Below are positions 1 through 64,000 of a DNA stretch of 64,000 nt, piece by piece. Source of the stretch: Chlorobiota bacterium (GTDB lineage: Bacteria; Bacteroidota; Ignavibacteria; Kapaibacteriales; UBA961); assembly GCA_014191195.1 (NCBI GenBank), contig BJGZ01000009.1, positions 1 through 64,000 of the forward strand. The letters are read 5' to 3'. The translations under genes and the position numbers were made by a program. Numbering within the stretch: position 1 is the stretch's first letter; every line of letters begins with the position of its first letter. The notes below the pieces were generated by a model. That model was not told where the DNA came from and did no database searches. It worked only from the letters and a program-made list of their open reading frames with translations.

Positions 1-319
1 GAATGTATTTCGGAAGTTCGTAGTCTGTCAGTCCGTGAGTGTATTCCATGGCTTGTGAATAGGCTTTGTCAAGGTTTTTGCCCCGACTTTTCATTTCTAT
101 TAAAATTGTTCCCTTCCAAAGCAAGTCAATGTAGCCGTCTTTGTCGTCCAATTTTTTCACTCTATGCTCAAAAGTCGAAACCCGTTTGCTCGTAATGCCA
201 AACACATTAAAAAACTCAACTAAAAATGGTTTTGCGTCTGCTTCTTCGTTTGAAGTGTCCGCCCATTCCTTTGAGAAGTTTAATGCTCGGTCTTTTATTT
301 CGTTCCAACTTAATACCAT
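1..319 (-). CDS. MmeI/type IIG-like restriction-modification protein, N-terminal part (runs off window edge)
   Basis: This frame reads leftwards from an ATG at 317-319 to the window edge, giving 106 residues without a stop. It begins MVLSWNEIKDRALNFSKEW and carries a PD-(D/E)xK nuclease signature: Asp65 in YIDLLW, then Glu75 and Lys77 in LIEMKS, followed by SRGKNLDKAYSQAMEY. This is the usual N-terminus of large proteins in which a nuclease domain is fused to an N6-adenine methyltransferase (MmeI-like, type IIG). The methylase part would lie beyond the window, so the assignment rests on the N-terminus alone. The DNA is more GC-rich than its neighbours (26 of the first 60 bases are G/C). The gene starts about 60 bp past an attC-like hairpin and a recombinase gene, which suggests acquired DNA. 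The open frame on the opposite strand at 141-434 is its shadow. Confidence 0.75.
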   Translation of the reverse strand, partial: MVLSWNEIKDRALNFSKEWADTSNEEADAKPFLVEFFNVFGITSKRVSTFEHRVKKLDDKDGYIDLLWKGTILIEMKSRGKNLDKAYSQAMEYTHGLTDYELPKYI

Positions 320-378
320 TCTTTTTTTCTATGTTTTGTCAGTTTGTCGATGGTTGTTTTGTCGTCCGCTACGCTTGC

Positions 379-432
379 ACCTAACTACCTTATACTCGAT
401 ACTTTCTTACGCCAATTGTATATACGTTAGAT
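379..432. other. attC-like imperfect hairpin (possible integron-type recombination site)
   Basis: ACCTAAC at 379-385 fits the integron R-box consensus RYYYAAC, and GTTAGAT at 426-432 fits GTTRRRY. Six of their seven bases pair. A second pair of arms, TATAC (391-395) and GTATA (418-422), sits inside, separated from the outer arms by unpaired spacers of 5 and 3 bases. A 22-base loop closes the hairpin. R box, unpaired spacer, L-like box and loop is the layout of an attC site, and 54 bp is at the short end for these. It lies between a tyrosine recombinase gene and the start of a restriction gene. Only one copy is in the window, so this remains a candidate. Confidence 0.45.
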
Positions 433-473
433 GAATATGCGAAGTAAGATCACTTTTTGTCAATATATGTTTT

Positions 474-1319
474 TTATAAATCATCAAATGGACTTTTTAT
501 GTGTTGAATATTCTTGGTGCTTACATGGGTGTATATCTCTGTTGTTTTGCTACTATTATGACCCAATAATTCTTGAATGTATCGCAAGTCAGTACCACTT
601 TCCAGTAGATGTGTTGCATAACTATGACGCAGCCAATGCAATGTAACCGGTTTTTGTATGCCTGCTTTCTTGACAGCCTGTTTCAGCACCAATTGCAAAC
701 TTCTGGAATCGTATTTTTCTCCTATATTCTGCCCCTCAAACAAATATGTTTTGGGTTTGTATAATCGATAATACTCTCTCAACATTTCTAATATCTTTGA
801 ACTCAAAGGAACAATTCTGTCTTTTTTTCCTTTGGACTGTTTAATGAGAATGATATTTCTTTTTGAATCTATATGAATGGGTTGTAGATTCAGTAATTCT
901 CCACTTCGTAAACCACAACTGTACAGTAAGCAAAGCATTGTTCTATGTTTCAGATTTATGAGAATGTTCAGAAGTAGCTTCACCTCTTCCTTACTTAACA
1001 CATTCGGTAATCTATATTCACGCCTTGGTCTTGCAATATTCTCTATGATGAAATTCGTATTCTGTATGATCAAATAAAACAGTTTTAATGCATTGACAAA
1101 TTGATTCTGATAGGAAATTGATAGGCTTCTTCCTATGATATACTCATTGTTAAACTGAATGATATGCTGCATTGTGATATGTTTAATCGAGATATTTTTG
1201 TTATATGTAAAAAATACTCGCAATGCATCGCAATAGGTTTTAATTGTCGATTTACTGTATCGCTTTGACAATAACCACTTTTCGAATCTTATAATTGCAT
1301 TTTCTGATTCACTATTCAT
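474..1319 (-). CDS. tyrosine recombinase/integrase, XerD/IntI-related
   Basis: A complete 281-residue tyrosine recombinase. It has an N-terminal SAM-like core-binding domain (about residues 5-90) and a C-terminal catalytic domain (about 105-281). The catalytic set is present: Arg138 (CGLRSGEL), Lys163 (SKGKKDR), His228 and Arg231 (HWLRHSYATH), His254 (LLGHNSS) and the nucleophile Tyr263 (TEIYTHV). The C-terminal IKSPFDDL recalls integron integrases, but the extra helix that defines IntI, between the Lys and His-x-x-Arg motifs, is missing. It is therefore best called an XerD-like relative of IntI. Its 3' end points at the attC-like hairpin at 379-432, whereas a classical integron has intI facing the other way. 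An AGGGGA ribosome-binding site precedes the ATG. Confidence 0.9.
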   Translation of the reverse strand: MNSESENAIIRFEKWLLSKRYSKSTIKTYCDALRVFFTYNKNISIKHITMQHIIQFNNEYIIGRSLSISYQNQFVNALKLFYLIIQNTNFIIENIARPRREYRLPNVLSKEEVKLLLNILINLKHRTMLCLLYSCGLRSGELLNLQPIHIDSKRNIILIKQSKGKKDRIVPLSSKILEMLREYYRLYKPKTYLFEGQNIGEKYDSRSLQLVLKQAVKKAGIQKPVTLHWLRHSYATHLLESGTDLRYIQELLGHNSSKTTEIYTHVSTKNIQHIKSPFDDL

Positions 1320-1324
1320 AAAAA

Positions 1325-1350
1325 TCCCCTGATAACAAAATTCCCCTGAT
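1325..1350 (-). promoter_or_regulatory. tandem ATCAGGGGA repeats including the recombinase ribosome-binding site
   Basis: Upstream of the recombinase ATG the minus strand reads ATCAGGGGA twice, at 1350-1342 and 1333-1325, with starts 17 bases apart. The proximal copy supplies an AGGGGA Shine-Dalgarno sequence five bases before the ATG. The distal copy cannot serve as the ribosome site and may be a protein-binding repeat or a short duplication. Confidence 0.4.
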
Positions 1351-1377
1351 CTTATAATATCCCTTCAGATTTCTTTC

Positions 1378-2475
1378 CTATACATTAAACCTAAAATACA
1401 TGATATCACCATCGTGAACAATATACTCTTTGCCTTCTACTTTATATAAACCAGCTTCTTTGACAGCAGCTTCATTTCCTAATCTTTGTAAATCAGCATA
1501 TTTCATCACTTCTGCACGAATAAATCCTTTTTCGAAGTCTGTATGAATTACACCTGCAGCTTGTGGCGCAGTTGAATCTTTTTTAACAGTCCAGGCCCTT
1601 ACTTCTTTTTTACCAGCTGTTAAATATGTTATTAAACCCAATAAAGAATATGCTTCTTTGATTACACGATATAATCCAGGTTCTTCCATTCCCATATCTT
1701 GTAAAAACAAGTCTCTGTCTTCATTGTCTAATTGAGCAATTTCTGCCTCGATTTTAGCACAAATAGGTACTACGATAGAACCCTGAGATGCCGCATAAGC
1801 TTTTACTTGATCAATATATGTATTACCTGTTTTTAAGCTTTGTTCATCTGTATTTGCTATAAACATCACGGGTTTATCTGTAAGCAAAAACAAAGATTTC
1901 ATCAATGGTTTATAGGTTTCATTGACAGGAAATAAGTGAGCAGTTTTTCCGGTATTTAAAAATTCTCGAAGCTCAATCAATATCTCTAATTCATCTTTTG
2001 CTTCTTTGTCCTGTCCTCTGGCTTTTTTAGTAACTGTTTCTATTCTCTTTTCTACCGATTCTACATCTTTTAATAGTAATTCTGTATTAATGGTTTCAAT
2101 ATCAGAAAGTGGATTCACCTGATTTGATACATGGACAACATTTTCATCTTCAAAACAACGCACCACATGGGCAATTGCATCAACTTCGCGTATGTGAGAT
2201 AAAAACTGATTACCTAATCCCTCGCCAGAGGCGGCACCTTTAACCAACCCAGCAATATCAACAAACTCTATCGTTGTTGGTACTGTTCTCTCTGTAGAAT
2301 ATAAAGCATCTAATACTGCTAATCTTTCATCAGGAACATTTACTATACCTACATTGGGATCGATAGTACAGAATGGATAATTTGCAGCTTCTGCCTGAAC
2401 CGATGAGGTTAAAGCATTAAATAATGTTGATTTTCCTACATTTGGAAGGCCTACAATTCCACAGGCAATACCCAT
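1378..2475 (-). CDS. ychF: redox-regulated ATPase YchF (Obg family)
   Basis: YchF is a soluble P-loop protein of the Obg/TRAFAC class that hydrolyses ATP and binds ribosomes. The protein starts MGIACGIVGLPNVGKSTLFN, containing the G1 motif. The G3 region appears as FVDIAGLVKGAASGEGLGN. The usual GTPase NKxD motif is replaced by FIANTDEQ, as expected for the ATP-specific YchF branch. A coiled-coil insertion lies around residues 130-190, and the C-terminal TGS domain ends with EGKEYIVHDGDIMYFRFNV. The start at 2475 gives 365 residues, matching the family length of about 363. An in-frame ATG nine codons upstream would only add a non-conserved tail, and AAGAGA precedes the chosen ATG. Confidence 0.96.
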   Translation of the reverse strand: MGIACGIVGLPNVGKSTLFNALTSSVQAEAANYPFCTIDPNVGIVNVPDERLAVLDALYSTERTVPTTIEFVDIAGLVKGAASGEGLGNQFLSHIREVDAIAHVVRCFEDENVVHVSNQVNPLSDIETINTELLLKDVESVEKRIETVTKKARGQDKEAKDELEILIELREFLNTGKTAHLFPVNETYKPLMKSLFLLTDKPVMFIANTDEQSLKTGNTYIDQVKAYAASQGSIVVPICAKIEAEIAQLDNEDRDLFLQDMGMEEPGLYRVIKEAYSLLGLITYLTAGKKEVRAWTVKKDSTAPQAAGVIHTDFEKGFIRAEVMKYADLQRLGNEAAVKEAGLYKVEGKEYIVHDGDIMYFRFNV

Positions 2476-2633
2476 GATTTCTCTTAGATAAATATGATAC
2501 AATTATTGTTATAATGAGACAAAATTACTGTTTTATGCTGATTACTTGATTGTATGTGGTAAAAAATGTAGAATATATTTCATTTCAATTCCTTATTTAC
2601 CATTATGTTTTATCATCTTTTTATAGACTATCA

Positions 2634-3245
2634 ATGAAATCCACCAATGCTGTTCTGTCTGATTCCTTTACCGATCTCTTAAAAGGCTTGGGAATTTAAA
2701 AATCTGTAAAAGAAGGAGATATTATCCTTCAAGAACATGCATATCTTAATTCGATACCAATAGTACTAAGTGGCAGTATTAAAGTGCTTCGCACAGATGA
2801 AGATGGAAGAGAAATACTGCTTTATTATATCAAACAAGGTGAAAGCTGTATTATGTCTTTTTTGGGCGGAATTCACCAAGATACCAGCAAAGTAAAAGCT
2901 ATCGCAGAAGAAGATTCCGAAATTTTATTTATTCCTATTCATGCCGTTGGTATGTTGTTAAAAGAATATCCAGAGTGGTTAGAATATATATTTTCTTTAT
3001 ATCATAAGCGTTTTGAAGAGCTTTTAGATGTAGTTAATGCTGTTACATTTAAAAAAATGGATCAACGTTTAATTGATTTTCTCAACAAAAAAGTTGAAAT
3101 CACAAAAAGTAATGTTTTATCTATTACCCACGAACAAATTGCTTCTGAATTAGGTACAGCCAGAGTTGTTGTGTCTAGACTGCTAAAACAATTAGAAGAA
3201 ATGGGTTCTGTAAAGCTAGGTAGAAATAATATTACTGTTATGTAA
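2634..3245 (+). pseudogene. Crp/Fnr-family transcription regulator interrupted by an in-frame TAA
   Basis: Read in one frame from the ATG at 2634, the DNA encodes MKSTNAVLSDSFTDLLKGLGI, then TAA at 2697-2699, then continues at once with KSVKEGDIILQEHAY. The cyclic-nucleotide-binding fold follows (about residues 20-135), then a helix-turn-helix Crp domain with ITHEQIASELGTARVVVSRL. Both sides of the stop match the family, so a nonsense change is the simplest reading. Without it the protein would have 203 residues, close to the family norm. The first usable downstream start is GTG at 2784, which would give 153 residues lacking part of the sensor domain. The gene stands just before a DUF2892/rhodanese cluster, the kind of target such regulators often control. 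A sequencing error at one base would also explain the stop. Confidence 0.75.
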
Positions 3246-3309
3246 CATTTGTAACGAAATTCTCTGCTTCAATATTTCATATTTGTATTATTAAAAAAGG
3301 TGTCATTCT

Positions 3310-3522
3310 ATGAAAAAGAATATTGGTTCTACTGACAAAATCATTCGATTAACTGCATCAGCCATATTAGTATATCTAAATTCTACTAATCTTGCAGATG
3401 GTATTGTGGATATGGTTTTATTAGGTACAGCTTTTACTTTAACTATAACGTCATTTATTAATTTTTGCCCATTATATTCAGTGTTGGGAATTAATTCTTG
3501 TAATATATCTTCTAATCCATAG
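3310..3522 (+). CDS. DUF2892 (YgaP-type) small membrane protein
   Basis: A 70-residue protein that begins MKKNIGSTDKIIRLTAS and has two hydrophobic segments (about residues 13-27 and 34-50), ending with FCPLYSVLGINSC. The N-terminal basic stretch and the FCPLY-LGINSC ending are the marks of DUF2892, the membrane module attached to rhodanese in E. coli YgaP. Here it is free-standing, with rhodanese genes a few hundred bases downstream on the same strand. The two cysteines near the C-terminus are conserved in the family. It probably anchors or assists sulfane-sulfur chemistry at the inner membrane. That role is inferred from YgaP. Confidence 0.85.
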   Translation: MKKNIGSTDKIIRLTASAILVYLNSTNLADGIVDMVLLGTAFTLTITSFINFCPLYSVLGINSCNISSNP

Positions 3523-3529
3523 GCTTTTA

Positions 3530-4129
3530 ATGAACAATCATTGGGATATAAGATTTAGTGGTTCTGAATATGTATATGGAACAGATCCAAATGCTTTTTT
3601 TGCCGAACAACTTGAATCTTTACCGATTGGAAATATATTATTTCCTTGCGAAGGTGAAGGCAGAAATGCTGTGTATGCAGCATCAAAAGGGTGGCATACT
3701 GTGGCTTTTGATGGCAGTTTTCAAGGTAAAGAAAAAGCTGAAAAACTGGCTCTGGAAAGAAAGGTAGACATTCACTATGTATTAGGAAATGCAGAAACAA
3801 TAGAATTTCCTAAAGATTCTTTTGATGCAATTGTTTTAATATTTGCACATTTTCCCGATGCAATTAGATCTATTATTCATCACAAAATGACTACATGGCT
3901 AAAACCTGGTGGAACACTTGTTTTGGAAGCTTTTAATCCTTTACAAATTCCTTATACTTCCGGTGGACCAAAAGATATATCTATGCTCTATACCAAACAG
4001 ATGATGATGTCTGATTTTAAAGAACTTTCAACCATAATGGTATCTGAAGAAGAAACTGTGTTGAATGAAGGGCCTTTACATCAAGGAATTGCACAAGTTT
4101 TACGATTTGTTGGAAGAAAAAGGATTTGA
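3530..4129 (+). CDS. class I SAM-dependent methyltransferase, TehB-like
   Basis: The 199-residue protein starts MNNHWDIRFSGSEYVYGTDP, the opening typical of small TehB/thiopurine-type methyltransferases. The SAM-binding motif I is ILFPCEGEGRNAVYAASKG (about residues 36-54), followed by the acidic motif VAFDGS. FDAIVLIFAHF (motif IV) and LKPGGTLVLEAF (motif VI) complete the Rossmann fold. It lies 7 bp after the DUF2892 gene and overlaps the Shine-Dalgarno region of the next gene, so it is part of the cluster. Relatives detoxify tellurite or thiol-type compounds. The substrate here is unknown, but the rhodanese neighbours hint at sulfur or metalloid compounds. Confidence 0.85.
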   Translation: MNNHWDIRFSGSEYVYGTDPNAFFAEQLESLPIGNILFPCEGEGRNAVYAASKGWHTVAFDGSFQGKEKAEKLALERKVDIHYVLGNAETIEFPKDSFDAIVLIFAHFPDAIRSIIHHKMTTWLKPGGTLVLEAFNPLQIPYTSGGPKDISMLYTKQMMMSDFKELSTIMVSEEETVLNEGPLHQGIAQVLRFVGRKRI

Positions 4130-4131
4130 TA

Positions 4132-4326
4132 ATGAAGAATATATTAATAACAAGTAGTGGTATACTTTTAGGCGCACTTGCTGGATACCTATACTATGTT
4201 TATTGGCTTTGTACCAATGGTTGTATGATAACCTCTAAACCATTACATAACAGTTTGTATGGTGCTCTAATGGGTGGACTTTTTTTCTCTAGTTTTCATT
4301 CTACTTCATATAAAAAGGATTCTTAA
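4132..4326 (+). CDS. DUF6132-like small membrane protein
   Basis: A 64-residue protein starting MKNILITSSGILLGALAGYL with two membrane segments (about residues 4-24 and 42-57). Between them is CTNGCMITSKPLHNSLYGALMGG. The two cysteines, the ITSKP stretch and the glycine-rich second helix match DUF6132, a family I know from Bacteroidota genomes where it sits beside rhodanese genes. The ATG at 4132 is preferred over TTG at 4126 because it gives the usual MKN start. It begins 2 bases after the methyltransferase stop and its own stop overlaps the next ATG by one base, so translation is probably coupled. Its function is unknown. Confidence 0.75.
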   Translation: MKNILITSSGILLGALAGYLYYVYWLCTNGCMITSKPLHNSLYGALMGGLFFSSFHSTSYKKDS

Positions 4327-4607
4327 TGGATATCAAAACATTAATTGCAGAAAAAAAAGGTACTATTGTCGATGTTAGAACACCTGGTGAATTTATGGGT
4401 GGACATGTAGCCGGATCGATAAATATACCATTACAAGAATTAGAGTCTAGATTAGACGAAATACATTCTTTACAAATTCCTTTGATTCTTTGTTGTGCTT
4501 CGGGAGGACGTAGCGGTATGGCGCAACATATATTACAAAATCAAGGAATAGATTGTGTAAATGCTGGTGGCTGGATGGAAGTTAATTTTTATTGTTCACA
4601 AAATTGA
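4326..4607 (+). CDS. single-domain rhodanese (sulfurtransferase)
   Basis: A 93-residue rhodanese domain. It has the active-site loop CCASGGRSG (second Cys catalytic, about residue 59), the N-terminal motif VDVRTPGEFMGGHVAGSINIP and the C-terminal NAGGW. There is no signal peptide, so it should act in the cytoplasm, passing sulfane sulfur between thiols. The ATG overlaps the stop of the DUF6132 gene (TAATG). A second, similar rhodanese begins seven bases after its stop. The pair shares the VDVR-PGE and CCASG-RS motifs, which suggests a tandem duplication. Confidence 0.92.
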   Translation: MDIKTLIAEKKGTIVDVRTPGEFMGGHVAGSINIPLQELESRLDEIHSLQIPLILCCASGGRSGMAQHILQNQGIDCVNAGGWMEVNFYCSQN

Positions 4608-4614
4608 GATAATA

Positions 4615-4923
4615 ATGTTTAATGTATTAAAAGAGCTTCTTGGTTTTGGACCAAAAGTCGATATTTCATCTCTGTTGCAACAAGGCGCTATTATTGTAGA
4701 TGTTCGATCTCCAGGTGAATATGCAGGTGGACACAGCAAAGGTTCTGTCAATATTCCTTTGGATTCACTGAGAAATAATCTAAAAAAACTACCAGATAAA
4801 GAAAAACCTATTATCACATGTTGTGCTTCTGGTGCCAGAAGCTCTTCTGCTAAATCTTTTCTGAAGTCTCAAGGATATACAAATGTCCATAATGGTGGCA
4901 GTTGGTATAATGTAAAACAATAG
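4615..4923 (+). CDS. single-domain rhodanese, second copy
   Basis: A 102-residue protein whose short N-terminal stretch MFNVLKELLGFGPKVD precedes a rhodanese domain with VDVRSPGEYAGGHSKGSVNIP. The catalytic loop is CCASGARSS and the end is NGGSWYNVKQ. The start at 4615 was chosen because MFNVLKELLGFG is a typical opening for small Bacteroidota rhodaneses. An upstream in-frame ATG would begin inside the previous gene. It is cytoplasmic by sequence. It shares its layout with the preceding gene and with the rhodanese half of the lipoprotein that follows, giving three rhodanese domains in a row. Confidence 0.92.
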   Translation: MFNVLKELLGFGPKVDISSLLQQGAIIVDVRSPGEYAGGHSKGSVNIPLDSLRNNLKKLPDKEKPIITCCASGARSSSAKSFLKSQGYTNVHNGGSWYNVKQ

Positions 4924-4973
4924 AATAGTACATTGTTTATCCATCTATTTTTAGAAATTTATCGTTTATAATT

Positions 4974-5687
4974 ATGAAAAATATATTAAGTGCATTGTTT
5001 ATTTCTGGTGTTTTAATGGTATTTGGTTGCTCTAAAACACAAACACAGAATGCTAAAAATTTACTATCACCTCAGGAATTTTCTGATTCTTTATCTAGTA
5101 TTCAGGATAAGATAATTCTAGATGTAAGAACCCCCGCTGAATATTCTGGTGGGCATATACAAGATGCTATAAATATAGATTGGAATAATGGTGATTTTGA
5201 ACAAAAGACATCATCGATTGATAAAAACAAAACAATTATGGTGTATTGTTTAAGTGGCGGAAGAAGTTCTGCTGCTGCTTCATATCTTCGATCTGCAGGA
5301 TATCGTGATATTAAGGAATTAGATGGCGGCATGATGTCTTGGAGGGCTGCGAATCTTCCTGTTTCTATGCAACAAGCATCACAAAAAAAGGGATATTCAA
5401 AAGAACAGTTTAATTCTTTGCTTCAAGCAAATTCTATGGTTTTAATTGATTTTTATGCTGATTGGTGTAAACCTTGTAAACAATTACAACCAATTTTAGA
5501 AGAAATTGCTTTAGAGAATGCATCCACACTCAAAATTATCCGTATAAATGCAGATGAAAGCCCTGATTTATGCAGAGAATTAGGCATTGATGGTTTGCCA
5601 TATCTACAATTGTATAAACAAAAAAGTATCGCTTGGTCTCATATGGGTTTTATAGATAAACAAACAATAATATCACAGATTAAATAA
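4974..5687 (+). CDS. rhodanese-thioredoxin fusion lipoprotein
   Basis: A 237-residue two-domain protein. The signal sequence MKNILSALFISGVLMVFGC ends in a lipobox (VFGC, Cys19), so it is probably a periplasmic lipoprotein. Residues about 30-125 form a rhodanese domain with LDVRTPAEYSGGHIQDAIN and catalytic Cys in YCLSGGRSS. Residues about 140-237 form a thioredoxin domain with WCKPC and the cis-proline GLPYL. The fusion suggests that a persulfide formed on the rhodanese cysteine is reduced by the attached thioredoxin. It closes the sulfur cluster and is followed by a strong terminator. The fused order and lipid anchor are seen directly; the reaction is inferred. Confidence 0.9.
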   Translation: MKNILSALFISGVLMVFGCSKTQTQNAKNLLSPQEFSDSLSSIQDKIILDVRTPAEYSGGHIQDAINIDWNNGDFEQKTSSIDKNKTIMVYCLSGGRSSAAASYLRSAGYRDIKELDGGMMSWRAANLPVSMQQASQKKGYSKEQFNSLLQANSMVLIDFYADWCKPCKQLQPILEEIALENASTLKIIRINADESPDLCRELGIDGLPYLQLYKQKSIAWSHMGFIDKQTIISQIK

Positions 5688-5690
5688 AAG

Positions 5691-5719
5691 AAAAGCCATT
5701 CATAGTGAATGGCTTTTTT
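5691..5719. terminator. bidirectional rho-independent terminator
   Basis: AAAGCCATTCA and TGAATGGCTTT form an 11-bp stem with a three-base loop. T runs follow on the plus strand and, read the other way, on the minus strand. It lies between the convergent rhodanese-thioredoxin gene and ssb, so it can end both transcripts. Confidence 0.85.
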
Positions 5720-5729
5720 TATGCAGCGA

Positions 5730-6173
5730 TTAAAATGGAATATCGTTTTCTGACATATTCGAAGAAAACTCTCCTTTAAAATCAATTGGTTCAGGTGCGG
5801 GAAGCTCATCTGATTGCGATTGCTGCGGTTTTGGATCTAATAACATAATATTATCTGCAACTATTTCTGTTATATACTTTTTTATCCCTTCTCTAGTATC
5901 ATAACTTCTATTGCGAATCTTACCTTCAATAAATAACTTAGAGCCTTTATGTACTAATTTATGTACTATATCGGCTAGGTTTCTGTATTGGGTATTCCAC
6001 ACAACAATATTATGCCAATCTGTGTGCTCGTGTAATGTTCCGTTTTTGTCCTTCCATGAATCTGTAGTTGCTAAGCTAAAAGTAGCAACCCCCATTCCTG
6101 ATGATGTAAAGTTGAATTCTGGTTGTTTACCTACATGGCCAATCAACATTACTTTGTTCAATGATCGTGACAT
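5730..6173 (-). CDS. ssb: single-stranded DNA-binding protein
   Basis: A 147-residue SSB. The OB-fold (about residues 3-112) begins SLNKVMLIGHVGKQPEF and includes SWKDKNGTLHEHTDWHNIVVW and GSKLFIEGKI. A flexible Gln/Pro-rich linker leads to the acidic tip MSENDIPF, which binds partner proteins in replication and repair. Length and tip are typical. It is transcribed alone, facing the sulfur cluster across a shared terminator, and its 5' region up to 6290 is a candidate promoter zone. Confidence 0.96.
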   Translation of the reverse strand: MSRSLNKVMLIGHVGKQPEFNFTSSGMGVATFSLATTDSWKDKNGTLHEHTDWHNIVVWNTQYRNLADIVHKLVHKGSKLFIEGKIRNRSYDTREGIKKYITEIVADNIMLLDPKPQQSQSDELPAPEPIDFKGEFSSNMSENDIPF

Positions 6174-6290
6174 TGTGAATTCCTTGAAATTATTAAACTT
6201 CTTGCCCCTACTAAAGAATTATTACAAACACAATTTATCAAAATCTAAAAAAGTAATATGCATTGAATTTTCTCACCAAATACACTACAA

Positions 6291-6318
6291 AAAAAGGTGA
6301 CTATTATGTCACCTTTTT
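6291..6318. terminator. rho-independent terminator downstream of the transketolase genes
   Basis: AAAAAGGTGAC and GTCACCTTTTT form an 11-bp perfect stem around a six-base loop. On the minus strand it lies 16 bases past the transketolase C-terminal subunit stop and is followed by a T run. Confidence 0.85.
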
Positions 6319-6333
6319 GCATTTATACTTTTT

Positions 6334-7344
6334 TTATCCCTTATATTCTGCTACTTCTTTAATCGCCCTTGTGGCAGTTAAAGAGCCTCCATCTTTTCTT
6401 TGTATTGCTATTAAAGCAGAAGCATATATTTCTCGCCATGTTAAACCAAACTTAATCATCAGTTCTTCTGGTTCGCCGCTACCACCAAAAGAATCTTTTA
6501 CTCCAACAAATTCCATTGGAACTGGATGGTTTTTAACAACAGCTTCTGCCACTGCTCCGCCTAAACCAGCATGAACCTGATGTTCTTCTGCTGTTACAAT
6601 TGCTCCACATTCGCGGGCAGCTACGGTAATAGTTTCAAAATCGAATGGTTTAATAGAAGGACAATTTATAACTCTAGCTTGAATACCTTTTTCTGCTAAT
6701 TTTTCTGCTGCTATCATTGCTTCCCATACCATAGAACCACATGCAATCAAGGCTACATGATTACCTTGGCGAATAACTTGTGCTTTACCAATTTCAAATG
6801 GATGTTCTGGAGTAGTAAATAATGGTACTGGTGAACGACCAAAACGTATATATGCAGGTCCAATCATTTCACCAATAGCAATGGTTGCTTTTTTTGCTTC
6901 TTCATAATCACAAGGCACGATAAGTGTCATGTGTGGAAGTGTACGTAAAAAAGCAACTTCTTCTAATACTTGATGGGTAGCGCCATCTGGCCCAACACTA
7001 ATACCAGAATGTCCACCACCAATTTTCACATTTGCTTCATTATAACACACAGATATTCTTAATTGATCTGCATTTCTTAATGCACAAAAAGCGCCATAAC
7101 TAGCAAAAAAGGGGATTTTTCCAGATAAAGCTAATCCAACTGCTATTGTTGTTGCATTTTGTTCAGCTATACCAATGGAGAAAAAACGTTCTGGAAATTT
7201 TTCTTTAAATAAAGATGTCATTACAGAACCTGTAATATCACCACCCAACACAACAACATTGCTATGTCTTTCACCTAATATTACTAAACCATCACCAAAA
7301 CCAAATCGCGTTGGTTTAGATCCATATTGTTTTAACTCTTCCAT
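6334..7344 (-). CDS. transketolase, C-terminal subunit (pyrimidine-binding and C-terminal domains)
   Basis: A 336-residue protein covering the second half of transketolase. It has the pyrimidine-binding domain (about residues 15-175) with the ThDP-activating glutamate in GIAEQNATTIAVGLALSGK, and SVGPDGATHQVLEEVAFLR. The transketolase C domain (about 200-330) has HQVHAGLGGAVAEAV and GVKDSFGGSGEPEELM. It needs the N-terminal half encoded at 8006-8875 to make an active enzyme that moves two-carbon units between sugar phosphates. Split transketolases are common in several phyla. What is unusual here is that an unrelated lipoprotein gene separates the halves. All three genes run the same way and end at a terminator. 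Confidence 0.93.
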   Translation of the reverse strand: MEELKQYGSKPTRFGFGDGLVILGERHSNVVVLGGDITGSVMTSLFKEKFPERFFSIGIAEQNATTIAVGLALSGKIPFFASYGAFCALRNADQLRISVCYNEANVKIGGGHSGISVGPDGATHQVLEEVAFLRTLPHMTLIVPCDYEEAKKATIAIGEMIGPAYIRFGRSPVPLFTTPEHPFEIGKAQVIRQGNHVALIACGSMVWEAMIAAEKLAEKGIQARVINCPSIKPFDFETITVAARECGAIVTAEEHQVHAGLGGAVAEAVVKNHPVPMEFVGVKDSFGGSGEPEELMIKFGLTWREIYASALIAIQRKDGGSLTATRAIKEVAEYKG

Positions 7345-7383
7345 TTCAGTTTTTCTCTAAATAAGATATAAGTATAATTTTCT

Positions 7384-8004
7384 TTAGTAGGTATTTTTTA
7401 GTTTATTAACGATACAATCTGCTTGTATTAGTTCTATAATACTTGATTGATTTGTAAACCATTCTTCAGTTCCATTTGCTTCTATTTCTACAGCAACTCG
7501 GTTTTCTAATAAACAATAAATATTCAACATTTCTTCATTTGGGCTATATCTGCTATAGCCAGATCCATGGGGTAAAATGATTTTTTGTATATCCATACCT
7601 ATTTCGGTGTTTTTCGGTATGATATATCTATCTGCAATAGAGAATGCTTGTCCTGCATAGTCCATATATGTAATCTTCATATTTCCTTTAGGAAACACAT
7701 ATTCTGCAGATGTTTTTGTAATAGTAATTCCTTCTACCAAAGATCTTCCGCTAGATGGAGACAGCATTGAAACGCCATGAACACTTAATGGTAAACATGT
7801 TTTTAACTCTTTAGCTGGTATACCTTGTAATAATTTTTTATCAACTTTTATTGTTGGTTTTTGTTGATTTTCTTCGGGTTTACCAAAAGATAAAGGTAAA
7901 GAATTAACCGTTTGTTTTGTTTCTTCTTGTGGAGAATCTTTTGTGACACAAGAAGTTAATATTACTATCAATACAAGTATGTGAACAATAAAAAGGTTTT
8001 TCAT
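7384..8004 (-). CDS. lipoprotein of unknown function between the transketolase halves
   Basis: A 206-residue protein with the lipoprotein signal MKNLFIVHILVLIVILTSC (lipobox LTSC). After a Gln/Lys-rich stretch comes a globular part (about residues 65-200) with LPLSVHGVSMLSPSSGRSL, ITYMDYAGQ and VAVEIEANGTEEWF. I do not recognise a named family with certainty; the end resembles small lipoproteins of this phylum that bind or sense an unknown ligand. It starts only one base after the stop of the transketolase N-terminal gene, so co-translation is likely. It lies 39 bp before the C-terminal half. Whether it has any link to sugar metabolism is unknown. Confidence 0.8.
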   Translation of the reverse strand: MKNLFIVHILVLIVILTSCVTKDSPQEETKQTVNSLPLSFGKPEENQQKPTIKVDKKLLQGIPAKELKTCLPLSVHGVSMLSPSSGRSLVEGITITKTSAEYVFPKGNMKITYMDYAGQAFSIADRYIIPKNTEIGMDIQKIILPHGSGYSRYSPNEEMLNIYCLLENRVAVEIEANGTEEWFTNQSSIIELIQADCIVNKLKNTY

Positions 8005-8005
8005 T

Positions 8006-8875
8006 TTAGAGTTCTTCTAATGCTTGAATAGCTTGTGTTTCATTTGGTGGCATACCGTGCCATTTATAACTGTCTTCCATAAAGGAAACACCGTGGCCCA
8101 TAAAGGTTTTTGCAATAATTGCTGTTGGACGTCCTGTTTTGTTTTTTTGATTATTCAAAAACACATCAAAAGCTGCTTGTAATTCTTCAAAATTATGTCC
8201 ATCACAAACAACAGTATCAAAACCAAAGGCTCGACACTTTTCATCAATTGGATACACATCCATTACATCTTTTATTCTGCCATCTATTTGACAATCATTA
8301 TTATCTATTATCCAGCAAAAATTATCTAACTTAAAATGAGAAGCGCTCATTGCTGCTTCCCATATAGACCCTTCTTGTAATTCTCCATCACCTGTTAAAG
8401 AATACACCTTCTTTTCTGTTTTATCTAATAATTTATCACTCATAGCCATTCCGACGGCTATTGAAAAACCTTGTCCTAAAGATCCAGAGGATGTTTCAAT
8501 TCCTGGCAAACCCATATCTCTACCTGGATGCCCTTGTAAACGAGTATTATATTTCCTTAAGGTTGCTAATTCTGCTTTAGGAAACATACCTGCATTTGCT
8601 AGGGTAGCATATAAAACAGGGCACATATGTCCAGCACTTAGAACAAAACGATCTCTATGTTCATATAATGGATTATGTTTATCAAAACTCATATTTCCAT
8701 TAAAATACAGAGTAGTAAAAATATCGGATGAACCTAATGGGCCGCCGCTATGTCCGGAGCCTGCGGTTACCAACATTTTTATGATATCTCTTCTTATTTC
8801 TCTTGCTATAACAGACAATTCTTTAGAAGATTTTCTTTTATTTTCAAAACTGATTTGTTCAAATTCCACATTCAT
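8006..8875 (-). CDS. transketolase, N-terminal subunit (ThDP pyrophosphate-binding domain)
   Basis: A 289-residue protein forming the first half of transketolase. GSGHSGGPLGSSDIFTTLY and the catalytic-pocket HPGRDMGLPGIETSSGSLGQG precede the ThDP/Mg motif, which opens GDGELQEGSIWEAAMSASHF and ends with Asn-Asn (IIDNNDCQ). KTFMGHGVSFMED and KWHGMPPNE follow near the end. It pairs with the product of 6334-7344. The upstream oligopeptidase gene runs in the same direction with a 25-bp gap, so it may share that promoter. Thiamine pyrophosphokinase, which makes its cofactor, is encoded 2 kb away on the other strand. Confidence 0.94.
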   Translation of the reverse strand: MNVEFEQISFENKRKSSKELSVIAREIRRDIIKMLVTAGSGHSGGPLGSSDIFTTLYFNGNMSFDKHNPLYEHRDRFVLSAGHMCPVLYATLANAGMFPKAELATLRKYNTRLQGHPGRDMGLPGIETSSGSLGQGFSIAVGMAMSDKLLDKTEKKVYSLTGDGELQEGSIWEAAMSASHFKLDNFCWIIDNNDCQIDGRIKDVMDVYPIDEKCRAFGFDTVVCDGHNFEELQAAFDVFLNNQKNKTGRPTAIIAKTFMGHGVSFMEDSYKWHGMPPNETQAIQALEEL

Positions 8876-8900
8876 ATTTTTTCTCTTTAATTGTTTATAG

Positions 8901-10622
8901 TTAATGTTTTATAAACATAGGTGTTCTTTCTTTTATCCACGTATCTGCTACTTTTACAATATCTGCTACAGTTCCTTCTTTAAAAGGGGATTGTAAATTT
9001 CCTTCTTTTACTATCTCTAAGAAGGTTTTACTTCCTCCAATTTCACAGATATGCAAATAATCTTTCATTGCTTCTTTTTGGTTTTCTCTTGATTTTACCC
9101 AGAATTGCAAAGCACAAATTTGTGCTAATGCATAGTCTATATAATAAAACGGTGTTTTATAAATATGAGCTTGCATTTGCCAAACCCTTCCTTGGCTTGC
9201 AACAGGATTATCATCATATGTTCTCCATGGTAAATATTTCTGCTCCATGGATTTCCAATTTTCTAATCTTTGTTGTGGGGTAGCTTCTGGATTATCATAA
9301 ATCCAATGTTGAAACTCATCCACAGCACATGCATATGGTAGAAATATCAAAGATTTTACGATATGATAGTATTTAAATTTGTCTGTGTCTGGACCAAAGA
9401 AATTTTCCATCCAAGGCCATGTAATATATTCCATACTCATAGAATGTATTTCACAAGCTTCATAGGAAGGCCAACGATATTCCATTGGTTTATGAATCCT
9501 GCTCATAAAACTCTGTAAGGCGTGTCCTGCTTCATGAGTTAATACTTCTATATCGTGAGTAGTTCCATTAAAGTTTGAAAATATAAATGGTATTCCGTAA
9601 GAAGCAAAACTTGTACAATATCCTCCAGGTGATTTGTTTGGTCTATTTACCAAATCCATCAAACCTTGTTCTCGCATCATCGTAAAGAAGCTATCGGTTT
9701 CTGGTGATAATTCTTTATACATTTCAGATGCTCTTTTTATAATCCAATCTGGATCTCCTTGTGCTTTAGGATTTCCATCAGCAAATAATAAATTTTCATC
9801 ATGAAAAAACAATTCAGAAAGTCCTAATCTTTCTGCTTGTTCTTTCTTAAATCTATGAACCAGTGGTACAATAACATCAAGTATTTGTTTTCTAAATACA
9901 GCTACTTCATTTCTTGTATATTCTGTTCTTCCAAGCTCTTTATATGCTAATTCTGTATAATTAGTAAATCCTAATTTTTTAGCTGTTTTGGTTCTTATGT
10001 GAACAAGTGAATCATAAATAGTATCTAGAGATTCTGCTTTTTCACCAATAAAACTATATAGTTTTTGTTGTGCTCTTTTTCTTGTTTCTCTATCTGGAGA
10101 TAATATAATGGGTGATAATGAAGAGATATTATGAATTTCTCCATCAAATTCTATTTGAGCTGAAGCCAATATTTCTGAATATTTTTTGGTTTGTTCAGAC
10201 TCTTCAATCATATCTTCTTTTATTTCAGGTTTAAATGTTTGTAAACCTAATTCGATTTTTTCAAGAAATAATGATCCCCACTCTTTTTCTATTTCTTTTC
10301 TAAATTTTGAATCAACAATCGCTTTTGTAAATTCAGTATTCCATTCACTAAGAGTAGGTGAATGTTTATCTAAAAATTCTTTTTCGGATATTGCCCATTC
10401 ATCTTTAACATTTTGTGTTAAGCGAACATTTGCATAACTAGAAATAGTAGATAATTGCATTCTTAATTCATTCCATGAATCTAGAATATCTAATTGTTGT
10501 TCAGCTGATTGTGCTTGATTGAAATCTTTTTGTAATTCAGAGTATTTAAACTTTAAACTCTCCATATCTGGTCTGGTATATGGAATATCTGAGAAAGATA
10601 TTTTATTTGGTATTAATGACAT
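8901..10622 (-). CDS. M3 family oligoendopeptidase (PepF-like)
   Basis: A 573-residue zinc metallopeptidase of family M3. The zinc-binding HExxH motif is LTHEAGHALQSF, with the third ligand in the helix EACEIHSMSMEYITWP. FNGTTHDIEV before the motif and CTSFASYGIPFIFSNF are typical of M3B oligoendopeptidase F. No signal peptide is present, so it should clear short peptides in the cytoplasm. Length is within the family range (about 560-610). It is the first gene of a possible minus-strand unit with the transketolase genes and diverges from the thiamine pyrophosphokinase gene across 130 bp. Confidence 0.93.
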   Translation of the reverse strand: MSLIPNKISFSDIPYTRPDMESLKFKYSELQKDFNQAQSAEQQLDILDSWNELRMQLSTISSYANVRLTQNVKDEWAISEKEFLDKHSPTLSEWNTEFTKAIVDSKFRKEIEKEWGSLFLEKIELGLQTFKPEIKEDMIEESEQTKKYSEILASAQIEFDGEIHNISSLSPIILSPDRETRKRAQQKLYSFIGEKAESLDTIYDSLVHIRTKTAKKLGFTNYTELAYKELGRTEYTRNEVAVFRKQILDVIVPLVHRFKKEQAERLGLSELFFHDENLLFADGNPKAQGDPDWIIKRASEMYKELSPETDSFFTMMREQGLMDLVNRPNKSPGGYCTSFASYGIPFIFSNFNGTTHDIEVLTHEAGHALQSFMSRIHKPMEYRWPSYEACEIHSMSMEYITWPWMENFFGPDTDKFKYYHIVKSLIFLPYACAVDEFQHWIYDNPEATPQQRLENWKSMEQKYLPWRTYDDNPVASQGRVWQMQAHIYKTPFYYIDYALAQICALQFWVKSRENQKEAMKDYLHICEIGGSKTFLEIVKEGNLQSPFKEGTVADIVKVADTWIKERTPMFIKH

Positions 10623-10752
10623 ATATTTCCTGTCTATCTCGAACTATAGAATACTTTGTTTAATAATTCAGCAAATTTAACATATTCTTTTCAATTTATG
10701 CCCTTAGATGCTTCATAGAAGCTAATGAGAAACCATATATCTTTTTTTTAAT

Positions 10753-11430
10753 ATGATACATGTACATTTTTCTGAATCTTTGCCATCTGCTATCATATGT
10801 TTAAATGGTTCTTTACCTAAAGCAGAGTTTTATACGTTTTTTCCGGATTGTCCTATTATTGCCGCTGATGGAGCTGCTAATACTCTTTTATTACAAGGTA
10901 TAATCCCTTCTGTTATAATTGGAGATTTAGATTCCTTTACTCCTTCTTTATTACCAGATTATTGCAATACAACGATAATTAAAGAAATCAATCAAGAGAT
11001 AAATGATTTTGAAAAATCCTTGAATTATGCACTTAAAAATCACTTTAACAGTATCTTAATTGTCGGGTTTCAAGGTGGAGATTTAGAACATACTTTAAAC
11101 AATGTTAGTGTCTTTTGGAAACTCTTTTCTCATTTTTCAAGTATTATTATAGCTGATTTACATAATCGAATTGGTATTCCATTCGATCAGAGTTTTACTT
11201 TTTCATCAGGTAAAATTGGAGAAATTGTTTCCCTTATTCCTTCTCCCTCAGCTTTGATTACTACAAAAGGATTAACATGGAATCTTCAAAAAGAAGTGTT
11301 AGAACTTAGTATAAAAGAAGGTGCTAGAAACGTAGTATCTGGTCTCTTTCCAGAAATACATATTCATTCAGGAAGACTTTTGTTTTTTTGTGAAGCACGT
11401 TTTCCTTTGATTCCAGAAATCCACATATAA
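10753..11430 (+). CDS. thiN: thiamine pyrophosphokinase
   Basis: A 225-residue protein that transfers pyrophosphate from ATP to thiamine, giving thiamine diphosphate. The catalytic-domain motifs are in order: ICLNGSLP, IIAADGAANTLL, IIGDLDSF and the metal-binding NDFEKSLNYAL. VGFQGGDLEHTLNNV follows, where the family has G.GGR.DH. The C-terminal half (about residues 130-215) is the thiamine-binding beta domain, with GEIVSLIPS, TTKGLTWNL and ARNVVSGLF. The cofactor serves the transketolase next door and the E1 enzyme at 43 kb. No TPP riboswitch is visible upstream. Confidence 0.9.
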   Translation: MIHVHFSESLPSAIICLNGSLPKAEFYTFFPDCPIIAADGAANTLLLQGIIPSVIIGDLDSFTPSLLPDYCNTTIIKEINQEINDFEKSLNYALKNHFNSILIVGFQGGDLEHTLNNVSVFWKLFSHFSSIIIADLHNRIGIPFDQSFTFSSGKIGEIVSLIPSPSALITTKGLTWNLQKEVLELSIKEGARNVVSGLFPEIHIHSGRLLFFCEARFPLIPEIHI

Positions 11431-11754
11431 TCCCTCTTATATATCTTATATTTTTATCATTAAATAATAGTTATAGTAATATACATTGTGGATAAGTGGA
11501 AAAACCTGTGTGTAATAATATATTTCTATATAAACTCTTGAGTTTTCTTAAGTTCTATTCTCTATTTTGATGTGGAGAATATGTTAATTAAGTTGTCTTT
11601 AATTAACACCTATGTTAATAAAACAAAAACACATTTTAGTTGTTAACAATATCCAATATACAAACTATGTTTTTCCACATATTTACTCCTTGAGTGGATA
11701 AATATGTGTATAATTACAAACTCTATAACTTCAATTATATCATAGGTTTACATA
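11431..11754. other. gene-free AT-rich segment with a DnaA-box cluster (candidate replication origin)
   Basis: This 324-bp stretch has no gene. It holds three exact matches to the DnaA-box consensus TTWTNCACA: TGTGGATAA at 11487-11495 (minus), TTTTCCACA at 11671-11679 (plus) and TGTGTATAA at 11705-11713 (minus). One-mismatch copies lie at 11495-11503, 11571-11579 and 11693-11701. With A and T each near 0.34, I estimate about 0.05 exact matches by chance in this length. The stretch is very AT-rich, as an unwinding element should be, and contains a perfect 10-bp inverted repeat. No dnaA gene is in the window, so origin function is a hypothesis. Confidence 0.45.
11582..11608. repeat. perfect inverted repeat inside the DnaA-box segment
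   Basis: TGTTAATTAA at 11582-11591 and its exact complement TTAATTAACA at 11599-11608 flank a 7-base centre. The arms are nearly all A/T and no T run follows, so a terminator is unlikely. A protein site or unwinding element is more plausible. Confidence 0.6.
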
Positions 11755-12195
11755 ATGGTAATTGCTATTGGCTCAGATCATGCTGGTTTTACAAGAAAAA
11801 CAGAAATTACAGACTATTTACAAAAGACAGGATATAAGATTATCGATGTAGGTACATTTTCTTTAGTCTCGGTTGATTATCCTGATTTTGCAAAAGCTGC
11901 TTCTTTATTGGTTTCAGAAGGAAAAGCAGATAAAGCTATTATTGTTTGTGGTAGTGGAATTGGTGTTTCTATCACAGCCAATAAAGTCCAAGGAATTAGA
12001 GCTGCAAATTGCTTAACTGATGAAATGGCATGTTTAGCTAGACAACATAATAATATTAATGTGTTAACCTTAGGAGAACGCCTTGTAGATAAAGAAAAGG
12101 CTTTATCTATAGTACATGTATTTCTTAATACAGATTTTGAAGGTGGACGTCATACAAATAGAGTTAATAAAATACATTCTGATACAGGGTGTTAA
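11755..12195 (+). CDS. rpiB: ribose-5-phosphate isomerase B
   Basis: A 146-residue RpiB/LacAB-family isomerase that interconverts ribose 5-phosphate and ribulose 5-phosphate. It opens MVIAIGSDHAGFTRK. The catalytic cysteine and anion hole are in IIVCGSGIGVSITANKV, and phosphate contacts are expected in RQHNNINVLTLGERL and the end GGRHTNRVNKI. Length and motif order are standard. It feeds the same pentose phosphate pathway as the split transketolase 3-6 kb away. Its stop overlaps the stop of the convergent anmK gene by four bases. Confidence 0.95.
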   Translation: MVIAIGSDHAGFTRKTEITDYLQKTGYKIIDVGTFSLVSVDYPDFAKAASLLVSEGKADKAIIVCGSGIGVSITANKVQGIRAANCLTDEMACLARQHNNINVLTLGERLVDKEKALSIVHVFLNTDFEGGRHTNRVNKIHSDTGC

Positions 12196-13367
12196 GTAAA
12201 AGCTATAGAACCTAAAATTTGTGTTTTTGAAATTCCTGTTGCTTCTTTTAATGATCCAGGTAATCCACCCAAAGATCTCCATCCTAAATAAGCAAAACAA
12301 AGAGCTTCTTTGGCATCTGCAGGAATTCCTAATTCCTCTGATGTATAGAAAGAAAAAAATTGTAATTGATTTTTTAATTCTTGTACTAAAACAGGATTAT
12401 GTGCCCCGCCTCCGGTAATCAAAATTCTTCCTTTTTGTGGACCAAACAATCTGATGTTTTCTGCTATACTCCATGCTGTATAATCGGTTAATGTCCTTAT
12501 TATATCTTCACCAGGTAATGTATTAACAAAAGACACTTCTAAAATATCTTGTAATAACTGTTTATTGAAAAACTCTCTTCCTGTAGACTTAGGTGGCATT
12601 TCCTTTATAAATTCTAATTCACAAAGATTGTCCCATAATCTCTTTAACCTACGACCATCTTTAGCAAAAGAACCATTGGTATCATATTTCTTTCCAAAAA
12701 AACGTATCATTGCTTCATCTATGAAAATATTACCTGGGCCAGTATCAAAAGCTGATAATTGTAATGTTGTATCAGCTGGAATAATGGTAATATTGGCCAT
12801 ACCACCAATATTTATAGCTATAGTATCTAATTGGTTATCATATAGAAACTCTTTGTCAAAAACTGGTACCAAAGGTGCACCTTGCCCTCCAAGAGCTACA
12901 TCTGCCGATCTAAAATCACCAATAGAACAAATTTGAGTTAAAGCAGAAAGAGCAGGTATAGAAATTAATTGATATGTGTGTCCTGAATAACTATTATTTT
13001 CACTTGGTGGAGAATGCCATACGGTTTGTCCGTGCACACTTATTAAATCGATAGAATTTTTATCCAAAGAGAATTCATCAATAAATTGATTAACAATATG
13101 TGCATGAATATGAGTAATCTCTTTTTGCAGAAAAGAAATATCTTTGATTGAAATTTCTTGTTGAATACAATGTTTTATATTTTCTCTTAACTCTTGATCC
13201 ATTGGATATGTTTTCCAACATAACAATTCAAATTGGTGTTTTCCGTTTTGAGAAATAGAAAAACTGCTGGCACAAATATCGATTCCGTCTAAAGAAGTGC
13301 CACTCATCATACCCAGAACTATTCGTGGTTTAGATAACCACTCATTATGTAAATTGTTAAAATTCAT
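12192..13367 (-). CDS. anmK: anhydro-N-acetylmuramic acid kinase
   Basis: A 391-residue kinase of the ASKHA fold that phosphorylates and opens 1,6-anhydro-MurNAc released from the cell wall. Near the N-terminus is VLGMMSGTSLDGIDICA. Further markers are ISVHGQTVWHSPP, SIGDFRSADVALGGQGAPLVP, INIGGMANIT, FDTGPGNIFIDEAM and ILITGGGAHNPVL. The family N-terminus often begins just before the MSGTS motif, so this protein has some 15 extra residues or starts a little further in. The ATG is only 8 bases from the divergent dapB ATG. With the GlcNAc-kinase-like gene at 15.8 kb it suggests muropeptide sugar recycling. Confidence 0.95.
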   Translation of the reverse strand: MNFNNLHNEWLSKPRIVLGMMSGTSLDGIDICASSFSISQNGKHQFELLCWKTYPMDQELRENIKHCIQQEISIKDISFLQKEITHIHAHIVNQFIDEFSLDKNSIDLISVHGQTVWHSPPSENNSYSGHTYQLISIPALSALTQICSIGDFRSADVALGGQGAPLVPVFDKEFLYDNQLDTIAINIGGMANITIIPADTTLQLSAFDTGPGNIFIDEAMIRFFGKKYDTNGSFAKDGRRLKRLWDNLCELEFIKEMPPKSTGREFFNKQLLQDILEVSFVNTLPGEDIIRTLTDYTAWSIAENIRLFGPQKGRILITGGGAHNPVLVQELKNQLQFFSFYTSEELGIPADAKEALCFAYLGWRSLGGLPGSLKEATGISKTQILGSIAFT

Positions 13368-13375
13368 TGTGTTAT

Positions 13376-14086
13376 ATGAAAATAGGTTTAATTGGTTATG
13401 GAAAAATGGGTAAAGAAATTGAGAATTTAATTCTTGAAACTTCCCATGAAATTACAGCAATATATACTTCTGATAAACTATTTCTTGCTGATATGTCGCC
13501 AAACTGTGATGTATTAATAGATTTTTCGTTTCCAACAGAAGTAGAGTCACATATAAAACATGCTATCCTGTGTAAAAAAAACATAGTGATTGGTACAACG
13601 GGTTGGTATGATAAAATACACTCTATATCTAGCTTGATTAATAATTCTATTGGTTGTGTATATAGTGGTAATTTTTCTCCTGGTGTTCATGTAATGAGAA
13701 AAGTGACAAAAGAGCTTTCATTGTTATTGTCTTCTATAGGACAATATGATATTTCTATTATAGAGGAACATCACAGACACAAAATAGATTTTCCAAGCGG
13801 TACTTCTTTACAATTAGCGGCAGAAGTTTTAAGTGGTTTTCCTGAAAAAACTACTATCACACATAATCCCCAAGATGCTGTTTTAGATCCTCATTCTTTG
13901 TTAATAGCAGGTATTAGAAATGGCGATATTATAGGTAAACATACTGTTTTGGCCGATTCTCCTATAGATACGATAACATTAATACATTCTGCAAAAAACA
14001 GAAGAGGTTTTGCACAAGGTGCTATTCTTGCAGCAGAAAAAATAGCTAATAAAAAGGGGTTTTATGAATTTTCGGAATTGATATAA
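13376..14086 (+). CDS. dapB: 4-hydroxy-tetrahydrodipicolinate reductase
   Basis: A 236-residue DapB that reduces hydroxy-tetrahydrodipicolinate with NAD(P)H in lysine/diaminopimelate synthesis. The dinucleotide-binding motif is MKIGLIGYGKMGKEIE. Family markers are VIGTTGWYD, SGNFSPGVHVM and the catalytic stretch IIEEHHRHKIDFPSGTSLQLA, followed by SIRxG-like IAGIRNGDIIGKHTV. The ATG at 13376 is preferred to TTG at 13367 because it places the Rossmann motif at the N-terminus, as usual. Its product feeds peptidoglycan synthesis, in line with the divergent anmK. The stop overlaps the next ATG by one base. Confidence 0.94.
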   Translation: MKIGLIGYGKMGKEIENLILETSHEITAIYTSDKLFLADMSPNCDVLIDFSFPTEVESHIKHAILCKKNIVIGTTGWYDKIHSISSLINNSIGCVYSGNFSPGVHVMRKVTKELSLLLSSIGQYDISIIEEHHRHKIDFPSGTSLQLAAEVLSGFPEKTTITHNPQDAVLDPHSLLIAGIRNGDIIGKHTVLADSPIDTITLIHSAKNRRGFAQGAILAAEKIANKKGFYEFSELI

Positions 14087-14499
14087 TGAAGTTATTAAGT
14101 TGTTTAGCGTTTATTTTAACTTTTGTCTTTCTTACTTATAGTAAAGCAGAAAATCCACCTGAGTTAATAATAAGACCAGATAAACCTGTTGTTACATTTT
14201 CACCTGGCGAGAGTATTATGAAAGATATAATAATACTAAATAAAGGTGGTAAGAACTTAAAAATCACAGAGGTAAAACCTTCTTGTTTTTGCGCTTCTGT
14301 TATTGTTCATAATGCCGATATACGGCCAATGGGTAAAGGAATGATATCATTATCTGTAAATACAGATAGGATGGATGAAGATTCTTTATTAACGATAGAC
14401 TTTGTTATAAAAAGTAATGCTAAGATGCCAGAACAAACATTTACATTAAGCCTTCATAATAAAAAGTTTATAAAAGACACTCTTTCGAATCCTCATTAA
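14086..14499 (+). CDS. secreted DUF1573-like protein
   Basis: A 137-residue protein with a signal peptide (MKLLSCLAFILTFVFLTYSKA). The rest is a small Ig-like domain with PVVTFSPGE, DIIILNKGGKNLKITEVKPSCFCAS and LSVNTDRM. The NKG-x-x-L-I and psC-Ca pattern is that of DUF1573, found in periplasmic or surface proteins of Bacteroidota. It is translationally coupled to dapB (ATG overlaps the TAA) but is unlikely to share its function. Its end overlaps the convergent gene by four bases. The role is unknown. Confidence 0.78.
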   Translation: MKLLSCLAFILTFVFLTYSKAENPPELIIRPDKPVVTFSPGESIMKDIIILNKGGKNLKITEVKPSCFCASVIVHNADIRPMGKGMISLSVNTDRMDEDSLLTIDFVIKSNAKMPEQTFTLSLHNKKFIKDTLSNPH

Positions 14500-15776
14500 A
14501 GGATTGCATAATCTATACCAAAGGTGAAAATATTAAACTTTGTGATACTATAATCTAAAAAGACGCCAAATGGGCCAAATTTCCTGCAAACACCCATCGT
14601 AAGTTTTACTGCATTATCTGTAAATGTAACATTAGCATACTGCGGTTTTTGATCGCCGGGATACATAGGAGGTCTTGGATCATCAGAATCCAAAGGAAGC
14701 AATCCTAATTGTCTTTGTAGTTCTTTAGGCAGATAATAGGTAAAATCAGTATGTATCTTTATTGTTTCATAAGAAAAACCACCATAGAAATTCCAGCCTT
14801 TCCATTCTTTAGATCCTTGAACATTTATCCCATAGATACTTGTAATTGCTTTTAATTGAGAATTAGTAGCACCTACAGAGTTTTCTATTGTACTTCCTTG
14901 ATATACCAATTGAGTAGATAAATTTATTGGCGCATTTTTCCAATATTTATTAATACTGTGTTTTAATCCAATACCCCAAAACGCAAACTTTCCAACTACT
15001 GTGTCATATTTAATTGGCGGCACAAATCGAACTAATAATTCTGTGCCATATAAAGAACCGATTTCAAATTGTGGAACACCAGCCATTACCGTATTAACAT
15101 TGGCTCCTTTAGCCAGAGTAAGATAATTAGGTAAGCCAGTAACCGTAGATAGAATACTTGTTTGAAGTGCAGGCGATAATAATTTATAGATATTGCTTAA
15201 GTAAATATCTCCACCCGAATCTACAGGAGCAGTTATTTGTTTGGTTAGATATTCTTTTCCAATCACAAACTTTCTATCTAAGTTTCCATAGACAGTAGCA
15301 GCATCTTTAGGAAAATCAAAACCACTTGTTGGATCTTTTAAGCCTTTCCAAAACAAGTATTTCATAATTGCTACTACTAATCCTGTTGTGTCTCTAATTA
15401 CAGTTGCTGCTGGATTAAATAGATTAATTTGTACTAAATTTCCACTACTAATTAGGTTAAGAAAAGCTGTATCAGAAATGACAGGTGCAACAGGCGTATA
15501 TGTTTTTTGATTGTCTCTAACAAAACCAACCATTCCCCCTAAACTTGCCCTTATATATAAACCTGTATCGGGTATTTCTGCTGTCCTAAAAAACCTTGCA
15601 TTTGCTGTTGCATTTAAGGTTTCTGTTAAAGGTTGCATAAACGGACCACTATTAGGACCCAACAATTCCAAACTAACTCTTCTTGTTACTTCTATATTTA
15701 CATCGTTTTGATTTGGCTGGGCATATAAAGTTATACCAAAAACACATAATACAACTAGTTTTACTATCACTTTCAT
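14496..15776 (-). CDS. outer-membrane beta-barrel-like protein (DUF6588-like)
   Basis: A 426-residue secreted protein with signal peptide MKVIVKLVVLCVFGITLYAQ. The first part carries PLTETLNATANARFFRTAEIPD and LYIRASLGGMVGFV. The second half alternates aromatic strands, such as LLVRFVPPIKYDTVVGKFAFWG and WNFYGGFSYETIKI, and ends FNIFTFGIDYAIL. An aromatic-ended last strand is typical of outer-membrane barrels. The layout resembles DUF6588 proteins of Bacteroidota; I recognise this family only by its general look. The stop codon region abuts the GlcNAc-kinase-like gene (start and stop share base 15776), so the two are co-transcribed. Confidence 0.65.
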   Translation of the reverse strand: MKVIVKLVVLCVFGITLYAQPNQNDVNIEVTRRVSLELLGPNSGPFMQPLTETLNATANARFFRTAEIPDTGLYIRASLGGMVGFVRDNQKTYTPVAPVISDTAFLNLISSGNLVQINLFNPAATVIRDTTGLVVAIMKYLFWKGLKDPTSGFDFPKDAATVYGNLDRKFVIGKEYLTKQITAPVDSGGDIYLSNIYKLLSPALQTSILSTVTGLPNYLTLAKGANVNTVMAGVPQFEIGSLYGTELLVRFVPPIKYDTVVGKFAFWGIGLKHSINKYWKNAPINLSTQLVYQGSTIENSVGATNSQLKAITSIYGINVQGSKEWKGWNFYGGFSYETIKIHTDFTYYLPKELQRQLGLLPLDSDDPRPPMYPGDQKPQYANVTFTDNAVKLTMGVCRKFGPFGVFLDYSITKFNIFTFGIDYAIL

Positions 15777-16732
15777 TATATATCCTCTGACTTTGCTACT
15801 AATTCAAAACAATATTCAATTGCACCATCTAAAGCTGTACCTTTTGGGTCTACAACATTAAAACTATCTTTTTCTTTTATTTTATTAAGTAATTCGCGTG
15901 CAATTAATGTGTTGTTTTCTAATAAACCACCAAGAAAAGATACTGGTAAATGAATACCGGGTATATTCTTTGCAACAGCTATGATATTTTCATGTAAACG
16001 ATCTGCTGCTTCTTTAACTATTTTTAAACAAACACTATCACCGTTTTCAGCTTCTTCTAGAACCATCTGTGTTAAATGATGATATTCAAATACTTTATCC
16101 ATAAAAGCTGAAACTATGGTTCTTGGAAAAATTAGAGATATTTGAGGATATCGATCTGCTAACTTTTGTAATAATGATGTTGGAATACCTCTTCCATCTA
16201 TAGCTTTAACACAAGCAGATAAACCCTTCTTACCAATCCAAGCCCCACTTCCTTCATCATCAATTTCTATTCCCCAACCACCAGATCTTATCAAATCACC
16301 TTGTTTGTTTTTACCAAGTGTAATTGTACCAGTTCCAGCTATTAACATTATTCCTGCTTCCGATCCAAATGCACCTCTTAATGCAATTTCTGCATCACTG
16401 GTTGCTATTAAATCATGAAGATTAAAACCTGAATCCCGTGCAATAATTCTTAGTAGATGCGCAAATCTTTGTCTCTCTTCTTCTAACCAAATACCTGCAA
16501 CACCAACTACCACAGCATCAATTTCGGATTTGTCTATTCCAGCATCATTGGTTAAATCTACCAATAATTGTACAACCCTTTCACAGGCTTCGGTAAAGCC
16601 AACCACACCTACACGTGTAGACCCAATAACTCTTTGAACTTGTTGTTCACCATATACTAAACGACCGCGTGTTTTAGATCCACCGCCGTCAATACCAATA
16701 ACTGTGTAATTGTTATTCACTATGTATGCCAA
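15776..16732 (-). CDS. BadF/BadG/BcrA/BcrD-family kinase, N-acetylglucosamine kinase-like
   Basis: A 318-residue ASKHA-fold kinase. It has the phosphate-1 motif VIGIDGGGSKTRGRLV, then VVVGVAGIW, the base around ATSDAEIALRGAFGSEAG, the phosphate-2 loop MLIAGTGTITLG and RSGGWGIEIDDEGSGAWIGKK. These are the hallmarks of eukaryote-type GlcNAc kinases in this family rather than the iron-sulfur benzoyl-CoA reductase subunits, whose cysteines are missing. Likely substrates are GlcNAc or a related amino sugar. The anmK gene 2.4 kb away suggests use in cell-wall sugar recycling, and the chitinase at 24 kb offers a second possible sugar source. Confidence 0.85.
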   Translation of the reverse strand: MAYIVNNNYTVIGIDGGGSKTRGRLVYGEQQVQRVIGSTRVGVVGFTEACERVVQLLVDLTNDAGIDKSEIDAVVVGVAGIWLEEERQRFAHLLRIIARDSGFNLHDLIATSDAEIALRGAFGSEAGIMLIAGTGTITLGKNKQGDLIRSGGWGIEIDDEGSGAWIGKKGLSACVKAIDGRGIPTSLLQKLADRYPQISLIFPRTIVSAFMDKVFEYHHLTQMVLEEAENGDSVCLKIVKEAADRLHENIIAVAKNIPGIHLPVSFLGGLLENNTLIARELLNKIKEKDSFNVVDPKGTALDGAIEYCFELVAKSEDI

Positions 16733-16776
16733 TAATTGCTATGTGATTGAATCCAGAAATGGACTTTTTTGAAACA

Positions 16777-18630
16777 TTAACGTTTCAATGCTATAACCAA
16801 TAGAGATATATCTGTTGGTGATACACCGGGTATTCTAGAGGCTTGTCCTATTGATATAGGTTTAATTTTCATTAATTTCTCTTTACTTTCTTTAGAAAGT
16901 GAATGTACCCTTGAAAAATCATAATTGTCAGGAATTAGCTTGTTTTCAAGTTCTTTGAATTTTGAAATTTCAACTAAATGTCTAGCAATATAACCTTCAT
17001 ATTTGATCTCAATTTCTGCTTGTTTTAAAATACTATCAAAAGTCGTGCCTTTCCACTGATTTAAAGCAGAAGAATTTTCACGAATCAGTGATAACGTTAT
17101 AGCTGGTCTTTTACACATTGATATTAACTGTTCAGATTCTTTAGTGATTGATTCCCCAACAGAAGCATAAATAGTATTTGCTGTTTCTTTGTCTATTTTG
17201 ATATTTCTAATTTCGGATAGCATTTTATTTTTTGATCTAAGTCTTTGTAGTACATAGACTTGACTACCAGTATGTAGTCCATAAACACTTGTTTTATCAT
17301 ATAATCTTTCAAATGCATTGTCTTGTCTTAATAATAATCTATACTCAGCCAACGATGTAAAAATCCTATATGGTTCATCGCTACTTTTATTTACCAGATC
17401 ATCAATCATAACACCAATATAGGCATCAGCTCTACTTAAAATTAGTTCGGGGAGTCCTTTTATTTTAGATGCAGCATTTATACCAGCTATTAATCCTTGA
17501 GATGCAGCTTCTTCATATCCAGATGTACCATTAATTTGTCCTGCCATATATAAACCGTTTATCTTCCTACTTTCTAATGTATAATGCAATTGATAAGGAT
17601 AGAAGAAATCATATTCTACTGCATATCCATATTTTTCAATAATTGCATTTTCTAAACCAGGAATTGTTTTTAATGCTCTTTCTTGGATGTCTTTTGGCAG
17701 ACTTGTAGAAAATCCATTTACATATATTGTATTTGATTGTAATGCTTCTGGTTCTAATACTATTTGATGCGAAGTCCTGTCTTGAAATCTATATATTTTA
17801 TCTTCAATTGACGGACAATAGCGCGGACCTCTGCCTGTTATCAACCCTGTAAACATTGGCGAATCTATAAATCCTTGTTGGAGTATTTCATGCGTATTTT
17901 CATTTGTATGTGTGGAATAACATACAATACTATTTTTTACTTGTTGAGATTTATGAGAAAATGGAATTGGTGGATCATCGCCACATTCTATGTTGGTTTT
18001 GCTAAAATCTACACTTGATGAATATATCCTAGGTGGTGTTCCTGTTTTTAATCTTCCTATTTCTAATCCAAATGTAGATAATGAATCTGATAATCCTTTT
18101 GCAGACTTCTCTTGAACTCTTCCACCTTCTGTAACTTCCTGTCCAGTATAAAGCTTTCCATTCAAAAATGTTCCACCACACAATATTAATGCTTTACAAT
18201 ATATTGTTTCACCCTGCAAGACAATCCCCTTGATATTATTGTTCTCGCACAAAATTTGAGAAACTGTACCTTCAATTAATGTAAGATTCTTTGTTTCTTT
18301 TAATATTTGTTGTGCATAATATGGATATAGATATTTGTCATTTTGAGATCTAGGCGACCATATAGCAGGTCCTTTAGAAGTATTTAACATTTTAAACTGC
18401 AAACCACTTCTATCAGCAATTAAGGGCATAACACCACCGATAGCATCAATTTCTTTTACAAGATGTCCTTTAGCTGACCCACCAATTGAAGGGTTACAAG
18501 ATAATCTACCAATGGTATCTACACTCATAGAAATAAGTGCTGTATTACACCCCATTTTAGCGGTGGCAATACAAGCTTCAATACCTGCATGCCCACCACC
18601 AATTACTATTACATCAAAAGAATTTGTCAT
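16777..18630 (-). CDS. mnmG: tRNA U34 carboxymethylaminomethyl-modifying enzyme MnmG (GidA)
   Basis: A 617-residue flavoprotein that, with MnmE (encoded at 36.7-38.1 kb), adds carboxymethylaminomethyl groups to wobble uridines. The FAD motif VIVIGGGHAGIEACIATAKMG is near the N-terminus. SCNPSIGGSAKGHLVKEID, ILCGGTFLNGKLY, LKTGTPPRI, the cysteine segment GRGPRYCPSIEDK and GYEEAASQGLIAGINAA follow in the family order. Length is standard (about 620-630). The ATG is preceded, within three bases, by a parS-like palindrome that occupies the place of a normal ribosome-binding site. Confidence 0.97.
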   Translation of the reverse strand: MTNSFDVIVIGGGHAGIEACIATAKMGCNTALISMSVDTIGRLSCNPSIGGSAKGHLVKEIDAIGGVMPLIADRSGLQFKMLNTSKGPAIWSPRSQNDKYLYPYYAQQILKETKNLTLIEGTVSQILCENNNIKGIVLQGETIYCKALILCGGTFLNGKLYTGQEVTEGGRVQEKSAKGLSDSLSTFGLEIGRLKTGTPPRIYSSSVDFSKTNIECGDDPPIPFSHKSQQVKNSIVCYSTHTNENTHEILQQGFIDSPMFTGLITGRGPRYCPSIEDKIYRFQDRTSHQIVLEPEALQSNTIYVNGFSTSLPKDIQERALKTIPGLENAIIEKYGYAVEYDFFYPYQLHYTLESRKINGLYMAGQINGTSGYEEAASQGLIAGINAASKIKGLPELILSRADAYIGVMIDDLVNKSSDEPYRIFTSLAEYRLLLRQDNAFERLYDKTSVYGLHTGSQVYVLQRLRSKNKMLSEIRNIKIDKETANTIYASVGESITKESEQLISMCKRPAITLSLIRENSSALNQWKGTTFDSILKQAEIEIKYEGYIARHLVEISKFKELENKLIPDNYDFSRVHSLSKESKEKLMKIKPISIGQASRIPGVSPTDISLLVIALKR

Positions 18631-18633
18631 TCA

Positions 18634-18649
18634 TGTTTCACGTGAAACG
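18634..18649. promoter_or_regulatory. parS centromere site (ParB-binding palindrome), 15 of 16 bases
   Basis: TGTTTCACGTGAAACG differs from the widely conserved parS consensus TGTTTCACGTGAAACA only at the last base. Bacterial parS sites bind ParB and cluster near the origin, often around gidA/gidB and parAB genes. Here it lies three bases upstream of the mnmG (gidA) ATG. A 16-base near-match is very unlikely by chance in such AT-rich DNA. Confidence 0.8.
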
Positions 18650-18711
18650 TTTTTAAAATTATATATACAAAAATACATGTTATTGTGATTTGTATTGAGT
18701 TCATTTCCAGA

Positions 18712-19608
18712 TTATTTGTCTTTTTGTGATTTTGCTAATATATAGACGATACTTTTATTTGAATCTAAAGCAATGATTCTATGAAATGAATTCTTTTGCA
18801 TTTTCATGGATATATCTATTGTAGATCTTGATCCATAAAGGGATATATATATTGAATTGTTTATTGAATATGTATAATAATTAGACATCACACTATTTAT
18901 AGATGTAAAACCTTTAGATGATGCATCTAGAGCATCAAGAACAGTTTCGGTTTTTCCAGCATGTATACTGTTATTTGAATGATATACAGATAGGGACTTA
19001 TCATTAAAGAGATGTTTATTTTTTGTCCAAGAAGAAGTATTCTCACAAGCCAATAATTGAGTAAGAATATTGTGTATTAAATCATTTACAGAACTATCAG
19101 CATATATAATAGAATTGCTGCATTGCATTGTTTCATAAGAGGAAAAATATTGTCTATCAAATTGTGATACACTTTGTATTGAATTGTTGTTAAACCTGAA
19201 GACAGAAGTTCTAATAATGGTATCTAATATGCCTGTTTCAGAAGAAACCCATGAATGATGTACCTCTATAAATTCTGACACACTATCTTTAGATACTATC
19301 ATAGAGCATATGTTTGGGATGAGAGTATCTTTAGATGATCTCCATTTTTTTAAAAATTGTATCCATTCAAATTTATTTCCATGAAAGGAAGATCCATTTG
19401 AAAAAGTATAAGAAACTGAATCTGTATATAATGGTAAAACATCTGAAATATTACCTTGTCCAACATATTTAATTAGCTTTTTAATAATCGAAACATGAAT
19501 TGAGGAATTATGAATGTCATCCGAATTAGAAGATGTGTTTGTATAAGCATAACAGTTAATCATCGCGAAGCATGAAAAAGAGATAATCCGAAAAAAGGAG
19601 AGAAACAT
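18712..19608 (-). CDS. secreted protein with NTF2/SnoaL-like domains
   Basis: A 298-residue protein with a signal peptide (MFLSFFRIISFSCFAMINCYAY). Residues about 38-150 look like a SnoaL/NTF2-like domain: a helix IIKKLIKYVGQGNISDVLPL is followed by YTDSVSYTFSNGSSFHG, a WIQFLKKWR helix and FIEVHHSWVSSETG strands. The second half (about 165-295) may repeat the pattern more weakly, with DLIHNILTQLLACENTSSWT and TVLDALDASSKGF. No catalytic residues can be named. The gene is Ser-rich and AT-rich like its surroundings. It stands alone, upstream of mnmG on the same strand. Confidence 0.65.
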   Translation of the reverse strand: MFLSFFRIISFSCFAMINCYAYTNTSSNSDDIHNSSIHVSIIKKLIKYVGQGNISDVLPLYTDSVSYTFSNGSSFHGNKFEWIQFLKKWRSSKDTLIPNICSMIVSKDSVSEFIEVHHSWVSSETGILDTIIRTSVFRFNNNSIQSVSQFDRQYFSSYETMQCSNSIIYADSSVNDLIHNILTQLLACENTSSWTKNKHLFNDKSLSVYHSNNSIHAGKTETVLDALDASSKGFTSINSVMSNYYTYSINNSIYISLYGSRSTIDISMKMQKNSFHRIIALDSNKSIVYILAKSQKDK

Positions 19609-19900
19609 AACAGTAATATATTAAGTAATTGGAATATATAGACTTATGGCGATTTACTTATAAATGTAATAAACCCTCAGAAATACACACCATGAAGTCA
19701 AAACTACTAAGTCTGTGTACTTATATGGTTTTTTATCAATCAGCTTGTATAATCCATGTAAACTAGGAAATACAAAGTTGATATGAATCATAGAGAACAA
19801 ACAACAAATTAGTCTTTATAATAATACATATGTTTTATAAAGATCTTTTGTGACGAAAAAAATAATGTTAATTTATTTGTCACTAACTAGGATTTATGAA

Positions 19901-22096
19901 ATGAAGCAATTTTTACTGTTGATTTTTACTGTAAGTATATTTTCTACAATATCAGCTCAATTTCCCAAAAAGAATTTTCTTATAGAAGATCACACAGGAG
20001 CTTGGTGCGGATGGTGTGTATTAGGAAATCAATCTTTAGAGGATTTACATGCTGACTATGCAGATAGGGTAATTCCAATAGCTGTACATAATCAAGATGG
20101 AATGTCTTTACCAATACAACAACAATTAGCTAAAGAGCATGGAATTACAGGGTATCCAAGTGGGGTAATAAACAGAAAAACCTATACAATTAATGGTAAT
20201 AGTGGATATGGAATTCATCCTTCTTCTTGGACATCGATTATTGATACAAATTCAATGAAGCAGACGGCTCCGGTGGATATCAGTATTACAAGTTGGAAAA
20301 TAGACACAATTGCAAAAGAAATTAAAATTACTATCAAAGCAGAGTTTTTCGAAGATATTAATCGTCCTTTAGCATTCAATTGTGCAATTATAGAAGACGG
20401 AGTTACTGGGACTGGAAAATTATATGATCAATCAAATTATGTAAGCAATGCATCTGGTTATGAGGCTCATCCATACTATTATCAGCCATCGTCCATAACT
20501 AACTATTCTCATATAAATGTATTAAGAGGATATGGAGCTGGTATAGCAGGTATAGCAGGAACATTACCAGAGACGGGAGTATTTTTTCAAGATAAGTATA
20601 CCTATACATTTACAATACCATTAAGCACAATAAAGATATCAAATGTATCAAATTGTTGGGTTGCCGGATGGATTCAAGAAACATCTAATGGATATGAAAT
20701 TCTGAATGCAGCAAGTGCAGGAAAACAAACTACACCAAAATCTCAATATGTTTCGGTTGATATTAAATGTATGAATCCACCTTCTCAGATATTACCAGGA
20801 ACTGTTCATAAACAAACGATAAAACTTACCAATAAAAGAGAATTTCCAGTATCTGTATCAGTGTCTATCAATGAAAATGAAAGTGTGATAACAGAAGATT
20901 GGAAATATACTTTAAACCCTTCTATTGTTGAAATACCTGCTAAATCATCGGCAAATGCAGAGTTACAGACTATAGCTGGAGCAGGAATAGGTGCTGCAAA
21001 TTATGTGGTTTCTGCACTAGTTATTCCTAAGGATAATATTCGTGGATTACCAACATCAACAAGGACATCGGTAATATCAAAAGAACAAAAAATTGTATTA
21101 GTAAAATTTGATGCAACAGATAAAAATTCAGTGTTATCAACATATAATGATATTAAATCGAATGAAGTATTTAAAGATAGAATTGCAATAGTTTCATTAA
21201 ATGACAGTAATTATTCATCATTTGATTTTAGTGGAGCAGAAGCATTTATTATAGGTGAATCATATTCAAGTAGAACTTCATTAATCTATGGAACAAAAAA
21301 ATTGTTACCATTTTTTGAGTCTATTTTTAAAGCTGGTAAACCAATGTTGATGTGGTCTCCTATGAATTTATGGTTAGTTGCAGATAATTATCCTCCAGTA
21401 TTATCAAATAGTATAAAAAATGTATGGAATAAAACATTTGGAATTACAGGAGAAGAATATCCATGGCAGCCATTATTATGGGATATGACTAATCGAAAAG
21501 AAATTCCATTTGGCTTACAAGGAACAGGGGATTCTAAGATTACAAATGGTATATCATTTATGGTGAATGAGGAATCAAATGAACATAAATCAATATGGAT
21601 TGATTGCATCAAAGTATTGGATTCATCAATAGCTCAACCAATATTACATTTTAATAGTGATGTCTTACAAGAACCACTTAATATTGCTGCTGTTAAAATT
21701 CAAAGTTCAACAGGTACAAGAGCGATATATCAGGGATTTCCAACAGAATGTGCAGGTTCTGGAGCATCAGGTTTAGCTATTAGACAAACCCTATTGAGTA
21801 ATTATTTATATTATTTATTGAATCTATCTTCTTTGTCAGATAATGCTCTAAATCCATCAAATACTAAGGTTTACCCAAACCCAGCTAATCATACACTAAC
21901 AATTTCTTCAGAAAACAATACAAATGATAGTAAGTGGAATATTTATTCTATGGATGGAATATTGATTGGTTCCGGAATCAACAAAGTACAATCATCTTCT
22001 CTTTATGATTGTTCAACATTAAGTAATGGATCTTATTATATGATCATGGATCAAAAAGGTATAAAGAGCTATATTCCATTTATTGTACATCGTTAA
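19901..22096 (+). CDS. Omp28-like T9SS-secreted protein with thioredoxin-like N-terminus
   Basis: A 731-residue protein. The signal peptide MKQFLLLIFTVSIFSTISAQ is followed at once by a thioredoxin-like region with LIEDHTGAWCGWCV (Cys36-x-x-Cys39) and HGITGYPSGVINR, the pattern of Omp28-related proteins. The middle (about residues 120-440) is beta-rich with Ig-like features. The last 70 residues form a type IX sorting domain (KVYPNPANHTLTISS, then WNIYSMDG and a final IPFIVHR). The ATG at 19901, preceded by AGGAT, is preferred over a GTG 17 codons upstream because it places the signal peptide at the start. It heads a run of three T9SS cargo genes with gaps of 6 and 22 bases. Confidence 0.85.
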   Translation: MKQFLLLIFTVSIFSTISAQFPKKNFLIEDHTGAWCGWCVLGNQSLEDLHADYADRVIPIAVHNQDGMSLPIQQQLAKEHGITGYPSGVINRKTYTINGNSGYGIHPSSWTSIIDTNSMKQTAPVDISITSWKIDTIAKEIKITIKAEFFEDINRPLAFNCAIIEDGVTGTGKLYDQSNYVSNASGYEAHPYYYQPSSITNYSHINVLRGYGAGIAGIAGTLPETGVFFQDKYTYTFTIPLSTIKISNVSNCWVAGWIQETSNGYEILNAASAGKQTTPKSQYVSVDIKCMNPPSQILPGTVHKQTIKLTNKREFPVSVSVSINENESVITEDWKYTLNPSIVEIPAKSSANAELQTIAGAGIGAANYVVSALVIPKDNIRGLPTSTRTSVISKEQKIVLVKFDATDKNSVLSTYNDIKSNEVFKDRIAIVSLNDSNYSSFDFSGAEAFIIGESYSSRTSLIYGTKKLLPFFESIFKAGKPMLMWSPMNLWLVADNYPPVLSNSIKNVWNKTFGITGEEYPWQPLLWDMTNRKEIPFGLQGTGDSKITNGISFMVNEESNEHKSIWIDCIKVLDSSIAQPILHFNSDVLQEPLNIAAVKIQSSTGTRAIYQGFPTECAGSGASGLAIRQTLLSNYLYYLLNLSSLSDNALNPSNTKVYPNPANHTLTISSENNTNDSKWNIYSMDGILIGSGINKVQSSSLYDCSTLSNGSYYMIMDQKGIKSYIPFIVHR

Positions 22097-22102
22097 AACA
22101 TT

Positions 22103-24022
22103 ATGAGAAATTCTTTATTCTACACTTATATATTCTTGTTTTGTGGTTTTTCACTATGCGCACAAACAGTGAATCTGATGTATTATGTATCCGCAATACC
22201 TGGAGAACATGGTATGTGGGTATCAAGACAAAAAGCTAATGAAACATGGTTTCGAGGTGACAAAGTATTAATTGATGGAGTGTTTGATGGAAATGGTGTT
22301 GATCCAGACATAATCTCACAGGATGATGGATCTTTGCGCCTATATTATTTTCAAGGATATTTTGTAACACCACCACCACAAAATCCAACTCCAAACTCAA
22401 TCTATAGTGCAGTTTCTACAGATGGTATTAGATTCACAGGTAAGCGAAAAGTGTTTGAATATAATAATGTATTTGACCCATCAGTTGTGCGCCTTCCAAA
22501 TGAAAGCTATGTTATGGGTTGCACAAACATGATTGGCACAACTGTCAACACAGTAATAGCAACAAGTCCTGATGGATTATCTTTTACCTATAAAACAACA
22601 GTCGAAAACACAGGCATACCGGAATTAATGGTATTAAATGATGGATCAATTCGATTATTCTATAATGGACCTGGTGGGATCGTCAGTTCTCGTTCAACAG
22701 ATGGTGGAGCCACATGGCAAAAAGAACAAGGTATTCGATTGGCTTATCAACAATTTGTGGGTGATCCAAGTGTATCGAAAGTTGGGAATCGATTGCGCAT
22801 GTATGTAAAAGGCTTCAATGCGAATGGTGGACAACAACTCAGTGGACATAAAACTCAATATGCTGAAAGTACCGATAATGGCAATACTTTTCAAATGGTA
22901 AAGCAATTGGTATTGGATAGTGCTAGTGTTCCCGAAGGTGTAGAAATGTATGCATCAATAAAACTTGAAACCATGTCAGAAAATGATACTCTTTGTACTG
23001 GTGAAGATGCCAAACTTGAAGCTAGAATCAAAACAAATCCAAGTTTTCTCAATTGTACTTATGAGTGGTTTAAGAATGGAGTAAAACTTATCAATGGAGG
23101 AAAAACAAGTGGAGTTAATACCAATACATTGAATATTATGAATTGCACACTAACAGATACAGGTGCATACTCATTGAAAGTATTGAGTGATGATCTTTCT
23201 GAAGGAACACTTCAACAAATATTCGGCCCTGTACGATTAACAATCAATCCACAAACAGAAATCATTCAAGATATTGACACATCATATGTGACATGTCATG
23301 ATGAGACAAAGACAGTAACGTGCAAAGCAGTTGGAAAAAATGTTCAATATCAATGGATTGATTCTGATGGAAAGCCAATAATCGGAGAGAATAAGAATAC
23401 TATTGCAATACAAAAAAGTGGCAATGCATCTTTTCAGAAAATACGATGCATAATTTTTGGAGCATGTGGTCGAGACACATCACAAATTACAACCATACAA
23501 TTCATATCTAAAGCAAAGATTAGTAAAGATCTACCAAAAAATATGGAATTGTCTTCAGGAAGTGATACGGTACTGAACATGTCTATCGATGCTGAGCAGT
23601 ATACATATCAGTGGTATAGAAATGACATAGCAATTTCTAAAGAAATTCCAGGATTGAACTCAGAGATACTTTTGAATATCGTATCGATGGATTCAAGTGA
23701 TGAAGGAACATATCATGCTGTGATCAGGAATATTTGTGATACATTGATTTCACAAAAAATCACGCTAAACATGAAGAAGATGAGTTCTGTCCAGGAATTG
23801 TCCGGATTCAAGATCTATCCTCAACCGGCAGATAATGTCATTATCATTGAAGGCTTTGATTTTGAACAAGGACAAGTAACATTGTTCGACATATTTGGTG
23901 CATCAATAAGAGATATTAAGTTCGCTGAAGGGAAGGCGATTCTTTCTAGCAAAGACATTCCTTCGGGCATGTATATGTTACGCTTTATTTCACAAAGCAT
24001 TCCAATCATTATTATTCATTGA
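22103..24022 (+). CDS. T9SS-secreted beta-propeller (glycosidase-like) protein with Ig domains
   Basis: A 639-residue protein with signal peptide MRNSLFYTYIFLFCGFSLCAQ. Residues about 22-285 look like a five-bladed propeller of the sialidase/arabinanase type: DDGSLRLYYFQGYF, FDPSVVRLPNESY, NDGSIRLFYNGPGG, and Asp-box-like STDGGATW and STDNGNTF. Residues about 290-560 hold two or three Ig-like domains (TYEWFKNGVKL, VQYQWIDSDGKP, YTYQWYRNDIAI). The C-terminus is a T9SS sorting domain (IYPQPADNVIIIEG to MYMLRFISQSIPIIIIH). A full set of catalytic acids cannot be confirmed, so it may bind rather than cut glycans. It follows the Omp28-like gene by 6 bases. Confidence 0.8.
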   Translation: MRNSLFYTYIFLFCGFSLCAQTVNLMYYVSAIPGEHGMWVSRQKANETWFRGDKVLIDGVFDGNGVDPDIISQDDGSLRLYYFQGYFVTPPPQNPTPNSIYSAVSTDGIRFTGKRKVFEYNNVFDPSVVRLPNESYVMGCTNMIGTTVNTVIATSPDGLSFTYKTTVENTGIPELMVLNDGSIRLFYNGPGGIVSSRSTDGGATWQKEQGIRLAYQQFVGDPSVSKVGNRLRMYVKGFNANGGQQLSGHKTQYAESTDNGNTFQMVKQLVLDSASVPEGVEMYASIKLETMSENDTLCTGEDAKLEARIKTNPSFLNCTYEWFKNGVKLINGGKTSGVNTNTLNIMNCTLTDTGAYSLKVLSDDLSEGTLQQIFGPVRLTINPQTEIIQDIDTSYVTCHDETKTVTCKAVGKNVQYQWIDSDGKPIIGENKNTIAIQKSGNASFQKIRCIIFGACGRDTSQITTIQFISKAKISKDLPKNMELSSGSDTVLNMSIDAEQYTYQWYRNDIAISKEIPGLNSEILLNIVSMDSSDEGTYHAVIRNICDTLISQKITLNMKKMSSVQELSGFKIYPQPADNVIIIEGFDFEQGQVTLFDIFGASIRDIKFAEGKAILSSKDIPSGMYMLRFISQSIPIIIIH

Positions 24023-24044
24023 TTATTGAAATAAAGATCTTTTA

Positions 24045-26702
24045 GTGAAATCCACCATACTCTATATTCTTGTCTATTGTTTATGTGTTTGTGCACACAT
24101 ACAAGCACAAATTCCGCAAAAAGCATTGATAGGTTATTGGCATAATTGGAATATATCCGAAGCGCCATATATTCAGTTAAATGCTTTAGATTCAAGATAT
24201 AATGTGATTGATTTTGCATTTGCTGTTCCACATGCTGGGACAGATTATCAGATGGAATTTATTCCAGAGATCATATCGCAAACAACATGTAAAAATTATA
24301 TTACAGCACTACAAAATCAGGGGAAGAAGATAATTATTAGTATTGGTGGAGCTACAGCACCAATATCTTTAGACAATATCAATGAGCGCAATACATTTAT
24401 CACAACAATGAATGCGATAATAGATCAATATGGATTTGATGGAATTGATATTGATTTAGAAGGAAGTTCGGTAATGGTAAGTGGGGGAACAATTGCAAAT
24501 CCAATCGATGAAAAAATAAATAATCTTATTTATGCTATAAAGCAGATAATGAAAGATTATCACACCAAGTATAATAAAAGTTTATTGTTGACAATGGCTC
24601 CAGAAACAGCATTTGTGCAAGGTGGAATGTCTGCTTATGGTGGCATTTGGGGTGCATATTTACCAGTGATTCATGCATTAAGAGATTCTTTATCCTTATT
24701 ACATGTTCAATTATATAATAGTGGAAGTATGTATGGTATTGATGGCAATATTTATAACTCTGGAAATGCAGATTTTATTGTTGCAATGACAGAGGCAGTA
24801 ATAAAAGGATTTTCTACATCCGGTGGATTTTTTACAGGTTTACCTGCTAATAAAATTGCTGTGGGTTTACCTGCTTGTCCTAATGCTGCTGGTAGTGGTT
24901 TTGTAGATACAGCTACTGTAAATAAAGCTATGAAATATTTGATGGGTATTGGCCCCAAACCTGGAAGTTATACACTTGTGCAAAGTGGTGGTTATCCAAC
25001 TTTACGAGGAATGATGACCTGGTCTATGAACTGGGATGCTGTAAATACTTGTGCTTCTACCTATCAATTTGCAGAAAACTTCGAAAAAATATATGGTTCT
25101 AATTCTGCTTTATCAATTAGTTGTTCTGTAAATCCTGTTATACTATGTGAAAAAACATCAATTTCAGTCCCATTCAGTGTCAGTGGAAACTTTGTAGCAG
25201 GTAATATTTTTACAGCCCAATTATCTGATAATCTAGGTTCTTTTACCAATTCATTATCAATAGGATCTATTGCAGGTATTAGCTCTGGTTCAATATTGTG
25301 TAGAATACCTTCTGGAATAAGCGGTAATGGCTATAGAATTCGAATTGTAAGTAGCAGTCCTGTATATAATGGTAATAATAATGGTTCTAATATTTCTATA
25401 CATTCATTACCAAATCCAACAATAAATGGATCTTTTACTGTTTGCCAAGCTTCTGGAACAGTTGTGTATTCTGTTCCTATGGTTTTTGGACATCAATATG
25501 AGTGGTCGCAAATAAAGAAGGGTGACATATTAGGTGGTTATACAAATAATACGCTATCAGTTCAATGGAAAAGTCCGGGAATAGACACAGTCAGAGTAAA
25601 ACAATTAAATCCTTTAACAGGATGTAGTAAAGATACAAGCTTGATAATAACGATTCTGGATATACCTTCGCCTGAGATTAATGGCAAACAAAGCATATGT
25701 GAGCAATCAATAACTGAGTATAGTGTACCAACAGTAATAGGACATCAATTTGAGTGGTTGCAGTTAAAGAAGGGAGATATAATAGGAAGTAATACAAGTA
25801 ATACGCTATCAGTTCAATGGAAAAGTCCGGGCATAGATACAATCAGAATAAAACAGTTAAATCCTATAACAGGATGTAGTAAGGATACTAGTTTTCAAGT
25901 GATTATACATTCACTACCTATATTTACAATCAATGGATTAAGTAATGTTTGTGAAGATACAACACTTATAGAATATAGTGTCAATACACTAGAAGACAAT
26001 GAATATAGTTGGAGAAATTCTGGTTTAGGAATGATAAAAGGATCATCAACAGAAAGCAAAGTGTTTTTGCAATGGAATAATCCAGGAATTGATACATTGT
26101 ATTTTATGCAAAAGAATAGTAAAACACTATGCAGTAAAGACACATTTATTATCATAAAGATTAATCCACAATCAAATCCAGTTATCATTGGGAATACAGA
26201 AGTATTTGAACAATCGAAGGATATTGAATATCGGGTGAATTATGAATCAGGATCTTTATATGAATGGTTTACTGAGAATAATAGTGCAGAATTTAGCATC
26301 AAAGACCAAAATAGGGTAGTCTTGAGATTTACTAAAAATGGATTAGTGGTGTTAAAAGTGAGGCAAACTACGAAAGATCTTTGCACAAAAGAATCATCTA
26401 TATCGATACTAGTATCTCCAATTTCAAGTGTTTTGGATAGAGATGAAAAGCTATATACTATATTTCCAAATCCAGTTGATAATCAAGGAGAACTGTATAT
26501 TTCATGTTTAGATAATAATCAATCTGACATATATATAGAATTAATGGATATATATGGCACTACTTATGTAGAAAAGACTATACAATCTTTTCAATTACAT
26601 GAAGCGCAGGTAATACCATTAAGTTCATTATCTAAAGGAATATATATATTAAAAGTAAGGACATCAGACAAAGTTCACATAGAGAAGATTATTGTCCGAT
26701 AA
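24045..26702 (+). CDS. T9SS-secreted GH18 chitinase with Ig-like repeats
   Basis: An 885-residue enzyme. A signal peptide (MKSTILYILVYCLCVCAHIQAQ, GTG start) precedes a glycoside hydrolase family 18 barrel (about residues 25-350). It has KIIISIGGATAP (strand 3) and the catalytic DGIDIDLE at 132-139, where Glu139 is the proton donor. LTMAPETAFVQ, VQLYNSGS and MMTWSMNWDA follow as in the family. About 450 residues of Ig/PKD-like repeats come next, two of them almost identical in DNA. A T9SS sorting domain (TIFPNPVDNQGELY to KIIVR) ends the protein. GH18 enzymes cleave chitin or related GlcNAc polymers, so this is probably an extracellular chitinase. The GlcNAc-kinase-like gene at 15.8 kb could use the product. 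Confidence 0.92.
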   Translation: MKSTILYILVYCLCVCAHIQAQIPQKALIGYWHNWNISEAPYIQLNALDSRYNVIDFAFAVPHAGTDYQMEFIPEIISQTTCKNYITALQNQGKKIIISIGGATAPISLDNINERNTFITTMNAIIDQYGFDGIDIDLEGSSVMVSGGTIANPIDEKINNLIYAIKQIMKDYHTKYNKSLLLTMAPETAFVQGGMSAYGGIWGAYLPVIHALRDSLSLLHVQLYNSGSMYGIDGNIYNSGNADFIVAMTEAVIKGFSTSGGFFTGLPANKIAVGLPACPNAAGSGFVDTATVNKAMKYLMGIGPKPGSYTLVQSGGYPTLRGMMTWSMNWDAVNTCASTYQFAENFEKIYGSNSALSISCSVNPVILCEKTSISVPFSVSGNFVAGNIFTAQLSDNLGSFTNSLSIGSIAGISSGSILCRIPSGISGNGYRIRIVSSSPVYNGNNNGSNISIHSLPNPTINGSFTVCQASGTVVYSVPMVFGHQYEWSQIKKGDILGGYTNNTLSVQWKSPGIDTVRVKQLNPLTGCSKDTSLIITILDIPSPEINGKQSICEQSITEYSVPTVIGHQFEWLQLKKGDIIGSNTSNTLSVQWKSPGIDTIRIKQLNPITGCSKDTSFQVIIHSLPIFTINGLSNVCEDTTLIEYSVNTLEDNEYSWRNSGLGMIKGSSTESKVFLQWNNPGIDTLYFMQKNSKTLCSKDTFIIIKINPQSNPVIIGNTEVFEQSKDIEYRVNYESGSLYEWFTENNSAEFSIKDQNRVVLRFTKNGLVVLKVRQTTKDLCTKESSISILVSPISSVLDRDEKLYTIFPNPVDNQGELYISCLDNNQSDIYIELMDIYGTTYVEKTIQSFQLHEAQVIPLSSLSKGIYILKVRTSDKVHIEKIIVR
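25488..25892 (+). repeat. tandem 252-bp Ig-domain repeat inside the chitinase gene
   Basis: The DNA at 25488-25640 recurs at 25740-25892 with few differences, an offset of exactly 252 bases (84 codons). Shared stretches include ACGCTATCAGTTCAATGG and AACAGGATGTAGTAA. Such similarity at synonymous sites points to a recent duplication. Confidence 0.85.
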
Positions 26703-26720
26703 TACAAAAAGTAGGATACA

Positions 26721-27143
26721 TTATTTTGTTCTAACCAATCTTATTCTTTTCCCATGGTGTTTTGGGACAGCGGTAATATCTCCTAAAACAAATCCAAAAT
26801 GAGTTGCCTTATCTCCATTAGTTTCGCTTGTCCAATAATAATGAACAGTAAATCCCCCAATTTTATCCTTATTTTCAAAAAGCAATTTCATTTCTTCAAC
26901 AGATGGTAATCTCCAGCCTTCGCCTATTGAATCAATAGCTTGCATAGCATGTGCATAGGTTCCACCGCAAGGTAAATCAAAGGGAGCTACTTCGATTTCA
27001 CCGACAACAAAAGTAGAAACGCGTATTTGAGTAGCTTTTTCAGTCTTACTTTTAAAGGCCAGAATTTTTGCAGTAATACTTATGGGGGTTAATATTGGGC
27101 AACACAAAGAGAATATCAAAACTGATTGTAAAATAGCATTCAT
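26721..27143 (-). CDS. secreted DUF1566-like (Lcl C-terminal-type) protein
   Basis: A 140-residue protein with a signal peptide (MNAILQSVLIFSLCCPILTPISITA). The body (about residues 55-140) carries AMQAIDSIGEGWRLPSVEEMKLLF, HYYWTSETNGDKATHFGF and a final KRIRLVRTK. The WRLPS-EE-L, YWTSE and vRlVR pattern is that of DUF1566/Lcl-type domains, found in many surface proteins. It is short and single-domain. It converges on the chitinase gene, 19 bp away, without a visible terminator. The function is unknown. Confidence 0.75.
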   Translation of the reverse strand: MNAILQSVLIFSLCCPILTPISITAKILAFKSKTEKATQIRVSTFVVGEIEVAPFDLPCGGTYAHAMQAIDSIGEGWRLPSVEEMKLLFENKDKIGGFTVHYYWTSETNGDKATHFGFVLGDITAVPKHHGKRIRLVRTK

Positions 27144-27399
27144 AAAAATATATGCCTGAATGAAACAATTTTGATAGAAAAATATACATTCCTTATCTTA
27201 AACATTCTACATGAATAATACTTATTATTTGCAAATCAATGATTTATAACAACTTACAAACACATTAAATATTGATATTTTTGCTTTTGAATACTTTTAA
27301 TACACATCTTTTATTTGAAGAGAAGAAGCCTAATAGTCAGAACTCATCTGATTGAAATACACTTTTTTTCCATCTTCCTTAATGAAGATTCTGCATCAT

Positions 27400-27771
27400 T
27401 TAAAAATCGACAGAATAATTAGAAAATAGAGCTTTACCCCATAACTGTTTAGAATATACATCATTATGTACTTTATTTGGCTTAAATGAACTCCAATTTG
27501 TTCCAGCATCTTTGTGTAGATAATAAGAACCATCATCCAAATTATACTTAAATGTTATAATTCTGGACCACTTATCACTACTACCACCTTCATGTTCTAC
27601 AGAGAAATAGTTCTTTTTTAGTGTCATACCAGTATAAGGATCACCCATTACACCTCCACAAAGATAGCATAGCACAATATTATCATTTCTTTTAAATAGA
27701 GATAAGCCACCATTTGAATTTCCATGAAGGATAAGAAGGGGTCTAAAGTAGATACTCAAAAGAAAAACATA
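27400..27771 (-). pseudogene. N-terminally truncated remnant of a secreted Bacteroidota protein
   Basis: The open frame encodes FRPLLILHGNSNGGLSLFKRN and NDNIVLCYLCGGVMGDPYTG, then YFSVEHEGGSSDKWSRIITF, and ends WGKALFSNYSVDF. In relatives I know, this is the C-terminal part of a longer secreted protein. Here the frame closes at a TGA about 11 codons upstream of the FRPLL stretch. There is no ATG or GTG in between and no signal peptide; only a TTG at 27759 could start it. The simplest reading is a decayed gene that lost its 5' half. A short functional protein from the TTG cannot be ruled out. Confidence 0.55.
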
Positions 27772-28014
27772 TCATTATCCAATCCACATATAATGTATAT
27801 AAATAATGTAAAATGTAATAAACTTACTATTCAAATAAAAGAGAACAATACAATCCTTTTACAAAAAGTAATAGAATTGATTTGTGGGGAATAAGTAAAT
27901 AATAATTAAGTAGTAATTATGTACATAACGAGTAGTAATACTGTATAAGTTTTAGCATACAAAATACATAGGTTTATCTTCGATTTAATTACAACAAATA
28001 TTTCAGGGTTTTCT

Positions 28015-31000
28015 ATGAAATGGCTACTTCTTTGTTTTGTGTTTATCTCCTCCACTCTTGCCTATTCTCAGGGCATCTCCCTCTTTAATATTGATCCTTC
28101 GGGATTTCCAACTATCAAAGCAAAATTCTATGCTTATGATAAGGAAGGGAAGCCAATCAGACCTTCGATGAATGAAGTAAAATTGAAGGAGGATGGAGAA
28201 AATAGATCTATCCTGAGAATAAAGTGCCCACCATCAGTACCTCAGCCTATTTCAGTAGGAATTATGGTTGATACCTACAGTTTTCTGGACCTAGCGAGAT
28301 CTGGTACAAAACGATTGATTGAATATATGAATATGCCTAAAGATGAATTGGCAATTACATATATGGATCATGCTGCACTATTGCATCAATCTTTTATAAA
28401 TGATAGAAGCAAAGCAGTAGCTGCATCTTCCACAATACCTAAAGCACCAGGATATGCTGCTGTACAACAAATGTTTTTCAGTGAGATAACAGGAGGGGTT
28501 CAGTTGATTAAAACACGACTGAATAATAAGAAAGTATTGATTTTACTCTCAGATTTGCACTGTCCAAATCTATCTGTGGATACTGCCAGACTATTCAGAG
28601 AAGCTTCACAGCATAATATTTGCATATTTCCTGTTCTTTTAAGAACCACAGATTATACCGGGCTTTTTAAATCAATTGCCCAAAGAACAGGAGGTACACT
28701 ATTTGAAGGAATTACCAGAGAAGATCAGATTTCCAACATATTTCAATTGATAAGTGGAATGGCTCGATTTGGAGATTGTGACATAGAATGGAGTAGCAAT
28801 AAAAAATGCAACTCAGATCAAATGAGAATTCAAATTGAAACAAAATCATTAACAGATGTTGATACGTATACACCCAACCCACGCAGCTTAATAAAACTTA
28901 CTGCCGATCCCAAGTTTTTATTTTTTGGGCCTGTTTCTCCCGGTCAAGAATCAAAGAAGACAATTTCATTGAAGGCAGAAGGAACTACATTTACAATTAA
29001 TGATTCAAAAATATTGGGTTCATCTGCATATCAAATTGTTGATACTAAATTTCCAATTATCATTCTGGAAGGTCAATCAAAAACAATTACTGTAAAGTAT
29101 TCACCTAAAGATTCAAACAGGCATTATGGTTTTGTGGAAACAATAAATGATTTATGTTCCGGTGGACTCAGTGCATATGGAGGTTTTCCGGGAAAACCTT
29201 TGGTTGGTAAAACACTTAACATAAAAAAACCCGCTTGCCCAGATTTGTTTTTGGCTGGTATTGATTCAATGATACAATGGGAAGGTATACCTCAGGATGA
29301 TAGAGTAAAAATTGAATACACACCTGATTCAGGAAAAACATGGAATTTTGTAACAGATAATGCAAAGGGTGGAAAGCATGTTTGGCTATATCCACCTTTA
29401 CCCAGAACAAGTTTAGGAATGATTAGGGTACTTCAAATGGCATCTGATGGAATTGATCCGAATATGTGGTCAAGTGGGTATGAACCTGGATCAATCTCAA
29501 GTAGAAACAGCCCAGATGGGTCTAAAATTGCATATCTACAAAGTGATAATTCTCTTTCGATAAGGATTTCCCACTCTGGAGAACAGTTAAGGATTTTCCG
29601 TAAAATACCCGGCAGAATTACTTCGTATTGTTGGGATTATTCAAGTAACTTTTTAGCTATAGGATTTGAAGATGGCTTGTTAATAATTAAAGATATTAGA
29701 TCGGGAAATAATATAAGAGAAATTAGAAACTCAGGATCTTCAATTAATGTCATTTCATGGAATCAATCCGGAAATAAAATTGCGACCTCCAATACAGATG
29801 GAGTACTAGCCGTAATAGAAACATCAACAGGGATAGAGATACAAAAAAAATCGGGATATAATTTTATTGTAAAAAACATAGAGTGGACCGCAGATGGAAG
29901 TGTAACAGCATCGGGAGCATGTTCAGATGAGTTTATGTTAAAAATGTCAGATGGTTTTCCTTTACAAATAGATACAACAGATTGTGTATTTTCAATGAAA
30001 GCTCCAAAATTAGTAATGAAAAAAACAAAAGCGGACCTTGGTAAAGTTATAGTTGGAAGTGGAAAAGATATAATGATTGATGCAGTTCTTTGTAATGAGG
30101 GTGATGCACCTTTACATGTCTTGGGTGCTGACGTTACAAATGGAAATGCAGAAGAATTTGGAGTGCCAAGAGGAGCGGGAGATTTTTTCTTACAACCAAA
30201 AGAGTGTAGAGCTTTTATGTTCTCACTGATGCCTCAATCTCCTGGGAAAAAGAGGGGATTTGTTACAATAAGAACAACCGTGGGTGATTTTTATGATGTA
30301 ATTGAATTGACAGGTGAAGGTATTCCACCATTTATTTCATACAATGAAATGATCAACTTCGGTCAAGTGGAATTGACCAAACCGAAAGACAGCACTGTGA
30401 TATTACTGAAAAATATCGGAAGCGAAATTGTGGAATTTGATTCCATAGTGCAAGGTGGACCAAACTTCCGTGACTTTGCATTTACTGATAAATATAAAAA
30501 ATTCTCTTTAGCTCCGGGAGAATCTAAAAGGGTCACATTGCGTTTTATTCCAAAAGAACTTGGATTAACAAATGGTAGACTAATGGCATATTATAAAGGT
30601 ATTGGAAGCCCGTCAATGATTCAATTGTATGGCGAAGGCATTCCACGAATTTTACCAATAGAGTCTTTGACTGTAAATAAAATAGATACAATTGCTATGG
30701 AAAGAAGAGGTATTTCTGAAAATACCTATATTATTGGGAATGATCGTATTAATCAAACTCTAGACACTTTATCTGACAAAATACTTGCTATAGATTCTCT
30801 ATTCAGAACAGATACTCTATTAAAGCCTATGATTATTATTACTGGGCAAATAACAGCAGTGGGCGTAGAATCTGATGGAAGAATTATTAATAAGCCTATT
30901 TTTAAAATTGATCTTAATACTTCAAATAAATATGAAGCTCTATTGCCATATGTGTTTTACGAGGAAGGTTCAGATATAATACCAGATAGATATTATAAAC

Positions 31001-32031
31001 TTAATAACAGTCAAGTTGCGAATTTTACAATTGATCAATTATGGTATAAATCTACAATTAATATATATCATGATATATTGAATATTATAGGCAAACGACT
31101 CACAATGTATCAAAAATCTGTGTTAACTATTCAAGGAAATAATGCTAATACTGGAATTGAAAAAGAGAATACTGAATTATCACGCCGAAGAGCGGAAAAT
31201 GTAAAACAGTATCTTCAAGATATTTGGGGTATAAAAGAAAATAGATTGATCGTAAAAGCTGGAAATTTACCTAAAGCAAAATCACTTCCTATTGATGATC
31301 CAGAAACGGCGCAAGAAAATCGAAGAGTAGAGTTTTCTTCGAATGATTATAGAGTTATAGAACCACTCGACTTAAAAAATACAATGGCAACATCAAATCC
31401 ACCAAAAGTTAGATTTAATGTTCAAGGTGCTGCAGATTTTGGTATTGCCTCTTATACAGTAGATGCAATACAAGCTGGCTTCAATGGAAATTCGTTCAAT
31501 CAAACTGAAACATCCTCCTTGCCAAATACTATCGATTGGGAAATTGCAAAAAATCAAGCTTTGACTCCTAAACTTGCAAAACCTGTGTCTTGTTCTTTAA
31601 CCATTATTGACAAAAAAGGTAATTCAAAAATGGTAGGAACAGATCAAATGGACATCGATCTTATTACAATTGAAAGAAAAATAAAAGAACATATCAATGG
31701 ATATGAAGTAGATAGCTTTAGTTTAATTTTATTTGATTTCAATAAATCTGATGTTGAAGATGAAAACAAAAAGATTATAGCTGCTATTCAAAAAAGAGTA
31801 AAAAAAGGATCAGAAATATCTGTTACAGGAACTACAGATAGAATAGGCACTGAAGAATATAATACTCGTTTGTCTCAAGAAAGAGCAAATGCAGTGAAAG
31901 CAGCAATAAATAGAAAAGGATCAGTATCTATAGGAAAAGGAGAGCAAGACTTACGATTCGACAATGATCTTCCTGAAGGTAGATTTTATTGCCGAACTGT
32001 AAATGTGGTTGTAAGAACTCTGGTGGAATAA
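28015..32031 (+). CDS. large envelope protein: VWA-like, Hydin-like, beta-propeller and two OmpA-like domains
   Basis: A 1338-residue protein with signal peptide MKWLLLCFVFISSTLAYSQ. In order: a von Willebrand A-like domain (about 78-250; PISVGIMVDTYSFLDLA, KKVLILLSDLHCPN), a Hydin/SPD-2-like beta domain (about 288-370), a WD40-like propeller part (about 490-640; SPDGSKIAYLQSD, NFLAIGFEDGLLIIKDI, NKIATSNTDGVLAVIET) and two more Hydin-like domains (about 664-870). An OmpA-like domain follows (about 970-1120; ELSRRRAENVKQYL, ENRRVEFSS), then a second one (about 1235-1338; FDFNKSDVEDENKKI, TRLSQERANAVKAAI). The OmpA parts should bind peptidoglycan, tethering the protein in the periplasm or outer membrane. 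No T9SS tail is seen. The exact combination is unusual. Confidence 0.82.
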   Translation: MKWLLLCFVFISSTLAYSQGISLFNIDPSGFPTIKAKFYAYDKEGKPIRPSMNEVKLKEDGENRSILRIKCPPSVPQPISVGIMVDTYSFLDLARSGTKRLIEYMNMPKDELAITYMDHAALLHQSFINDRSKAVAASSTIPKAPGYAAVQQMFFSEITGGVQLIKTRLNNKKVLILLSDLHCPNLSVDTARLFREASQHNICIFPVLLRTTDYTGLFKSIAQRTGGTLFEGITREDQISNIFQLISGMARFGDCDIEWSSNKKCNSDQMRIQIETKSLTDVDTYTPNPRSLIKLTADPKFLFFGPVSPGQESKKTISLKAEGTTFTINDSKILGSSAYQIVDTKFPIIILEGQSKTITVKYSPKDSNRHYGFVETINDLCSGGLSAYGGFPGKPLVGKTLNIKKPACPDLFLAGIDSMIQWEGIPQDDRVKIEYTPDSGKTWNFVTDNAKGGKHVWLYPPLPRTSLGMIRVLQMASDGIDPNMWSSGYEPGSISSRNSPDGSKIAYLQSDNSLSIRISHSGEQLRIFRKIPGRITSYCWDYSSNFLAIGFEDGLLIIKDIRSGNNIREIRNSGSSINVISWNQSGNKIATSNTDGVLAVIETSTGIEIQKKSGYNFIVKNIEWTADGSVTASGACSDEFMLKMSDGFPLQIDTTDCVFSMKAPKLVMKKTKADLGKVIVGSGKDIMIDAVLCNEGDAPLHVLGADVTNGNAEEFGVPRGAGDFFLQPKECRAFMFSLMPQSPGKKRGFVTIRTTVGDFYDVIELTGEGIPPFISYNEMINFGQVELTKPKDSTVILLKNIGSEIVEFDSIVQGGPNFRDFAFTDKYKKFSLAPGESKRVTLRFIPKELGLTNGRLMAYYKGIGSPSMIQLYGEGIPRILPIESLTVNKIDTIAMERRGISENTYIIGNDRINQTLDTLSDKILAIDSLFRTDTLLKPMIIITGQITAVGVESDGRIINKPIFKIDLNTSNKYEALLPYVFYEEGSDIIPDRYYKLNNSQVANFTIDQLWYKSTINIYHDILNIIGKRLTMYQKSVLTIQGNNANTGIEKENTELSRRRAENVKQYLQDIWGIKENRLIVKAGNLPKAKSLPIDDPETAQENRRVEFSSNDYRVIEPLDLKNTMATSNPPKVRFNVQGAADFGIASYTVDAIQAGFNGNSFNQTETSSLPNTIDWEIAKNQALTPKLAKPVSCSLTIIDKKGNSKMVGTDQMDIDLITIERKIKEHINGYEVDSFSLILFDFNKSDVEDENKKIIAAIQKRVKKGSEISVTGTTDRIGTEEYNTRLSQERANAVKAAINRKGSVSIGKGEQDLRFDNDLPEGRFYCRTVNVVVRTLVE

Positions 32032-32106
32032 TAATTTCTGTTATCCGAATATCCATATTGAAAGAAATATTTACAACTTATTGTGATTTTAACAAATAGG
32101 ATAGAA

Positions 32107-32790
32107 ATGAAATATATGTTAATAATGATTTTTACTATGTTTTTAGTACACTCCACTTGTACTTCTATAGTAAAATGTAATAATAAGATTGGATTGTATA
32201 CTCGTGGAGACATTGAATATCCAAATTATTCAGGTAGCTTTAGTCGTCCAGAGCAGTTAAATAAAGGTACGTGGAAAGTGGAAAGATTTTTAAAATTTTT
32301 GCCACATAAGAATATATCAGGCGAATTGATGGCTGTTCAGTTAATAAATAGCACAAAATCTGAAGAGTATCCTGCACGAATGATAGTAATTGGCTATGAT
32401 GAATTTGGAACAAATGAATTCAGCATTATTTCACAAAACTCAGAAATTTATACAATACAAAATACATTTATAGATTTGAGTGAAAAGAATGGAGTAGTAG
32501 TTCTAACATTAGAAGATGAAGGAGGAGATGGCTATTATAGCACTGTTTGGAGATTCAGATATCAAGATAATTGTTTTAGGCTTATTGGTTATGATAATAT
32601 TTATGGGGATAGAGCAGAATATAATCCATCATCAACCACAGATTCCTATAATTATTTAACAAATAAACATGAAGAAATGCGCGATGTGGATAGAAAAGGT
32701 AAATCGACAATAAGTAAAAAGAAATCTACAATCAAAACTAAATATATACGGTGTTTAGAAAGTATCACTCATGATTTCCAAGCTGAATAA
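32107..32790 (+). CDS. secreted protein of unknown function
   Basis: A 227-residue protein. The ATG at 32107, preceded by AGGATAG, starts the signal-like stretch MKYMLIMIFTMFLVHSTC. A GTG eight codons upstream is less likely. The body has WKVERFLKFLPHKN, ARMIVIGYDEFGTNEFSII and VVVLTLEDEGGDGYYSTVWRF, suggesting a beta-rich fold, and ends in a Lys-rich tail (KKKSTIKTKYIRC). I do not recognise the family. The next gene begins about 28 bases past its stop and may be coupled. Confidence 0.65.
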   Translation: MKYMLIMIFTMFLVHSTCTSIVKCNNKIGLYTRGDIEYPNYSGSFSRPEQLNKGTWKVERFLKFLPHKNISGELMAVQLINSTKSEEYPARMIVIGYDEFGTNEFSIISQNSEIYTIQNTFIDLSEKNGVVVLTLEDEGGDGYYSTVWRFRYQDNCFRLIGYDNIYGDRAEYNPSSTTDSYNYLTNKHEEMRDVDRKGKSTISKKKSTIKTKYIRCLESITHDFQAE

Positions 32791-32818
32791 TATAATAGTA
32801 AACCTAGGAGAAATTACA

Positions 32819-33913
32819 TTGAACAGAAAGGTATATATATCGTGTTTTATTTTGTTGATGTTTCAGTATTATAATGCAGTATCTAATGATGGGGCATATC
32901 TGGGTAGTGGAAATCATCTTATACCGATTACTGAATCAGATATTTCAATAAAAAAAGAAATATTGAGTATCAAAAGATACCAAGGTAAAGTGCATGTAGA
33001 TGTATATTATGAAATGTATAATCCCGGTAAAGAAAAAACAATTAGAGTTGGGTTTGAAGCAAAAAGCCCTAGTGGTGATGCACAAGTAGAACCTTCAGAA
33101 GGAAAACACCCATATATGAATAATTTTACAGTATTGGTGAATAATGAATCTTTAAAGTATAATATATCTTATATAATAAGTTCAAATGATAATACTACAA
33201 ATGTGAAATCAACCACTTTGTCTGGAATTCTGAATTATTTAAACGAAAATAGTGAAGGATCCTATTATTATGTATACTATTTTGATGCAAAATATAAAGC
33301 TGGTTTGAATATTATTAAGCATAGTTATGAATATGAATTATCATCTTCAATTGGCGAATCTTATTCTTTTGATTACATATTAACCGCTGCAAATAGGTGG
33401 GCAAATAAGCAAATTGATGACTTTACAATTAATATAGATATGGGAGCCATGCAGGGATTTTATATTAAAAAGACTTTTTATCATAATGTAAAAGAATGGA
33501 ATATAAATGGAATTGGAAAGTCAAAGGAGGGCACCGAAACAGGGATGTTCTTTATAGAGAATGGAAATATAGAACTGAAATATCATAATTTTCATCCAAA
33601 AGGAGAAATAGAAATAATCAGTCCAAATTCTTTTGGATTATCTGAAGAACAAGAAGAATATTTTAATCCTAAAAAAACAAAAATCCCTTTTTCTGTATCT
33701 GCACAAGATAATATTCCAGAGTCTAAAAATGAATTTGGAAAAAAAATATTAAGAAATCTTCCCTTTGCTAGAAGAGGTTATGTGTTTAAAGATAAAGAGG
33801 TCCAAAAATATTATACTAAAATGACAGAATGGTATACACCCCTTCCTAGCTATGTACCAGACGTTCAACTGCTTTTAGATGAAGAAAAAGAATGGGTAAA
33901 GAAATATAAATAA
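32819..33913 (+). CDS. secreted DUF4424-like protein with C-terminal YARHG domain
   Basis: A 364-residue protein using a TTG start at 32819. The TTG is preferred because AGGAG lies about seven bases upstream and the product begins with a clean signal peptide (LNRKVYISCFILLMFQYYNAVS). An upstream ATG at 32771 overlaps the previous gene. The body starts NDGAYLGSGNHLIPITESDI and has VDVYYEMYNPGKEKTIRVGF, a layout like DUF4424-type proteins. The last 60 residues, with LRNLPFARRGYVFKDKEVQ and MTEWYTPLPSYVPDVQ, form a YARHG domain, an extracellular module of unknown binding role. Confidence 0.75.
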   Translation: MNRKVYISCFILLMFQYYNAVSNDGAYLGSGNHLIPITESDISIKKEILSIKRYQGKVHVDVYYEMYNPGKEKTIRVGFEAKSPSGDAQVEPSEGKHPYMNNFTVLVNNESLKYNISYIISSNDNTTNVKSTTLSGILNYLNENSEGSYYYVYYFDAKYKAGLNIIKHSYEYELSSSIGESYSFDYILTAANRWANKQIDDFTINIDMGAMQGFYIKKTFYHNVKEWNINGIGKSKEGTETGMFFIENGNIELKYHNFHPKGEIEIISPNSFGLSEEQEEYFNPKKTKIPFSVSAQDNIPESKNEFGKKILRNLPFARRGYVFKDKEVQKYYTKMTEWYTPLPSYVPDVQLLLDEEKEWVKKYK

Positions 33914-33932
33914 TAGTTATAACAAATATCCT

Positions 33933-34697
33933 CTATCTCTTTAAAACTCCTATCATTACACCAAATGCTCCGTCTAATTGAACCCACCTTTTATATGGAG
34001 CATATGTTCTGGAAATTGATCCATCTAAATATAAAGCTTGTTCACACTGCTGTTTTTTAAAATAATTTGCAAATTCATAGAGTGTAATTGGCTTTCTAGA
34101 CATAGCAAAAATCAACTTCCCCCTTTTAGAGATGCCTACTCCATTACGTATATTGAAATATCCAGAAGTATCTGAAAAATATGGATTTATACGTTTATTT
34201 ATAAGTAACATTGGTCCAGACTGAGTAGCATGCTTTACATTATGTATCTTATAATAATCCTTAGCTAAACATATCCCAGGTTTATCATCTTTGGTACAGT
34301 AGAATACACCATTTGGTTGAATAAAGAAATTCCCTGATCCAGATTGCATATTCAATTGCTGATATTGAATATAATTTGCAATATATAAACCAACTGGACT
34401 AAATCCCCTGTGATACATCCCGCCATTCATCGCAAATAGTAAATGTTTATTATACCTTTCAATATATTGTTTTAATCTACCTAATGTCTTTAAATGAACC
34501 CTTGAATCGTCTTTCCAATAAAATGCTATAACTTCTTTTTGTGGATTATATATATGTAGAATAAAATCCTTGTTTTGTAAGTCCCTAGCCATATGTTCAG
34601 GGAGACTTTTAATAGGATCGCTAATTAATATTTGACTACATAAAGTGTTTGATAAACAACAAGTAGATATAATAATTATTATGATGTTAAATAACAT
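33933..34697 (-). CDS. phosphodiester glycosidase (NAGPA)-like secreted protein
   Basis: A 254-residue protein with an N-terminal hydrophobic signal (MLFNIIIIIISTCCLSNTLC). The family motifs are FAMNGGMYHRGFSPVGLYI, ATQSGPMLLINKRINPYF, RNGVGISKRGKLIFAMS and the C-terminal ALYLDGSISRTY. These match bacterial proteins related to the NAGPA uncovering enzyme (DUF2233), which cleave phosphodiester-linked sugars. The substrate is unknown; cell-wall or capsule phosphodiesters are possible. It converges on the YARHG gene, 19 bp apart. Confidence 0.88.
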   Translation of the reverse strand: MLFNIIIIIISTCCLSNTLCSQILISDPIKSLPEHMARDLQNKDFILHIYNPQKEVIAFYWKDDSRVHLKTLGRLKQYIERYNKHLLFAMNGGMYHRGFSPVGLYIANYIQYQQLNMQSGSGNFFIQPNGVFYCTKDDKPGICLAKDYYKIHNVKHATQSGPMLLINKRINPYFSDTSGYFNIRNGVGISKRGKLIFAMSRKPITLYEFANYFKKQQCEQALYLDGSISRTYAPYKRWVQLDGAFGVMIGVLKR

Positions 34698-34745
34698 ATA
34701 TATGTTGAATTGTTAGTCATTATGTACAATTAATGTTAACAACAA

Positions 34746-35378
34746 TCATTTGTTTATCATTTCTTGTATTTCATTATAGGTGGTATTAAATGATGAAATA
34801 TATTGCTTTAACTCTTTATCTTTTTTTATTTTTTTACTCTTTTTAAAGTCTCCTCCATCGCAATCATTTGATTTTGTAATTAGAGTTATAAGATTGCCTT
34901 TTTTATCATAATAAGCCCTTGATTCATCACTACAAGCTTCGGCTCCACCCGACTGTAAGACAAAAAAGATATTGCCATCTTTTAGATATATAGAATATTC
35001 ATTGAACCATTCATGTCCATTAAAATTAGCAGTATACATACTATATTGTTCATTTACTTGACAAAATAAAGCTGTTTGCTCAAATGATTGTTCTTCACTA
35101 TCTTCAAATGGTGTTTCCTTTGCTATTTTCTTGCCTTTTTTACATTCAATATTACTTTTATTCTTACTTAAAAGTTGTACTTCTTCATACATGTCTTTAA
35201 TCTCTGCTATCCTTGATGCAGTATCCTGAACAATAATTTCAGCAACATTTTCTGTTTTTGTTGAATCTACCTTATTAAGCTTTTCAACAGAAGCATTTTC
35301 ATCGATTTTCTTCCCACAACCCAAAATCAATAATGTAAAAAAGAATACTACACTTGTTAAAACGAATTGTTTTCTCAT
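34746..35378 (-). CDS. lipoprotein of unknown function
   Basis: A 210-residue protein with lipoprotein signal MRKQFVLTSVVFFFTLLILGC. A charged stretch (about residues 22-65) is followed by CKKGKKIAKETPFEDSEEQ and QYSMYTANFNGHEWFNEYSI, then IFFVLQSGGAEACSDESRAYY, LITLITKSNDCDGGDF and a Lys-rich segment. Cysteines in the second half could form disulfides. I recognise no family. It lies between the phosphodiesterase-like and photolyase-like genes, all on the minus strand, with gaps of 48 and 134 bases. Confidence 0.7.
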   Translation of the reverse strand: MRKQFVLTSVVFFFTLLILGCGKKIDENASVEKLNKVDSTKTENVAEIIVQDTASRIAEIKDMYEEVQLLSKNKSNIECKKGKKIAKETPFEDSEEQSFEQTALFCQVNEQYSMYTANFNGHEWFNEYSIYLKDGNIFFVLQSGGAEACSDESRAYYDKKGNLITLITKSNDCDGGDFKKSKKIKKDKELKQYISSFNTTYNEIQEMINK

Positions 35379-35512
35379 GATAAACCCCAGTAATAAATCA
35401 ATTAATAATAAAATATAATATTGAGTGTATTATATGTGTAACAAACTTAACCTTTTGTAAGCTACACAATATTTATAAGTTAACATAGATGATGAACACG
35501 ATGACATTCATA

Positions 35513-36637
35513 TTATCTGTTTTTAGTTTCTTCTTCGAATAATGCATAGAGAAATGGTTCTATACACTTCCAATATGAAAAGAAACTGCCAAAATATCTA
35601 TCATCTAAAGAAACCATCGATTCACGGCTTTCTTCTAATCCATTATATTTATTTAGTGGATGTTCTTTATATATGATTCTAGTTTCTTGTATCAATGGAT
35701 ATAGCTCAGAAAACTCTCCAACAAAAACCTGGATTCCATCAATATTCTTTGCCAAGTTCAGCAAGAAATTCATTGATGAAGTACTAATTGGATATTCTTT
35801 AAAGATTGAAGGTTCTATGAGTAAGATTCGATTTGCTGCTTTATCATCATGCCAAGAAAAATCTATATTATACCAATTATATAAAAGAGTTGGATCGGAT
35901 ACATTAATACTAAAATTAGGAGTTGTTTCCGGTAGAATAGTAAGTAAATCAAGCTGAATTGTATCTTTTAGAGAATCAGGAATAGAATTCACTGGTAACA
36001 CTTCATAAGGCATATCCAAAAAAGTATTTCTTTGATCTGAATGTGTAAAGCGATTTATATTTTCCTGATTAATGATATACTGTTTACTGCTAAAACTACC
36101 CGATACCCATTGCCAGCTACATGCATTACTTGCCCAATCTGCATCTAATAAATAATAATACATCCACTTAGCTGGATATTTCCAATGAGAATGTGCAAAA
36201 TTACACACTAAAGAAGCAGTATACATTCTACAATGATTATGCATATAACCAGAAGAATATAAAAGCTTTATTGCTTCATCAATAGAATCTATACCAGTAT
36301 GTGCTTTAACAATTGAAGAAGGTATTCCATGGTTAACTACACCTTGTTGTGGCTGCTTAATATCATTATTAATTGAATGAGATACATATTTCCACTGAGA
36401 TTGAAAGAAGTCTCTCCAAGCTAATTCTTTTACAAATATTTCTATTTCATCCCATGAATACGATTGTTTAATAATATGATTAAATATTTGTTTAGTAGTA
36501 AGAATACCCCTGGATATATATGGAGATAAATAGGTAATCTTCCCATCAATATAATTTCTTGTTTTACCATATTGAATAGGATCTATGGAATTAAGCTTTA
36601 ATAATATATTAGATTTATCCGTTGGAAATATATTCAT
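35513..36637 (-). CDS. cryptochrome/photolyase FAD-domain protein with apparently permuted domain order
   Basis: A 374-residue protein. Residues about 1-230 resemble the FAD-binding helical domain of photolyases and cryptochromes: YLSPYISRGILTTKQI, VKELAWRDFFQSQWKYV, SSGYMHNHCRMYTASLVC, YYYLLDADWASNACSWQWVS and QENINRFTHSDQ. The usual N-terminal alpha/beta antenna domain is absent. A segment with an alpha/beta look (ANRILLIEPSIFKEYPIS, NIDGIQVFVGEFSELYPLI) instead follows at about residues 260-370. That order is reversed relative to standard photolyases. The protein may repair UV lesions or sense light; the function is not established. It is transcribed alone. Confidence 0.82.
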   Translation of the reverse strand: MNIFPTDKSNILLKLNSIDPIQYGKTRNYIDGKITYLSPYISRGILTTKQIFNHIIKQSYSWDEIEIFVKELAWRDFFQSQWKYVSHSINNDIKQPQQGVVNHGIPSSIVKAHTGIDSIDEAIKLLYSSGYMHNHCRMYTASLVCNFAHSHWKYPAKWMYYYLLDADWASNACSWQWVSGSFSSKQYIINQENINRFTHSDQRNTFLDMPYEVLPVNSIPDSLKDTIQLDLLTILPETTPNFSINVSDPTLLYNWYNIDFSWHDDKAANRILLIEPSIFKEYPISTSSMNFLLNLAKNIDGIQVFVGEFSELYPLIQETRIIYKEHPLNKYNGLEESRESMVSLDDRYFGSFFSYWKCIEPFLYALFEEETKNR

Positions 36638-36695
36638 GTATATGTTCGATTATAAAAGAGATATATAAAAATAATCAGTAAAACATATTGGGAAG

Positions 36696-38051
36696 TTATT
36701 TTCCAATACACATTGAAGCAAAAACATCGTTTAATAAGTCTTCATTGTAAATAGTGCCTATAATCAATCCTAAAGAATCTAAAGCTGAACGCAGATCTAT
36801 TGCTAGTATATCTGTTGTTTCACCTTGCTTAGCTAATTCTAAAGCAGAAAAGATATGATTCTGATATTCTTTTAATAGGTCTACTTGTCTTTGATTAAGT
36901 AAAAAAGACATATGAATATCAGTTTTTGACATGCAAGAACTAATGTAGTTTAGGATATCTTGTAAACCATAATTACTGAGCACAGAGGAATAGATATTAT
37001 GTGAATCATTACTAAATTCATCATTAATATGATCTGCTTTATTATGAATAAAACATATATCAGCATCTGAATTTAATTCTTTAGCAATATTATATAAATG
37101 ATCAGAATTATGAATGCCACATGTAATATCATTCACAATACAAATAATAGATGCTTTATTAATTAAATTCATAGATAAAGAAATACCCTCGATTTCTATA
37201 ATATCTTTGGTATTCTCATGAATACCTGCAGTATCAATTAAATTTACATGCAATCCATCAATAAGTAAAGAAGCTTCAACAAAGTCTCTGGTAGTACCCG
37301 GTATTGGACTAATAATAGACCTTGAATATCCTAGTAAAACATTGAATAAACTTGACTTACCAGCATTAGGGTGTCCTAATAATAAAACATTATAACCACT
37401 TCTTAATGTTTTTGCAGAATCAAATGTCCTAATAAAGCTTTGGGCAACTGTATATAATATTGTTAATTCTTGCACTAAAGTATCATGAGAAACTAATTGT
37501 ATATTTTCTTGAGAAAAGTCAAAATCCAAAATTAAATATTTAAATAATTTCTCGGTTTTATCTTTTAAAGAAATAATTTCTTTTTTAAATGAACCAATTA
37601 ATTGTTTTGAAGCACTTTCAAGAGCAGCTGGTGATTGTAAATGAATAATATCATTTATAGCTTCAGCTTGTGTTAAATCTAGTTTACCATTTAGAAAAGC
37701 CCTTAAAGAAAATTCGCCAGGTTCTGCACGTCTAGCACCTGAACTAATGAGACATTGTAGTATTTGTTCAGGAACAATAAAACCGCCATGACAACCAATT
37801 TCTATTATATCTTGACCAGTAAATGAATGCGGCCCTTTGTACCAAAATAAAGTGATAGTATCGACAGGAATATCATTATTATAAAATATTCCATAGCTAA
37901 TTGAATGTGAGGACTTTTCAGTAATATTGAAATGTATATGTTTATTAATAATGGTAGATGCATCATTACCAGAAATACGTAAAAGTGCTACACCACTAAG
38001 ACCAGGTGGAGTGATAATAGAGCAAATGGTTTCATCCGTATTAAAATGCAT
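36696..38051 (-). CDS. mnmE: tRNA uridine-5-carboxymethylaminomethyl GTPase MnmE
   Basis: A 451-residue GTPase partner of MnmG. The N-terminal folate-binding domain has DETICSIITPPGLSGVALLRIS, and EPGEFSLRAFLNGKLDLTQAEA. The G domain inserted in the helical part has GHPNAGKSSLFNVLLG (G1), GTTRD (G2), DTAGIH (G3) and NKAD (G4). It ends FASMCIGK, the conserved C-terminal CxGK whose cysteine is essential in the family. The ATG at 38051 was chosen because it places the TIAA-like opening at residue 6. It overlaps the end of the BamA-like gene by 11 bases, so the two are translationally linked. Confidence 0.97.
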   Translation of the reverse strand: MHFNTDETICSIITPPGLSGVALLRISGNDASTIINKHIHFNITEKSSHSISYGIFYNNDIPVDTITLFWYKGPHSFTGQDIIEIGCHGGFIVPEQILQCLISSGARRAEPGEFSLRAFLNGKLDLTQAEAINDIIHLQSPAALESASKQLIGSFKKEIISLKDKTEKLFKYLILDFDFSQENIQLVSHDTLVQELTILYTVAQSFIRTFDSAKTLRSGYNVLLLGHPNAGKSSLFNVLLGYSRSIISPIPGTTRDFVEASLLIDGLHVNLIDTAGIHENTKDIIEIEGISLSMNLINKASIICIVNDITCGIHNSDHLYNIAKELNSDADICFIHNKADHINDEFSNDSHNIYSSVLSNYGLQDILNYISSCMSKTDIHMSFLLNQRQVDLLKEYQNHIFSALELAKQGETTDILAIDLRSALDSLGLIIGTIYNEDLLNDVFASMCIGK

Positions 38052-40227
38052 GGCCAAGTCCGATATGATATTGAGCTTTTGCAAAATTAGGCTGTGAAAA
38101 AGCGGCAGAATTAGGATCATAAAGAGGAAAAGCTACATCTAATCTGAAAGGTCCAGCAGGGGTTTCGAAGCGAAATCCTAATCCATAACCAAGGCCCCAA
38201 TGACTTGGGGATAATATCCTGCTAATATCTGCTTTTTGATAAGTACCAGGAGTTAATCTATTAAAAGAATTACCCCAATCTGCAAATAGTACAAAACCAC
38301 TTTTAGAAATTTTATCTGCCCAAAATTCACCAATATTTGTTGGTTTTGCCATTGTAATTCTTAATTCTATAGAACCTTCTAATAAACCTGCGCTTCCAAT
38401 GATATAAGATAATTCATCAACAAGATTTTCTAAAGAATCAGAAATTGAAGATTGAGCATCAAGCAAACCTCTTGAAGGCCAGGCCCTTACAGAATTCGCA
38501 CCACCAGCAAAAAAATGTTTTTCGAATGGAGGAGTAGATTGGTCGGAAGAAGAAAATCCAAAATTAAAAATATATCCGGCTTTTAGTTTTGTTGCTAAAA
38601 CAATGTTTTTATTTAAAGAAGTAAATGTATTGAATTGAGTTAGAAATCGTAAAAAGTTAGAATAACCAATATTAGGAGCATATTCTACTTGCGGAAGAGT
38701 AATAAAATAGCCAGAAGTAGGAGCAATCACGGAATTCCTTCTATCCCCAGTAAGAGTAATTCCTAAAGTAAGAGAAGCTGGCTTAAAAGGATTATTTTTA
38801 TAATAATCACTTAAAGAAATATAGGGTGCAATCAATCGTAAATAATCATCAGAAGAATCACGAGATATAGTTGTAAAATTGATAAGCCTAGAAAAATCAA
38901 ATGTAATATCAAAATTTAAATTTGAAAATAAAGTCCATTCAGGGAAAGTATTAAAATTAGATATCCTAATTAAAGGAACTAATAATTTTAAGTTACTTGG
39001 TAAATTTCTTAAAGATATTTGAGCAGAATAAGTAAGAGGAATTCTTTGTTCATTGATAAAAAAGGCAAAAGGCTGATTAATTGTAGTACCAAGAGAATAC
39101 TCGAATTCAATACTTCCTTGATTTGAGAAAAGAGTTCTAGAAATGTCTTGGGCTAAAAGCCTAGAAAACACTAAAAAAGACATACCAGTGCGGGAAGTCA
39201 TTAAATCAGAATACGAAGCCTCTGCACCCATATTTAAGAAATTATCATTTGTTGTACGATTTAAAAAAATAGAAAACACAACTTCTTGAGGCTTTTTGTA
39301 TTTGAGTCTAAAATTTATAGTAGAAAGAGTATCTATTGGGGTTATCGAAGGAATATGTCGGGCATTAACTTCATCAAAAAAAGACAAACCGATAAGCATA
39401 GATTTAGATCTATTTACAGCATTTGGAGACAACCACTGACTTGGTTTGATAGGAATAAAACGAGCTAAAATATCATTTTTAACAGAATGAGTTGAATCAG
39501 TAGAATGCTCAAAATTTATAGCTTGTACTTTGAAGCGTTCGGTATTATTAAGCTTAATGAGCGAGACAACTTGCTTTTCGATAGTATCAATAAAAACATT
39601 TTCAATTGTATATTCTAAGGTAGCATAACCTTCTTCTTGTAAAGTATGTAATGAACGAGAAATAAAGGCTTGTAAAGAATCTTCATCGTATAAACGAGAG
39701 GTATTTTGAATAAAAGAATTATGTATTCTTTGCCATGGAATTGACAGAGCAATAAGAGAATCAGAAATCAATAAGTCCGCAATATGATATTGTACACCCT
39801 CATTGCAAGTGATAGTTATATCACCAAAATCCGCAGAATCAATATCAATAGTAAGTTTTGTATCAGAATTAAAGTAACCCTTTCTATGATATAGGTTTAA
39901 AACATTTTCTAATTTATTATTTAGGATAATTGAATCTAGGAATACAGTACTTTTACCAACTGTAGCATAAGGAAAATAATAAGAAAATAGAGAAGGAGTA
40001 AGAACCCCTTGAAAATCCATATTTTGTCTTAATTCGCTTTGAGTAGGAATAGTAATCCCTAAAGTCTTGAAAAGCTGTTGAGAGGATATACGGGAATTTC
40101 CGATGATTTTTACGGATTTAAATGCAAAAAGGCGCGTTTCCGCACCTTTTGAGTCAGTAATAACAAATAATACAGCAAAGAAACAGCATAGGATAGTACA
40201 TCGAAATGAAACCAAAACCGTCTGCAT
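38041..40227 (-). CDS. BamA/TamA-family outer-membrane protein with POTRA domains
   Basis: A 728-residue protein with a signal sequence (about residues 1-28) and POTRA-like repeats in the first 300 residues (SVKIIGNSRISSQQLFKTLG, IDSIILNNKLENVLNLYHRKGY). A 16-strand type barrel follows to the end. The barrel has the lid-loop signature FFAGGANSVRAWPSRGL and a final PFRLDVAFPLYDP, AQYHIGLGHAF. These proteins insert barrels or move lipids and proteins across the outer membrane. It is shorter than a typical five-POTRA BamA and closer to TamA-like relatives. It shares an 11-base overlap with mnmE. Confidence 0.88.
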   Translation of the reverse strand: MQTVLVSFRCTILCCFFAVLFVITDSKGAETRLFAFKSVKIIGNSRISSQQLFKTLGITIPTQSELRQNMDFQGVLTPSLFSYYFPYATVGKSTVFLDSIILNNKLENVLNLYHRKGYFNSDTKLTIDIDSADFGDITITCNEGVQYHIADLLISDSLIALSIPWQRIHNSFIQNTSRLYDEDSLQAFISRSLHTLQEEGYATLEYTIENVFIDTIEKQVVSLIKLNNTERFKVQAINFEHSTDSTHSVKNDILARFIPIKPSQWLSPNAVNRSKSMLIGLSFFDEVNARHIPSITPIDTLSTINFRLKYKKPQEVVFSIFLNRTTNDNFLNMGAEASYSDLMTSRTGMSFLVFSRLLAQDISRTLFSNQGSIEFEYSLGTTINQPFAFFINEQRIPLTYSAQISLRNLPSNLKLLVPLIRISNFNTFPEWTLFSNLNFDITFDFSRLINFTTISRDSSDDYLRLIAPYISLSDYYKNNPFKPASLTLGITLTGDRRNSVIAPTSGYFITLPQVEYAPNIGYSNFLRFLTQFNTFTSLNKNIVLATKLKAGYIFNFGFSSSDQSTPPFEKHFFAGGANSVRAWPSRGLLDAQSSISDSLENLVDELSYIIGSAGLLEGSIELRITMAKPTNIGEFWADKISKSGFVLFADWGNSFNRLTPGTYQKADISRILSPSHWGLGYGLGFRFETPAGPFRLDVAFPLYDPNSAAFSQPNFAKAQYHIGLGHAF

Positions 40228-40310
40228 AATTAATTCCCGGATTTATGCAAAAAGAGCTGAATATTCAGCTAAATTCTTACAAACCTTACTATTAGCTTCT
40301 ATAGTATTAA

Positions 40311-40550
40311 TTAATAATAGCTGTCTTCATCTTCATCTTCATCGTAAAAAAGATCAGATGTAGAATTTTCATATTCAGGCCAAAGGTCTTCTATGCCCTC
40401 ATGAAGTTCATCGTTTTCCTCTAATTCATAGAGGTTTTCTAAAACTTGTTTGGGTGCTCCTGTTCTTTCTGCATAATCGATTAACTCATCTTTGGTTGCT
40501 GGCCAGGGAGCATCTTCAAGTGTATAAGCGAGTTCGGGTGTCCAAAACAT
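40311..40550 (-). CDS. DUF2795 small acidic protein
   Basis: A 79-residue protein. MFWTPELAYTLEDAPWPATKDELIDYAERTGAPKQVLENL contains the DUF2795 core (split here: WPATKDELIDYAERTGAPKQ). The second half is acidic and ends DEDEDEDSYY. The acidic tail is encoded by a TTCATC-type short repeat at about 40324-40344. It is cytoplasmic by sequence, and such proteins are common and uncharacterised in Bacteroidota and Chlorobiota. It stands alone, 84 bp upstream of the BamA-like gene on the same strand. Confidence 0.82.
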   Translation of the reverse strand: MFWTPELAYTLEDAPWPATKDELIDYAERTGAPKQVLENLYELEENDELHEGIEDLWPEYENSTSDLFYDEDEDEDSYY

Positions 40551-40715
40551 AATTAACTTTCAGTATTGTTAATGATGATAAATAAATCTTGTTTGCTTCA
40601 AAGGGCGCAAATATGCGTAAAAAAATCTAATTTTGCCTAGAAATCTATTTTAGAAAAATATTTAGACTATTATAATTTAATAATAAGTCTATATAATTAA
40701 GTTATTTAAGGTATA

Positions 40716-42176
40716 ATGTCTGATATATTTGATCAATATGAACCAGTGATTGGCTTAGAAATACACGCACAATTACTAACGCAAACAAAAGCATTCTGTG
40801 GATGTAAAGCAGCAATGAGTGATTTTCCTAATACTCACGTATGTCCTATATGTTTAGGACATCCTGGTGCCTTACCTGTTATGAACAAGCAGCATGTAAA
40901 TATGGCAATATTGATGGGTTTAGCTACACATTGTTCCATAAGAACTAGATCTGCGTTTTCAAGAAAAAACTATTTTTATCCTGATCTTTCTAAAGGGTAT
41001 CAGATTACACAGTTTGAAGACCCAATTTGCTATGCTGGATCGGTAGAAATTGAACAAGAAGATGGGTCTGTTAAACATATTGGAATTACTAGAATTCATA
41101 TTGAAGAAGATGCAGGTAAGTCTTTACACGATATAGATATTGATACCTTAGTAGATTATAATCGTGCAGGAATGCCATTAATTGAGATTGTAAGTGAACC
41201 TGATATGCATTCTGCATCAGAAGCATATAAATACATGGTATCCATGAGGCAAATTCTAAGGTATTTGGGTATATGTGATGGTAATTTAGAAGAAGGTTCT
41301 TTGCGATGTGATGCAAATATATCAGTTAGAAAAAAAGGTATTAAAGCATTTGGAATAAGAACCGAAATTAAAAACCTTAATAGTTTTCGAAATGTAGAAA
41401 AGGCTATAAAGTTTGAGATTGTTCGTCATATTGAATTGTTAGAAAGTGGTGGAACTGTAAAACAAGTAACGATGCAATGGGATGCTTCTACCCAAAGTAC
41501 AAAGGAATTACGTTCTAAAGAACAAGCACATGATTATAGGTATTTTCCTGAACCTGATTTAGGATATATACTTGTTACACAAGATATGTTGCATGATGCT
41601 ACTATGCTATTACCGGAATTGCCTTTAGCTATGAAGCAGAGATTATCTCATGATTATGGTATACCATATTATGATGCTGGAATATTAACTGAAGACAAAT
41701 CTTTAGCAAATTTTTTTGAGAAAACTTGTTTGCAATTATCTGTAAAAGATAAAGAAAGATATAAATTAGTTTGTAATTGGATTCTTACAGAAATATTAAA
41801 AATACTATCTGATAAAAAAATCAGTATTAATGAGGCAATAACAATTTCTTCAAAAGGTATTGCAGAAATAGTAGACTTATTTGCAGATGAGAAAATTAGC
41901 AGTAAAATTGCAAAAGAAGTATTTTCTCATATTGTACAAACTGGTGAATCACCCTTACAATATGTAGAAAGTAAAAACTTACAACAAATATCTGATGAAC
42001 ACATTATTGCAGAATTTGTAAATTCCGCTCTAAATGGAGAAGCAGAAAATATAGAAAAGTATCGTGCTGGAAAATCCAATCTTATGGGATATTTTATCAG
42101 TAAGGTTATGAAAATTTCCAATGGAAAAGCTAATCCTAGAATGGTTAACGACTTACTAAATCAACAACTAATGTAA
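40716..42176 (+). CDS. gatB: Asp-tRNA(Asn)/Glu-tRNA(Gln) amidotransferase subunit B
   Basis: A 486-residue GatB that, with GatA and GatC, converts Glu-tRNA(Gln) and Asp-tRNA(Asn) to the amides. It has the opening VIGLEIHAQLLTQTKAFCGC, zinc cysteines in FCGCKAAMSD and VCPICLGHPGALPVMN, then RKNYFYPDLSKGYQITQFE, YNRAGMPLIEIVSEPD and EGSLRCDANISV. YRYFPEPDLGYI and the YqeY-like tail (about residues 330-486, ending KANPRMVNDLLNQQL) complete it. The gatA and gatC genes are not in the window. Starts about 10 bases before ilvE's ATG mark a likely operon. Confidence 0.97.
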   Translation: MSDIFDQYEPVIGLEIHAQLLTQTKAFCGCKAAMSDFPNTHVCPICLGHPGALPVMNKQHVNMAILMGLATHCSIRTRSAFSRKNYFYPDLSKGYQITQFEDPICYAGSVEIEQEDGSVKHIGITRIHIEEDAGKSLHDIDIDTLVDYNRAGMPLIEIVSEPDMHSASEAYKYMVSMRQILRYLGICDGNLEEGSLRCDANISVRKKGIKAFGIRTEIKNLNSFRNVEKAIKFEIVRHIELLESGGTVKQVTMQWDASTQSTKELRSKEQAHDYRYFPEPDLGYILVTQDMLHDATMLLPELPLAMKQRLSHDYGIPYYDAGILTEDKSLANFFEKTCLQLSVKDKERYKLVCNWILTEILKILSDKKISINEAITISSKGIAEIVDLFADEKISSKIAKEVFSHIVQTGESPLQYVESKNLQQISDEHIIAEFVNSALNGEAENIEKYRAGKSNLMGYFISKVMKISNGKANPRMVNDLLNQQLM

Positions 42177-42185
42177 GGCATAGAA

Positions 42186-43103
42186 ATGGCACTTAAAAAA
42201 ACAAAATATATTTGGATGAATGGCGAATTTGTAGAATGGGATTCAGCCAAAATCCATGTGCTTTCGCATGTTGTACATTATGGCTCTAGTTGGTTCGAGG
42301 GCATTAGGGCTTATAAAACTCCAAAGGGCACAGCCGTTTTTAGACTAAAAGAGCATATACAAAGGCTGGCTAAATCTGTAAAAATCTATCGTGGACAGCT
42401 TCCATATGAAGTATCAGAATTAATAGAGTCAACTAAAGAACTTATACGAAAAAATGAATTAGAATCATGTTATATACGCCCAGTAGCATATAGAGGCTAT
42501 GAAGATTTAGGAGTTTATCCATTGAATTGCCCTATTGATATATCAATTGCTACTTGGCATTGGGGAGTTTATTTAGGTAAAGAAGCATTAGAACAAGGAG
42601 TGGATGTTTGCGTTTCATCATGGCAACGATTACATAATAATTCTCTGCCATCAATCAGTAAAGCAGGCGGGAATTATCTTAATTCTCAATTAATCAGAAT
42701 GGAAGCTATACAAAACGGTTATACAGAAGGTATAGGTTTAGATCATAATGGAAATGTAAGTGAGGGGAGCGGAGAAAATATGTTTTTTGTAATTGATGGT
42801 GTTATTTATACTCCTGGAATGGATTCTTCAATTTTAGAGGGAATAACTAGAAGCTCAACAATTACTATTGCAAAACAATTAGGTTATGAAGTAAAAGAAA
42901 TATCAATACCACGTTCAATATTATATACAGCAGATGAAATATTTTTTACTGGAACTGCAGTTGAAATTACACCTGTAAGATCTGTTGATAGAATAAAAGT
43001 TGGAGATGGTAAAGCTGGACCAATTACCAAAAGCATACAAAAAGCTTTCTATGATATCGTAGAACATGGTAATGATCCATATGGCTGGCTAGATTACATT
43101 TAA
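42186..43103 (+). CDS. ilvE: branched-chain amino acid aminotransferase
   Basis: A 305-residue PLP-dependent class IV aminotransferase. Markers are HVVHYGSSWFEGIRAY near the N-terminus, YIRPVAYRG and the PLP lysine in SISKAGGNYLNSQL. GLDHNGNVSEGSGENMFFV, EGITRSSTI and FFTGTAVEITPV follow. It interconverts leucine, isoleucine and valine with their 2-oxoacids. It lies 9 bases after gatB and 58 bases before the E1 gene, which suggests that the next step, oxidative decarboxylation of those 2-oxoacids, is co-expressed. Confidence 0.95.
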   Translation: MALKKTKYIWMNGEFVEWDSAKIHVLSHVVHYGSSWFEGIRAYKTPKGTAVFRLKEHIQRLAKSVKIYRGQLPYEVSELIESTKELIRKNELESCYIRPVAYRGYEDLGVYPLNCPIDISIATWHWGVYLGKEALEQGVDVCVSSWQRLHNNSLPSISKAGGNYLNSQLIRMEAIQNGYTEGIGLDHNGNVSEGSGENMFFVIDGVIYTPGMDSSILEGITRSSTITIAKQLGYEVKEISIPRSILYTADEIFFTGTAVEITPVRSVDRIKVGDGKAGPITKSIQKAFYDIVEHGNDPYGWLDYI

Positions 43104-43161
43104 GAAGAACACTAAATCGAAAATTGAATAATTGATATGTATCATTGAGGATAAATAAGTT

Positions 43162-45300
43162 ATGGCAAAAGCGGCCGTAAAATCGACCCCAAAAAATGTT
43201 GTCAAAACAGCATCTAAAACTGCTTCTAAAATAGAATCTAAGAAATCAGCACATTATAACACATTTGATATGAGTGGTTTTGACCGAGAAACCATAATGA
43301 ATTGGTATCGTATCCAACATTTAGGTAGAAAATTAGATGATAAAGCTGCACTCTACCTAAAAATGGCGAAAGGTTGGTCTTATCACGCGCCTGGAGCAGG
43401 ACACGATGGTATTCAAGTGGCCTTAGGGCAAATATTTCGTCAGGGAAAAGATTATCTTTTTCCATATTATCGTGATCTCATTACTTCTTTATCTGCCGGC
43501 ATAACAATTGAAGAAATAATTTTAAATGGTCTAAGTAAATCAGCAGATGTTGCTGGTGGTGGACGCCATATGAGTAATCACTTTGCAAAACCATCAATTG
43601 GTATTCAAAATGTTTCTTCTTGCACTGGAAATCATTCTCTACATGCGGCTGGCCTTGCAAGGGCTGTAAAAAAATATAAAGGAGATGAAGTAGTTTATTA
43701 TTCAGGCGGAGATTCGGCATGCTCTGAAGGATTTTTTTATGAGGCTATAAATGGTGCTTCTAGAGAAAAACTACCCGTAATATTTGTAATTCAGAATAAT
43801 AAATTCGGAATATCAGTCCCATTATTTGAACAAACTGCTAATCTTGTAGTGTCTGATAATTATACAGGTATCAAATATCTTAAAATTATCAATTGTGATG
43901 GTAGAGATGTTTTTGATTCTTATAGAGCTTTATCAGAAGCTAGAGATTATGTATTATCTGGCGCTGGCCCTGCAATGGTGCATGCTGACTGTGACAGAAT
44001 TGGTTCTCACTCAAATTCTGATAATCATGAGCTATATCGCACACCCGAAGAAATCCAAGAAATGAAAGATAGAGATCCATTAACTACTTTTCGTTCTATC
44101 TTAATTGAAAAGGGGATTGCTACCGTTGAAGAACTTATTGCAATAGAAAAAGAAAATACAAAAGCTATATTTGCAGCAGCAGATATTGCCGAAATTGCCC
44201 CAGATCCAGAAGGTTCTTCTTATACTGAATTTTTAATGCCTCCCGATGCAGTTGATTATAATAATCAATCTGAATATGCATTTGTAAATGATCCTAATGC
44301 ACAGCAATATACTTTTAGAGAAGGTATCAATATTGCTATGAAACAAGAGTTTACTAGAAATCCCAATACTTTTTTATGGGGACAAGATGTTGCATCAGTA
44401 AAAAAACAAGGGATTTTTAATGTACCTAAAGGTATGTTAGACGATTTTGGTAATGATAGAATCTTTAATGCTCCTATCGCTGAAGATTTTATAGTTGGTA
44501 CTGCAAATGGATTTAGTAGATATCGTAAAGATATTAGAGTTGTTGTAGAAGGTGCAGAATTCGCTGATTATTTTTGGCCAGCAATGGAACAATTGATTGA
44601 ATGCTCTCATGACTATTGGAGAACAAGAGGTCAATTCTCTCCAAATATTACTATACGTTTAGCAAGTGCTGGATATATACAAGGTGGATTATATCATTCA
44701 CAATCTCTTGATTCAATTTTTGCCCATTTGCCTGGAATTCGTGTAGTATGTCCCGCTTTTGCAGATGATGCAATAGGATTAATGCGTAATTCAATTAGAT
44801 CTGAAGGCGTTACTATGTATCTGGAGCCTAAGTATCTATATAATTATAGACCAAGCTCAACTTCTCTGCCTGCAGATGACTTTATCATACCTTTTGGTAA
44901 AGCCCGTATTAGAAGACAAGGAAATAATATAACAGTAATATCCTATGGTAATGCAATTCACCTTGCCCTTAAAGTAGCAGATGAATTATTTAATAGTCAT
45001 GGTATATCCTGTGAAGTTATAGATTTACGCTCACTTAAACCATGGGATAAAGAAACAGTGTTTAACTCTGTTAGAAAAACTAATAGAGCCTTAGTTGCTC
45101 ATGAACATTATCTAACTGCTGGTTTAGGCGGAGAAATTGCATCATGCATCAATAGCGAATTGTTCTTAAGCTTAGATGCACCTGTGGGTAGAGTAGCTTC
45201 AAAAGATGTTCCAGTAGGTTTTGCTAAAAATCTAGAAGCTGCTACTTTACTTAGTACAGAAGATATCAAAAATGCAATTATAAAAATTATAGAATTCTAG
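43162..45300 (+). CDS. fused 2-oxoacid dehydrogenase E1 (alpha plus beta)
   Basis: A 712-residue ThDP enzyme with both E1 subunits in one chain. A Lys/Ala-rich leader (about residues 1-35) precedes the alpha part (about 40-350), which has RDLITSLSAG, GGGRHMSNHF and the ThDP motif GGDSACSEGFFYEAING ending in IQNNKFG. The beta part (about 375-712) has TFREGINIAMKQEF, GIFNVPKGM, RIFNAPIAEDFIVGTANGF and VAHEHYLTAGLGGEIA. The aminotransferase next door favours branched-chain 2-oxoacids as substrates; pyruvate is possible. It needs lipoylated E2, for which lipA lies 18 kb on. A terminator follows. Confidence 0.92.
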   Translation: MAKAAVKSTPKNVVKTASKTASKIESKKSAHYNTFDMSGFDRETIMNWYRIQHLGRKLDDKAALYLKMAKGWSYHAPGAGHDGIQVALGQIFRQGKDYLFPYYRDLITSLSAGITIEEIILNGLSKSADVAGGGRHMSNHFAKPSIGIQNVSSCTGNHSLHAAGLARAVKKYKGDEVVYYSGGDSACSEGFFYEAINGASREKLPVIFVIQNNKFGISVPLFEQTANLVVSDNYTGIKYLKIINCDGRDVFDSYRALSEARDYVLSGAGPAMVHADCDRIGSHSNSDNHELYRTPEEIQEMKDRDPLTTFRSILIEKGIATVEELIAIEKENTKAIFAAADIAEIAPDPEGSSYTEFLMPPDAVDYNNQSEYAFVNDPNAQQYTFREGINIAMKQEFTRNPNTFLWGQDVASVKKQGIFNVPKGMLDDFGNDRIFNAPIAEDFIVGTANGFSRYRKDIRVVVEGAEFADYFWPAMEQLIECSHDYWRTRGQFSPNITIRLASAGYIQGGLYHSQSLDSIFAHLPGIRVVCPAFADDAIGLMRNSIRSEGVTMYLEPKYLYNYRPSSTSLPADDFIIPFGKARIRRQGNNITVISYGNAIHLALKVADELFNSHGISCEVIDLRSLKPWDKETVFNSVRKTNRALVAHEHYLTAGLGGEIASCINSELFLSLDAPVGRVASKDVPVGFAKNLEAATLLSTEDIKNAIIKIIEF

Positions 45301-45323
45301 CTCAGTTACAATATCAATATATG

Positions 45324-45361
45324 AGTCCGTATTGACAAAAAAGTTGATACGGACTTTTTTT
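45324..45361 (+). terminator. rho-independent terminator after the gatB-ilvE-E1 unit
   Basis: AGTCCGTAT at 45324-45332 pairs with ATACGGACT at 45347-45355. The stem extends by four further pairs, two of them G-U, around an A6 loop, and seven T residues follow. It lies 24 bases past the E1 stop. Confidence 0.88.
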
Positions 45362-45515
45362 CGTGTATAAATCATGTAATACTAATTACACATAATAAAT
45401 ACTGTGTAAACTATCTGACACTATTTTCCACACAATACATATGATTATGTTGAATGTTGACTTATTACAAGGGAAAAATATTTTCTATTTATATCTTTGT
45501 TACAGTTTTTATTTA

Positions 45516-45546
45516 TTGGTTATTATTCTAAAGAATACTATCTTTG
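45516..45546 (+). promoter_or_regulatory. Bacteroidota-type promoter for tRNA-Arg
   Basis: TTG at 45516-45518 and TATCTTTG at 45539-45546 are 20 bases apart. They match the -33 TTTG and -7 TAnnTTTG elements known for Bacteroidota sigma factors. The predicted start lies some 20 bases before the tRNA at 45577. A second TATCTTTG at 45492-45499 lacks a well-placed upstream element. Confidence 0.6.
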
Positions 45547-45576
45547 CTGTAATGCATAGATTACTTAATTGCTGTT

Positions 45577-45650
45577 GCGCTCGTAGCTCAACCGGATAGA
45601 GCATTGGATTCCGGTTCCAAAGGTTGGGGGTTCGACTCCCTTCGGGCGCG
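45577..45650 (+). tRNA. tRNA-Arg (anticodon CCG)
   Basis: A 74-base cloverleaf. Acceptor GCGCTCG pairs with CGGGCGC, the D arm has GCTC/GAGC, and the anticodon stem TTGGA/TCCAA encloses the loop TTCCGGT with anticodon CCG. The T arm has GGGGGTTCGACTCCC. The 3' CCA is not encoded. It reads CGG, a rare codon in such AT-rich DNA. Confidence 0.95.
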
Positions 45651-45685
45651 CAATAACTCATTGATAATATTGTAGATATATATAT

Positions 45686-46411
45686 ATGTCAGAAATTGAA
45701 AAGAGCGAGATGGAAGATCAAAATAATGATGCTGTAGTTCAAGCGAGTGAAGTAGATCCTACTGTTAAGAAGTTAAAAACTATTGGATATATAGTAGTGG
45801 GTGCTGTAGTATTTGCATCGGCCTTATATTTTTATAATGGTATGAATACTGCTAAAAATGAAGAAGCTATGACAGCATTATCAAGGATATCATCCTATTA
45901 TGATAGTGGTGATACTAAAAAAGCTTTAGAAGGCGACCCAACTAGAAATATACGCGGTGGACAGGTTATTGGCCTAAAGGCAATAGTTGAAGAGTATGGT
46001 GGAACAGATGCTGGTAGGATAGCAGGATTGCAAGCAGGATCTGTTTTATTAGAAGAAGGCAAATTTCAAGAAGCAGTTGAATATTTTGAATTGGCAGTTA
46101 AAAGTGCAGATCCATATGTTTCTGCTGGGGGCAAGGCTGGATTAGCTGCATGTAAGGAATACGAAAAACAATATGAAGAAGCTGCTGGTTTATATTTAGA
46201 AGCTTCTGGCGATAAAAATAGTTCTTTATACGAAAAGTACATTTTCTTTGCTGCAATTAATTATGAAAAAATGTCTCTGAATGGTGGATCATCTGGTTCA
46301 AAAGAAAAAGCAATAGAGATTTATAAAAATATAGTACTAAAGAATTCAGGATCTGAATTTATTAATGAAGCCAAAATGGGCCTGACACGTCTGAATTGGC
46401 ACGATAATTGA
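45686..46411 (+). CDS. membrane-anchored TPR protein (YfgM-like)
   Basis: A 241-residue protein. An acidic cytoplasmic N-terminus (MSEIEKSEMEDQNNDAVVQ) is followed by one membrane helix (about residues 33-50, TIGYIVVGAVVFASALYFY). Then come about 190 residues of tetratricopeptide-like helices: EEAMTALSRISSYYDSGDTK, FQEAVEYFELAVKSADPYVS and KEYEKQYEEAAGLYLEAS. This layout is like YfgM, which helps proteins leaving the Sec translocon. It stands directly before a locus of very large secreted proteins, 89 bp upstream of the first, so a role in their export is plausible but unproven. Confidence 0.78.
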   Translation: MSEIEKSEMEDQNNDAVVQASEVDPTVKKLKTIGYIVVGAVVFASALYFYNGMNTAKNEEAMTALSRISSYYDSGDTKKALEGDPTRNIRGGQVIGLKAIVEEYGGTDAGRIAGLQAGSVLLEEGKFQEAVEYFELAVKSADPYVSAGGKAGLAACKEYEKQYEEAAGLYLEASGDKNSSLYEKYIFFAAINYEKMSLNGGSSGSKEKAIEIYKNIVLKNSGSEFINEAKMGLTRLNWHDN

Positions 46412-46486
46412 TTTAGCATAAATCTGATAACTAAGAGATTAATATGAAATTTGATTTTAACAATACAGTTTTTATAGTTTATTTTA

Positions 46487-46500
46487 CAAACGGAGGTATT
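46487..46500 (+). promoter_or_regulatory. strong Shine-Dalgarno sequence before the giant surface protein
   Basis: CAAACGGAGGTATT directly precedes ATG at 46501, with GGAGG four bases before the start. Most genes in this window have weak or no Shine-Dalgarno sequence. It decides the start over an upstream in-frame ATG at 46444. CAAACGGAG recurs before the large surface gene at 57739. Confidence 0.7.
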
Positions 46501-49500
46501 ATGCGACGTTTGCTTCGTCTGGGTACCCTTCTATTAGCGATAATGCTAATGGCTGGGGCCAGTTATGCGCAAAAGCCGCGCGTACAGGTTTCCGGAAGGA
46601 TAGCGGCAAATCATGTGCGCGTCTTTACAAAGGACTCTGTATATGAGGTTAGTGGCACTTACATGATTGCCGGAACCCTGCTTATAGAGCCTGGAACCGA
46701 GGTCGTGTTTTTGGATAATGGAAGATTAATTGATTCAGTTGGCGGGAGACTTCTAGCCGACGGTGAAATGCAAGCTTCCTATACTAATGCAGCGCCGGGT
46801 GTTGGTGTTCCTTATAACTCTTGGAGTTATTTCACCAGACCTAATGTAGTTAGTGTAAACACTAAACAAGAATTAACAGTTGCAGCTGGAAAGCGCAATA
46901 TTGTATTCAACTTAGTTGTAGATACAGTAAAACGTAAGATTGTTAACCTAAAAAATATGGTTGACGGATCTGAAAATTCTGTTTATAATTCTGAAGGTGA
47001 TGCTGGATATGTTGTTTCACCAGAAAAAGCAATGATGTATTTGATGTCAAGGCTATATTCTGATGATGACATTGTTCGTTTTTCACCTTGGAGAAGAGCT
47101 GGTGGTTTAACACCAGATATTTCTCGTGGTAAAATTGTTTTCCGTGGTCAAGCTGTTAATGACTATTCACGTGAATGGGGTCATATTATAGTATTACCTG
47201 GAGCAAGAGCAGCATACTTTAGAAATGTAGTATTTCAAGATTTCCGCAAGGATACAACTGTTGACAATCGTGGCTATTATGATACAGCCACTGTTGCACC
47301 AGGTGTTAAAGCTGCAATTAGCCAATTAAATAAAGATATTCTTAAACTAACAAATGGTGCTGGTGGTGCTTTAACATCATTTTCAGCACGTACTTGGTTA
47401 GTTGATTGTGAATTCAAAAATAATATGGCACGTTTTCGTGCAGGTGCTCTTCAAATGGTTCAACCACCATTTGGTGTAGATGCATATCCTGATACAACAG
47501 GTATTGGTATTGGTTATTATATGTTGGATAAAAATCCAAACATTACTAATCCAGATGGTACCTTATTAGGTTATCAAGGTGGAGGATATTTTGATACCAC
47601 TGATTTCCGTAAGATCAATTCAAGAATATTAAAATTAGATGAATTGGATATTGATGCAGTTCCTTCAACAGAACCAACAATATCTAAAAATAATGCAGCA
47701 CGCCAAAGTGTAGACGATCCTCGTATCGGTGTACTTCTTGGCCGTGTTCGTCGTTTAACATTTGATAATAATCGCGTTCTTGTAGCTTTAGTAGATACAT
47801 TAAAGACAGGTACTCGCCGAGTATTGGTTGATGATACATCACGTATTGTTCCTTTAGATTATGATGGAGCTAATATTAGTGATTGGAAAAACCAAGCATT
47901 TGGTGGAGCGATGTATATCGGTGGACGTTTTACAGATGAATATAGAAAGATTGAAATTGGTTTAGGCGTTAATGACTCTATAAGAGTTGATGGTTCTAAT
48001 CCATTTGCAAAAATTCGTTTTAATGAAAAAGACTTTGTAAAATTTATAAATAACAAAGTTGTAAATCGTCAAGATGGATTGTTATCAAGAGGTGCTAAAG
48101 GCGGTGCTTTATATATAGGTGCTTATACATCTGTTATTATAAATGGAGAGTTTAGAAATAACTCTGCAACAACGCCATATTTACTTCCAAAAAACAGTGC
48201 AGATTATGCTTTAGGTGGTGCTATTTTCCACGAGAATTCTTTATGTCGTCTACAAGTACGTGGCTCTTCAGTTCAAGGAACAGACTTTGTTAATAACAGA
48301 GCAAGTTCTGGTGGAGCTATCTATGTTGATGGTAATACAGATTCTACATTTTCACCAATAATTGGTGGATCTGATTTAAACAGACCCCTAATTCGTGACT
48401 ATGGCCGTAGAATTAACTTTGAAAATAATGCTGCATTAGCACATGGTGGAGCAATATTTACAAAAAGAAATATGACAGTATACGGTGCTGGTGGATTTAT
48501 AAATGATTTACCTCTTGCACAGTCATATGGTCCTGGATTTAGCATTAACTTCTTGAGAAACCGCGCAGGTTATTCAGGTGGTGCTGTTGCAATTCATTTA
48601 CCTAGTATCGAACCTCCTGTTCCTGCTTCACAAAGAGTTTGCCGTTTTGTACGTGCAGATTTCCGTGAAAATGTTGTAGGACAAATTGGTATTAACCCAA
48701 CCATAGAAGAACAAAAATTCATTCGTGGTGGTGGTGGTATTTATTCAATGAATGCAGATTTGAATCTAGTTAAAGCAGTATTGTTTGAAAACAATAAAGC
48801 ATTAAGTTCAAATGGTGGTGCTATTGCAATGGTTCATCCAAGAACTTCATCTGACCGTCTATTTATATCAGATGCTGATTTCTTTGTTATTAATCCAAAT
48901 AATGGTGTTATCGATAGAGCATCATTTATTGCAACAGACTCTATCTTTAATAATAAGCAAGTTTCAGCAGTTCCTGCTGATGTAAGAATGTTGACACGAT
49001 TTATAAATAATTCTGCAGATATTAATCCAGATCCATCATTGATGGGTACAGGTACAACACAAAGTGCAGCGAATTATGTAGATATTAAGCGTTATCATCC
49101 AGGTTATATAGTAAATGCTACAAGAGCTGGTTTACGTGAAAATGGTGTTGGTTTAGGTGGTGCTATCTATGTTTTAGATAGTGTTACAAGCAACAGAGCT
49201 TTCCGTGATGATACAATCTTCTTTAACCGTGTAAGAATTCAAAATAACATGGCTTATACTGGTGCAGCATTGTATTCAGATAACTTTAATTTACGTTTCT
49301 TGTTCCAACGTTCATTAATTACAGGTAATGAAGCAACCTCAACAGTTGGTACTTCAGAAGATGTAATTGGTGGTCCATATATTAATCCAAGTCATCCTGC
49401 ATCAAGCGATTTAGCTAGTGCAATTTTATATGGTGAAATTATTGGCCCTGGTTATAACTCATTCAAACTACAAGCAAATCCTACATTAGTAGATCAAGCT

Positions 49501-52500
49501 AGACATGATGCAACTAAAGTTGATATCACAAATGGTTCTACTTCAGGTAATTCATTCTACGATAATAAAGCTCGTTTCTTAATTAGGCTACCAGATGCTG
49601 CTAATACTAAAGGTACATTAGCAGGTGGATTTGGAACAGGTATTGGTGGTGTTGATACATTACGTGGTAATTATTGGGGCAAAACAGAAGCCAATGTTAC
49701 TACAGTATTAAATACTTTACAACCAGGTTTCAGTTATGGTGGTATTCAAGAAACATTCTTTGTACGTGGCAATGGTGCAACACATTTACGCTTTATCAAT
49801 AAAGCAGCTGGTACATATATAAATCTAACTGAGCAAGGTCCATTTGAATATAATGGTACTAATGCTCCAGGTAGAGTTGGTTTAGATTATGCATATAAGC
49901 CATTAACAGTAGGAACAATTCCTGATACATTGTTAATGCAAGGTTTAGTATATGATATCTTTGATAAAGGTACAGATATTAATACTGCAGATTATTCAAA
50001 CCGTAGAATGTCTCCAATCGAAGACTTTGCAGTTGGTATTCCAGCAAATCTTCAATTATATCCAACAAGTGGTACACAATCTTCTGGAAAACAAATTCGT
50101 AGAACAACACGCGATCCATTCGCAACAGATTCTATGAACTATTCTACAGATAAAGAAAATCTCTTGTGGAGATCAATGCGCAAATTACAATCAGAATTTG
50201 CTATCGATCAAAGAACAAATGAATATACTCATCCTATTGGTTATCCATTATTCTTAGAAGCACGCGCAGCATATAATGGTGCAGATGCTAATCAATCTAA
50301 TGATGATGCCTTATCATTAAATGAATCTGTATTCTTTGTTATTAATGATTCTACTGGCGACTTTATCCGTATGAATATGCGTCAAATGACAGATATTCCT
50401 ACAAAAGATAATGATAATGTATATCCTCGTGAATATCTACGTGGTCGTGTCGATTTTGTAGCTGACTCTTCAACAAGAACAGGTACAACATCACGTGTTC
50501 GTAGAAACTATGAAAGTCTTGCAAATTATGGTGGTACTAATTCATTATTACCAGCTATTGCAGACAATGCAGTTCGTGAAGATAGCTCAGCATTAGCAGG
50601 AAGAAGATATGAAATGGAATTCTCTGGTAATCAATTGGTTTATGATAATAACAATAATGTTGTTTATTCAAATCGTTCAGATTTACCAGCATCAGTAAAG
50701 AATGGTACTAATAATAAGGTTACTTATTTCGCTGGTGAAAAGTTCAGAACACTACCTGTAAGACCTACTGATTATGTACGTGTTGTTTCACGTACAACAT
50801 TGTGGAGAGAAGGTGTTGATGCTGCTATTGCAAAAGGTGTTGGTTTCCGTGTTGGAAGTACAGTAGCTCCTCCAGTATTTACTGGTACAAAGGTGACTGT
50901 AGAAAATCCAAATGTAAGCCCACAGTACATAAGCTCCTTCAAAAACAAAGTATTTGTTAATGAAGATATAAGTTATAATCGTGCTCCAAATAGCAATAAT
51001 AAAGGTCGTGATACACTATTTGTTATTACAGCTATTGATTCTAATAAGTTTTATGATCCACGTTGGGCATTAGACATTGATGCGAACGGTAATGTTAGAA
51101 CTGATAAAGTATTAAAGGAATACAATCAATTAGAATATACATGGTTCCCATTATTCCAAAATCCTAATGGTTCATTTACACCAGATAATGGATCTACTAA
51201 ATTAACAGCATTACGCCGTTGGATGAAAGCTGACACAGTATGGCCATATATTAAGAGAACTTCTCATCCATATTATGGTGCTACAGGACGTATCGAATTA
51301 AAAGGTAAGCCTTCTAATCCATATGTAGTTCCTGGTGGTGAGTTTGTTGAAGTTTCTGCACGTAATTATGCTCCTACATATCGTTCTGCTGATGCTTTAA
51401 ATAGCATTATACTTGCTGATTCAGCATTTAAGAAAAGTATTTTAGGTTCATATTTAACAGATCCTTCTAAACTAGAAGAAACATTCCAAAAAGAAATTGT
51501 TTCAAAGTTTATCTATCTATATCCTTCTTATTTCCATGCTCAAGCTTATGATTCACCAAATAATGCACGTTATTTGAATCAAGATACAATTGACTTTGGT
51601 AATAATGGAAAAATCACATATCGTTTCTCAGTTCATGTAATTGATAGTGTTCCTGTATATTTGACAACAACACAAACAAGTGCTAATTGTCCTATTGCTG
51701 GTGCAAATCAAAATCTATTTGTTGCTAATGTTACAGATAAACTTCGTTTCTTTGTTGACATGAATACAGATGATGAAAAAGAAGATTCAGTTGCACAGAA
51801 TAATGAAGGATGGGATTTCCGATATGGAAGAACATCATATTCATTCTTATCAAAAACAATTCGTCCTTCTGATGACACATCTAGTGATGAACTTTCAATG
51901 GTACGTCCAAATTGGTTAACAGAAAAGTATTATTTCAAAGATGCAAGTGATACTCAAGTAGATGCATTTGCTTATGACTTTACAACATATGGTGTTTTAA
52001 ATGTTCGTATTCCTAGAGCAGAAGCTTTAGCATTACTAAAGCCAGGTGCAAATGTTGATCAACCACACGGTGCATTAAATACTGATTCAATGATGACAAT
52101 CGTAGTAAATGATGGACATTCAGGTGTTAGTTATTTAACGAAAAGAATCTTTATTAATGTTTCACCAACAATAACTAATCAAAATCCATTACCAACAGCT
52201 AAAGAAGGTGTGGATTATAATCCAGCACTTTTAGATCCAGCAAAAGGAATTACATATGAAGATCCTAACTTTGGTCAGGAACAAACATTTGAATTAATTT
52301 ATGCTGCTGAGACACGCGATAGTATTGCAAAAGATCCATGCTTCCCTGAAGCAGGCTACTGGAATTTGAAAGACATCAAAGTTACACCAAACTGGTTGCA
52401 CATTAATCCTAAGAGCGGTTTATTATCTGGTAATCCAGGTGTTAAAGATGCTCCACGTAAAATTGCAACAGGTAATCCTGATACTGTTACAGTATTAATT

Positions 52501-53781
52501 ACAGACAAAGGTGGTTTAACAGATCTTAAGACTTTGGTATTAGAAGTTGATAGTACAAATCATGCACCAAGAGCGAAAGCTTCTCCATCAATACGTTGTA
52601 TTGCTAATGGTGTCGATTATATCGATAGTATGATTGTATCTGATATTGACTTATTACGTCAAGAACCAAATGAAGGCAAAGAAGTTATCAAAATTTCTAT
52701 TGATCCTCCAATTGGAAACGTAACTGTTGAGCCTTCTGAAATCAAAGGTTCAGTAGCTGATACAAATGCTGCAATGAATAATAACATTATCATCAAGTCA
52801 AAAGGAGTATTAAATATTCCTGCAAACTTGATCAATAATGGTAAAGTTACTATAAGAGTTAAGTTTGATGACGGTGATACAGTTACATATACTGAGTATA
52901 AAGTAAATGTATCAGATGTTACAGACTTTACTACAACAATTAGAGTAGAAAATTCACTTGGTGCATTCCAAGATCTATACTTCGGTACAGCTAGAAATGC
53001 AACTACAGGTGAAAAATTACCTGATGAAGGTAAGTTAGACGCTAACTACTGTGAATTTGAATTACCTCCATTCCCACCAACAGATGTGTTTGATGCTCGT
53101 TGGACTATCGTTAAAACTAACGGTATTCATAGAAACATCTTCCCAACTGCAATTAAAGGTGATTCAACTAGATCTATTTACAAAGGTCGTTTCCAAGCTG
53201 GAGCTGAATTAGGTAATACATCGCCTACATTCCCTGTGAAACTTAAGTGGAAAAAATCAACAGTACCTACTCGTAGAGATGCTGTTAAAAATCCAAGTGG
53301 TGGATCATGGAGAATTATGGATGGTGGATCATTTAACTACTTCCAAGTAGACATGGCAACAGGTTCAGGTAAGAAGAGTGAATTAATCGATACATCATCA
53401 AGCGGAGATGAATATACAATCTCTATCAAGCAAGATGTAGTTAATTCATTTGTTATCTTATACGATCATGCAAGTAATGTAAATGAAGATCAACCAACAT
53501 CAGTTATGGGTCAATCAATTGTTTCTGAAGCAGTACCAAATCCTGCAAATGAAACAGTAAACTTTAGCATTACATCTTCAAGAGAAAATGTTGAAGTTCA
53601 GATTTATGACATGCTTGGTAACTTAGTAAACCGCTTCAATAGCGATCTTACAATTGGAACATCTATTGTTTCTTGGAATACAAATGATGCAAGTGGAAAA
53701 CCAGTTGCAACAGGCGTATACAATGTAAGATTAACTGTTGGATCAGATATAATTAACAGAAATGTAGTAGTAGCAAGATAA
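46501..53781 (+). CDS. giant T9SS surface protein with Pmp-like GGAI/FxxN beta-helix repeats
   Basis: A 2426-residue protein. A signal peptide (MRRLLRLGTLLLAIMLMAGA, then SYAQ) precedes a beta-helix region (about residues 285-940). This carries repeated pairs of FxNN and GGA motifs: FRNNSA with GGAIFHEN, FVNNRASSGGAIYVDG, FENNAALAHGGAIF, FLRNRAGYSGGAVAI and FENNKALSSNGGAIAM. They are the FxxN/GGAI pattern of chlamydial polymorphic membrane proteins. A cadherin/Ig-like domain lies at about 1889-2024. A beta-sandwich-like module with EFELPPFPPTDVFDARW follows, then a T9SS/FlgD-like tail (about 2338-2426; AVPNPANETVNFSI, NRNVVVAR). The first 300 bases are about 50% GC against 37-38% beyond. CGT arginine codons are frequent, which suggests high expression. 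Confidence 0.85.
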   Translation: MRRLLRLGTLLLAIMLMAGASYAQKPRVQVSGRIAANHVRVFTKDSVYEVSGTYMIAGTLLIEPGTEVVFLDNGRLIDSVGGRLLADGEMQASYTNAAPGVGVPYNSWSYFTRPNVVSVNTKQELTVAAGKRNIVFNLVVDTVKRKIVNLKNMVDGSENSVYNSEGDAGYVVSPEKAMMYLMSRLYSDDDIVRFSPWRRAGGLTPDISRGKIVFRGQAVNDYSREWGHIIVLPGARAAYFRNVVFQDFRKDTTVDNRGYYDTATVAPGVKAAISQLNKDILKLTNGAGGALTSFSARTWLVDCEFKNNMARFRAGALQMVQPPFGVDAYPDTTGIGIGYYMLDKNPNITNPDGTLLGYQGGGYFDTTDFRKINSRILKLDELDIDAVPSTEPTISKNNAARQSVDDPRIGVLLGRVRRLTFDNNRVLVALVDTLKTGTRRVLVDDTSRIVPLDYDGANISDWKNQAFGGAMYIGGRFTDEYRKIEIGLGVNDSIRVDGSNPFAKIRFNEKDFVKFINNKVVNRQDGLLSRGAKGGALYIGAYTSVIINGEFRNNSATTPYLLPKNSADYALGGAIFHENSLCRLQVRGSSVQGTDFVNNRASSGGAIYVDGNTDSTFSPIIGGSDLNRPLIRDYGRRINFENNAALAHGGAIFTKRNMTVYGAGGFINDLPLAQSYGPGFSINFLRNRAGYSGGAVAIHLPSIEPPVPASQRVCRFVRADFRENVVGQIGINPTIEEQKFIRGGGGIYSMNADLNLVKAVLFENNKALSSNGGAIAMVHPRTSSDRLFISDADFFVINPNNGVIDRASFIATDSIFNNKQVSAVPADVRMLTRFINNSADINPDPSLMGTGTTQSAANYVDIKRYHPGYIVNATRAGLRENGVGLGGAIYVLDSVTSNRAFRDDTIFFNRVRIQNNMAYTGAALYSDNFNLRFLFQRSLITGNEATSTVGTSEDVIGGPYINPSHPASSDLASAILYGEIIGPGYNSFKLQANPTLVDQARHDATKVDITNGSTSGNSFYDNKARFLIRLPDAANTKGTLAGGFGTGIGGVDTLRGNYWGKTEANVTTVLNTLQPGFSYGGIQETFFVRGNGATHLRFINKAAGTYINLTEQGPFEYNGTNAPGRVGLDYAYKPLTVGTIPDTLLMQGLVYDIFDKGTDINTADYSNRRMSPIEDFAVGIPANLQLYPTSGTQSSGKQIRRTTRDPFATDSMNYSTDKENLLWRSMRKLQSEFAIDQRTNEYTHPIGYPLFLEARAAYNGADANQSNDDALSLNESVFFVINDSTGDFIRMNMRQMTDIPTKDNDNVYPREYLRGRVDFVADSSTRTGTTSRVRRNYESLANYGGTNSLLPAIADNAVREDSSALAGRRYEMEFSGNQLVYDNNNNVVYSNRSDLPASVKNGTNNKVTYFAGEKFRTLPVRPTDYVRVVSRTTLWREGVDAAIAKGVGFRVGSTVAPPVFTGTKVTVENPNVSPQYISSFKNKVFVNEDISYNRAPNSNNKGRDTLFVITAIDSNKFYDPRWALDIDANGNVRTDKVLKEYNQLEYTWFPLFQNPNGSFTPDNGSTKLTALRRWMKADTVWPYIKRTSHPYYGATGRIELKGKPSNPYVVPGGEFVEVSARNYAPTYRSADALNSIILADSAFKKSILGSYLTDPSKLEETFQKEIVSKFIYLYPSYFHAQAYDSPNNARYLNQDTIDFGNNGKITYRFSVHVIDSVPVYLTTTQTSANCPIAGANQNLFVANVTDKLRFFVDMNTDDEKEDSVAQNNEGWDFRYGRTSYSFLSKTIRPSDDTSSDELSMVRPNWLTEKYYFKDASDTQVDAFAYDFTTYGVLNVRIPRAEALALLKPGANVDQPHGALNTDSMMTIVVNDGHSGVSYLTKRIFINVSPTITNQNPLPTAKEGVDYNPALLDPAKGITYEDPNFGQEQTFELIYAAETRDSIAKDPCFPEAGYWNLKDIKVTPNWLHINPKSGLLSGNPGVKDAPRKIATGNPDTVTVLITDKGGLTDLKTLVLEVDSTNHAPRAKASPSIRCIANGVDYIDSMIVSDIDLLRQEPNEGKEVIKISIDPPIGNVTVEPSEIKGSVADTNAAMNNNIIIKSKGVLNIPANLINNGKVTIRVKFDDGDTVTYTEYKVNVSDVTDFTTTIRVENSLGAFQDLYFGTARNATTGEKLPDEGKLDANYCEFELPPFPPTDVFDARWTIVKTNGIHRNIFPTAIKGDSTRSIYKGRFQAGAELGNTSPTFPVKLKWKKSTVPTRRDAVKNPSGGSWRIMDGGSFNYFQVDMATGSGKKSELIDTSSSGDEYTISIKQDVVNSFVILYDHASNVNEDQPTSVMGQSIVSEAVPNPANETVNFSITSSRENVEVQIYDMLGNLVNRFNSDLTIGTSIVSWNTNDASGKPVATGVYNVRLTVGSDIINRNVVVAR

Positions 53782-53792
53782 GATTTACGATT

Positions 53793-53827
53793 CTGTCATC
53801 CCGTAATAAAGCGGGATGACAGTTTTT
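53793..53827 (+). terminator. rho-independent terminator after the giant surface gene
   Basis: CTGTCATCCCG at 53793-53803 pairs perfectly with CGGGATGACAG at 53812-53822 around an 8-base loop, and five T residues follow. It lies 12 bases past the stop and 17 before the next gene, so it may attenuate rather than fully stop transcription. Confidence 0.85.
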
Positions 53828-53843
53828 AATTAAGGAATATACA

Positions 53844-56549
53844 ATGAAAAATTTTATATCAAAATATACATCGTTGCTTGTTGCGCTTCTGCTAGCTTCT
53901 GCATTTCAGTATGCATCAGCACAACGAGTATATGATGAATTCGACGCTCCGACAGTTGTAGAGGGAAGACTATACATTGATTATGGTAAAACACCTGCTA
54001 CACTTAGTGAGAGATTTTTGTCACCATATAATGTAAATTTAGAATATACAGAAAATGGTGCAGGAGCTATAGCTTTAGTTCCTAATGATAAAAAAGATGG
54101 TTATGTTTCACTAAAACTACCATTTACAATTCAATATGCAGGCTCAACATACCCTGCAACTACCGATATTTCAATATCAGTAAATGGATTTGTAGTATTT
54201 AATGCATTTCCGTCAAGCAATGGCTTAGATCCTATGGCATTATTCCGTGGTGATTCTTTAACAAGTGTAGTTGCTCCATATTGGGGTAATCATAATTACA
54301 CAGATGGTACTGGTGGATTTTTGAAATCTGCTATTTCATATCAGATATCTGGATCTATACCTAAGCGTAAATTGACAATTGAATGGAAAAATTTAAATGT
54401 TAATACAAAAAATGGTGTTGGTGATCCTACTAGCGTAGCGAATTTTCAAGTCTCATTTTATGAAAGAGATGTGCCAACAACAGTTGGTGTAAATTTAGCA
54501 GCAAATAATAAGGCTCCAGACATTGAATTTGCATATGGTGCATTTGGTGGTAATGGTAATATTTCACCAACAGCAATGAATGGCGCTTCGGTTGGTATTA
54601 ATGGTGCTTCAGCTAAGCAATTTATGAATGGCTTAAGTTATTTAAATCCATCTTCAACAACAACATCAATGAATACTACTACTTTTTGGCCAGTATCTGG
54701 AACAACAAGTAAAACTATTCGCTTTGAAACTTATCAACGTTCAACACCTATCAATCCTGATGATTTCTACTCAAGATTTACAATGGGATCAGACAGAGAT
54801 GATGGGTATTATAAAGTTGATTTAAGTCGATTAAACTTTGATTTTACATTTGCTGGTTTAAAGCAAACAAATCTTTGGATAAATATCAATGGATATTCGA
54901 CATTTTCAGATCCTGAAGTGTTTACACATATAGTTTCAGCAGATCCTAATGCATTGTATATTAATAGTTCATCTTATCCATTTAATGTAGTAGCTCCATT
55001 CTGGGGTGACCACATTTATCGTCGTGGTGGTGAACAAGCAGTGCCAAGTTCTGCAGGATTTTACTTAGGTTCTGAAATTTCTTATGTAGTAGTTGGTTCT
55101 TATCCAAATAGACGTTTAATTCTTCAATGGAAGAACTTAAATGTTAATGATAAGACATTACCAAACTCAGTAGCTAATTTTCAAGCTGTATTTTATGAAG
55201 GTGTAGATGAAATCTATCCTTCAAATTATGCAGGTGGAATTGAATTTGCATATGGTGATGTGGGTAATAATACATTAACTACCGCTAAAGCTATAAATGT
55301 TAAAGGTTCTTCAGTTGGTTTAAAAGGTAATTTAGGTGGTCTTTTACCTCCTAATGCTGATTTCATCAATGGTTTAACTTACAATAATATTAGAACTGCA
55401 TTTTCATCAAAATTACTAACAGACGGATGGCGCCCAAGTGGTGGAGCATCATCTTCAGAAGGTCGTCGTATTTTCTTCCGTGCTATCCCACGCTATTATA
55501 CAGCAGGTTGGGGTGACGGTGATGCTGATTTATCACAAATTAGAACAAGAAAACATACAGGTCTTCAACAAAATCGTTTTGTTACTGTAAATGATGCAAG
55601 ATTAATTATGCGTTGGTTAGTAAATGATTCTAAACTGACAAATGATTATAAAGTTGATTCTATTCAATATGGTAATTCATATCATGCAGACGTAAATCAC
55701 AATGGACGTTTCTATTATAGTACACGTACATTTGATGATCAAAGAGATACCTTAAGCTGGAGACGTCCAATTGACCGCGATACTTTTGGTACTCGTGTAC
55801 GTTACGATTCTGTAGAAAGCTTATCTGGTTTGCCTGCTGATATTGGTCCATTGCGCTTAATCTATTTTGAAGCAACACCTTTAGATGCAGCTTATATCTT
55901 ACATTACAATGCAGGTAGACTTCCATCATTACCATGGATATGGGACACAATTCCATCTTATGGTAAATCAGTTACTCCTGTATCTAATGGAATTTCATTT
56001 GGTAAGCCTTTTGTTTCTGCAGAAGGCAACAAAGTAGTTCCAGTATATGCAAATGCAAAAACAAATAATCCTTTCTCATTTAGTGTTACATTAAATGCAG
56101 AAGTAAAATCTGCTGAAACTTCTAATGAGGAATCAAGTAATATCATTACTAATGATTCTAAGACAGTTCATTTTGCTTCTTCAAGCATTACAGATATTAC
56201 ATCTCCAATTGCATTTATTACTGTAAACAATGTAAGTGATTTAAAAGCAACAACTAAAATTGTAAATGATATAGTATTAGGTAAAGAAATTATTGAAAAT
56301 AATGATTTATCTAGTGTTATGGCTGCTTATCCTAATCCATTCGAAAATGAGATTATGGTAAATGTCCCAGCTGAATTCAAAGGTGGAATGTTAACAGTAT
56401 CTGATGTTACAGGTAAAGTTATTTCAACAATGAATATCAATCAAGAAACAATGTTAATAAATACATTCGCTGGTTACTCAGCAGGTGTATATACAATATC
56501 AATGGTTAATGGTTCACATACATCTAAATATGTAGTTGTAAAACGCTAA
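53844..56549 (+). CDS. T9SS surface protein with two tandem beta domains and a dockerin-like region
   Basis: A 901-residue protein with a signal peptide (about residues 1-26). Two homologous halves follow, about 40-300 and 310-550. They share ISVNGFVVFNAF/ININGYSTFSDP, VVAPYWGNH/VVAPFWGDH, WKNLNVN in both, VANFQVSFYE/VANFQAVFYE and IEFAYG in both. Residues about 555-696 look like a dockerin: DGDADLSQI and VTVNDARLIMRWLV form one half, and ADVNHNGR with TPLDAAYILHYNAG the other. A T9SS sorting domain ends it (AAYPNPFENEIMVNVP to TSKYVVVKR). The next gene encodes a cohesin-like domain, the natural partner of dockerins. Binding is inferred. Confidence 0.8.
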   Translation: MKNFISKYTSLLVALLLASAFQYASAQRVYDEFDAPTVVEGRLYIDYGKTPATLSERFLSPYNVNLEYTENGAGAIALVPNDKKDGYVSLKLPFTIQYAGSTYPATTDISISVNGFVVFNAFPSSNGLDPMALFRGDSLTSVVAPYWGNHNYTDGTGGFLKSAISYQISGSIPKRKLTIEWKNLNVNTKNGVGDPTSVANFQVSFYERDVPTTVGVNLAANNKAPDIEFAYGAFGGNGNISPTAMNGASVGINGASAKQFMNGLSYLNPSSTTTSMNTTTFWPVSGTTSKTIRFETYQRSTPINPDDFYSRFTMGSDRDDGYYKVDLSRLNFDFTFAGLKQTNLWININGYSTFSDPEVFTHIVSADPNALYINSSSYPFNVVAPFWGDHIYRRGGEQAVPSSAGFYLGSEISYVVVGSYPNRRLILQWKNLNVNDKTLPNSVANFQAVFYEGVDEIYPSNYAGGIEFAYGDVGNNTLTTAKAINVKGSSVGLKGNLGGLLPPNADFINGLTYNNIRTAFSSKLLTDGWRPSGGASSSEGRRIFFRAIPRYYTAGWGDGDADLSQIRTRKHTGLQQNRFVTVNDARLIMRWLVNDSKLTNDYKVDSIQYGNSYHADVNHNGRFYYSTRTFDDQRDTLSWRRPIDRDTFGTRVRYDSVESLSGLPADIGPLRLIYFEATPLDAAYILHYNAGRLPSLPWIWDTIPSYGKSVTPVSNGISFGKPFVSAEGNKVVPVYANAKTNNPFSFSVTLNAEVKSAETSNEESSNIITNDSKTVHFASSSITDITSPIAFITVNNVSDLKATTKIVNDIVLGKEIIENNDLSSVMAAYPNPFENEIMVNVPAEFKGGMLTVSDVTGKVISTMNINQETMLINTFAGYSAGVYTISMVNGSHTSKYVVVKR

Positions 56550-56558
56550 TAATCGTTA

Positions 56559-57689
56559 ATGAAATTATACTTAACATATGCTGTATTATTCATTTGTTTT
56601 ATGAGTAATACAGCGATGTTCGGTATCTTTCCTCGACAGCTGATTGTAACTATAGATGCAATACCAGATGATGATATATGTTCTGGCACAAAATCTAGGT
56701 TTACTGTACTTTTAAAAACGAAACTTTATACGACAGATAGTCTTGCTGGTTATGAAATTGATATATCTTTTGATACATCAAAAGTAGTTGTAGACCAAGT
56801 ACTAAAAGTCAATACAATGAGTAGTAAAATTGCCTCAAAAAATTTCTTTTTTAGAATAAGAGAGCCAGGAATTGCAAGTGTAATAGGTTTCTTAGATTAT
56901 AATGAAGGTTATTTAAGTGGGGATTCGATTTTAGTAGTCTTATCTGGATTTTGGAAAAATCCTTTATGTACAGATTCTACTATTGTAAAGATAGCTGAGT
57001 TTATACCAGCTTTTGAATTTGGAACGGAAGACAGACCAATAGTTTTAAATAATAAATGTTTATTATTTAATAGAAAAAAAGAAAGTTTATCTTCCTCTAT
57101 TGAATTAACTGATTCAAAATATGTAGTAGATTCAACAGAATATGAAAAGTTGAAATATGATACAAGTTATACTGTAAAGGTAAAGCTTGATAAATATGCA
57201 GGAAATAGTGGGATTAAATTGATTACAAAACAATTAACTCCTAACTCAACAAGCACATTAAGTCCTAATATTGTATCACTAGAAAATATAGTGTATACAT
57301 TTAGTAAAGACAGCTCAGAAATAGAAATTAGAAAGATTGAAAAATATAAGACAGCATTATTAGATGTGAAACTTATAATTAACCAAGAAATAGAAGATAC
57401 TCTTACAATTTCACAGTGGTTATTATATACAGAGGGACTCAAATGTGATTGTTTAATCATAAATGATACTTCTCTCTTAAGTCTTGCTTTGTTTCGAAAA
57501 AGTAAAATTGATACAATTATCAATTTAGTACATGAAGAATATAGAAAGCAAGAAATGTGTACTGACTTTTATGATGTGATGGGTCGTTTTATAGAAACTG
57601 ATTGTATTGCAGATATAGCATTACTACCAACAACTAAAAGAAAGAAAGCACTCAAAATAGGCACAAACCTTATTAAATACTTAGAATAG
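56559..57689 (+). CDS. secreted protein with a cohesin-like domain
   Basis: A 376-residue protein. A signal peptide (MKLYLTYAVLFICFMSNTAMFG) is followed by a beta-sandwich (about residues 28-150) with SRFTVLLKT, SLAGYEIDISFDTSKVVVDQVL, IASVIGFLDYNEG and GDSILVVLSGFW. The yDtskv-v and late hydrophobic strand pattern is that of cohesin/carbohydrate-binding folds. The rest is Lys-rich and unassigned. The C-terminus has CTDFYDVMGRFIETDC, which resembles the YDxxGR strand of a T9SS sorting domain but lacks the usual ending. It lies 9 bases after the dockerin-like gene and was probably co-transcribed with it. The cohesin assignment is tentative. Confidence 0.6.
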   Translation: MKLYLTYAVLFICFMSNTAMFGIFPRQLIVTIDAIPDDDICSGTKSRFTVLLKTKLYTTDSLAGYEIDISFDTSKVVVDQVLKVNTMSSKIASKNFFFRIREPGIASVIGFLDYNEGYLSGDSILVVLSGFWKNPLCTDSTIVKIAEFIPAFEFGTEDRPIVLNNKCLLFNRKKESLSSSIELTDSKYVVDSTEYEKLKYDTSYTVKVKLDKYAGNSGIKLITKQLTPNSTSTLSPNIVSLENIVYTFSKDSSEIEIRKIEKYKTALLDVKLIINQEIEDTLTISQWLLYTEGLKCDCLIINDTSLLSLALFRKSKIDTIINLVHEEYRKQEMCTDFYDVMGRFIETDCIADIALLPTTKRKKALKIGTNLIKYLE

Positions 57690-57723
57690 AAATAACAATT
57701 AATAACATTTATTGATGTATCAT

Positions 57724-57738
57724 CAAACGGAGTTACAA
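57724..57738 (+). promoter_or_regulatory. CAAACGGAG ribosome-binding site of the 1026-residue surface gene
   Basis: CAAACGGAG at 57724-57732 lies six bases before ATG 57739 and fixes that start over an in-frame ATG at 57712. The same nine bases precede the giant surface gene at 46501. Confidence 0.6.
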
Positions 57739-60700
57739 ATGCAAACTTCAGACACAAGAATTAAGAGACGATTTACGGCTCTGTTTTTTCTGTCTTTGTG
57801 CATTACGCTTATAAGCTCATTTAGAGTTTATGCGGCAATACCAAAGGCTGACATTCCTATGTTAAGCTTAACAGGACGGGAAAACGGCTACAACAACGCG
57901 GTTTATTCAGATGGCCGTATATGGCTTGGCTATGCCGATACTCGTATTCGCGAGATTTTAGTACCTGTTTATATCAAGAATCTTTGGTACGATTCAACCA
58001 ATGTAACAGACAAGCGTTATAGTGGTTTCCCTATTTATAGTTTTACATACTCAATACTATATGATGGTAGAGTATTTGAAGCTTTAGGTGCACAATTTAC
58101 AGGTTCTAAAAGAACAGATCCAGTAGGTATAGCACAAAGTTTTGAATTAGAATTTGATGATATTCCAGATACAACACGTTATGGTGTGTATATACGCGGT
58201 TCTATTAGTGCTGAAACAAAATATGGACGTCGTCTTTATGTTACAGGTCGTTCTACAAAACCTTTGCCAGTAACAGACGAAGATGGTACATTTAGAGAAT
58301 TAATGTATATCCGTATGAAGGTTACATTAACTAAGAATAATCTTGTTAATGACCCAACTAAATTTAATGGAGCTGATAAGTCAGTTCTTTATATCTCTAA
58401 TGATTCTATGACATTTAATGATTTTAGAATAGGTAGAGATAATCCATTCCCATTGGTTTCTGATGGTGATCAAACAAATCCATATAAAGACAAGTCATAT
58501 CGCAAAGATAAGCGTGACTCTATTGCTTTAGCTGGCGTTTCTATGTCTGGTGATCTTTTGCCTGAATTTCCAAGCCGTCCAGGCGTGATTTGGATTAATT
58601 ATGGTGAATTACCACAAATATCTTTTAAAGATTTCCAAGGTAATGGATTTGATCAAGTACGTCAAGATCCAACAGCTGCAGATGGTTCTAAATGGGAATT
58701 AACAACACCATTGGTAATTGATTCTGCAACTAATGCTCGTGATGCACGACGTGACATTATTTTGTTTAACTCTTCAGTAAGAAGTCGTCTAACAAATTTG
58801 AATATACGTTCAGACTCTCCATGGTTATTCTTCCAAACAGTTTCTCCTGGTTTCCAACCAATTAGAAATATTTCTAGAGATGCTGATATTGATTTTATCG
58901 ATAATGGTATTAATGGTCCAGTTCCACCAAATCTTAAAGACGCACGTAATCAAATAGTTGCAGGTCAAGATCCTATTCGTTTCCGTATTTTTGCTAGAAC
59001 TAACGAATTACGTAATGCTGATGCAGAATATGCTGGAATTTATATTGGTTATATCACTTTAACTTCAAATAGTGCTAAAGTTTCTCCTGTTAGATTGAAA
59101 GTGACATTTATTCACTTAAGAAACCCAGTAGAGCCAGGTAGTTTTGCACGTCCAAAATCACCAGAATTTGGTTTAGATTGGGGTATGAAACTTACAATAC
59201 GTAATTCTCGTGGTGCTATTGGCGATACAACAAACTTAGTATTTGGTACTGGTCATAGAGCAACAGATGGTCCTGATACATTATTTGGTGAATATGCATA
59301 TGATCCACTAAATATCGCTTCAGGTTTTTATGCTCGTTGGTATACACCATGGGTTAAAGATGCAAATGGCGTAGAAGTAGCTCCTAATGGTTTAGGTGAT
59401 TTACAAGTTGACGCAACTGACGATAAACCTTATAGAAGAGATTCTCGCTCAAGAGACATTCGTGATTATTCTGTAGATTCTACATTATTCTATCTTTGCC
59501 GTTTTGATGCAAATGGTGTGAATAATTATCCAATCGTATTAACATGGGATATACGTGATTTCCCAGATGGTGCAGATTTATATCTTAGAGATACTTTAAA
59601 TGGTGGAATATTTAGTGTAAACATGCGTGAAGCTACACCAGATGGAGATTATGGCCGTTCATTTACTATTCGTGATGCTAAGATTAAATCTTTCGTTATT
59701 GAATATCGTTTACCAGGTTCAGCAACTTTTCCAGTTGTTCAAAAAGGCTGGAATTTATTGTCATTACCTCTACGTCCATCAAATCCTAACTATAAAGCAG
59801 TATTTCCAAATGCAATCAATAAGCCATTTCTATTTTCAAATAATCAATACCAAGATGAACAAATCCTTAAACCAGGTGTTGGATATTTCGTAAAATTTGG
59901 TGACATTATTGATTCAACACAAATTGGTTCAAGAGTATCTGAATTCAGAAAGAACTTTAATGAAGTAAGATTATTTGGCGGTTGGAATACAGTAGGTACT
60001 CCATCTTCTAGAGTTAATGTTGCTGATATTACCTATGAATTAAATTCTGGTGCTATTGAAACACTAAAGAATGATGTATATGGATATACTACAAATCGTG
60101 GTTATACATCTGTATCAGAAATTGTTCCTGGTTTAGGATATTGGATTAAAGTTCAGAATGAAGGCTATTATCGTGCAAAAGGTTCTGGGTTACCGAAGTT
60201 AATGTGTCCTACTCATAGTGAATTTACTGGTTTCGCTTCTTTAACTGTTAAAGATGCAGATGGTAATTCAAATACATTACAAGTTTCTGAACTAAGTACA
60301 GTTAATACAAATCGTTTCGAACTTCCACCAGTATTCGCTTCTGATATGTTTGATGTTCGTTTCGCTAATAATTCCTATGTAGCAAATGGCAATGACATGA
60401 CAATCCGCGTTCAAGGTGCTACATTCCCAATGACTCTTACTTCACAAGGATTAATCGGTACTTATACTGCTATCAATGCAGCTACAGGTTCAATCTTAGG
60501 TATTGTAAGTTCATCAAATGCATTAGTAATTAATAATTCTAATGTATCAACAATCAAATTAGCTAAAGTACTTAATGCAGATGCAGCAAATGTTGAGGTA
60601 TATCCTAATCCTGCTTCTAATGTATTAAATGTACGTACAGCTACAACAAGTGCAGTATCCGTAAATATGCTTGATATCTTTGGTAAGACAGTAGCAACTT

Positions 60701-60819
60701 CATCAATCAATGGTAATGCATTGACAATCAATACAGATGAATTTGCAAATGGTACTTATACATTAACAATTTCTGTTAATGGTGTTATTACAACACAAAG
60801 AATAGTAATCAATCGCTAA
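57739..60819 (+). CDS. T9SS surface protein with shared beta-sandwich-like modules
   Basis: A 1026-residue protein with signal peptide region MQTSDTRIKRRFTALFFLSL to about residue 33. The N-terminal 450 residues are beta-rich and unassigned. At about 480-660 is a module with LVFGTGHRATDGPDTLFGEY and GFYARWYTP, ending in SFVIEYRL. Residues about 669-818 have KGWNLLSLPLRP, LKPGVGYFVKFGD and VPGLGYWIKVQNEG, a segment common in secreted Bacteroidota proteins. A second, shorter copy of the module (RFELPPVFASDMFDVRF) precedes the T9SS tail (about 952-1026; VYPNPASNVLNVRT to QRIVINR). GC content is raised near the 5' end (about 48% over 57841-57960). A terminator follows. Confidence 0.8.
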   Translation: MQTSDTRIKRRFTALFFLSLCITLISSFRVYAAIPKADIPMLSLTGRENGYNNAVYSDGRIWLGYADTRIREILVPVYIKNLWYDSTNVTDKRYSGFPIYSFTYSILYDGRVFEALGAQFTGSKRTDPVGIAQSFELEFDDIPDTTRYGVYIRGSISAETKYGRRLYVTGRSTKPLPVTDEDGTFRELMYIRMKVTLTKNNLVNDPTKFNGADKSVLYISNDSMTFNDFRIGRDNPFPLVSDGDQTNPYKDKSYRKDKRDSIALAGVSMSGDLLPEFPSRPGVIWINYGELPQISFKDFQGNGFDQVRQDPTAADGSKWELTTPLVIDSATNARDARRDIILFNSSVRSRLTNLNIRSDSPWLFFQTVSPGFQPIRNISRDADIDFIDNGINGPVPPNLKDARNQIVAGQDPIRFRIFARTNELRNADAEYAGIYIGYITLTSNSAKVSPVRLKVTFIHLRNPVEPGSFARPKSPEFGLDWGMKLTIRNSRGAIGDTTNLVFGTGHRATDGPDTLFGEYAYDPLNIASGFYARWYTPWVKDANGVEVAPNGLGDLQVDATDDKPYRRDSRSRDIRDYSVDSTLFYLCRFDANGVNNYPIVLTWDIRDFPDGADLYLRDTLNGGIFSVNMREATPDGDYGRSFTIRDAKIKSFVIEYRLPGSATFPVVQKGWNLLSLPLRPSNPNYKAVFPNAINKPFLFSNNQYQDEQILKPGVGYFVKFGDIIDSTQIGSRVSEFRKNFNEVRLFGGWNTVGTPSSRVNVADITYELNSGAIETLKNDVYGYTTNRGYTSVSEIVPGLGYWIKVQNEGYYRAKGSGLPKLMCPTHSEFTGFASLTVKDADGNSNTLQVSELSTVNTNRFELPPVFASDMFDVRFANNSYVANGNDMTIRVQGATFPMTLTSQGLIGTYTAINAATGSILGIVSSSNALVINNSNVSTIKLAKVLNADAANVEVYPNPASNVLNVRTATTSAVSVNMLDIFGKTVATSSINGNALTINTDEFANGTYTLTISVNGVITTQRIVINR

Positions 60820-60844
60820 TATTTTCAGATTAACTGATTATTTA

Positions 60845-60878
60845 GGGTAACAGAGTCATCTCTGTTGCCCTTTTTTTT
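60845..60878 (+). terminator. rho-independent terminator
   Basis: GGGTAACAGAG at 60845-60855 pairs with CTCTGTTGCCC at 60860-60870 (one G-U pair) around TCAT, and eight T residues follow. It ends the surface-protein transcript 25 bases past the stop. Confidence 0.92.
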
Positions 60879-60891
60879 ATGTAGGACAATT

Positions 60892-61614
60892 ATGAATAGA
60901 TTTATAATAGGTATTATACTGTTACTATGTACTTCAGAAAGAGGCATTTCTCAAACTCTAGATCTAACATTTGTAGATAATAATAGTCCAAAACCGCTTA
61001 CATTAACAATGGGGTTTAGATCAGGTGCGACATTGGGAATAGATACAGTTTATGGAGAGAAAGAATTACCACCTTTTCAACCCGTTGGTACTGGACATGC
61101 AGTAATAGTTATGGATTTGGATAAAAGCAGGACATATTCAAGTTCTATAGATCTATATGCTTATAAAGATATAAGAAGTATGGAACCTATTAATACAGCT
61201 GATACGTTTTGGATTGCATTATCACCTTGGACACAAGATAGAAAACAAATGGAATTTACATGGAATTGGCCTCTAGATAATGGCTTAGATTCTATTGTAA
61301 TTATGGATAAAGGCGGTTTTGCATTTAAGACTACATTAAATTCTAGCAAATCCATAATAATTAAACCAAATGATCTTGGGGTAGGTGCTATTACAATTGA
61401 AAACTATTATGTAATCATGTATAGAAGTAAATCAGTGAATTCCATAGAAAACGAAGCAAGTAAAGATGAATATTTTAACGTATATACATTACTTGGACAC
61501 TGTGTTTTGTCTCATGTCAAATACGATGATATGCTTGTTATATTACAAGAAATGCAAAACGGCTTATATATATTACAATCCCCTACACAAATACTGAAAA
61601 TCAGAAATTTCTAA
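60892..61614 (+). CDS. small secreted protein with the shared ELPPxxP module
   Basis: A 240-residue protein starting MNRFIIGIILLLCTSERGIS (signal peptide). The body (about residues 22-185) has LDLTFVDNNSPKPLTLTMGF, DTVYGEKELPPFQPVGTG, MEFTWNWPLDNGLDSIVIMD and FAFKTTL. It resembles, strand for strand, modules in the two large surface proteins at 46501 and 57739. The last 45 residues (YFNVYTLLGHCVLSHV, MQNGLYILQSPTQ) look like a worn T9SS sorting domain. The ATG at 60892 is chosen because it follows the terminator and gives a clean signal peptide. Its stop lies five bases before the flavoprotein ATG. Confidence 0.7.
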   Translation: MNRFIIGIILLLCTSERGISQTLDLTFVDNNSPKPLTLTMGFRSGATLGIDTVYGEKELPPFQPVGTGHAVIVMDLDKSRTYSSSIDLYAYKDIRSMEPINTADTFWIALSPWTQDRKQMEFTWNWPLDNGLDSIVIMDKGGFAFKTTLNSSKSIIIKPNDLGVGAITIENYYVIMYRSKSVNSIENEASKDEYFNVYTLLGHCVLSHVKYDDMLVILQEMQNGLYILQSPTQILKIRNF

Positions 61615-61619
61615 AAGAA

Positions 61620-63818
61620 ATGAATAAATTACATCCATCACAACATCAAACTGATTTTTTAACCTTCATGGCAAAGAAGTCAGAATTACTTGCAAATACC
61701 TATGTAGATTTACAAAAAAGAATTAAAAAGGGAAATGAATATTCACAGTGCTTAATAGATATTGCAATAACTATTGAGGAATATATTGCTACATTTTTAC
61801 AAGATACAGTCGGTTATGATGCATTAAAACAAAAACTACTCGTAGAAAAATCAATCATAAAAGCTAAGACAGATTTTACAAAAAAAGCATTGATTAGAAA
61901 TAGAGGTATATTATTAGGTGATAAAGCTTTAAACAATCCAATCGATACATTGGAAAGTCTATGTAAACAATTGCATATTACTATTACAGCTGATAAAGAA
62001 TTAGATTTCTCCAATATCGCATTGTATATACTATCTCTATCAGAGGACAAACAAGAGGATTTAATTAAAAAAGCTGAAGAGATTTACTTTTCGCTTAGAG
62101 AAAAAGGGAAAATAAGTAATTGGATAAGTGAATTTGCAGCTCATAAATTAGATTATGAACATCTTGAAAAAGCTGAAATAGAAGAAATAGATGGAATAGT
62201 AAGTTATAGTTCAACTCATCATCGTAAAAGAGATGGTTTTGCTTTAACAGATCGAAGAGGACCAACTCGCGACATAACAAAGCATATAGACTATTGCGTG
62301 ATATGTCATGAAAGAGAAAAAGACTCTTGTTCTAAAGGGTTACATGAAAAAGATGGATCTATAAAGAAAAATGCCTTAGGAGTAGATATTAAAGGATGTC
62401 CACTCGATGAAAAAATCAGTGAAATGCACTTCTTAAGAAGAGAAGGTTATCCAATTGCTGCATTAGCAATGATAATGTTAGATAATCCTATGTGTGCAGG
62501 GACAGGACATCGTATTTGTAATGATTGTATGAAAGGTTGTATATTTCAAAAACAAGATCCTGTAAATATTCCTAATGTAGAAACATCTGTTTTATCTGAT
62601 ATTCTAAATTTAAAAGATGGATTAGAACTATATGGTTTTTTAATGCAGTGGAATCCACTTAAAGTAGAAAGACCATATGCATTAGATTATAATGGTAATA
62701 AAGTTCTTGTTGTAGGATTAGGTCCAGCAGGATATACATTATCGCATTATCTATTGAATGAAGGCTTTGCTGTTGTAGCAGCTGAAGGCTTAAAAGTAGA
62801 ATCTGCTTTAGACATATATAATCTCAATAAAGAGTCAAACTTACCTTCATTTAAAGATGTAATAGAGAAAGAATTAGATGAGAGAATAATATCTGGATTT
62901 GGAGGTGTAAGTGAATATGGAATTACATCAAGATGGGATAAGAACTTTTTAACAGTATTACAATTACTATTAGAAAGACGTAAGAATTTTAAGGTATTAG
63001 ATGGAATTCGATTTGGTGGTACAATTACAGTAGAGGATGCATGGAAAATTGGTTTTACCCATATTGCTTTAGCTACAGGTGCTGGTAAACCAACCTTGAT
63101 ACGCTTAAAAAACAATTTAAGTAGAGGATTAAGAAAAGCTTCTGATTTTTTAATGGCTTTACAATTAACCGGTGCAGCAAGAAAAGATTCTCTGTCAAAT
63201 TTACAAATATCATTGCCAGCAATAGTAATTGGTGGTGGTTTAACTGCAATAGATACAGCTACAGAAACATTGGCATACTATCCAATTCAAGTTGAAAAGT
63301 TTTATGAAAATGCCAAAACATTGTTAGAAATAGATAAAGATTACTTAATCAATACATTTGATGAAGAGGAATTATCACAAGCCATCATATTCTTTGCACA
63401 TGGTAAGATTATTCATGAAACAAGAAAAAAGGCAAAAGAAAACAATGAAAAACCAGATTTTTTACCTTTTTTGAAAGAATGGGGTGGAGTTACTTTGGTT
63501 TATCGTAAAAATCTACAAAGTTCACCAGCATATCGATTGAATCATGAAGAAATAAATGAAGCATTAGAAGAAGGAATTAAGATAATTGAAAATCTTAATC
63601 CAGTAGAATGTATATTAAATGATTTCCATGCTATAGAATCAGTACGGTTTATAGATTCTACAAGATCAGATAAAGAAATAATACTTCCAGCCAAAACAGT
63701 ATTTGTGGCTGCAGGTACTTCGCCAAATATTACATATGAAAAAGAATATCCTAAAACATTCAGAATGCAAGAATCTACAGGATATTATCAGCCTTATAAA
63801 GCAATGCTCACAGCATAA
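61620..63818 (+). CDS. GltD-like FAD/NAD(P) oxidoreductase with helical N-terminal extension, apparently incomplete at the C-terminus
   Basis: A 732-residue protein. Residues about 1-215 are helical and charged, with no recognised domain. Residues about 224-320 have cysteines in DYCVICHEREKDSC, KGCPLDEK, NPMCAGTGHRICNDCMKGC, like the iron-sulfur part of glutamate synthase small subunits. The FAD motif VLVVGLGPAGYTLSHYL starts at about 360, and the NAD(P) motif AIVIGGGLTAIDTATE lies near 540. The protein stops soon after VFVAAGTSP. The final GD-x-x-x-G stretch that closes the FAD site in this fold is not seen. Neither other frame downstream restores it. The gene may be shortened, or the family may end differently. 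Confidence 0.75.
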   Translation: MNKLHPSQHQTDFLTFMAKKSELLANTYVDLQKRIKKGNEYSQCLIDIAITIEEYIATFLQDTVGYDALKQKLLVEKSIIKAKTDFTKKALIRNRGILLGDKALNNPIDTLESLCKQLHITITADKELDFSNIALYILSLSEDKQEDLIKKAEEIYFSLREKGKISNWISEFAAHKLDYEHLEKAEIEEIDGIVSYSSTHHRKRDGFALTDRRGPTRDITKHIDYCVICHEREKDSCSKGLHEKDGSIKKNALGVDIKGCPLDEKISEMHFLRREGYPIAALAMIMLDNPMCAGTGHRICNDCMKGCIFQKQDPVNIPNVETSVLSDILNLKDGLELYGFLMQWNPLKVERPYALDYNGNKVLVVGLGPAGYTLSHYLLNEGFAVVAAEGLKVESALDIYNLNKESNLPSFKDVIEKELDERIISGFGGVSEYGITSRWDKNFLTVLQLLLERRKNFKVLDGIRFGGTITVEDAWKIGFTHIALATGAGKPTLIRLKNNLSRGLRKASDFLMALQLTGAARKDSLSNLQISLPAIVIGGGLTAIDTATETLAYYPIQVEKFYENAKTLLEIDKDYLINTFDEEELSQAIIFFAHGKIIHETRKKAKENNEKPDFLPFLKEWGGVTLVYRKNLQSSPAYRLNHEEINEALEEGIKIIENLNPVECILNDFHAIESVRFIDSTRSDKEIILPAKTVFVAAGTSPNITYEKEYPKTFRMQESTGYYQPYKAMLTA

Positions 63819-63837
63819 TATCATAGCTATATGATAT
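63818..63837. repeat. AT-rich hairpin after the flavoprotein stop
   Basis: ATATCATA and TATGATAT form an 8-bp stem around GCTA directly at the TAA stop. There is no T run, so terminator function is doubtful. Confidence 0.3.
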
Positions 63838-63881
63838 CAAAATCGGTAGATTTACATCGTACCTAAATTAAGAGAAAGAAT

Positions 63882-64000
63882 ATGTATAAAGATACAGAAG
63901 CCATAATAGAAAATGTATTTACCTTGCCGGTGATTCAGCAAGAAATGCCGATTATTACTAATCGTAGACCAGAATGGTTAAAAGTTAAAGCCCCTGGCGG
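63882..64000 (+). CDS. lipA: lipoyl synthase, N-terminal part (runs off window edge)
   Basis: The frame starts at ATG 63882 after AGAGAAAG and is open to the window end (39 codons). It contains TNRRPEWLKVKAPGG, the opening of lipoyl synthases, which lies before the auxiliary iron-sulfur cluster cysteines. LipA inserts sulfur into octanoyl groups on E2 and H proteins. The radical-SAM CxxxCxxC motif would lie beyond the window. The E1 enzyme at 43 kb belongs to a lipoate-dependent complex. Confidence 0.85.
   Translation, partial: MYKDTEAIIENVFTLPVIQQEMPIITNRRPEWLKVKAPG

Follow-up and report, generated by a model that had tools for sequence, protein, structure and literature searches.

A predicted DnaA-type replication origin between thiN and rpiB in a Kapaibacteriales genome

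The replication origin of E. coli, oriC, combines a cluster of DnaA boxes with an AT-rich unwinding element next to the box TGTGGATAA; mnmG is close by, and dnaA is located elsewhere. The oriC of B. subtilis adjoins dnaA. Enterobacterial oriC sits at gidA-mioC (PMC10225481), and the statement in an earlier note on this DNA that origins without an adjacent dnaA gene are known holds according to the same source. In the published pattern of the basal unwinding system (BUS), a DnaA box lies at most 16 bp from at least three NAN trios (PMC8287927).

The window analysed here, a stretch of 64,000 bp, covers bases 1-64000 of contig C9 (94,257 bp), which belongs to a MAG of 2.41 Mb in 29 contigs rated 100% complete. 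The nearest named record, with a 93% identical ThiN protein, is a Candidatus Kapaibacterium MAG. The earlier note had proposed a candidate oriC at 11431-11754. Judging from the sequence, this segment is very probably the chromosomal replication origin, belonging to the known DnaA type and working by an ordinary mechanism.

DnaA boxes and weak DNA in the thiN-rpiB intergenic region

The predicted oriC occupies the entire intergenic region (11431-11754) between thiN, which encodes thiamine pyrophosphokinase (10753-11430, plus strand, Pfam PF04263), on the left and rpiB, which encodes ribose 5-phosphate isomerase B (11755-12195, plus strand, Pfam PF02502), on the right. Its earlier description as gene-free and AT-rich is confirmed by the absence of any ORF of at least 60 aa inside 11431-11754 and by an AT content of 77% versus 67% for the window; no Rfam family overlaps the segment either. 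It contains the densest DnaA-box cluster found, which is kept in the genus and the family.

As the earlier note had counted, the 324 bp hold three exact TTWTNCACA matches and three further sites with at most one mismatch from TTWTCCACA, i.e., six in total. Two of them, the exact box TTATCCACA (11487-11495) and the near match TTTTCCACT (11495-11503), form an overlapping tandem pair on the minus strand (11487-11503, TGTGGATAAGTGGAAAA on the plus strand) that has a single copy in the genome. As for the remaining four, the position of TTCTCCACA (11571-11579, minus strand, one mismatch) is kept in the genus, and the exact match TTTTCCACA (11671-11679, plus strand) is an exact TTWTCCACA box in 6/6 aligned genus members. 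They are followed by TTATCCACT (11693-11701, minus strand, one mismatch) and by the third exact match, TTATACACA (11705-11713, minus strand), at whose aligned position four further members of the genus have a TTTCCACA-type box.

According to the whole-window shuffle, 12.6 exact boxes are expected by chance per 64 kb, or approximately 0.064 per 324 bp. In 5000 dinucleotide shuffles of the segment itself, exact boxes average 0.084 and sites with at most one mismatch 0.28, and no shuffle contained 3 exact or 6 near boxes. Among the 324-bp windows in 593 kb sampled from the 2.41-Mb genome, the segment ranks first with 6 sites, followed by a runner-up with 4. According to both the shuffles and the 593-kb scan, the intergenic cluster thus lies beyond chance, as is expected of an oriC.

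Three exact DnaA boxes also occur within 44 bp of the murF coding sequence (G000:C1:38012-38055, L062:10012-10055), possibly as a titration or reactivation site. As an origin, this triplet was rejected, being intragenic, common to the sister genome G004 only, and missing in the other five. A box pair at C5:114008/114247, which is without the tandem motif, was rejected as well.

The nearest-neighbour stability scan predicts a DNA unwinding element at 11437-11486 (plus strand, 90% AT). On the 94-kb contig it is in practice the 50-bp stretch of lowest stability, the sole rival being near 40.66 kb, and the least stable 324-bp window of the contig begins at 11438. The last base of the element immediately precedes the tandem box pair, so that AT-rich DNA of low stability abuts the boxes, as it does in an oriC. 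The second extremely AT-weak stretch of the contig (40638-40737) has no box cluster.

Trio-like repeats (TAG-TTA-TAG-TAA-TAT) within the element end 4 bp before the box pair. The order of TAG-TAA-TAT, 4 bp, and TGTGGATAA agrees with the BUS pattern, which chance meets easily in AT-rich DNA. In a set of 25 AT-rich loci, either orthologous or carrying the motif, adenine is most frequent at the 4-bp phase (0.62, versus 0.36-0.52 at the other phases), and the mean DnaA-trio run is 3.32 versus 2.92 by chance, which is a weak signal (P ~0.05, with non-independent rows).

The perfect AT inverted repeat that the earlier note placed in the middle of the segment is present at 11583-11607 (GTTAATTAA-N7-TTAATTAAC, with 9-bp arms at 11583-11591 and 11599-11607) but is not conserved: its two arms carry a single substitution each in G004, the closest relative, and the repeat is missing from the rest of the genus members. 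It carries no weight for oriC. An inverted repeat that overlaps it, ATTAACA-CCTA-TGTTAAT (11602-11619), holds its position in 6/6 aligned genus members as TTMACA-N4-TGTKAA or near; in four relatives it approximates TTCACA-N4-TGTGAA, which corresponds to opposed DnaA-box halves.

Conservation, gene neighbourhood and GC skew

Five other genus members and three sister-genus genomes likewise have the cluster in the thiN-rpiB interval. All five rpiB-bearing genus members, four of them with only 48-70% protein identity, have the gene order thiN - boxes - rpiB - anmK - dapB, and the order thiN - boxes - rpiB - anmK recurs in the three sister-genus genomes. In a genome of a third genus (G009), rpiB was not detected and the box pair is kept between anmK and thiN; the cluster is therefore separable from rpiB regulation. 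Altogether, rpiB was not detected in four family genomes (G009, G008, G011, and G013).

The degenerate form of the pair, TGTKGAWAWGTKGAWAA, has 1 copy in the host genome and occurs in 13 of 14 family genomes, with a single copy in 12. Within the family it is located at thiN/rpiB in most genomes checked and at anmK/thiN where rpiB is lost. Being both single-copy and conserved among relatives, the pair behaves as expected of an oriC element. Regarding the order as a whole, TGTKGAWAWGTKGAWAA is present in 52 of 123 genomes, and the reversed control pattern gives 4 matches over the same 123. Roughly half of the order, among them every genome of family f2, was without the pair in this search. In the single-contig genome G097 (2.66 Mb), the motif has its only copy at 292360. 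In family f4, the tandem-box motif adjoins mnmG. One f4 genome, G025, has 18 copies of the motif (TGTGGATATGTTGATAA + TGTGGAAATGTTGATAA), clustered on some contigs and perhaps part of a dispersed repeat.

The conserved origin-neighbourhood gene mnmG (gidA; 16777-18630, minus strand, Pfam PF01134), which recurs in this neighbourhood in relatives, and the parS-like site TGTTTCACGTGAAACG (18634-18649, plus strand, one mismatch) are about 7 kb from the segment, and ssb (5730-6173) is about 5 kb from it, in agreement with the distances given in the earlier note. Only two sites in the genome, at 18634 and 50784, have at most 2 mismatches from parS, and both are on C9. The former is the better one, and the latter (50784-50799, two mismatches) lies 39 kb from the predicted origin. 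In G006, G009, G010, G016, G022, and G036, parS flanks or adjoins mnmG at 1-8 kb from the motif.

The cluster is on C9 and dnaA on C1 (C1:171691), so the two are not adjacent. The host dnaA region shows neither a box cluster nor a clear skew switch. There are no DnaA boxes upstream of dnaA in the host genome or in G004, where they are either lost or were never present; without upstream boxes and without a clear switch, dnaA was rejected as the origin site. In five other genus members (L085, L088, L089, L091, and L202), 2-3 boxes lie upstream of dnaA and perhaps reflect autoregulation. Box clusters near dnaA were also observed in the family f8 genomes G020, G028, and G035 (L077, L080, and L082, respectively). 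In that family an origin at dnaA may persist; the one f8 contig tested, G028:C96, has no clear skew switch.

The sign of the raw skew in the window flips between 11 and 20 kb, and the cumulative minimum lies near 19 kb; gene direction explains both. According to skew breakpoint fits for C9 and G006:C4, there is no strand effect beyond gene direction, and no skew switch is seen at the G006 cluster once gene direction is controlled. GC skew in the host genus is accounted for by gene direction, and the skew minimum neither supports nor refutes oriC. Since no leading/lagging skew is left after this control, the skew-minimum test suggested in the earlier note is uninformative here, and the 29 contigs of the MAG preclude a whole-chromosome curve.

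In relatives of the host, skew does switch at the orthologous locus or at the motif. For the sister-genus contig G010:C1, with gene direction controlled, the best breakpoint is at 20 kb and the cluster at 21.0 kb, a match within ~1 kb; the gain in log units is 69.3 for the best breakpoint and 66.0 for the cluster position. In G022, from another family, the gain equals 31.7 at the cluster and 38.7 at the best point, the switch being broad (50-67 kb, cluster at 50.4). In G016, a complete single-contig genome of family f4, the sole motif copy, at 126310, sits at the point where skew goes from minus to plus, with mnmG and parS next to it: skew is about -0.045 and -0.013 before the motif and +0.04 to +0.09 after it, which is a match within the data resolution. 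As for G023 (family f2), no origin was found; its skew is negative to ~1.1 Mb, and there is no cluster in 1.00-1.12 Mb.

Assignment of the segment

The oriC proposed in the earlier note is supported by the box cluster, the adjoining weakest DNA, the conserved single-copy pair, the synteny (also without rpiB), the parS and mnmG neighbourhood, and the skew switch in relatives, which together lead to the assignment of the segment as oriC. Its position directly upstream of rpiB would also suit a DnaA-controlled promoter or operator for rpiB and/or thiN instead of an origin. Such a role is very unlikely, however, because G009 keeps the cluster and the pair even with no rpiB detected, family f4 has the pair beside mnmG instead, and the skew switch and parS neighbourhood would be left unexplained.

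Clustered boxes alone are no proof of initiation, the murF triplet being another cluster, and they might mark a datA/DARS-like site at which DnaA is titrated or reactivated, with a separate origin not far away. The contig's weakest DNA adjoins the boxes, however, and the cluster is conserved across genera at the G010 skew switch, with the sole G016 motif copy also at the turn, which makes a site of this kind extremely improbable. Equally little probability is given to an origin elsewhere in the vicinity, e.g., in the mnmG/parS intergenic region at 18.6-19.8 kb, or to a bipartite one involving dnaA. The raw cumulative minimum of the window, the f4 box pair beside mnmG, and the boxes upstream of dnaA in several genus members point in this direction. 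No box cluster exists at 18.6-19.8 kb, however, where the raw minimum tracks minus-strand genes; in G010 the switch is at 20-21 kb versus 13.4-15.3 kb for mnmG, and the host dnaA is without upstream boxes.

Proposed mechanism and comparison with known origins

For the segment as oriC, the steps of DnaA binding, unwinding, helicase loading, and ParB action are inferred by analogy with B. subtilis and E. coli. DnaA would bind the boxes of 11431-11754, with the tandem pair (11487-11503) as a platform from which a DnaA filament would grow onto one strand of 11437-11486. The filament would melt this 90% AT element, which would allow helicase loading, and sister origins would be segregated by ParB at the parS site 7 kb away, beside mnmG.

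It appears fairly probable that the Kapaibacteriota origin left dnaA and shifts between families within the mnmG-parS-rpiB neighbourhood, keeping a lineage-specific initiation core: the tandem DnaA-box pair overlapping by one base, whose single copy per genome would make it an origin-finding signature. In the part of the literature that was searched, no published origin for this phylum was found; there is modest novelty in the single-copy signature and in an origin shifting between the neighbourhoods of mnmG and rpiB. The prediction locates the replication origin in an uncultured phylum and suggests an origin that changes neighbours while its core elements persist. The 17-base signature, of which much of the order has roughly one copy per genome, could be used for MAG orientation and for growth-rate estimates from coverage.

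Compared with E. coli oriC, the segment has a similar box cluster, an AT-rich element beside the TGTGGATAA box, mnmG close by, and dnaA elsewhere, whereas its neighbours are thiN and rpiB and its box pair overlaps by one base. Like the BUS of B. subtilis oriC (PMC8287927), it has tandem boxes by a weak AT-rich stretch, trio-like NAN repeats, and a 4-bp gap; in contrast to that origin, the cluster is away from dnaA, and the trios form a short run, weakly above chance. As for the predicted origin of G016 from the sister family f4, the tandem-box motif and the presence of parS next to mnmG are shared. The G016 site differs, however, in lying beside mnmG without an rpiB or thiN neighbour, in a GC-rich genome, and with fewer exact boxes.
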